Below are positions 1 to 32,631 of a stretch of DNA of 32,631 bases, in pieces. The position numbers and the translations under genes were made by a program. Under the pieces are notes generated by a model. That model was not told the DNA's origin and ran no database searches. It was given only the letters and a program-made list of their open reading frames with translations. The DNA lies in the NCBI GenBank assembly GCA_005882155.1, contig VBCQ01000161.1, forward strand, positions 1 through 32,631. The letters run 5' to 3'. The first letter of the stretch is position 1. Every line of letters starts with the position of its first letter. Source of the DNA: Betaproteobacteria bacterium. Lineage in GTDB: Bacteria; Pseudomonadota; Gammaproteobacteria; Burkholderiales; Burkholderiaceae_C.

Positions 1-2148
1 GTCGCGGTACTTGCCAGAGCGGAAGGTCGCGATTTCGCGCGCCCGGCGCTCGTCGGCAAGCACCATGAACTCGTCGCCGGCCTGCGGCACTTCGGTCAGG
101 CCCTGGATCTCGACCGGGATCGACGGACCGGCTTCGGTCGTCGGCTTGCCGTTCTCGTCGAGCATCGCGCGCACACGGCCGTAGCTCGATCCGGCAAGCA
201 CCACGTCGCCGCGCTTCAAGGTGCCCGACTGCACGAGCACCGTCGCGACCGGGCCGCGGCCCTTGTCGAGCTGGGCTTCGATGACGAGGCCCTTGGCCAT
301 TGCTTCGGTGGGCGAACGCAGCTCGAGCACTTCGGCCTGCAACAGCACCTGCTCGAGCAGTGAATCGATGCCCTGCCCAGTCTTGGCCGACACCGGAACG
401 AACGGCGAGTCGCCGCCGAAGTCTTCCGGCACCACTTGCTCGGCGACCAGCTCGCTCTTCAGGCGCTCGATGTTCGCTTCGGGCTTGTCGATCTTGTTCA
501 TCGCGACAACGATCGGCACGCCAGCCGCCTTCGCGTGATGGATCGCTTCCTTGGTCTGCGGCATCACGCCGTCGTCGGCGGCGACGACCAGGATCACGAT
601 ATCGGTGGCCTTCGCGCCACGCGCACGCATCGCGGTGAACGCCGCGTGGCCAGGAGTGTCGAGGAAGGTGATCATGCCGCGCGGCGTGTCGACGTGGTAG
701 GCGCCGATGTGCTGCGTGATGCCGCCCGCTTCGCCGGCCGCCACGCGTGCGGTGCGGATGTAGTCGAGCAGCGAGGTCTTGCCGTGGTCGACGTGACCCA
801 TCACGGTGACCACCGGCGCACGCGGCTGCAGCTCGTGCACCGCCTCGGTCTCTCCCTCTTCGAGGAAAGCCTCGGGGTCGTCGAGCTTGGCGGCGACGGC
901 CTTGTGGCCCATTTCCTCGACCAAGATCATCGCCGTCTCTTGATCGAGCTGCTGATTGATCGTGACCATCTGGCCGAGCTTCATCAGCTGCTTGATGACT
1001 TCGGACGCCTTGACCGACATCTTGTGCGCGAGGTCGGCGACGCTGATCGTCTCGGGCACGTGCACTTCCTGCACCTGCTGCTCGACCGGTGCGACGAAGC
1101 TCGACGTGCCGCCGTCACCGCGCTCGCCGCGACGGCCGCCGCGCGGCGCGCGCCAGCCGGCGCGAGCGCCCCCTGCGGGCGCGTCGGTGCGGCCCTTGAC
1201 GGCGCGCTTCTTCGCCGCGTCGTCAGCCCAGCTCGACGACAGCTTCTCGGACTTGATCGACTTCTTGTCGCCCGGCTTGGCTGCGCCCGGCGCGGCCGGT
1301 GCGCCCGGTGCTGCAGCAGCCTTGTGAATCGTGCCCTTGATGCCTTCCTTACCGGCTTCGGGCTTGGCGGCCTCTTCCGGCTTCTTCGCGGTCAGCACCC
1401 TCTTCGGCGCCGACATCATCGCGCGGATCGCCGAGGCTTCGTCTTCAGCCGCCTTGCGGCGCTTGGCGAGCTCGACGGCGCGCTGCTTCTCTTCGTCGAC
1501 GACGTCGGCCGCCTTGATGACGCGCAGCATCGGCTTGGCCGGCTCGACCGGCGCCGGTGCGGCGGCCGGCGCAGCAGGCTGCGCTGGCGCCGCCTTGCCG
1601 CCGGCGGCCTTCGCGCTGGCCGACGCATCGGCCGCGGCTTTGGCGGCCGCCTCAGCGGCTTCTCGCTGGCGAGCTTCGGCGGCTTCGCGCTCGGCCTTGG
1701 CCTGCTCTTCGCGCAGGCGGCGCTTCTCTTCGAGCTCGGCTTCTTGGCGGCGCAGCAGCTCGGCTTGCGCCTGCGCTTCGGTCTCGCGACGCTGCAGCTC
1801 GGCCTCGTCAACCATGGGTGCGGCACTCGCCTCAACTGCGGCGGTCTCGTCGCGCTTGATGAAGGTGCGCTTCTTGCGGACCTCGACCTGGATCGTGCGC
1901 GCCTTGCCGCTCGCGTCGGCCTGCTTGATTTCGCTGGTCGATTTGCGGGTGAGCGTGATCTTCTTGCGCTCGCCGCCGGTGGTGCCGTGAGACGAACGCA
2001 GGTGGTCGAGCAGGCGCTCCTTGTCGGCATCGGTCAGTGCGTCGTCCGTCGACGCTTTGCTGACGCCAGCCGACTGCAACTGCTCGAGCAGTGCGCTGGC
2101 GGAGCGGTTGAGCTCTGCGGCGAGTTGGGCGACGGTGGTCACAGCCAT
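1..2148 (-). CDS. infB: Translation initiation factor IF-2, 3' part beyond window (partial)
   Basis: Minus-strand reading from ATG at 2148 gives [39 protein letters not shown]..., typical IF-2 N-terminus with Ala/Arg/Glu-rich linker; directly downstream of nusA. No stop inside window. Confidence 0.96.
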
Positions 2149-2200
2149 TGTTGAATCCTTGCTTGGGTCTTGCGGTGCGGCGCGCTAGCGGCTGTTTCGC

Positions 2201-3628
2201 TCAGGCGGTGAACCAATGTTCACGCGCCTTCATGATCAGCGTCTTGGCCTGCGCCTCGTCGACACCGGAAATTTCAGTCAGCTCGTCGACCGCGAGGTCG
2301 GCGAGATCGTCGCGCGTGTGGATGCCGCCGACGGCGAGCTTTTCGATCAGCTCGGGCGACAGGCCTTCGAGGTCGCGCAGGTCTTGCGACACGTCATCGA
2401 CGCGCTCTTCGCGGGCGATTTCCATCGTCAGCAGTGCGTCTTTGGCACGGGTGCGCAGCTCGTTGACGGTGTCCTCGTCGAAGCCTTCCATCTCGAGCAT
2501 TTCCTGCATCGGAACGTAGGCCACTTCCTCGAGACTGGAGAAGCCCTCGGCGATGAGGATGTCGGCGACTTCGACGTCGACGTCGAGCTTTTCGACGAAC
2601 AGCTTGCGCACCGAGTCGCTTTCCTCGGCTTGCTTGGACTGCGACTCTTCGGCCGTCATGATGTTGATGCGCCAGCCGGTCAGCTCGGACGCGAGGCGAA
2701 CGTTCTGCCCGCCGCGACCGATCGAGATCGCGAGATTTTCCTCGTCGACGACGACGTCCATCGCATGACGCTCTTCATCGACGACGATCGATTGCACGTT
2801 GGCCGGCGCGAGCGCACCGATGACGAATTGCGCCGGATCTTCAGACCACAGCACGATGTCGACGCGCTCGCCGGCAAGCTCGTTGGTGACGGCGTTGACG
2901 CGCGAGCCGCGCACCCCCACGCAGGTGCCGATCGGATCGACCCGCTTGTCGTGCGACAGCACGGCGATCTTGGCGCGCGAGCCCACCTCTTGCGCAAAGA
3001 GTTCGATCATGAAGCCGGGCGCACTGCGCGACAGCAGGATTTGCGGGCCCCGCAAAGTCGGATCGACCTCGGCGATGTAGGCGCGAACGCGGTCACCGGA
3101 GCGCAGGTTTTCCTTCGGGATCATTTCGCTGCGGCGCAGGCGCCCTTCGACGCGCCCTGACTCGACAATGATGTCGCCCTTGTCCAGGCGCTTGACGGTG
3201 CCGACGAAGATCTTTTCGCCGCGCGACAGGAAGTCGTTCAGCAGCTGCTCGCGCTCGGCGTCGCGGATTTTCTGCAGGATCACCTGCTTGGCGGCCTGCG
3301 CGCCGATGCGGCCGATCGACACCGATTCGACCGGCTCTTCGATGTAGTCGTCGACCTCGATGTCGGCGATCTGCTCGAGCGCTTCGAAATGGAGGATCTC
3401 GGAGTCGGGCAGTTGCAGGCCGGCCTCGTTGGGCACGACGTGCCAGCGGCGGAAGGTCTCGTAGTCGCCGGTCTCTCGGTCGACCGACACGCGCATGTCG
3501 ACCTCGCCGCCATGCAGCTTCTTCGAAGCCGACGCGAGCGCGGCCTCAACGGCGCCGAACACGACTTCGCGGTCCACGCTCTTCTCGCGTGAAATCGCGT
3601 CCACCAGCATCAACAGTTCGCGGTTCAT
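2201..3628 (-). CDS. nusA: Transcription termination/antitermination protein NusA
   Basis: [37 protein letters not shown]...; S1/KH region [31 protein letters not shown] track start at 3811 is too long; internal ATG at 3628 overlaps the rimP stop. Confidence 0.97.
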
Positions 3629-4176
3629 TGTTTTCGACCTCCATCCACCTCTGCATTGGCCTGCGGCTCTTCGCTCGCAGACGCCCCCGGGGGCGACGCG
3701 AACCGGCGCCCCTTGAAATCGACCACCGGCACCAGCCGGGCTTCGCGCACTTCTTCGAGCGAGAAATCCATCGCCTGATCGGCCTTGCCATCGTCGAACA
3801 CGATGCGCCATCCTTCACCGTCATCACGTGCCTGCAACACACCCTGGTACTTCTTGCGGCCCTTGAACGGCAGCTTCAGCGTGAGCTCGATGCGCTCGCC
3901 GGCGAAGCGCGCGTAGTCGGCGGCCTTCTTCAGCGGCCGATCCAGCCCCGGCGACGACACCTCGAGCCGCTCGTAAGCGCAGCCTTCGACCTCGAGCACA
4001 TGCTGCAGCTGGCGCGTCACCTTTTCGCAATCGTCGACCGTGATGAACTCGCCCGCCGGATCGTCGCTTTGGCGGTCGATGAACACCCGCAGCAGGCCGC
4101 GGGCACTGCGCTCGGTGTCCACGAGCTCATAGCCCAACCCAGTCACGGTTCGTTCGACGGCAGCTTGCCAGTTCAT
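3625..4176 (-). CDS. rimP: Ribosome maturation factor RimP
   Basis: [34 protein letters not shown]...[29 protein letters not shown]; 4-nt overlap with nusA; canonical rimP-nusA-infB order. Confidence 0.96.
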
Positions 4177-4384
4177 GCTTCAGCGAATATGAAATTTGCG
4201 AGTCGAAAATAAAAGCGCAATGGCCAAAAAAAATGGGCTGGAAGAATCCGCCCATGCAGCTTTCTCGAGAAACCGCAATTCTAACGCGCGGTCGAGGTAC
4301 AGGCAACACCTGTGACTGTCAAGTCCCTCGGTGGACGCCGCGCGGTGCGAAAATTCGGCGACACCTCAAACGTTTGGAGACAGC

Positions 4385-5173
4385 ATGGGATTCCTGGCCG
4401 GCAAGCGCTTTTTGATCACCGGCATCTTGAACAACCGCTCCATCGCCTACGGCATCGCCCGGGCCTGCCACCGCGAAGGCGCCGAGCTGGCGTTCAGCCA
4501 CCAGGGAGAGCGCTTCAAGGAGCGCGTGACCGAGTACGCCGCCGAGTTCGGCTCCAAGCTCGTCTTCGACCTCGACGTCGCCGACGACGCGCAAATCGAG
4601 CGCGCATTCGGGCAGCTGGGCGAAGCCTGGCCGCAGTTCGACGGCTTCGTCCATGCGATCGGATTTGCGCCGCGCGAAGCGATTGCCGGCGACTTCCTCG
4701 ACGGCCTGTCGCGCGACGCGTTCCGCATCGCCCATGACATTTCGAGCTACAGCTTCCCGGCGATGGCCAAGGCCGCCTTGCCGCGGCTACGCCCCGGCTC
4801 CGCGTTGCTGACGCTGACCTACCTGGGCGCGATGCGCAGCGTCCCGGGCTACAACACGATGGGCCTGGCCAAGGCCTCGCTCGAGGCCAGCGTGCGCTAT
4901 CTCGCGGCCAGCCTGGGCGCAAAGGGCGTGCGGGTCAACGGCATCTCGGCCGGCCCGATCAAGACGCTGGCGGCCTCGGGCATCAAGGGCTTCGGCAAAA
5001 TCCTCGATATCGTCGCAACCAATTCGCCGCTGCGCCGCAACATCACGATCGACGACGTGGGCAACGTCGCCGCCTTCCTGCTGTCCGATCTGGCCTCCGG
5101 CGTCACCTCGGAGATCACTTACGTCGACGGCGGCTTCAGTCACGCGATGGCGGGGTCGGCCGAGGCAGACTGA
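4385..5173 (+). CDS. fabI: Enoyl-[acyl-carrier-protein] reductase (NADH), FabI
   Basis: [48 protein letters not shown]...[31 protein letters not shown]. Confidence 0.97.
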
Positions 5174-5191
5174 GTCGAGCAGCCGAAACGC

Positions 5192-6175
5192 TCAGAGATC
5201 GTCGAGCGCGCGGGCCGCGCCGATCAGCGCCGGTGAAACCTTCGCCTGCACCACGTAGGTCGGAATGGCGTGTAGATAGCCACTGAATCGGCCCTTGCTC
5301 TCGAAGCGAGCGCGAAACGGCGAGCGATCGATTCGCTCCCCGAGGCGCGCAACAATGCCGCCGCCGATGTACATGCCGCCACGCGCGCCGAGCGACAGCG
5401 CCAGGTTGCCGGCCACGGTGCCGAGAAAGCTGAAGAAAAGCTCGAGCGCTTCGTCGCAGCGCGTGTCACTGCCGGCGAGCGCGCGGTCGGTGATCTCGGC
5501 GGCGCTGAGCGACGAGGCCCGCTCGCCGGCCAGCTCGCACACCGCGGCGTGGAGATTCACGAGGCCTTGGCCCGACACCGCACGCTCGGCCGACGCGTGA
5601 CCGAAGCGCTGGCGCAGGATTGCGACGACGCGCTCTTCGCGCTCGTCGGTCGCGGGGAGGCTAACGTGGCCGCCTTCGCCGTTGATCGGTATCGCTCCAT
5701 GGCCATGCGTCTGCGGAAGCAGCCCCGACACGCCGAGCCCCGTGCCGGGACCGATGAGGCCGAGCGGCGCGCCGGCCACCGGCTCTCCGTTGCCCACCTG
5801 CCGCAGATCGTCCCGGCTGAGTGCGGGAAGCGACAGCGCGAGCGCAGTGAAGTCGTTGATGACGAGGAAGCGCTGCAGACCGAGCTCCGTACGCACCGCC
5901 TCGATCGAGAAGGTCCAGTCGTGATTGGTCATCCGGACCTGGTCGCCGACAACCGGGTTGGCGATCCCGATCGCACACCAACGCGGCGGCGGCCGCCGAT
6001 GTTCTGCCAGGTAGTGGCGCATCGCATCGAGCAGCGACGCATGCGAAGCGCACGGCAAGGTATCGATGTCGGTGAGCAGGTCGCCGGCGCTTTGCTGCCA
6101 CGCGAAGCGCGCGTTGGTGCCGCCGATGTCGCCGACGAGGCGGGGAAATGTTTGATCGATGTGGCTAGACTGCAT
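5192..6175 (-). CDS. glk: Glucokinase
   Basis: PRLVGDIGGTNARFAW (phosphate-binding motif), VINDFTALALSLP, GPGTGLGVSGLLP, GEGGHVSLPATDERE. Confidence 0.93.
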   Translation of the reverse strand: MQSSHIDQTFPRLVGDIGGTNARFAWQQSAGDLLTDIDTLPCASHASLLDAMRHYLAEHRRPPPRWCAIGIANPVVGDQVRMTNHDWTFSIEAVRTELGLQRFLVINDFTALALSLPALSRDDLRQVGNGEPVAGAPLGLIGPGTGLGVSGLLPQTHGHGAIPINGEGGHVSLPATDEREERVVAILRQRFGHASAERAVSGQGLVNLHAAVCELAGERASSLSAAEITDRALAGSDTRCDEALELFFSFLGTVAGNLALSLGARGGMYIGGGIVARLGERIDRSPFRARFESKGRFSGYLHAIPTYVVQAKVSPALIGAARALDDL

Positions 6176-6202
6176 TTTTTTATCTTAGCCGCAGAGGAGA
6201 CG

Positions 6203-7942
6203 ATGGCAGTCAGGCAACTTCTTTCGCTGGCTTTCGCGCTGTCGCTGCTGGCGGCGTGCACTGCACCGCCACCCGCCGCACCGGCGCCGCAAGCCGCCGC
6301 ATCGGCTGCATCGGCGCCGGCGCAGCCGATCGCGCCGTTGACCGTTGCGGGCACGTTCGCCGACAACGCAATCGTCTATGCCTTGATCACCGACCGCTTC
6401 GACAACGGCAACCCGGCCAACGACAACGCCTACGGCCGCAAGCGCGAAGCGGCACCGCAAGACGATGTGGCCACTTTCCACGGCGGCGACTTGAAGGGCG
6501 TGACGAACAAATTGCGCGACGGCTGGTTCAAGCAACTGGGCGTCAACGCGATCTGCATCAGCGCGCCGTACGAGCAGATCCACGGCTGGGTCGTCGGCGG
6601 CAGCAAGGAGTTCAAGCGCTACGCCTACGACGGCGACGACGCGCTCGACTACACGCTGCTCGACGCCAACATCGGAACGGCCGACGAGCTGCGCGAGATG
6701 GTTGACACGGCACACGCGCAAGGCATCCGCATCGTCTTCGACGTGCAGATGAATCACCCCGGCGAGCTCGACATCCAGACCGCGCAAGAGCTCGGCGTGC
6801 GGGTGCTGTGGCCGGGCGCGTCGGGCGCGACGCTGCGCAACTACGACAGCTTCATCGACCACAGCAACTTCGCCTTCGGCGACTGGTGGGGCCGAGACTG
6901 GGTGCGCGCGGCGCTGCCCGGCTACCTCGCCGGCGGGAGCGACACCTACACCATGCAAGTCGCCTCGCGGCCCGACTTCCGCACCGAGAGCAAGGAGCCG
7001 GTGAAGCTGCCGCGATTCCTGCGCAACAAGCCCGGGACCCGGGCCGTCGACTTGACGAACGCGACGGTGCGCGACCATCTCGTGAAGTGGCTCGCCGATT
7101 GGGTACGCGATTACGGCATCGACGGAATTCACGCCGTTTCGGTCCAACACGTCGAGCCCGATACCTGGCTCGCACTGAAGACGAAGGCCACGCAGGCGCT
7201 CGCCGAATGGAAAGCGAAGAACCCGTCGAAGAAGATCGATGACCAGCCGTTCTGGATGGGCGGCGAATATCCGGATTTGGGACCCGAGCGCCATGCGCTG
7301 AACGACTTCGGCTTCGACGCGCTCGTCAACTTCGACTTCCAGCGGCGCAGTGCCGGCCTGGAGCAACCCGAGCCGCTGTTCGCCCGCTACGCCAGTGCAC
7401 TGGCGGGTCGCCCCGGTCATTCGACGCTGAGCTTTCTGTCGTCACGCGACACTGAGCTGTTCGATCGCTCGCGGCTCGTCGACGGCGCTGCCGCGTTGCT
7501 GCTGGCGCCGGGTGGCGTGCAAATTTTCTACGGCGACGAAACGGCGCGTCCCGCAGGACGCGCTCCGGCATCCGACCCGCGCCAAGCGACTCGCTCCGAC
7601 ATGAACTGGAGCAGCGCCGACCCCGCGCTGCTGGCGCATTGGCGCAAGCTCGGCAGCTTCCGCTCGCGCCATGTCGCACTCGCCCGCGGCACGCACCAGA
7701 TGCTGTCCGAAACGCCTTATGTTTTCAGCCGCATCGACGCAGCCAGCGATGACCGCGTCGTCGTCGCGATGAACGTCAGCGGCGAGGTCGTCATTCCGGT
7801 CGGCAGCACCTTCCCCGACGGGCGCTGGCTGAAGGACGCGTACGGCGGCCAGCAGGTCGTCGTCGCCAACGGTCAGGTGAAGCTCAACGCAGCGCGCTAC
7901 GTGCTGCTCGAACGTACCGCCTCGCCGACGCTCGCGCAGTAA
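6203..7942 (+). CDS. MalS-like GH13 alpha-amylase-family lipoprotein with degenerate catalytic motifs
   Basis: Lipobox signal peptide MAVRQLLSLAFALSLLAAC; VYALITDRFDNGNPANDNAYGR, FHGGDLKGVTNKL, ISAPYEQIHGWV, FDVQMNHPG, FWMGGEY, LLAPGGVQIFYGDE resemble E. coli MalS. Nucleophile motif reads GIDGIHAVSVQHV instead of GIDGFRVDTxKHV. Confidence 0.88.
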   Translation: MAVRQLLSLAFALSLLAACTAPPPAAPAPQAAASAASAPAQPIAPLTVAGTFADNAIVYALITDRFDNGNPANDNAYGRKREAAPQDDVATFHGGDLKGVTNKLRDGWFKQLGVNAICISAPYEQIHGWVVGGSKEFKRYAYDGDDALDYTLLDANIGTADELREMVDTAHAQGIRIVFDVQMNHPGELDIQTAQELGVRVLWPGASGATLRNYDSFIDHSNFAFGDWWGRDWVRAALPGYLAGGSDTYTMQVASRPDFRTESKEPVKLPRFLRNKPGTRAVDLTNATVRDHLVKWLADWVRDYGIDGIHAVSVQHVEPDTWLALKTKATQALAEWKAKNPSKKIDDQPFWMGGEYPDLGPERHALNDFGFDALVNFDFQRRSAGLEQPEPLFARYASALAGRPGHSTLSFLSSRDTELFDRSRLVDGAAALLLAPGGVQIFYGDETARPAGRAPASDPRQATRSDMNWSSADPALLAHWRKLGSFRSRHVALARGTHQMLSETPYVFSRIDAASDDRVVVAMNVSGEVVIPVGSTFPDGRWLKDAYGGQQVVVANGQVKLNAARYVLLERTASPTLAQ

Positions 7943-10207
7943 TCAGCCGGCGCCGACGCAGTCGACGTAATAGCGCCGCGCGGCGCCCTCGCCTTCGTCT
8001 TCGACGAGGCCGTGCACGTCGGTGTCGAAGCCGGGGAATGCGGCGTTGAACTCGCGCGTGAAGCGCAGGAAGTCGACGATCTTGCGGTTGAAGCGCTCGC
8101 CCGGAATCAGCAGCGGGATCCCGGGCGGATACGGCGTCAGCAGTGCAGTCGTGATGCGTCCTTCGAGCTCGTCGATCGCCACCCGCTCGGTCTTGCGGTG
8201 TGCGATGTAGGAGAACGCGTCGCTCGGCTTCATCGCGGGCTGCAGATCGGACAGGTACATGTCGGTGGTCAGCCGTGCGATGTCGCCCTTCGCGTACATC
8301 GCGTGGATGCTCTGGCACAGATCGCGCAAGCCCATTCGTTCATAGCGCGGGTACGCGGCGACGAATTCGGGCAGCACGCGGCCCATCAGCGCATTGCGGT
8401 CGTAGTCGTCCTTGAACTGCTGCAGCGCGGTCAGGAGCGTATTCCAGCGGCCCTTGGTGATGCCGATCGTGAACATGATGAAAAACGAGTAGAGACCGGT
8501 CTTCTCGACCACCACGCCGTGCTCGGCCAGGTACTTCGTGACGATGCTCGCCGGGATGCCGGTCTTGCCGAACTTGCCCGACATGTCGAGACCCGGTGTG
8601 ATGATCGTGCTCTTGATCGGGTCGAGCAGGTTGAAGCCCTCGGCGAGCTCGCCGAAGCCGTGCCACTTCTCGCCCGCCTTGAGCACCCAGTCGCCGCTCT
8701 TGCCGATGCCTTCGGCGGCGAGCTTCTCCGGGCCCCAGACGGTGAACCACCAGTCGCGGCCGAACTCCTTGTCGACCTTGCGCATCGCACGGCGAAAGTC
8801 GAGTGACTCGAGAATGCTTTCCTCCACCAGCGCCGGGCCGCCGGGCGCTTCCATCATCGCCGCTGCGACGTCGCACGACGCGATGATCGCGTACTGCGGG
8901 CTCGTCGACGTGTGCATCAGGTAGGCCTCGTTGAAGAGATGCCGGTCGAGCTTGCGCTCCTGCGCATCCTGCACCAGCACCTGCGATGCCTGGCTGATTC
9001 CGGCGAGCAGCTTGTGTGTCGACTGCGTTGCGAAAACGAGCTGATCTTTCGGCCGCGGCCGGGCGCGGCCCATCGAGTGGTACTCGCCGTAGAAGGTGTG
9101 GAAAGCGGCGTGCGGCAGCCAGGCTTCGTCGAAATGCAGCGTATCGATGTAGCCGTCGAGCGAGTGCTTGATCGTCTCGGTGTTGTAGAGCACGCCGTCG
9201 TAGGTGCTCTGCGTCAGCGTCAGGATGCGCGGCTTGACCTTGCTCGGGTCGACGTCCTTCAACAGCGGATTCGATGCGATCTTGCGGCGGATCGACTCGG
9301 GCGAGAACTCGGCCTGCGGGATCGGCCCGATGATGCCGTATTGATTGCGCGTCGGCGTCAAGAACACAGGCACAGCGCCGGTCATGATGATCGAGTGCAG
9401 GATCGACTTGTGGCAGTTGCGGTCGACGACGACGACGTCGCCGGGCGCCACCGAGTGGTGCCAGACCATCTTGTTCGACGTACTCGTTCCGTTGGTCACG
9501 AAGAAGCAGTGATCGGCGTTGAAAATGCGCGCCGCGTTGCGCTCGCTCGCCGCGACCGGCCCGGTGTGGTCGAGCAGCTGGCCGAGCTCTTCGACCGCGT
9601 TGCAGACGTCGGCGCGCAGCATGTTCTCGCCGAAGAACTGGTGGAACATCTGGCCGACCGGGCTCTTCAGAAACGCCACGCCGCCCGAATGCCCCGGGCA
9701 GTGCCATGAGTACGAGCCATCCTGCGCGTAGTCCATCAGCGCGGCGAAGAATGGCGGCGCAAGCGAGTCGAGGTAGCTCTTCGTTTCGCGAATGATGTGG
9801 CGCGCGACGAACTCCGGCGTGTCCTCGAACATGTGGATAAAGCCGTGCAGCTCGCGCAGGATGTCGTTCGGAATGTGCTGCGAAGTGCGCGTCTCGCCGT
9901 ACAGGTAGATCGGGATGTCGGCGTTCTTGAAGCGGATTTCCTTGATGAACTTTCGCAGGCTCAGCACCGCGGGGTCGAGCTCAGGGCCGGACGCGGTGAA
10001 CTCTTCGTCGTCGATCGACAAGATGAACGCGCCGGCACGGCTTTGCTGCTGCGCGAACTGCGACAGGTCGCCGTAGCTCGTCGCACCGAGCACTTCGAAG
10101 CCCTCTTTGACGATGGCATCGGCGAGCGCGCGGATGCCCAGGCCCGAGGTATTTTCCGAGCGGAAGTCCTCGTCGATGATGACGATCGGGAAACGAAAAC
10201 GCAGCAT
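7943..10207 (-). CDS. Orn/Lys/Arg decarboxylase (PLP-dependent, fold type I with N-terminal wing domain)
   Basis: MLRFRFPIVIIDEDFRSENTSGLGIRALADAI...SYSWHCPGHSGGVAFLKSPVG...FFGENMLRADVCNAVEELGQLLDHTGP...FVTNGTSTSNKMVWH...ATQSTHKLLAGISQASQV (PLP-lysine region). Confidence 0.94.
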   Translation of the reverse strand: MLRFRFPIVIIDEDFRSENTSGLGIRALADAIVKEGFEVLGATSYGDLSQFAQQQSRAGAFILSIDDEEFTASGPELDPAVLSLRKFIKEIRFKNADIPIYLYGETRTSQHIPNDILRELHGFIHMFEDTPEFVARHIIRETKSYLDSLAPPFFAALMDYAQDGSYSWHCPGHSGGVAFLKSPVGQMFHQFFGENMLRADVCNAVEELGQLLDHTGPVAASERNAARIFNADHCFFVTNGTSTSNKMVWHHSVAPGDVVVVDRNCHKSILHSIIMTGAVPVFLTPTRNQYGIIGPIPQAEFSPESIRRKIASNPLLKDVDPSKVKPRILTLTQSTYDGVLYNTETIKHSLDGYIDTLHFDEAWLPHAAFHTFYGEYHSMGRARPRPKDQLVFATQSTHKLLAGISQASQVLVQDAQERKLDRHLFNEAYLMHTSTSPQYAIIASCDVAAAMMEAPGGPALVEESILESLDFRRAMRKVDKEFGRDWWFTVWGPEKLAAEGIGKSGDWVLKAGEKWHGFGELAEGFNLLDPIKSTIITPGLDMSGKFGKTGIPASIVTKYLAEHGVVVEKTGLYSFFIMFTIGITKGRWNTLLTALQQFKDDYDRNALMGRVLPEFVAAYPRYERMGLRDLCQSIHAMYAKGDIARLTTDMYLSDLQPAMKPSDAFSYIAHRKTERVAIDELEGRITTALLTPYPPGIPLLIPGERFNRKIVDFLRFTREFNAAFPGFDTDVHGLVEDEGEGAARRYYVDCVGAG

Positions 10208-10329
10208 GGCAGCTCGCAGGTGACGCAGTGAGAAAGCGCGAAGTGTAGGACTGTTCGAGCGCGGCGCTCGGCGAGCGCGCCTACACTCGCGATCCACACA
10301 GGTGACGGCAGCGCCGCCAAGGAGTTCGA

Positions 10330-10770
10330 ATGGATTTTCCCGCCTCGTCGTTCTGGTGGGTCGCAGCAGGAATCGCCGTCGCGGCCGAGCTGGCCACCGG
10401 CACGTTCTACCTCTTGATGATGGCACTCGGCCTCGCGGCCGCGGCGATCGGCGCACATCTGGGGCTGTCGGGCACGGGGCAGACCATCGTCGGCGCGCTC
10501 GTCGGCGGCGGCGCGACCGCGCTGTGGCATGTCAAGCGCGCTCGCGAGCCGCACGCGGCACCGCCGAGCGAGAACCGCGACGTCAACCTCGACATCGGCG
10601 AGCGGGTCAACGTCGTCGCCTGGAGACCCGATCGAACAGCCCGCGTGCTGTACCGCGGCAGCGCCTGGACCGCGCGCTTGCAGCCGGGCGCGCAGGCGGT
10701 TGCGGGCGAGCATGTGGTGACGGCGGTCGAAGGCAACTGGCTGGTGCTCGCGCCCGCATCGCCGCGCTGA
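10330..10770 (+). CDS. NfeD-family membrane protein
   Basis: MDFPASSFWWVAAGIAVAAELATGTFYLLMMALGLAAAAIGAHLGL... with C-terminal small beta domain (GERVNVVAW..ARVLYRGSAWTARL); adjacent to SPFH gene. Confidence 0.85.
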   Translation: MDFPASSFWWVAAGIAVAAELATGTFYLLMMALGLAAAAIGAHLGLSGTGQTIVGALVGGGATALWHVKRAREPHAAPPSENRDVNLDIGERVNVVAWRPDRTARVLYRGSAWTARLQPGAQAVAGEHVVTAVEGNWLVLAPASPR

Positions 10771-10798
10771 CAACAATCAAGACAGGAAGCAACACGTC

Positions 10799-11716
10799 AT
10801 GGCAATCGCACTCGTTCTCGCGGTCATCGTCGCCATCTTCATCGTCCGCACGTTGCGCATCGTGCCGCAGCAGCATGAGTGGGTCGTCGAGCGGCTCGGC
10901 AAGTTCGACCGCACGCTGACCCCGGGGCTGAACTTCGTCGTGCCCTTCATCGAGCGCGTGGCGTACAAGCACTCGCTGAAGGAAGTGCCGCTCGACGTGC
11001 CGAGTCAGGTCTGCATCACCAAGGACAACACCCAGCTGCAGGTCGACGGCATCATCTACTTCCAGGTCACCGACCCGATGCGCGCGAGCTACGGCTCGAG
11101 CAACTACGTCTTCGCGATCACCCAGCTCGCGCAGACGCTGCTGCGCTCGGTGATCGGCAAGATGGAACTCGACAAGACCTTCGAAGAGCGCGACTCGATC
11201 AACGCGTCGGTTGTCAATGCTCTGGACGAGGCGGCGATGAACTGGGGCGTGAAGGTGCTGCGCTACGAGATCAAGGACCTCACGCCGCCGGCCGAAATCC
11301 TGCGCGCGATGCAGGCGCAGATCACCGCCGAGCGCGAGAAGCGCGCGCTGATCGCCGCATCGGAAGGCCGGCGTCAGGAACAGATCAACATCGCCACCGG
11401 CGAACGCGAGGCCTTCATCGCGCGCTCCGAAGGCGCCAAGCAGGCCGAGATCAACAAGGCACAAGGCGAGGCCGCGGCGATCACCGCAGTGGCCGACGCG
11501 ACGGCCGGCGCGATCCGCATGATCGCCGAGGCGATCCGCTCGCCCGGCGGTGAGCAAGCGGTGCAGCTCAAAGTCGCCGAGCGAGCCGTCGACGCGTACT
11601 CGCATCTCGCGCAGAAGAACAACACGATGATCGTGCCCGGCAACATGTCCGAAGTCTCTGCGCTGATCGCCACTGCGATGGCCTTGATGAAGGCCAAAGC
11701 ACCCGGGTCGCCGTGA
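10799..11716 (+). CDS. SPFH/band 7 (stomatin/prohibitin-like, QmcA-like) protein
   Basis: RIVPQQHEWVVERLGKFDRTLTPGLNFVVPFIERVAYKHSLKEVPLDVPSQVCITKDNTQLQVDGIIYFQVTDP... Confidence 0.95.
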   Translation: MAIALVLAVIVAIFIVRTLRIVPQQHEWVVERLGKFDRTLTPGLNFVVPFIERVAYKHSLKEVPLDVPSQVCITKDNTQLQVDGIIYFQVTDPMRASYGSSNYVFAITQLAQTLLRSVIGKMELDKTFEERDSINASVVNALDEAAMNWGVKVLRYEIKDLTPPAEILRAMQAQITAEREKRALIAASEGRRQEQINIATGEREAFIARSEGAKQAEINKAQGEAAAITAVADATAGAIRMIAEAIRSPGGEQAVQLKVAERAVDAYSHLAQKNNTMIVPGNMSEVSALIATAMALMKAKAPGSP

Positions 11717-11745
11717 AATCTCGTGGGCTAAAATCGTCCGCTGCT

Positions 11746-11836
11746 GGAGAGATGGATGAGCGGTTTAAGTCGCACGCCTGGAAAGCGTGTGGGGGTTAAT
11801 AGCCCCCCGCGGGTTCGAATCCCGCTCTCTCCGCCA
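11746..11836 (+). tRNA. tRNA-Ser (anticodon GGA), CCA encoded
   Basis: Acceptor GGAGAGA/TCTCTCC, anticodon arm cacgcctGGAaagcgtg, long variable arm gtgggggttaatagcccccc, T-arm cgggTTCGAATcccg, discriminator G + CCA. Confidence 0.96.
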
Positions 11837-11885
11837 GTGAATACGCCACCCTCGAGGTGGCGTATTCACTGGCGGAGAGAGCGGG
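11821..11885. repeat. Perfect inverted repeat (30-bp arms, 5-nt loop CTCGA) incorporating the tRNA-Ser 3' end; terminator-like hairpin H1
   Basis: cccgctctctccgccagtgaatacgccacc-ctcga-ggtggcgtattcactggcggagagagcggg. Confidence 0.97.
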
Positions 11886-11911
11886 TAAGAAGAGTCCGCT
11901 TCGGGTTCGCT

Positions 11912-11938
11912 CAGTGACAGTCCAGTGGACTGTCACTG
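11912..11938. repeat. Inverted repeat, 13-bp arms
   Basis: cagtgacagtcca-g-tggactgtcactg. Confidence 0.95.
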
Positions 11939-11940
11939 GA

Positions 11941-11989
11941 CGCGCCAACGGCGCGGGCCCGAAGGGCCGAGGGATCGGCCTGAGCCGAT
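11941..11989. repeat. Three close-packed small hairpins
   Basis: cgcgcc-aac-ggcgcg (11941-11955), ggccc-gaa-gggcc (11956-11968), atcggc-ctga-gccgat (11974-11989). Confidence 0.85.
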
Positions 11990-11996
11990 ACCGAGC

Positions 11997-12056
11997 AATC
12001 CCGCTCTCTCCGCCAGCGAAAACGCCACCTAAAGGGTGGCGTTTTCGCTGGCGGAG
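11997..12056. repeat. Second copy of tRNA-Ser 3' tail (20-bp exact direct repeat) fused to hairpin H6 (22-bp arms, loop TAAAG)
   Basis: aatcccgctctctccgccag at 11997-12016 equals 11818-11837; hairpin ctccgccagcgaaaacgccacc-taaag-ggtggcgttttcgctggcggag at 12008-12056. Confidence 0.95.
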
Positions 12057-12095
12057 CGTATAAAGACAACAGATCTGTCGCCGAGGAGGTTTCTC

Positions 12096-12326
12096 GTGGC
12101 AACCGTTCTGTTCAGGTACATCACCGGAGAAGACCCGACGCGCAAGGCGAACGGCGTTGCAACGACAGCAGGCGCACCGGCCAACGACGCCGACGCGCAA
12201 AGCAACGTCAAGATCGACCGCTGGTGGCGCGAATCGTCTTACGAGTTGAGCCATGGTCTGGACGTCGAGGAAGACGTATCGGACACGGTGCCCGGCGATC
12301 TGCTGGACGAGTTGTTCAAGCGATAA
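12096..12326 (+). CDS. Small hypothetical protein (76 aa, GTG start)
   Basis: Strong SD gaggagg 7 nt before GTG; (M)ATVLFRYITGEDPTRKANGVATTAGAPANDADAQSNVKIDRWWRESSYELSHGLDVEEDVSDTVPGDLLDELFKR; followed by terminator-like hairpin. Confidence 0.7.
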   Translation: MATVLFRYITGEDPTRKANGVATTAGAPANDADAQSNVKIDRWWRESSYELSHGLDVEEDVSDTVPGDLLDELFKR

Positions 12327-12331
12327 CCAAG

Positions 12332-12352
12332 ACGCCACCGTCGCGGTGGCGT
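12332..12352. terminator. Hairpin acgccaccg-tcg-cggtggcgt followed by tt, likely rho-independent/bidirectional terminator
   Basis: 9-bp GC-rich stem immediately 3' of the small CDS; shares stem core ACGCCACC/GGTGGCGT with hairpins H1 and H6. Confidence 0.7.
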
Positions 12353-12375
12353 TTCTGTTGAACGCGAGAACCGCG

Positions 12376-12615
12376 CTATCCGTGAAGCAAGCGCGCCAGT
12401 GCTTGCACCCCGACTCCTGCGAGCGCCAAGAAGAACCCGAGCGGCAGCACGATCTTGACTGCGAAGCCCCCCGCGCGCGAACGAGTTCGACGCACCGGTT
12501 CGGTCGTCGCTTCGTCTTCGCTGAGCAGCGAAGCACAGCTCGTCGACGGCCACTCGCTCGAATGAACGGTACGGCGCTCGCGCTCCCAGTTGAAGTGACT
12601 CTCTTGTTTTCGCAT
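12376..12615 (-). CDS. Possible small single-pass membrane protein
   Basis: MRKQESHFNWERERRTVHSSEW...RSRAGGFAVKIVLPLGFFLALAGVGVQALARLLHG, hydrophobic C-terminal segment; no recognised family. Confidence 0.4.
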   Translation of the reverse strand: MRKQESHFNWERERRTVHSSEWPSTSCASLLSEDEATTEPVRRTRSRAGGFAVKIVLPLGFFLALAGVGVQALARLLHG

Positions 12616-12809
12616 GCGGCGATTTTCGGTGGCGGTCCGCTCGGCAGATAGCCCGTGAGTCGGGGGGCGAGCGTGAATTCTTCGGCTGAAATGGCGCTCG
12701 CTTGCTCGGCTCGATCGGCATCGCATCAGCGACACTGGTTGCTCCGAATCGACCCCCTCATGCGAGCCGCCCCATGTCATTCGCTACATCGATTTTTCGC
12801 GGACACCCA

Positions 12810-12974
12810 ATGCGCCTGTACCTGCTGGGTCATGCATTGATTCTGCTCGGCGCCTGGCTGATGGACGTGACCTCGTCGATGATCCCGATGGCGCTGGCCG
12901 CATCGGCCGCGTTGATGTTGACGCTCCCCTTGCTGCGCCAGCTCGGCGCACGCTTCGTCGGCAAGAGAAAATAA
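12810..12974 (+). CDS. Possible small membrane protein (54 aa)
   Basis: MRLYLLGHALILLGAWLMDVTSSMIPMALAASAALMLTLPLLRQLGARFVGKRK; two hydrophobic stretches, basic tail. Confidence 0.45.
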   Translation: MRLYLLGHALILLGAWLMDVTSSMIPMALAASAALMLTLPLLRQLGARFVGKRK

Positions 12975-12980
12975 AAAGAA

Positions 12981-12998
12981 GGGGCGCCGAAGCGCCCC
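12981..12998 (-). terminator. Rho-independent terminator for the minus-strand binding-protein gene
   Basis: ggggcgc-cgaa-gcgcccc; read on minus strand it is followed by ttctttttatttt. Confidence 0.85.
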
Positions 12999-13021
12999 GC
13001 CTTCCGTCCGGGCGATAGCCG

Positions 13022-14152
13022 TTAATTCAATGGGACTTTCTTGCCGTCCTTGTACACATACAAGGTCATCGACGGATTCTTCAGCTCGCCGTCGTTGTCG
13101 AAGGCGATCTTCGCGGTGACGCCCTGGTAGTCGGTCTTCGCGAGGAACGGCATGTACACCTTCGGGTCGGCTGAGCCGGCCTTCACCATCGCGTTGGCCA
13201 GCACCATCGTCGCGTCATAGGTGTACGGCGAATAGACCTGGAACTGCTTCGGATACTTGGCGTCGTAGCGCGCTTTCCACGCCGTGCCGCCAGGCATCTT
13301 CGCGAGCGAGCTGCCGCCCTCTGCGCAGACCACGTTGCCAAGCGTCTTCGCACCACCCGACAGCTCGATAACCTTGTCGGTACAGATGCCGTCGCCGCCG
13401 AAGTACTTCACGTTGGACAGCCCCAGCTGCTCCATCTGGCGCAGCATCGGGCCGGCTTGCGGGTCCATGCCGCCGAAGAAGATCGCGTCCGGGCCCTTGC
13501 TCTTGATGGCCGTCAGGATGGCCATGAAGTCGGTGGCCTTGTCGGTCGTGTACTGCTCGTCGACGACTTGCATGCCCTTGGCCATCGCGGTCTTCTTGAA
13601 CACCTCGGCCACGCCCTGGCCGTAGGCGCTGCGGTCGTCGATGATCGCGACCTTCTTGAGCTTCAGGCCGTCAGCGGCATACAGCGCCAGACCGGCGCCC
13701 AGCGCGTTGTCGTTGGCCAGCAGCCGGAACGTGGTTTTGAAGCCTTGCTGGGTCAGCTTGGGGTTGGTCGCCGACGGCGTGATGTGGGGAATGCCGCAGT
13801 CGTTGTAGACCTTGGACGCCGGAATGGTGGTGCCCGAGTTCAGGTGGCCGACGACGCCGTTGACCTTGGCGTCGCACAGCTTTTGCGCTGCCGCGGTGCC
13901 TTGCTTGGGGTCGGCCGCATCGTCTTCAGCGACGAGCTCGAACTTCACTTTCTTGCCCCCGATGGTCACGCCCTTGGCATTCAGATCCTCGATGGCCATG
14001 CGTGCACCGTTCTCGTTGTCCTTGCCGTAGTGCGCTTGCGCACCCGAGACGGGACCGACGTGGCCGATGCGCACGACCATTTCTTGGGCCGACGCAGCGC
14101 CGGCGAACGCGACTGCCGCCGCGCACACCAACACATTCAGTTTGACTTGCAT
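13022..14152 (-). CDS. Branched-chain amino acid ABC transporter substrate-binding protein (LivK/LivJ family)
   Basis: MQVKLNVLVCAAAVAFAGAASAQEMVVRIGHVGPVSGAQAHYGKDNENGARMAIEDLNAKGVTIGGKKVKFELVAEDDAADPKQGTAAAQKL; signal peptide. Confidence 0.95.
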   Translation of the reverse strand: MQVKLNVLVCAAAVAFAGAASAQEMVVRIGHVGPVSGAQAHYGKDNENGARMAIEDLNAKGVTIGGKKVKFELVAEDDAADPKQGTAAAQKLCDAKVNGVVGHLNSGTTIPASKVYNDCGIPHITPSATNPKLTQQGFKTTFRLLANDNALGAGLALYAADGLKLKKVAIIDDRSAYGQGVAEVFKKTAMAKGMQVVDEQYTTDKATDFMAILTAIKSKGPDAIFFGGMDPQAGPMLRQMEQLGLSNVKYFGGDGICTDKVIELSGGAKTLGNVVCAEGGSSLAKMPGGTAWKARYDAKYPKQFQVYSPYTYDATMVLANAMVKAGSADPKVYMPFLAKTDYQGVTAKIAFDNDGELKNPSMTLYVYKDGKKVPLN

Positions 14153-14331
14153 GCATAACCTCCGATTCGGAATGTTGAGAGAGAAGAAGAGAGAGCGTTG
14201 AAGACTCAACGGGCGCCACCATACCCCAAATGAAACCCCTGCTCCATCGGGAATCCTCGGGTCGCGACAGCGTTTTCGCCGGCCAGTGGCGCCATGGATT
14301 TCCGGCGTCACCGTCCCCTGCAACGAACGGA

Positions 14332-14703
14332 CTAGCGTCTGCGATGACGGGACAATTCCTGGGCGACCGCTTGGACGACGACTTCGCGCATCGTCGATGC
14401 GAGCTCGGTGCGCAGCTCGCGCACCAGCGCGTCGGTCAGGCGCGCCAGCGCCGGGGTCACCGCCGCGCGCAAGCGCTGCTCGACGATGGCGTCGACTTGG
14501 CGCTGCAGGCCCAGCAGCACCCGCTGGGCGATCTGCTCTTCGTTGAGTTCCGGGACTGCGCGCTGGGCGGCCGGCGCCGCTGCCTCGGTCGCAGCCGCGG
14601 GCACTGGCGCCGGCTGACCGGCAGGCGCTTCAGGCGAGCCGACTTCCACCACTTCAGTCAGCGTCGGAACGCGCTTGGGCGGCCCCGGCCGATCCGTGCT
14701 CAC
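14332..14703 (-). CDS. Hypothetical protein downstream of holC (Ala/Pro-rich N-terminus, helical C-terminus)
   Basis: GTG start with ggaggt SD: (M)STDRPGPPKRVPTLTEVVEVGSPEAPAGQ...ELNEEQIAQRVLLGLQRQVDAIVEQRLRAAVTPALARLTDALVRELRTELASTMREVVVQAVAQELSRHRRR. Confidence 0.75.
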   Translation of the reverse strand: MSTDRPGPPKRVPTLTEVVEVGSPEAPAGQPAPVPAAATEAAAPAAQRAVPELNEEQIAQRVLLGLQRQVDAIVEQRLRAAVTPALARLTDALVRELRTELASTMREVVVQAVAQELSRHRRR

Positions 14704-14934
14704 GCGGTCACCTCCGATACGTCGCAGACCCATCGGCGGGCAGCGCAGTCGGTGCCCCGACCGCATTGCACTGGTCGATCCCCGTAAACGGGGCCCCTCG
14801 CCCTTCGCTTCACGCGGTCACCTCCGATACGTCGGAGACCCATCGGCGGGCAGCGCAGTCGGTGCCCCGACCGCATTGCGCTGGTCGATCCCCGTAAACG
14901 GGGCCCCTCGCCCTTCGCTTCATGCGGTCACCTC
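14701..14934. repeat. 110-bp tandem repeat, two full copies (14701-14810, 14811-14920) plus 14-bp partial third (14921-14934)
   Basis: Unit cacgcggtcacctccgatacgtcgSagacccatcggcgggcagcgcagtcggtgccccgaccgcattgcRctggtcgatccccgtaaacggggcccctcgcccttcgctt; only 2 differences between the full copies. Confidence 0.98.
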
Positions 14935-15354
14935 AAATTTCTCAATCGCGTAGCCGCGCGCCGCGTAATGCTTCCAGCGGCGCCGCGCCGCCTCACGCTC
15001 GTCGTCATCGGTCGAGACGATCTCGATCAACCGGGCGAAGCTTTCGAAGCCTTCAGCGGGCTCGTCGCCCAGGTGCACGAGCACCGGATGCTGCGCCGCC
15101 TGCTCGGCGCGCTCGACGAGCCAGATCGGCGTGCGGCGCATCCGTTGCGGTGGCTGCTCGCCGGTGCGCAGCAGCAAATGCGGCAAGAACTCCTGCGGAT
15201 CGAAGCTCCACAACGCGCGGTCCAGCCGCGCCAGCGTGGCCGCCGGCGCGCTCACCGTCACTCCGGGCGTTCCCGCGCGCAGCGCCTTGCGCAGCAAGCG
15301 GCAGGCGTAGTGAAGCCGATCGGGAACGTTGAAGTGGAACTGCACCTCGGTCAT
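14920..15354 (-). CDS. holC: DNA polymerase III chi subunit HolC
   Basis: MTEVQFHFNVPDRLHYACRLLRKALRAGTPGVTVSAPAATLARLDRALWSFDPQEFLPHLLL...; downstream of pepA, as is common. Confidence 0.92.
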   Translation of the reverse strand: MTEVQFHFNVPDRLHYACRLLRKALRAGTPGVTVSAPAATLARLDRALWSFDPQEFLPHLLLRTGEQPPQRMRRTPIWLVERAEQAAQHPVLVHLGDEPAEGFESFARLIEIVSTDDDEREAARRRWKHYAARGYAIEKFEVTA

Positions 15355-15380
15355 CGCGACGGACTCCTCTCGCGTTGTCC

Positions 15381-16841
15381 TCAACCGGCTTGCGACAGGA
15401 CGAAATGCGTCAGCAACGGCACCGGCCGACCGGTGGCACCTTTGTTCGCGCCCGACTTCCACGCGGTGCCGGCGATGTCCAGATGCGCCCAGCGGTACTT
15501 GCCGGTGAAGCGGCGCAGGAACATCGCGGCGGTGATCGACCCGCCGGCGCGCGGGCCGACGTTGCCCATGTCGGCGAAGTTGCTCTTCAGCGCTTCGTCG
15601 TACTCCTCGTCGAGCGGCATGCGCCAGCAAGGGTCGAGCGAATCGCGGCTCGCGGCGAGCAATTGCTCGGCGAGCGCGTCGTCGGCGGTGAACATGCCCG
15701 AATTGTGATGACCGAGCGCGATAACACAGGCGCCGGTCAGCGTTGCCACGTCGACGACGACCGCGGGCTTGAAGCGCTCCGCGTAGGTCAACGCATCGCA
15801 TAGGATCAAGCGGCCTTCGGCATCGGTGTTGAGGATCTCGATCGTCTGACCCGACAGGCTCGTCACGACGTCGCCCGGCTTGATTGCGGTGCCGCTGGGC
15901 ATGTTCTCGCACGACGGGATGATGCAGACGAGGTTGATCTTCGGCTTGAGCTCGGCAACCGCGCGCAAGGTGCCGAGCACGCTCGCTGCGCCGCCCATGT
16001 CGAATTTCATTTCGTCCATCTCGGCCGACGGCTTGATCGAAATGCCGCCGGTGTCGAAGGTGATGCCCTTGCCGACCAGCACGACCGGCGCTTGCGCCTT
16101 GCCCGCGCCGTCGTAGCGCGCGACGATGAACTTGAGCGGCTCGTTCGATCCCTGCGCGACGGCGAGAAACGACCCCATACCGAGCTTCTCGACCGCCTTG
16201 CGGTCCAGCACCTCGACCTTCAGGCCATGGTCTTTGCCGAGCCGCTTCGCCTGATCGGCCAGATAGCTCGGTGTGCAATGGTTGCCCGGGCGGTTCGCGA
16301 ATTCGCGCGCCAAGGTCACGCCCGCGGCGATCGCCTGGCCGCGCGCCAGCCCTTTCTGCACCGCGCGCGCCTCGGTCTTGCTGCAGACGAGGCTGAACTT
16401 GCTCATCGCGGAATCGGTCGGCGCGCTCGGCTTGGTGTGACGGTAGACATAGACCGCATCGGTCGCCGCGGTGGCGAGTGCTTCGGCGTGCTGCTCCGTG
16501 ACTTCGCCAGCGTTGCCCAATGCAACGGCGACATGCTTGGCGCCCAACCCCTTCAGTGGCGCCAGGCCGTGCGCGACGGCGGTCTTGAATGCCTTGACGC
16601 TTGCACTGCCGGCCGCCGCGACGACGAGGCGCGCTGCCTTGAGGCCGGCGGGCCGATGCAGGTACAGCGTGCGGCCGGCCTTGAATTGGAAGTCGCCGTG
16701 TGCGACGGCGTCCTTGATCGCCGACGCGATCGCCGGGTCGAGCGAGGGGTCGACAGCGTCGCCGTGGATAACGACGAGCAGCGCATCGGCCGCGAGACTG
16801 GACAGTGCGCCAGCCGTAGAGAGTTGATGACGGAAGTCCAT
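15381..16841 (-). CDS. pepA: Leucyl aminopeptidase PepA (M17)
   Basis: VGKGITFDTGGISIKPSAEMDEMKFDMGGAASVLG and NTDAEGRLILCDALTYA signature motifs. Confidence 0.97.
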   Translation of the reverse strand: MDFRHQLSTAGALSSLAADALLVVIHGDAVDPSLDPAIASAIKDAVAHGDFQFKAGRTLYLHRPAGLKAARLVVAAAGSASVKAFKTAVAHGLAPLKGLGAKHVAVALGNAGEVTEQHAEALATAATDAVYVYRHTKPSAPTDSAMSKFSLVCSKTEARAVQKGLARGQAIAAGVTLAREFANRPGNHCTPSYLADQAKRLGKDHGLKVEVLDRKAVEKLGMGSFLAVAQGSNEPLKFIVARYDGAGKAQAPVVLVGKGITFDTGGISIKPSAEMDEMKFDMGGAASVLGTLRAVAELKPKINLVCIIPSCENMPSGTAIKPGDVVTSLSGQTIEILNTDAEGRLILCDALTYAERFKPAVVVDVATLTGACVIALGHHNSGMFTADDALAEQLLAASRDSLDPCWRMPLDEEYDEALKSNFADMGNVGPRAGGSITAAMFLRRFTGKYRWAHLDIAGTAWKSGANKGATGRPVPLLTHFVLSQAG

Positions 16842-16869
16842 AATCCGAGTCCGATTGAACAAGCGAACG

Positions 16870-17976
16870 ATGTTATTCGATTCCACTTTGCGGCGAGACC
16901 TGGCGCGCAGCTTCGGCGCGACGCTCGTGGTCATCCTGACCATCGTGTTGACGATGATGCTGATCCGCACGCTCGGGCAGGCGGCGTTCGGCCGCGTCTC
17001 GCCGCAGGACGTCGTGCTGCTGCTCGGCTACACCGCGCTCGGCCACCTGCCGACGATGCTCGCGCTGTCGATGTTCATTGCCGTCGTCGCGACGCTCGGG
17101 CGCATGTACCGCGACAGCGAAATGCCGATCTGGTTCGCGAGCGGCGTCGGCCTGTCGCGCTTCGTTCGCCCGGTATTACGTACCAGCTGGCCGGTACTGA
17201 TCGTCGTGTTCGTGATGGCGCTGTTCGTCTGGCCGTGGGAGAACCAGCGCAGCGTCGAGTTGCGCGACCGCTTCGAGCGGCGCTCCGACTTGTCGCGCGT
17301 CGCGCCGGGCCAGTTCCAGACCTCGAGCGATGGACGGCGCGTGTTTTTCATCGAGCGCGACTCGGAAGACGGGCGCACCGCGCGCAACGTCTTCATCCTG
17401 TCGTCGCAACCCGACGCCGAGTCGGTGACGACGGCGCACACCGGCCGCATCGAGGTCGAAGGCGACACCCGCTTTCTGCAGCTTGATCGCGGCCAGCGCA
17501 ACGAGCTGAACGCACAGACCAAGGAGAAGACGCTGTCGCGCTTCGAAGGCTACAAGGTCGCTGCCGGCGAGCGCGTTCTCGCGCGCACCGAGAACTTGCC
17601 GCCGAAGGCGCGGCCGACGATCGACTTGCTGCGCTCGCCAAGCGCGCCGTTCCAAGGCGAGCTCGTGTGGCGCCTTGGCCTGGTGCTCGGCGGCGCGAAC
17701 CTGCTGCTGCTGGCGATCGGCCTGGCTGAGACAAACCCGCGGCGCGCCAGCAACTGGAACCTGCTGTTCGCGCTGATGAGCTTCATCGTCTACTACAACA
17801 TGATCAGCCTCACCCAAGCCTGGGTCGCTGCCGGCAAGGTCAGCATGGGCGTCGCATTGGTCGGCGCGCACGGCGGCGCCTTCGTGCTGGCGATTGCATT
17901 GATCTGGTGGCGCGACCACGGCAATGTGCGGCGCGCCTGGCAGCGCACGCCGCGCGTCGAGCCATCGGCCGCATGA
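16870..17976 (+). CDS. lptF: LPS export permease LptF
   Basis: MLFDSTLRRDLARSFGATLVVILTIVLTMMLIRTLGQAAFGRVSPQDVVLLLGYTALGHLPTMLALSMFIAVVATLGRMYRDSEM; divergent from pepA. Confidence 0.94.
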   Translation: MLFDSTLRRDLARSFGATLVVILTIVLTMMLIRTLGQAAFGRVSPQDVVLLLGYTALGHLPTMLALSMFIAVVATLGRMYRDSEMPIWFASGVGLSRFVRPVLRTSWPVLIVVFVMALFVWPWENQRSVELRDRFERRSDLSRVAPGQFQTSSDGRRVFFIERDSEDGRTARNVFILSSQPDAESVTTAHTGRIEVEGDTRFLQLDRGQRNELNAQTKEKTLSRFEGYKVAAGERVLARTENLPPKARPTIDLLRSPSAPFQGELVWRLGLVLGGANLLLLAIGLAETNPRRASNWNLLFALMSFIVYYNMISLTQAWVAAGKVSMGVALVGAHGGAFVLAIALIWWRDHGNVRRAWQRTPRVEPSAA

Positions 17977-19085
17977 AGACGGTCCGCCGGCTGTTCTACG
18001 CCGACATCGTGTCGTCGGTGATGTTCGTCGCCGTGGCGTTTCTGTCGCTGTTCTTCTTCATCGATTTCGTCGACGAGCTCGGCGACGTCGGCAAGCGGGA
18101 CTACACCGCGCTGCACGCGGCGGCCTACAGCTTGCTCGAGCTGCCGGCGCACTTCTACGAGCTGTCGCCGATCGCGGTACTGATCGGTACCATTTACGCC
18201 CTCGCCCGCTTGGCGCAGTCGTCCGAGTACACGATCTTGCGCACCGGCGGCCTCGGGCCGAGCCGTGCGCTGTCGCTGCTGGCGAGCCTCGGCCTCGGGT
18301 TCGGCGTGCTGACCTTCGTCGTCGGTGACTATTTGGCGCCGCTCGCCGAGCAGCAGGCTGCGCAAATCCAGGGCCGCTACAAAGGCGGTCTGAAGCTCGG
18401 CCGCTCGGGCGCGTGGCTGAAGGACCGGCAGTTCACACCCAACGGCGAGCGCTCGTATTCGATCAACGTCGGCAGCGCCGGCAGCGGCGGCATGCTGCAC
18501 AACATCCGCATCTTCGAATTCGACTCGAACGGCAGCATGGTCCAGCGCATCGCGGCGAGCGACGGCCAGGTTGACAAGCACTCGACCTGGACCTTATCGG
18601 ACGTCACTGTCACCCGCTGGGCCGATGCGGTTGCCGGCCAGTCGCCGCAAGTCGCGGAGCAGACGATGGACAAGCTCACTTGGCCGAGCACTTTGTCGGC
18701 GAACGTTGTCGCCGCGGCGGTGCTGCCCCTGGGCACCATGTCGACGCTCGAGCTGCTGCGCTACATCAACCACCTGTCGAGCAACGAGCAGGCGGCGCAG
18801 CAGTACGAGATCCAGTTCTGGAAGCGCGCGCTGTACCCGTTCGCCTGCCTCGTGATGGTCGGCCTCGCGCTGCCCTTCGCCTACCTGCACGCGCGCGGCG
18901 GCGGCGTGAGCCTGAAGGTGTTCGGCGGCATCATGCTCGGCATCAGCTTCGTGCTGCTCAACAACGTCGCCGGACACCTCGGCTTGCTGCAGAACTGGAC
19001 GCCGTGGATGGTCGCCGCGGCGCCGAGCACGGTCTATCTGCTGCTCTCGCTGGCAGCGTTCGCGTGGCTGGTGCGTTACCGGTAA
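17973..19085 (+). CDS. lptG: LPS export permease LptG
   Basis: MKTVRRLFYADIVSSVMFVAVAFLSLFFFIDFVDELGDVG...ELSPIAVLIGTIYALARLAQSSEYTILRTGGLGPSRALSLL; ATGA overlap with lptF. Confidence 0.94.
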   Translation: MKTVRRLFYADIVSSVMFVAVAFLSLFFFIDFVDELGDVGKRDYTALHAAAYSLLELPAHFYELSPIAVLIGTIYALARLAQSSEYTILRTGGLGPSRALSLLASLGLGFGVLTFVVGDYLAPLAEQQAAQIQGRYKGGLKLGRSGAWLKDRQFTPNGERSYSINVGSAGSGGMLHNIRIFEFDSNGSMVQRIAASDGQVDKHSTWTLSDVTVTRWADAVAGQSPQVAEQTMDKLTWPSTLSANVVAAAVLPLGTMSTLELLRYINHLSSNEQAAQQYEIQFWKRALYPFACLVMVGLALPFAYLHARGGGVSLKVFGGIMLGISFVLLNNVAGHLGLLQNWTPWMVAAAPSTVYLLLSLAAFAWLVRYR

Positions 19086-19091
19086 ATAGCG

Positions 19092-19487
19092 ATGACGCGC
19101 GGCCTGCTGCTCTTCGCCCACGGCGCGCGCGACGCGCGTTGGGCGCTGCCGTTCGAAGCGGTTGTGCAGCGCATTCGTGAACGCGCGCCCGAAGTTCCGG
19201 TGCAGCTGTGCTTTCTCGAATTCATGTCGCCGGACCTCGCTGAAGGCGGGCGCCGCCTTGCGGCCGCCGGATGCTCGCGCGTCGATGTGCTGCCGCTATT
19301 TCTCGGCGCCGGCGGTCATGTTCGAAAGGACTTGCCCGAGCTGCTCGGCGAGCTGGCCGCAGCGCACCCGGCCACGCAGTGGACGCTGCGCCCGGCGATC
19401 GGTGAGATCGCGAGCGTCATCGAGGCGATGGCCGACGCATCGCTCGCCTGCTTGAACGATCCCGACGAGCCCGCACCCGACGTGTGA
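19092..19487 (+). CDS. CbiX/SirB-like sirohydrochlorin chelatase-family protein
   Basis: MTRGLLLFAHGARDARWALPFEAVVQRIRERAPEVPVQLCFLEFMSPDLAEGGRRLAAAGCSRVDVLPLFLGAGGHVRKDLPEL. Confidence 0.88.
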   Translation: MTRGLLLFAHGARDARWALPFEAVVQRIRERAPEVPVQLCFLEFMSPDLAEGGRRLAAAGCSRVDVLPLFLGAGGHVRKDLPELLGELAAAHPATQWTLRPAIGEIASVIEAMADASLACLNDPDEPAPDV

Positions 19488-19536
19488 TTCGGCTGCAGAT
19501 GGAATAATCCGGCGCATCCACAGATTGCCCGGAAAT

Positions 19537-20481
19537 ATGAACCTTCATCAGTTCCGCTTCGTCCAAGAGGCCGTCCGGCAAAACCTCAATCTCACCGAAA
19601 CGGCCAAGGCGCTGTTCACTTCGCAGCCCGGCATCTCGAAGGCGATCCTCGAACTCGAAGGCGAGCTCGGTGTCGACATCTTCGCGCGCCATGGCAAGCG
19701 GCTGCGCCGCGTCACCGAGCCCGGTCAGCAGGTGCTGCGCGCGATCGAAATCATCATGCGCGAGGTCAACAACCTGAAGCGCATCGGCGACGAGTTCTCC
19801 AAGCAGGATGCCGGCACCTTGTCGATCGCGACGACGCATTCGCAGGCCCGCTACTTCCTGCCCGAGCCGATCGCCCAGCTGCGCAAGCGCTTCCCCAAGG
19901 TCAACATCAGTCTGCACCAGGGCGCGCCGGCACAGGTGGCGCAAATGGTGATCGACGAGATCGCCGACATCGCGATCGCGACCGAAGCGCTGTCCGAGTT
20001 CGACGAGCTCGTCACACTGCCCTGCTACGAATGGCAGCACGCCGTCGTGATGCCGGCCGGACACCCGCTGTCGCAGCTCGAGCGCATCTCGCTCGAAGAC
20101 CTGGCGCTGGTGCCGCTGGTGTCGTACCACACCTCGTTCAGCGGCCGCACGCGTGTCGACCACGCGTTCGCGGCGCGTCACCTGAAGCCCAACTTCGTTC
20201 TCGAGGCGATCGATGCCGACGTGATCAAGACCTATGTGCGGCTCGGTCTCGGTGTCGGTGTGCTCGCAGAGATCGCGGTGCGCGACGATCCGCCTGGCGG
20301 CGACCTGGTGTGGCGGCCGGCGGGCCATCTGTTCGGCCAGAACGTGACCCGCGTCGCCTTCAAGCGCGGCGCTTATCTGCGCAGCTTCGTCTACGCTTTC
20401 GCCGAGATGATGTCTGATCGTTTGAGCCGCGCATTGATCGCACGCGCGATCGGCGGCGATACCCACGACTACCAGATGTGA
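19537..20481 (+). CDS. cysB: CysB-like LysR-family transcriptional regulator
   Basis: MNLHQFRFVQEAVRQNLNLTETAKALFTSQPGISKAILELEGELGVDIFARHGKRLRRVTEPGQ...THSQARYFLPEPI. Confidence 0.9.
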   Translation: MNLHQFRFVQEAVRQNLNLTETAKALFTSQPGISKAILELEGELGVDIFARHGKRLRRVTEPGQQVLRAIEIIMREVNNLKRIGDEFSKQDAGTLSIATTHSQARYFLPEPIAQLRKRFPKVNISLHQGAPAQVAQMVIDEIADIAIATEALSEFDELVTLPCYEWQHAVVMPAGHPLSQLERISLEDLALVPLVSYHTSFSGRTRVDHAFAARHLKPNFVLEAIDADVIKTYVRLGLGVGVLAEIAVRDDPPGGDLVWRPAGHLFGQNVTRVAFKRGAYLRSFVYAFAEMMSDRLSRALIARAIGGDTHDYQM

Positions 20482-20483
20482 AC

Positions 20484-21650
20484 ATGGCCAGCACGAATCT
20501 ACGCACGCCTGTCATCGAGAGCCGCCTGCCGCAGGTCGGCACGACGATCTTCAGCGTGATGTCCGCGTTGGCGCAGGAGCACGGCGCCGTCAACCTCGGC
20601 CAAGGCTTCCCTGACTTCGATTGCGATCCGAAGCTCATCGATGCGGTGAACGACGCGATGCGCAACGGCCTCAACCAGTACCCGCCGATGATCGGCGTGC
20701 CGGCCTTGCGCGACGCGATCGCAGCGAAGCTCGCCGCGCTGTACGGCCACCGCTACGACGCGGCGAGCGAGATCACGGTGACCGCAGGCGCCACGCAGGC
20801 GATCCTCACCGCGGTGCTCGCGATCGTCCATCCGGGCGACGAGGTGATCGTGCTCGACCCCTGCTACGACAGCTACGACCCGAACATCACGCTGGCCGGT
20901 GGGTGCGCGGTGCATGTGCCGCTGACGCCGCGAACGTTTCGTCCCGACTTCGATGCCATCGGTGCGGCGCTGACGCCACGCACGCGAGCGATCATCGTCA
21001 ACACGCCGCACAACCCGAGTGCGACCGTCTGGTCGGCCGATGACATGCGGCGCCTCGCCGAGCTGCTGCGCCCAACCGAAGTGATCGTCATCGCCGACGA
21101 GGTCTACGAGCACATGGTCTACGACGGCCGGCAGCACGAGAGCGCAGCGCGAATTCCCGAGCTCGCGGCGCGCAGCTTCATCGTCTCGAGCTTCGGCAAG
21201 ACCTATCACGTGACCGGCTGGAAGGTCGGCTACGTCGCCGCCCCGGCCGCGCTGACCGCCGAGTTCCGCAAGGTCCATCAGTTCAACGTCTTCACCGTCA
21301 ACACGCCCGTGCAGCACGGCCTGGCCACATACATGGCCGACCCCGCGCCGTATCTCGGGCTGCCGGCGTTCTACCAGCGCAAGCGCGACTTGTTTCGCTC
21401 CGGACTGCAGGCCACGCGCTTCGCGCTGCTGCCCAGCGAAGGCAGCTACTTCCAGTGCGTGGACTACTCTGCGATCAGCAACGACAGCGAAGAGGCGTTC
21501 TGCCGCCACTTGACGCGCGAGATCGGTGTGGCTGCGATTCCCCTGTCGGCGTTCTACCCCGGTGGATTCGAGCAGCGCATCGTGCGCTTTTGCTTTGCGA
21601 AGAAGGATGCGACGCTGAACGAAGCGCTGCGCCGACTTGCGACGATCTAG
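20484..21650 (+). CDS. PLP-dependent aminotransferase, methionine aminotransferase YbdL-like
   Basis: SRLPQVGTTIFSVMSALAQEHGAVNLGQGFPDFDCDP...ITVTAGATQAI...NTPHNPSATVW...SSFGKTYHVTGWKVGY. Start at ATG 20484 preferred over 20478. Confidence 0.92.
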   Translation: MASTNLRTPVIESRLPQVGTTIFSVMSALAQEHGAVNLGQGFPDFDCDPKLIDAVNDAMRNGLNQYPPMIGVPALRDAIAAKLAALYGHRYDAASEITVTAGATQAILTAVLAIVHPGDEVIVLDPCYDSYDPNITLAGGCAVHVPLTPRTFRPDFDAIGAALTPRTRAIIVNTPHNPSATVWSADDMRRLAELLRPTEVIVIADEVYEHMVYDGRQHESAARIPELAARSFIVSSFGKTYHVTGWKVGYVAAPAALTAEFRKVHQFNVFTVNTPVQHGLATYMADPAPYLGLPAFYQRKRDLFRSGLQATRFALLPSEGSYFQCVDYSAISNDSEEAFCRHLTREIGVAAIPLSAFYPGGFEQRIVRFCFAKKDATLNEALRRLATI

Positions 21651-23551
21651 ACCTTGACCCCCGTATCCGGGTCGCGCAAATCGAGCTCGAGGTCGACCGT
21701 CGCGGTCGGTTCGATGACCGGATACGGCTCATCAGGCTGCGCTGCCGGGGGCGCCGGCGCGAGCTTGATCGTTCGCGTCATCGCTTCTTCGTCTGCCTTC
21801 GGCAGCGGCAGCAGCAGATCGACGCCGTCCATGTACGTCTCGTGCTCGGCCAAGTCGCGCGCGTGGGCGTAGAGGAACAGCAGCTCGCCATAGGCGGGAA
21901 GGTCGAAGGTGCCGTCCGACGAGTCGCGGCGGAACAGCAGCGACTGCAGCAAATCCATCGCCTTGTTCGGCGTCGGCCACACGGCTTGCAATCGCGCCAT
22001 CACCGGCGCGTAGCTCTCGAGCGTGCGGCCGTCGCGCGGGTTCGACTCGTACTCGGGGGCGTAGGCGTTGAAGCGGCGGTTGAAGCGCTCGCGAATTCGC
22101 GCGTAGGCCTCGCGGTCGCTGCGCCGACGGTAGATGTCGAGCAGCTTCAGATACGGCATCGGGCTCGCACCGCCACTGCTGCGCACATGCCCCATCAGCA
22201 GGTCGATGGCGGCCTCTTCCTGGCCGAGCACGATGAAGAAATCGGCCTGCTGCTCGAGGTCGATCAGCTCCTCGACGGTGAGGTCACGGCGCGGCAAGCC
22301 GGGGAATGTCGACGGCGGCTCGGGCGCACGCTGTTCGGCGATCACCGGCGCTGGCTTTGCCGGCATGGGCGGAGGAGACGGAACTTCGACCACCACCGGC
22401 TGCGGCACCCCACGCGTGGGCGTCGATGTGCGGTCGGCGGTCGGATCGCGCTCGAGCTCGGACGCCGTCGGACCGCGATCGAGGTCCATCGGGCCACTGC
22501 TCCACCAGGTCGACTGGCCCTTGAAGCGCGATTGGCGCCACAGCATCGCCGCAATCACGAGCAGCAGCAGGGCCACCAGCGCCATCAATCCGTACAGCAC
22601 CGCGTTGCTGCGGCCGCCTTCGGTCTCGCGCAAGCGGGCCTGCAATGCGGCCATCGTCTGCTGCTGCGCCTGGCTCTCCTTCAGCATCCGCTCGACGCGG
22701 TTCTCGAGACCGGCGACGCGCTCGCGCTCCTTCGCGCGCTGCTCCGCGTCGCTCGCATCGCCTGCTGGCGCCGCCGTGGCCACCGCTGATGGCAGCGTCG
22801 ATCCGGCCACCGACGCGGCCGGAGCCGTCGGCTTCAGCAGCGCTTGCGCCGGGTCGAGCATCAAGCGCGGCCCCGACGCGGCCGCTGGCGCGCGCGCAAC
22901 GACGCTCGCTTTGGCCGAGTCGCTCGGCGGCGCGGCTGCGGCGTTGACGGTGTTCGAGCGCGGCGGCGTCGACGCAATGATGGTCGGGCGCTTCACGCGC
23001 CGCGGCAACACGCGTTTCGCGACGCGCTGTGCCGGCGCCGGCGGCGATGCCGCGCGCTCGGGTGCAGTGACTCCGGTCGACGACTGGCTGGTTGAGGCCG
23101 CATCGGTCGATGTCGCGGGCGGCGCTGCCGGTGTTGGCGTGGCCGCCTCGGCGACCGCGGTCTGCGGCAGGCCGACGAGCGGTGGATCGACAAAGGCAAC
23201 GAACTCGCGCGACAGGCGCACCGGGCAGCCGAGCAGCAGCTTCACCGTGACGACCGGCTCATCGATTCGCACCGTCGTGCTGACTCGCACGGTGCTCGTG
23301 CCGCCGCTTGGCGGATCGAGCCGAACTCGCACCGTCGCCGGCGCGAGCTTGCTGTCGCCCGCAGTGACTTCAGCGCTGACGCACTCGACGCCGAGCCATT
23401 CGTCGGCCTCCATGTGCACCGCGGCGCTGAACTCGAGCGAGTGGCCGAGGACAGTGGCGTTGCTGACGCGTCCGAATCCGATCGCCATCGATGTCGACGC
23501 GGCCAAGCCGAGCATCGAACCGATCAGGACAGCGGCGGGGACTCTGCGCAT
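21647..23551 (-). CDS. FimV-like protein (N-terminal FimV domain, TM segment, C-terminal helical/TPR-like region)
   Basis: MRRVPAAVLIGSMLGLAASTSMAIGFGRVSNATVLGHSLEFSAAVHMEADEWLGVECVSAEVTAGDSKL; TM VLYGLMALVALLLLVIAAML; C-term ELIDLEQQADFFIVLGQEEAAIDLLMGHV. Confidence 0.85.
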   Translation of the reverse strand: MRRVPAAVLIGSMLGLAASTSMAIGFGRVSNATVLGHSLEFSAAVHMEADEWLGVECVSAEVTAGDSKLAPATVRVRLDPPSGGTSTVRVSTTVRIDEPVVTVKLLLGCPVRLSREFVAFVDPPLVGLPQTAVAEAATPTPAAPPATSTDAASTSQSSTGVTAPERAASPPAPAQRVAKRVLPRRVKRPTIIASTPPRSNTVNAAAAPPSDSAKASVVARAPAAASGPRLMLDPAQALLKPTAPAASVAGSTLPSAVATAAPAGDASDAEQRAKERERVAGLENRVERMLKESQAQQQTMAALQARLRETEGGRSNAVLYGLMALVALLLLVIAAMLWRQSRFKGQSTWWSSGPMDLDRGPTASELERDPTADRTSTPTRGVPQPVVVEVPSPPPMPAKPAPVIAEQRAPEPPSTFPGLPRRDLTVEELIDLEQQADFFIVLGQEEAAIDLLMGHVRSSGGASPMPYLKLLDIYRRRSDREAYARIRERFNRRFNAYAPEYESNPRDGRTLESYAPVMARLQAVWPTPNKAMDLLQSLLFRRDSSDGTFDLPAYGELLFLYAHARDLAEHETYMDGVDLLLPLPKADEEAMTRTIKLAPAPPAAQPDEPYPVIEPTATVDLELDLRDPDTGVKV

Positions 23552-23613
23552 GCGTCTTGGTGAACCTCAGTGCCGTGGCACTCTAGCATGAAGAGTCCTC
23601 GCGGCGACCCCTG

Positions 23614-23637
23614 TTTCGGGCGGGTTCACGCCCGAAA
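23614..23637. repeat. Hairpin tttcgggcg-ggttca-cgcccgaaa in divergent intergenic region
   Basis: 9-bp perfect inverted repeat between fimV-like and enoyl-CoA hydratase genes. Confidence 0.85.
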
Positions 23638-23749
23638 AATTCGCAGGAATCCACGCTTTGCGCGCCGCTTGCGGCAAGCGGTACAGCGCGGGCCGCGTGA
23701 CACAATTCCACGGCAGCGAGAAGCGGCAACGCACATCGAAAGCCAGACC

Positions 23750-24532
23750 ATGTCGTCAGAACTGAAGACCGAGCGTCACGGCAGCACTCTCGTGCTGACT
23801 CTCAGCGACCCCGCGACGCGCAATACCTTGTCGGAGCAACTCGTGTCCGCGGGCGTCGAAGCCCTGAACGTTGCCGAGGCCAATGACGAGCTGCGCGCGG
23901 TGATCCTGCGCGGCGACGGTATGCACTTTTGCGCCGGCGGCAACCTGCAGGGCCTGCGGGCGCGGCGCCAGTCGGGCGGACCGTCGGCACAGGTGCAGAT
24001 GCTCGAACGCCTGCATGAATTCATCGACGCGATCCGCGTTTTTCCGAAGCCGGTGATCGCCGCCGTCGAAGGCGCGGCCGCCGGTGCAGGCTTCTCGCTC
24101 GCGCTCGCTTGCGACCTCGTCGTCGCAGCTGTTGATGCGCGCTTCATCTTGTCATATGCGCGTGTGGGCCTCACGCCCGACGGCGGCGCCACGTGGCATC
24201 TCACGCGCGCGTTGCCGCGCCAACTGGTGCAGCAACTCGTGTGGCTCGCCGACCCGATCAGCGCGCAGCAGCTGCACTCGCACGGCCTTGTCAATTGGGT
24301 GACAGACAGTGGCAAGGCCTTCACTGAAGCTCTGAACGTCGCCGAGCGCCTCGCTGCGATGGCGCCGAATGCCGTCACCGGCGCCAAAGAGCTGCTGCAG
24401 CAGGCGGCATCCAATACCCTCGCCCAACAGCTCGCCGCCGAGCGCGATCACTTCATTGAAAGCCTCTTCGATGCCAACGCCGGCGAAGGTCTCCAAGCCT
24501 TCTTCGACAAGCGCGCGCCGCGCTTCAGGTAG
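23750..24532 (+). CDS. Enoyl-CoA hydratase/isomerase family protein
   Basis: LTLSDPATRNTLSEQLV...FCAGGNLQGL...KPVIAAVEGAAAGAGFSLALACDLVVAAVDARFILSYARVGLTPDGGATWHLTRAL. Confidence 0.94.
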   Translation: MSSELKTERHGSTLVLTLSDPATRNTLSEQLVSAGVEALNVAEANDELRAVILRGDGMHFCAGGNLQGLRARRQSGGPSAQVQMLERLHEFIDAIRVFPKPVIAAVEGAAAGAGFSLALACDLVVAAVDARFILSYARVGLTPDGGATWHLTRALPRQLVQQLVWLADPISAQQLHSHGLVNWVTDSGKAFTEALNVAERLAAMAPNAVTGAKELLQQAASNTLAQQLAAERDHFIESLFDANAGEGLQAFFDKRAPRFR

Positions 24533-24566
24533 CGCGGCCGTATCGAAACGAAGGCGCATCCATCTG

Positions 24567-25188
24567 ATGCGCCACGGCTCGGTCGACTACTTCCATGCCG
24601 ATGGCAGCCCGGTACATCCGCATAGCGTGCCGCTCAACGAAGCGGGCCGGCAGCAGGCCGACGCGGCCGGCGCGTTGTTCGCCGAATGCGGCGTGCGCTT
24701 CGACCGTGTCATCGTCAGTGGCCTCAACCGCACCGTCGAGACGGCATCGCGCGTTCTTGCTGCCGCGCGCCAGCCGATGCCGCTCGAAGCGCAGCCGGCG
24801 CTCGAGGAAATTCGCGGCGGGCGCTTGGCCGACATCCCGCCCGACGAGGTCGAGGCCGCATTCCTCGGCGCGTTCAGGCAAGGCATCGAGTCGCAGCGCT
24901 TTCTCGGCGGCGAGTCGATCGGCGAGCTGCTCGACCGCACGCTGCCCGCGTTCGAGCGGCGTGAACCGCGCGCTGCTCGCGCGCGCAATGACCGGCACGC
25001 GCGGCTTCTTCGGCAGGCTCGAGCAACTGCCGGCCTGCATCAACATCGTCGATGTCGGTGCCGACCCCGACGACCTCGTCGTTCGCGCGGTCAACCTCGC
25101 GCCGACGCAGTGGCTGCATCAGCACGAGCAGCACACGACGATGGAAAAGCTTCTCGCGCAGTACCTGCGTCTCGAGCGCAGTGCCTGA
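24567..25188 (+). pseudogene. Histidine phosphatase (phosphoglycerate mutase-like), frame-disrupted
   Basis: N-part MRHGSVDYFHADG...GGESIGELLDRTLPAFER in frame of 24567; C-part VNRALLARAMTGTRGFFGRLEQLPACINIVDVG...QYLRLERSA continues in another frame from 24961; the HGG segment normally between them is absent. Confidence 0.8.
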
Positions 25189-25965
25189 TCAGGTTCGGTA
25201 GCTCGGGTCGGCGCGATCGAGCCGCCGCAGCAGGCCGGGCCAGGTCAGCGCGCCGCCGCCGACGCCCTTGGTGACTTCTTTCGCCTGCTGCTGTGCCGTG
25301 CTGATGATGCGCGGGTCGACATGGACGAGCTCGCTGCCGCCGGCCATCGCGCGGATCTGGATGTTGCAGACGGTCTCGAACAAATACATGTTGAGGAACG
25401 CGTCGGCGACGGTTGCGCCCAAGGTCAGCAGGCCGTGATTGCGCAGCATCAGGAAGTCATTGCGCCCGAGGTCTTTCACGAGCCGCGGTTTCTCGTCGTC
25501 GCGCAGCGCAACGCCTTCGTAGTCGTGATAGCTCAGGTTCGACAGCACGAAGATCGATTGCTGCGACAGCGGCAGCACGCCGGCTTTCTGCGCAGACACC
25601 GCGACGCCGTTCAGCGTGTGGGTGTGCAGCACGCATTGCGCGTCGTGCCGTGCCGAATGAACCGCACTGTGGATCGTGAAGCCGGCCGGGTTGACCGGGA
25701 ACGGCGAGTCGTCGACCCGGTTGCCCGCGGTGTCGACCTTCACGAGGCTCGACGCGGTGATCTCCTCGAACATCAAACCGTAAGGATTGATCAGGAATTC
25801 ATCGTGCACGCCGGGCACGCGCGCGGTGATGTGCGTGAAGACGAGGTCGTCCCACTTGAACAGCGCCACCAGCCGATACGCGGCGGCGAGGTCGATCCGG
25901 GTGCGCCATTCCTCGGCGCTGACATCGCTCTGGCGGCTGCGGATTTCGCGTGGATCAGCGTTCAT
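25189..25965 (-). CDS. Class II aldolase/adducin family protein
   Basis: WRTRIDLAAAYRLVALFKWDDLVFTHITARVPG...LHTHTLNGVAVSAQ...MLRNHGLLTLGATVADAFLNMYLFE. Confidence 0.93.
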   Translation of the reverse strand: MNADPREIRSRQSDVSAEEWRTRIDLAAAYRLVALFKWDDLVFTHITARVPGVHDEFLINPYGLMFEEITASSLVKVDTAGNRVDDSPFPVNPAGFTIHSAVHSARHDAQCVLHTHTLNGVAVSAQKAGVLPLSQQSIFVLSNLSYHDYEGVALRDDEKPRLVKDLGRNDFLMLRNHGLLTLGATVADAFLNMYLFETVCNIQIRAMAGGSELVHVDPRIISTAQQQAKEVTKGVGGGALTWPGLLRRLDRADPSYRT

Positions 25966-26048
25966 GTTCGTCTCCTGTTTTCTCTCGTGGACTCTCGTGG
26001 ACAATAGGTTCGCGCAGACCCATGATGCTGTCACGTCAGAGACAAAAT

Positions 26049-26661
26049 ATGAACACCCCCGTTCTTACAATGCCCGAGCGGACCAACATCGAATCGGGCT
26101 CGTGGTTTTCCAGACTCTCGCTACCGCTGCGCAACGCCATCCTGTCGCGAGCCGTCGTCCGCCGATTGAACGACGGCGCGATGCTGTCGGCGCGCGGCCA
26201 ACCGGCCGAGGAATGGTGCGGTGTGGCCAAGGGCGCGGTGCGGGTCAGCTCGGTGTCGCTGTCGGGCAAGCAGATCACGCTCACCTACGTCGAGCCCGGC
26301 GTGTGGTTCGGCGACATCTCGCTGTTCGACGGTTTGCCGCGCACCCACGATTCCAACGCGCATGGCGCGACCACCTTGCTCGTCGTGCGCAAGCCGGACT
26401 TCAGGGAACTGCTCGCTGTCGTCGCGCCTCGCCAAGCAGATCATCCTGCTCGCGCGCAGCTACGGCATCGAGGACGGCGAGGAGATCCGCATCGGCCTGC
26501 AGCTCGCGCAGGAAGACCTGGCGCAGATGCTCGGTGCTTCGCGGCAACGCGTGAATCAGGAGCTCAAGGGCTTCGAGCGTGACGGCGCGGTGCGAATCGA
26601 GCCGACGCGACTCGTCGTGCTCTCGAAAGAGAAGTTGCTCGCCATCGCTTCCAAACAATAG
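26049..26661 (+). pseudogene. Crp/Fnr-family transcriptional regulator, frame-disrupted
   Basis: cNMP-domain-like part (...LTYVEPGVWFGDISLFDGLPRTHDSNAHGATTLLVVRKPDFRELLA) in frame of 26049; HTH part RLAKQIILLARSYGIEDGEEIRIGLQLAQEDLAQMLGASRQRVNQELKGFERDGAVRIEPTRLVVLSKEKLL in another frame from 26425. Confidence 0.82.
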
Positions 26662-26708
26662 GTGGCACGCGGCACGTGCGCCCCGATTCAACCGAGACTG
26701 ATCGCCGC

Positions 26709-27791
26709 ATGGACGCCTACACCGGAACCAAACCTGTCGCCGACCAGCACGCCTTCGACACGCGCGCGCTGGAGAGCTTTTTGCAGTCGCGCCTCGCGGG
26801 CTTCGCCGGCCCGCTCGCGGTCGAGCAGTTCAAGGGAGGGCAATCGAACCCGACCTACAAGCTCGTCACGCCGAACGTGTCGTATGTGATGCGCGCCAAG
26901 CCGGGCCCGGCTGCGAAGCTGCTGCCGTCGGCGCACGCGATCGACCGCGAGTTCACGGTGATGCGTGCGCTGCACGACACCGATGTGCCGGTGCCGCGCA
27001 TGCTGCTGCTGTGCGAAGACGAAGCCGTTATCGGCCGCGCGTTCTACGTGATGGAGTTCATGCAAGGCCGCGTGCTGTGGGACCAGTCGCTGCCCGGCAT
27101 GGAGAAAGCGGATCGCGGCGAAATTTACAACGAGATGAACCGCGTCATCGCGGCGCTGCACAAGGTCGATGTCAAGGCGGCCGGGCTCGAGGGCTATGGC
27201 AAGCCGGGCAACTATTTCGATCGCCAGATCGGCCGCTGGAGCAAGCAGTACATCGCCTCGATCACCGAGCCGATCGTCGAGATGGATCGCTTGATGGAGT
27301 GGCTGCCCGCGCACATGCCGGCGAGCGCGCGCGACGAGAGCCAGGTATCGGTGGTGCACGGCGACTATCGGCTCGACAACCTCGTATTCCATCCGAGCGA
27401 GCCACGCGTGCTCGCGGTGCTCGACTGGGAGCTGTCGACGATCGGCCACCCGCTCGCCGACTTCAGCTACCACTGCATGTCGTGGCACATCCCGACCACC
27501 ACGGGCCGCGGCATCGGCGACGTCGACATCGCGTCGCTCGGCATTCCGAGCGAAAAGGACTACGTGCGCCGATATTGCGAGCGCACCGGCCGCGCCGACC
27601 CCGACGCGGTGATGGCCGACTGGAACTTCTACATGGCGTACAACTTGTTCCGCATGGCCGGCATTCTGCAAGGCATCGCCAAGCGCGTCGTCGACGGCAC
27701 CGCGTCGAGCGCGGTCGCCAAGCAGGCCGGTGCGGGCGCGCGCCCGCTCGCCGAAATGGGGTGGAAGATCGCGCGTCAGAGCGGGTCGTGA
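26709..27791 (+). CDS. Aminoglycoside phosphotransferase-fold kinase (ACAD10/11- or LvaA-type, CoA-ester metabolism)
   Basis: FKGGQSNPTYKLVTPNVSYVMRAKPGP...AHAIDREFTVMRAL...VVHGDYRLDNLVFHPSEPRVLAVLDWELSTIGHPLADFSY. Confidence 0.92.
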   Translation: MDAYTGTKPVADQHAFDTRALESFLQSRLAGFAGPLAVEQFKGGQSNPTYKLVTPNVSYVMRAKPGPAAKLLPSAHAIDREFTVMRALHDTDVPVPRMLLLCEDEAVIGRAFYVMEFMQGRVLWDQSLPGMEKADRGEIYNEMNRVIAALHKVDVKAAGLEGYGKPGNYFDRQIGRWSKQYIASITEPIVEMDRLMEWLPAHMPASARDESQVSVVHGDYRLDNLVFHPSEPRVLAVLDWELSTIGHPLADFSYHCMSWHIPTTTGRGIGDVDIASLGIPSEKDYVRRYCERTGRADPDAVMADWNFYMAYNLFRMAGILQGIAKRVVDGTASSAVAKQAGAGARPLAEMGWKIARQSGS

Positions 27792-27887
27792 ATTTCATCC
27801 GCGAGTCGCCCAGGCGACCGCGGAACACGCGCAACGCGCGAAGAATACGAATCACGAATCACGTGTCACTGTTCTTCGGAGAACACC

Positions 27888-29102
<1,215 letters not shown>

Positions 29103-29131
29103 GACTCCCTCTCCCGTCGGCGATCCACCGA

Positions 29132-29248
29132 CCCCGTTCGGGCTGAGCTTGTCGAAGCCCTTGCCGGTCGCGCGAGGCTTCGACAGGCTCAGCCCGAACG
29201 GGGTTCTGCTCAGCCCGAACGGGTTCTGCTCAGCCCGAACGGGTCTTG
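29132..29248. repeat. Intergenic inverted repeat (28-bp arms, one mismatch) followed by three tandem copies of ctcagcccgaacggg(g)ttctg-like unit
   Basis: ccccgttcgggctgagcttgtcgaagcc (29132-29159) / ggcttcgacaggctcagcccgaacgggg (29176-29203); tandem units at 29188-29208, 29209-29228, 29229-29248. Confidence 0.95.
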
Positions 29249-29922
29249 ATCACCCCGGAGGCTTCGAATCCTCGGGACTCATCTGCGTCTGCCAGGCCGA
29301 CATGGAACAAGTCGACCGCTTGCGCGATGGCAAGCGGATCCGGTGGATCGAGCTCCAGCCGCAGATAGACGCGGCCGCGCAAGGTCATCAGCACGAATGG
29401 CGGTTCGCCAGCCAGTAGGCCGGTAGCGGCCTGCTCGAGCTGCTGCGCGAACGTGCCGTCGACCCATGCTGCGGTGGTCTGCGGGTTGCTGCCGACGGCG
29501 CCGAAGCGCCCGCGAACGGCCTTCGGCAACACCAGCGTGACCTTCGGGAACATCGCGAGCCAGCGCATCTCTTCCGGTGTCGCGATGTCGATGTGGGTCT
29601 GCGTGCTCTCGGTGTAGTGCTCGAAGGTCTCGCGCTCCAGCAGCTCGAGCAGCGGGCGCGTCAGCACCATCATCTGCAGGTCCGACGGCAGCTTCAGCTC
29701 CATGCGGATGCGCAGCTCTTCGGTGTCGATATAGGCGCGCTGCGGCGGCCCCCACTCGAGGCGCCATGGCCGATCGCCGAAGGCGCCTTCGATGGCGAAG
29801 CCCTGCTCCTCCTTCGCGCGCTTGAATCGATGGCCGTGCTGCGAGGCCCACGCGGAGACGGCGGACCAGTCGGGACCTTCGGGCCGGTCGCCTGCCATCC
29901 AGCGCTTGATGGACTCGAACAT
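29230..29922 (-). CDS. Conserved hypothetical protein
   Basis: MFESIKRWMAGDRPEGPDWSAVSAWASQHGHRFKRAKEEQGFAIEGAFGDRPWRLEWGPPQRAYIDTEELRIRMEL...; long, codon-biased ORF; family not recognised. Confidence 0.8.
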   Translation of the reverse strand: MFESIKRWMAGDRPEGPDWSAVSAWASQHGHRFKRAKEEQGFAIEGAFGDRPWRLEWGPPQRAYIDTEELRIRMELKLPSDLQMMVLTRPLLELLERETFEHYTESTQTHIDIATPEEMRWLAMFPKVTLVLPKAVRGRFGAVGSNPQTTAAWVDGTFAQQLEQAATGLLAGEPPFVLMTLRGRVYLRLELDPPDPLAIAQAVDLFHVGLADADESRGFEASGVIKTRSG

Positions 29923-29969
29923 GGATTAGTGACTTCGTCTAGAGTGGCGTGGCAACCAGGAGGCGGTCA

Positions 29970-30662
29970 ATGATCGAAGTGTATTCGTGGGCCACACCCA
30001 ACGGACACAAGGTTCACATCATGCTCGAAGAGTGTGGCCTGGCGTACCGGGTGATTCCAGTGGACATCGGCGCCGGCGACCAGTTCAAGCCCGAATTCCT
30101 CGCGATCAGCCCGAACAACAAGATCCCTGCCATCGTCGACCCCGACGGACCCGAAGGCAAGCCGTTTGCGCTGTTCGAATCGGGCGCGATCCTCGTCTAC
30201 CTCGCTGCCAAGACTGGCCGCTTCATGCCCGAAGCGATTACCGCGCGATACGAAGTGCTGCAGTGGCTGATGTTCCAGATGGGCAGCGTCGGCCCGATGC
30301 TCGGACAGACCCATCACTTCCGCATCTACGCGCCCGACAAGCTCGAGTACGCGATCAACCGCTACACCAACGAAGCGAAGCGGCTCTACGGCGTGATGGA
30401 CAAGCGGCTCGCCAACAGCAAGTACATCGCCGGGCCCGCCTACACGATCGCCGACATCGCCATCTTCCCGTGGCTGCGCTCGTGGAAGAACCAGGGAATC
30501 GATTGGAACGACTACCCGCATTTGAAAGGCTGGTTCGACGAAATCGGCGCGCGGCCGGCGGTGCAGCGCGGCGTCGAGGTGCTCGCGAATCGGCGCAAGC
30601 CGCTGGTCGACGATCAGGCACGCGAAGTGTTGTTCGGCGCCATGCAGTACCAACGCCACTGA
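29970..30662 (+). CDS. Glutathione S-transferase family protein, YfcG-like
   Basis: MIEVYSWATPNGHKVHIMLEECGLAYRVIPVDIGAGDQFKPEFLAISPNNKIPAIVDPDGPEGKPFALFESGAILVYLAAKTG...GPMLGQTHHF. Confidence 0.93.
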   Translation: MIEVYSWATPNGHKVHIMLEECGLAYRVIPVDIGAGDQFKPEFLAISPNNKIPAIVDPDGPEGKPFALFESGAILVYLAAKTGRFMPEAITARYEVLQWLMFQMGSVGPMLGQTHHFRIYAPDKLEYAINRYTNEAKRLYGVMDKRLANSKYIAGPAYTIADIAIFPWLRSWKNQGIDWNDYPHLKGWFDEIGARPAVQRGVEVLANRRKPLVDDQAREVLFGAMQYQRH

Positions 30663-30680
30663 GCCTGATCGGAGACATCG

Positions 30681-31766
30681 TTGGAACAAGCTGTCTCCTT
30701 GACTGTCGCCGAGGTCTTGCCGGACGACGGCTTCGCCGGCACGCTGGTCGGCCGCGCCTCGCTGCCGGGCGCGATTCCCGGCCCGGCTGTCGTTGCGATT
30801 CGCGAGGATGGCGTCTATGACCTGAGCGACAGCGTCGCGACGATGTCGGGCTTGCTCGAGCGCGACGATCCGGCGGGGTTCGTGCGTGGCGTGGCGGGCC
30901 GGCGCGCCGGCTCGCTCGATGACATTCTCGCCGCCACCGGCCGCATTCAGCGCGACGCGCGGTCCGCGCATCTGCTCGCACCCTGCGACTTGCAAGTGAT
31001 CAAGGCAGCCGGCGTGACCTTCGCGTCCAGCCTGCTCGAGCGCGTGATCGAGGAGCGCGCCGGTGGCGACCCCGCGAAGGCGCTGGACATTCGCGCCCAG
31101 GTGCAGTCAGTGATCGGCACCGACCTGAAGAGCATTCGCCCTGGCTCGGCGCAGGCGATGCAATTGAAGACGGTGCTGATCGAGCAAGGCATGTGGTCGC
31201 AATACCTCGAGGTCGGAATCGGGCCCGACGCCGAGGTGTTCACGAAGGCGCCGGTACTGTCCGGCAACGACGTCAACTTGCGCGACATCGAAGGCCGCAG
31301 CGCCTTGCTGCTCGGCAAGGCGAAGGACAACAACGCGTCGTGCGCGATCGGGCCCTTCATCCGCCTGTTCGATGCGAGCTTCTCGCTCGACGACCTGCGC
31401 GTCGAAGACATCGCGCTGACCGTCGTCGGTGACGACGGCTTCGTGCTGACCGGTGCGAGCACGATGCGCCAGATCAGCCGCGACCCGCAGGACCTCGCCG
31501 ACCAGACACTCGGCGCGAACCACCAGTACCCCGACGGCTTCATGCTGTTCCTCGGCACGCTGTTCGCGCCGGTCGAAGACCGCGACGCGCCGGGCCGCGG
31601 CTTCACCCATCATGTCGGCGACGTCGTGACGATCAAGAGCCGCCATCTCGGCGCCTTGCGCAACCGCGTCAACACCTCGGACCGCGTCGCGCCTTGGACC
31701 TTCGGGCTGCGCGCGTTGATGGCCAATCTTGCGGCGCGCGGACTGCTCGCCGACGGGCGGTTCTAG
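30681..31766 (+). CDS. Fumarylacetoacetate hydrolase family protein (TTG start)
   Basis: GAIPGPAVVAIREDGVYDLSDSVATMSGLLE...VIKAAGVTFASSLLERVIEERAGGDP...FTKAPVLSGNDVNLRDIEGRS...FLGTLFAPVEDRDAPGRGFTHHVGDVVTI. Confidence 0.85.
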   Translation: MEQAVSLTVAEVLPDDGFAGTLVGRASLPGAIPGPAVVAIREDGVYDLSDSVATMSGLLERDDPAGFVRGVAGRRAGSLDDILAATGRIQRDARSAHLLAPCDLQVIKAAGVTFASSLLERVIEERAGGDPAKALDIRAQVQSVIGTDLKSIRPGSAQAMQLKTVLIEQGMWSQYLEVGIGPDAEVFTKAPVLSGNDVNLRDIEGRSALLLGKAKDNNASCAIGPFIRLFDASFSLDDLRVEDIALTVVGDDGFVLTGASTMRQISRDPQDLADQTLGANHQYPDGFMLFLGTLFAPVEDRDAPGRGFTHHVGDVVTIKSRHLGALRNRVNTSDRVAPWTFGLRALMANLAARGLLADGRF

Positions 31767-32631
31767 AACGCCCAGCTTGCCGCGATCACGCCGGTCTGGC
31801 GTTGTGGCAGCTGGGCGAACACCGACGTGGCCGGACCGCCGTTCACACGCCACGCCGCATTGATGCGCAGCCGATCGCCCTGCCATTGAATTCCGACGGT
31901 GACGATGCGGCCGCGGTCGCTCGGCGTGATCAAGGCGTCGAGCGTGAACTGCCAGTGATCCGGTTGCCACGCGAGGCGAACGAAGAGGTTGTCGCGTCGC
32001 AGGTTCTGTGCAGCGAACGGTGAGGCTTGCCACGCCAGGTTGCCGCCGATGCCGCGCAGCAAGCCTGCCGGCAATCCGGTTTGCGCGCCTCGTGCGACGA
32101 GCGCCGCGTTGCGCGAGTTCCATGCGTCCCATTCGGCATCGGACAAGGCCGTGCCGTCGTGCCACCACTCGGCGATGACGCTTTGCTGCAATGCGCCGGT
32201 CCAGTTGGCGCCGACCAGCCACTGCGACGTGCCGCCCAGCGTGCTGACCTGCCACGGGTTCGCGCTGACGAGTGAATCGCCGGTCGCGCGGTCGTTGCGC
32301 CATCCGTCGTGACGTTGCAGAAGTCGTGCCGATGCGTGCAGCTCGAGCGCGTCGCTCGCGACCCACGCCAGCGCGGCGCCTGCGCTCGCGCCGGTGTGCT
32401 GGCCGACGCGAGCGAACAGATGCCAGTCGGCCGCACCATCGCGCGTGTACCAGCGGGCTGCAAGCGCACTTTCGCGCGCGAAGCGCTGCTCGTCATCGGC
32501 ATCACGCACGCGTTGCGGATTGACCCACACCAGCGAGGTCGCGGTCTGCGCGTTGAAGTGCTCGAGCTGCAGCAGCGGCCGGCCTTCCTGTGTCAATGTC
32601 AGCAGCGTGCGGCGTTCTTCCTGCTGCACGA
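31763..32631 (-). CDS. Predicted outer-membrane beta-barrel-like protein, N-terminal part outside window (partial)
   Basis: Alternating strands with C-terminal ...LRINAAWRVNGGPATSVFAQLPQRQTGVIAASWAF ending in Phe, as typical of OM barrels; no stop upstream to window edge. Confidence 0.6.
   Translation of the reverse strand, partial: VQQEERRTLLTLTQEGRPLLQLEHFNAQTATSLVWVNPQRVRDADDEQRFARESALAARWYTRDGAADWHLFARVGQHTGASAGAALAWVASDALELHASARLLQRHDGWRNDRATGDSLVSANPWQVSTLGGTSQWLVGANWTGALQQSVIAEWWHDGTALSDAEWDAWNSRNAALVARGAQTGLPAGLLRGIGGNLAWQASPFAAQNLRRDNLFVRLAWQPDHWQFTLDALITPSDRGRIVTVGIQWQGDRLRINAAWRVNGGPATSVFAQLPQRQTGVIAASWAF

Follow-up and report, generated by a model that had tools for sequence, protein, structure and literature searches.

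A MalS-type alpha-amylase homologue that has lost its active site and is probably kept as a non-catalytic lipoprotein

E. coli MalS, a periplasmic alpha-amylase of GH13 subfamily 19 (PDB 8im8; PMC10223318), carries an N-terminal CBM69-like domain and a permuted domain C. The protein described here is encoded in a 32,631-nucleotide stretch of a betaproteobacterial genome (the window). It shares the MalS fold with about 43% identity over the model match, has the same structural Ca2+ ligands, and, like MalS, is exported from the cytoplasm, in its case by prediction. It differs from MalS in being a lipoprotein without the CBM69-like domain, in a domain C that appears contiguous at the C-terminus, and in the replacement of the residues corresponding to Asp460, Arg458, Lys463, His564, Tyr275, Tyr276, and Tyr318. 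Closer still are the MalS-like amylases of Burkholderiales (Albitalea, Rhizobacter, Rubrivivax, Methylibium, and others), which are orthologues with 58-72% identity and the same domain layout. Most of them have the lipobox Cys, and in Albitalea and Methylibium the gene adjoins the Orn/Lys/Arg decarboxylase gene ldc, as here. Unlike the window protein, these amylases keep the full catalytic set, and malS in Albitalea, Methylibium, Rhizobacter, and Rubrivivax adjoins maltose/maltodextrin transporter genes, whereas the window malS does not.

Alpha-amylase-family proteins with non-catalytic roles are known outside bacteria. The ectodomains of 4F2hc and rBAT (SLC3) are membrane-anchored alpha-amylase-family domains whose role as glycosidases is undemonstrated and which are kept as protein partners (PMC8537225). 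They differ from the present case in being animal proteins of another GH13 branch with a known partner transporter. In plants, isoamylase 2 (ISA2) works with ISA1 on alpha-glucans. ISA2 is a GH13 protein with noncatalytic functions (ISA1/ISA2; PMC12510319). It pairs with an active GH13 enzyme, ISA1, while such a partner is undetected in the draft genome from which the window derives. A literature search of limited scope found no bacterial MalS-type GH13 pseudoenzyme.

The gene and its neighbours are laid out as follows.

5192 to 6175, minus strand: divergent glucokinase; the start codons of this gene and malS lie 27 bp apart
6191 to 6205, plus strand: Shine-Dalgarno-like GAGGAG followed by the ATG (gcagaggagacgatg), read from the sequence
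6203 to 7942, plus strand: malS-like GH13 gene with a lost active site, ATG to TAA, 579 amino acids
6203 to 6259, plus strand: lipoprotein signal peptide ending in the lipobox LLAAC, from the translation
7943 to 10201, minus strand: Orn/Lys/Arg decarboxylase, convergent with malS, the stop codons adjoining

The malS-like frame is uninterrupted, with no stops or frameshifts, and its GC3 of 0.85 is typical for genes in the window. No consensus promoter was matched upstream, a weak test that counts neither way. Cys19 is the residue expected to be lipidated, and a Cys at the matching position is present in most orthologues. The protein scores 532 bits against the NCBIfam model NF007060, below the curated equivalog cut-off of 790. 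Its relatives in the PDB are 8im8, 9us3, and 9qf3 (E below 1e-108), with values for 8im8 of 2e-120 by phmmer and 1.6e-43 by Foldseek. The protein is thus a member of MalS-like GH13 (GH13_19-like) by descent, and an earlier description of the locus, made from the letters alone and here called the sequence-only reading, was right to call it an intact MalS-like lipoprotein frame. Residues 530-576, in the C-terminal domain, match E. coli MalS at residues 130-180 and, in the Klebsiella enzyme, its N-terminal part. Because of this match, domain C, which is circularly permuted in MalS, appears to have an unpermuted form in the beta-proteobacterial MalS-like proteins.

The active-site regions, aligned with the orthologues, read as follows.

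6404 to 6490, plus strand: Ca2-site ligands Asn68, Asn70, Asn73, Asp74, Gly94, and Asp96, all kept
6554 to 6556, plus strand: Cys118, replacing a Trp that is invariant among orthologues (MalS W247)
6626 to 6640, plus strand: YDGDD, replacing YHGYY
6740 to 6766, plus strand: CSR I, DVQMNHPGE; Asp180, Asn184, and His185 kept, V182Q and Y188E (MalS Y318) changed
7124 to 7153, plus strand: CSR II, GIHAVSVQHV, where the orthologues have GFRADTVKHV
7262 to 7276, plus strand: CSR III, GEYPD; acid/base Glu355 kept, W357P and G358D changed
7439 to 7453, plus strand: CSR IV, SSRDT, where the orthologues have SSHDT; His replaced by Arg415 (7445-7447), Asp416 kept

The GH13 catalytic triad (Asp of beta4, Glu of beta5, Asp of beta7) is incomplete, with Val312 (codon 7136-7138) in place of the nucleophile and with Glu355 and Asp416 present. 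The invariant Arg that stands two positions ahead of the nucleophile has become His310 (codon 7130-7132), the Lys of CSR II is Gln315, and the His that precedes the beta7 Asp is Arg415. The His, Tyr, and Tyr of the -1 subsite (MalS H273, Y275, and Y276) are all Asp in YDGDD. Each substitution quoted in the sequence-only reading (Val312, His310, Arg415, and YDGDD), together with the retained Glu355, is found at the codon given for it. Further active-site substitutions that it did not list are W118C, K315Q, Y188E, Y255S, W357P, G358D, and Q460R, and it was silent on Asp416, the transition-state stabiliser, which is retained. The side-chain ligand positions of the conserved Ca1 and Ca2 sites are likewise all retained, including His316 in CSR II. 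Against a contact set of 20 catalytic and substrate-contact residues, made up of the MalS residues published in PMC10223318 plus the classical GH13 subsite residues, 13 are altered. From these losses we infer that the protein is no longer active as an amylase, since double displacement is beyond a retaining GH13 enzyme that lacks the nucleophile, the Arg, the Lys, and the -1 subsite.

Orthologues were gathered by a genome-collection scan and by whole-genome searches at the genus, family, order, and class levels (samples of 401 genomes for the family, 399 for the order, and 369 for the class). The nucleophile Asp, the Arg, the Lys, the Glu, the Asp, and the beta7 His are kept by 29/29 other MalS-like homologues, including those of two species of the same genus, Albitalea terrae and a Burkholderiaceae MAG, and the loss is therefore private to this lineage. 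No second bearer of the dead form occurs among these 29 homologues, with the genus thinly sampled at 5 genomes, and the same substitutions are found in none of the homologues from the family, order, and class samples or from the one genome-collection scan. Over the core, the window protein is 72% identical to each of the two same-genus orthologues, which are 86% identical to each other, and the alignment contains no indels relative to these two sisters.

The changes fall where the chemistry once was. The window protein departs from the consensus at 29 of the 206 columns on which 19 orthologues all agree, compared with 0-10 for any other tip, and the active-site changes are therefore not due to chance. 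Among the motif and pocket columns, 22/71 invariant positions are changed versus 7/135 elsewhere (odds ratio 8.2, Fisher P=1e-6); this broad pocket set was partly picked after the alignment had been viewed, and the tight and published sets, which are untuned, agree with it. For the textbook conserved regions I-VII alone, 11/37 columns are changed versus 18/169 elsewhere (P=0.007). Where the two sisters agree with each other, the window protein differs outside the pocket at 70/350 columns and the outgroup Methylibium orthologue at 64/350, while inside the pocket the counts are 25/97 and 6/97, respectively. This concentration in the active site lends support to the proposal that the protein is catalytically dead, as judged from its residues. 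AlphaFold predicts that the dead protein folds as well as its active sister, since model confidence is the same for both: pLDDT 73.2 and pTM 0.79 for the former (12-sequence alignment), and 73.5 and 0.78 for the latter, from the same alignment with the sister placed first, with weak loops that are much alike. The best PDB matches of the predicted model are MalS-type amylases, and domain B of the model is too poor to describe the new pocket.

The surroundings of the gene record the loss of a transporter operon. Albitalea terrae has, in order, glk on the minus strand, four genes that we take from their translations and from family knowledge to be malK, malE, malF, and malG, then malS, a glk-rpiR fusion, a sensor-kinase-like gene, and the decarboxylase on the other strand. 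The window glucokinase is the counterpart of the glucokinase upstream of malKEFG (72% identical), and the window decarboxylase is 93% identical to the one that likewise lies downstream of malS in Albitalea terrae. Because these two counterparts flank malS directly, the malKEFG operon and glk-rpiR have been excised here, leaving malS between glk and ldc. The divergent glucokinase pointed out in the sequence-only reading is therefore real, and it is the separate upstream glk that remains. It is not orthologous to the glk-rpiR fusion found after malS in relatives, to which its identity is only 48%. Genome searches of the draft, which comprises 504 contigs and is 87% complete, detected no other GH13 protein, MalE, orthologue of the operon's MalF, MalQ, or glycogen phosphorylase. 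Glycogen phosphorylase is also absent from Albitalea terrae, but other GH13 proteins and MalQ are present there. Two relatives have a palindrome resembling GTAGCCAAACTAC / GTAGCAAAACTAC upstream of glk (L066 2590-2900 and L064 8960-9000), which may be an operator for a sugar regulator; in the window it seems degraded or absent. At 436-2154 on the plus strand of the window, a 572-aa ORF with no Pfam match adjoins nusA at the place where infB is expected on the minus strand, and probably represents an antisense reading frame within a GC-rich gene.

A third state of the locus is found in another genome of the same genus, G004, which has the nusA-fabI-glk order of the window and in which malS is reduced to a 33-codon piece beside glk. 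This remnant (L064 9028-9126, G004:C27) contains an internal TGA and is 70% identical to the active sister and 52% identical to the window protein, and no GH13 protein was found in G004. Pathway loss thus led to decay in G004 and to an intact dead protein in the window genome.

The sister species do carry the canonical Asp, Arg, and His, an outcome that the sequence-only reading had named in advance as contrary to its proposal. Canonical sister orthologues alone cannot separate recent decay from repurposing; selection tests do. A codon model (GY, F3x4) that lets omega differ between branches was applied to a 15-taxon tree, which places the query as sister to the pair from its own genus. For the query branch as a whole, omega is 0.088 against a background of 0.079, with omega = 1 rejected (2dlnL about 100), a value that is uninformative by itself as it averages the pocket with the rest. 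When the codons are partitioned, omega outside the pocket is 0.082 for the query and 0.084 for the active sisters. In the pocket it is 0.104 (CI 0.073-0.141) for the query versus 0.020 for the sisters, a rise of about 5-fold (LRT 21), where the values are rough, since synonymous divergence on the query branch is close to saturated (about 3.4-3.7 neutral substitutions per codon), and average the time before and after pocket loss on the single branch that a single bearer genome provides. The textbook-CSR partition gives 0.102 versus 0.011 (LRT 27), the published MalS contact set has a query optimum at about 0.2-0.5 versus 0.009, and none of the control tips shows a rise in pocket omega. The pocket looks released from constraint rather than positively selected. 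Positive selection in the pocket was dropped as a candidate: an estimate of w=20 was an artefact of the optimiser bound, and the profile peaks at 0.2-0.5.

Taken together, these observations are best explained by a former MalS-type alpha-amylase that has been kept as a non-catalytic lipoprotein, i.e., a GH13 pseudoenzyme (probability about 0.68). In this lineage malKEFG and the downstream glk-rpiR were excised, and remaining alpha-glucan metabolism is undetected. Constraint on the pocket was lifted and the catalytic and sugar-contacting residues were replaced, while selection on the rest of the (beta/alpha)8 barrel, the calcium sites, and the C-terminal domain continued at its former strength. 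The protein might now work by way of its outer surface, or of a pocket remodelled with acidic residues, and serve as an anchored scaffold or bind a partner or ligand. A tentative extension, less probable than not by some distance, is that the anchored protein with its remodelled pocket serves a new ligand or partner, which would make it a bacterial counterpart of 4F2hc/rBAT arisen within one genus.

The chief weakness of this reading is its single bearer genome, a draft assembly. Against retention there is also G004, where the almost complete loss of the gene means that it is dispensable in that genome. The window gene could accordingly be a relic in early decay, an amylase rendered useless by operon loss and now drifting, whose open frame is luck and whose end state is the 33-codon scrap with its TGA; the loss of the maltodextrin operon and pathway, the active form kept by the sisters, and the promoter-like site not seen upstream in the weak test would all fit. 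This is unlikely. A neutral-decay simulation that is independent of branch length, in which a change of 22/71 pocket columns takes neutral drift of about 0.15 substitutions per site, expects 5-9 stops and about 40/135 changes outside the pocket, and 0 and 7 are observed. The gene was therefore not simply drifting during pocket loss. Omega outside the pocket is unraised, and GC3 has stayed typical for window genes. The partitioned codon models and the simulation likewise reject relaxation of the whole gene, and the stops, frameshifts, and loss of constraint along the full length that define a decayed pseudogene are absent. The distinction drawn earlier between a pseudoenzyme and a decayed gene is thus upheld. 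As for sequencing or assembly error, the draft state of the genome is the sole point in its favour, and it was rejected as scarcely credible: dozens of in-frame substitutions are clustered by function without an indel, several are two-step codon changes, and the glk-malS neighbourhood recurs in G004.

A role in new chemistry is a more distant prospect than early decay. A neofunctionalised enzyme or binder, with an acid-rich pocket suited to another reaction or to a metal or cationic ligand, would be in keeping with the five pocket residues that turned acidic (Asp143, Asp145, Asp146, Glu188, and Asp358), with the retention of Asp180, His185, Glu355, and Asp416, and with several substitutions that need two nucleotide steps. 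It is nevertheless quite improbable, as the contact-set w is at most about neutral with no sign of positive selection, and the new residues are absent from every relative, so that a conserved new motif cannot be shown. Very much less probable is that the protein is an amylase still, acting through another nucleophile or an altered mechanism. The acid/base Glu355 and the stabiliser Asp416 are kept, but the nucleophile, Arg, Lys, His, and the -1 and +1 aromatics are all gone, and downstream maltodextrin uptake and metabolism are undetected in the genome. Under the preferred reading of a retained pseudoenzyme, the suggestion that the protein binds glucan fares poorly. Glucan binding is unlikely: the aromatic and polar residues that contact the sugar have gone along with the catalytic ones (the same 13/20), and maltodextrin use is seemingly absent, with the transporter, MalQ, glycogen phosphorylase, and other GH13 proteins undetected in the draft. 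The protein may have a regulatory or structural role.

Alpha-amylase-family pseudoenzymes are already known in animals, and noncatalytic GH13 functions in plants; the bacterial MalS-type case would be the new element. It also carries a warning for annotation, as family models match the window protein as an alpha-amylase by similarity. Pseudoenzymes are mostly recognised long after the event. Here, one genus displays three outcomes: an active amylase with its transporter, a gene that has been almost wholly deleted, and one whose frame is intact and whose active site alone is erased. Such a set allows a direct test of the conditions under which an enzyme without a use is retained for the sake of its fold.
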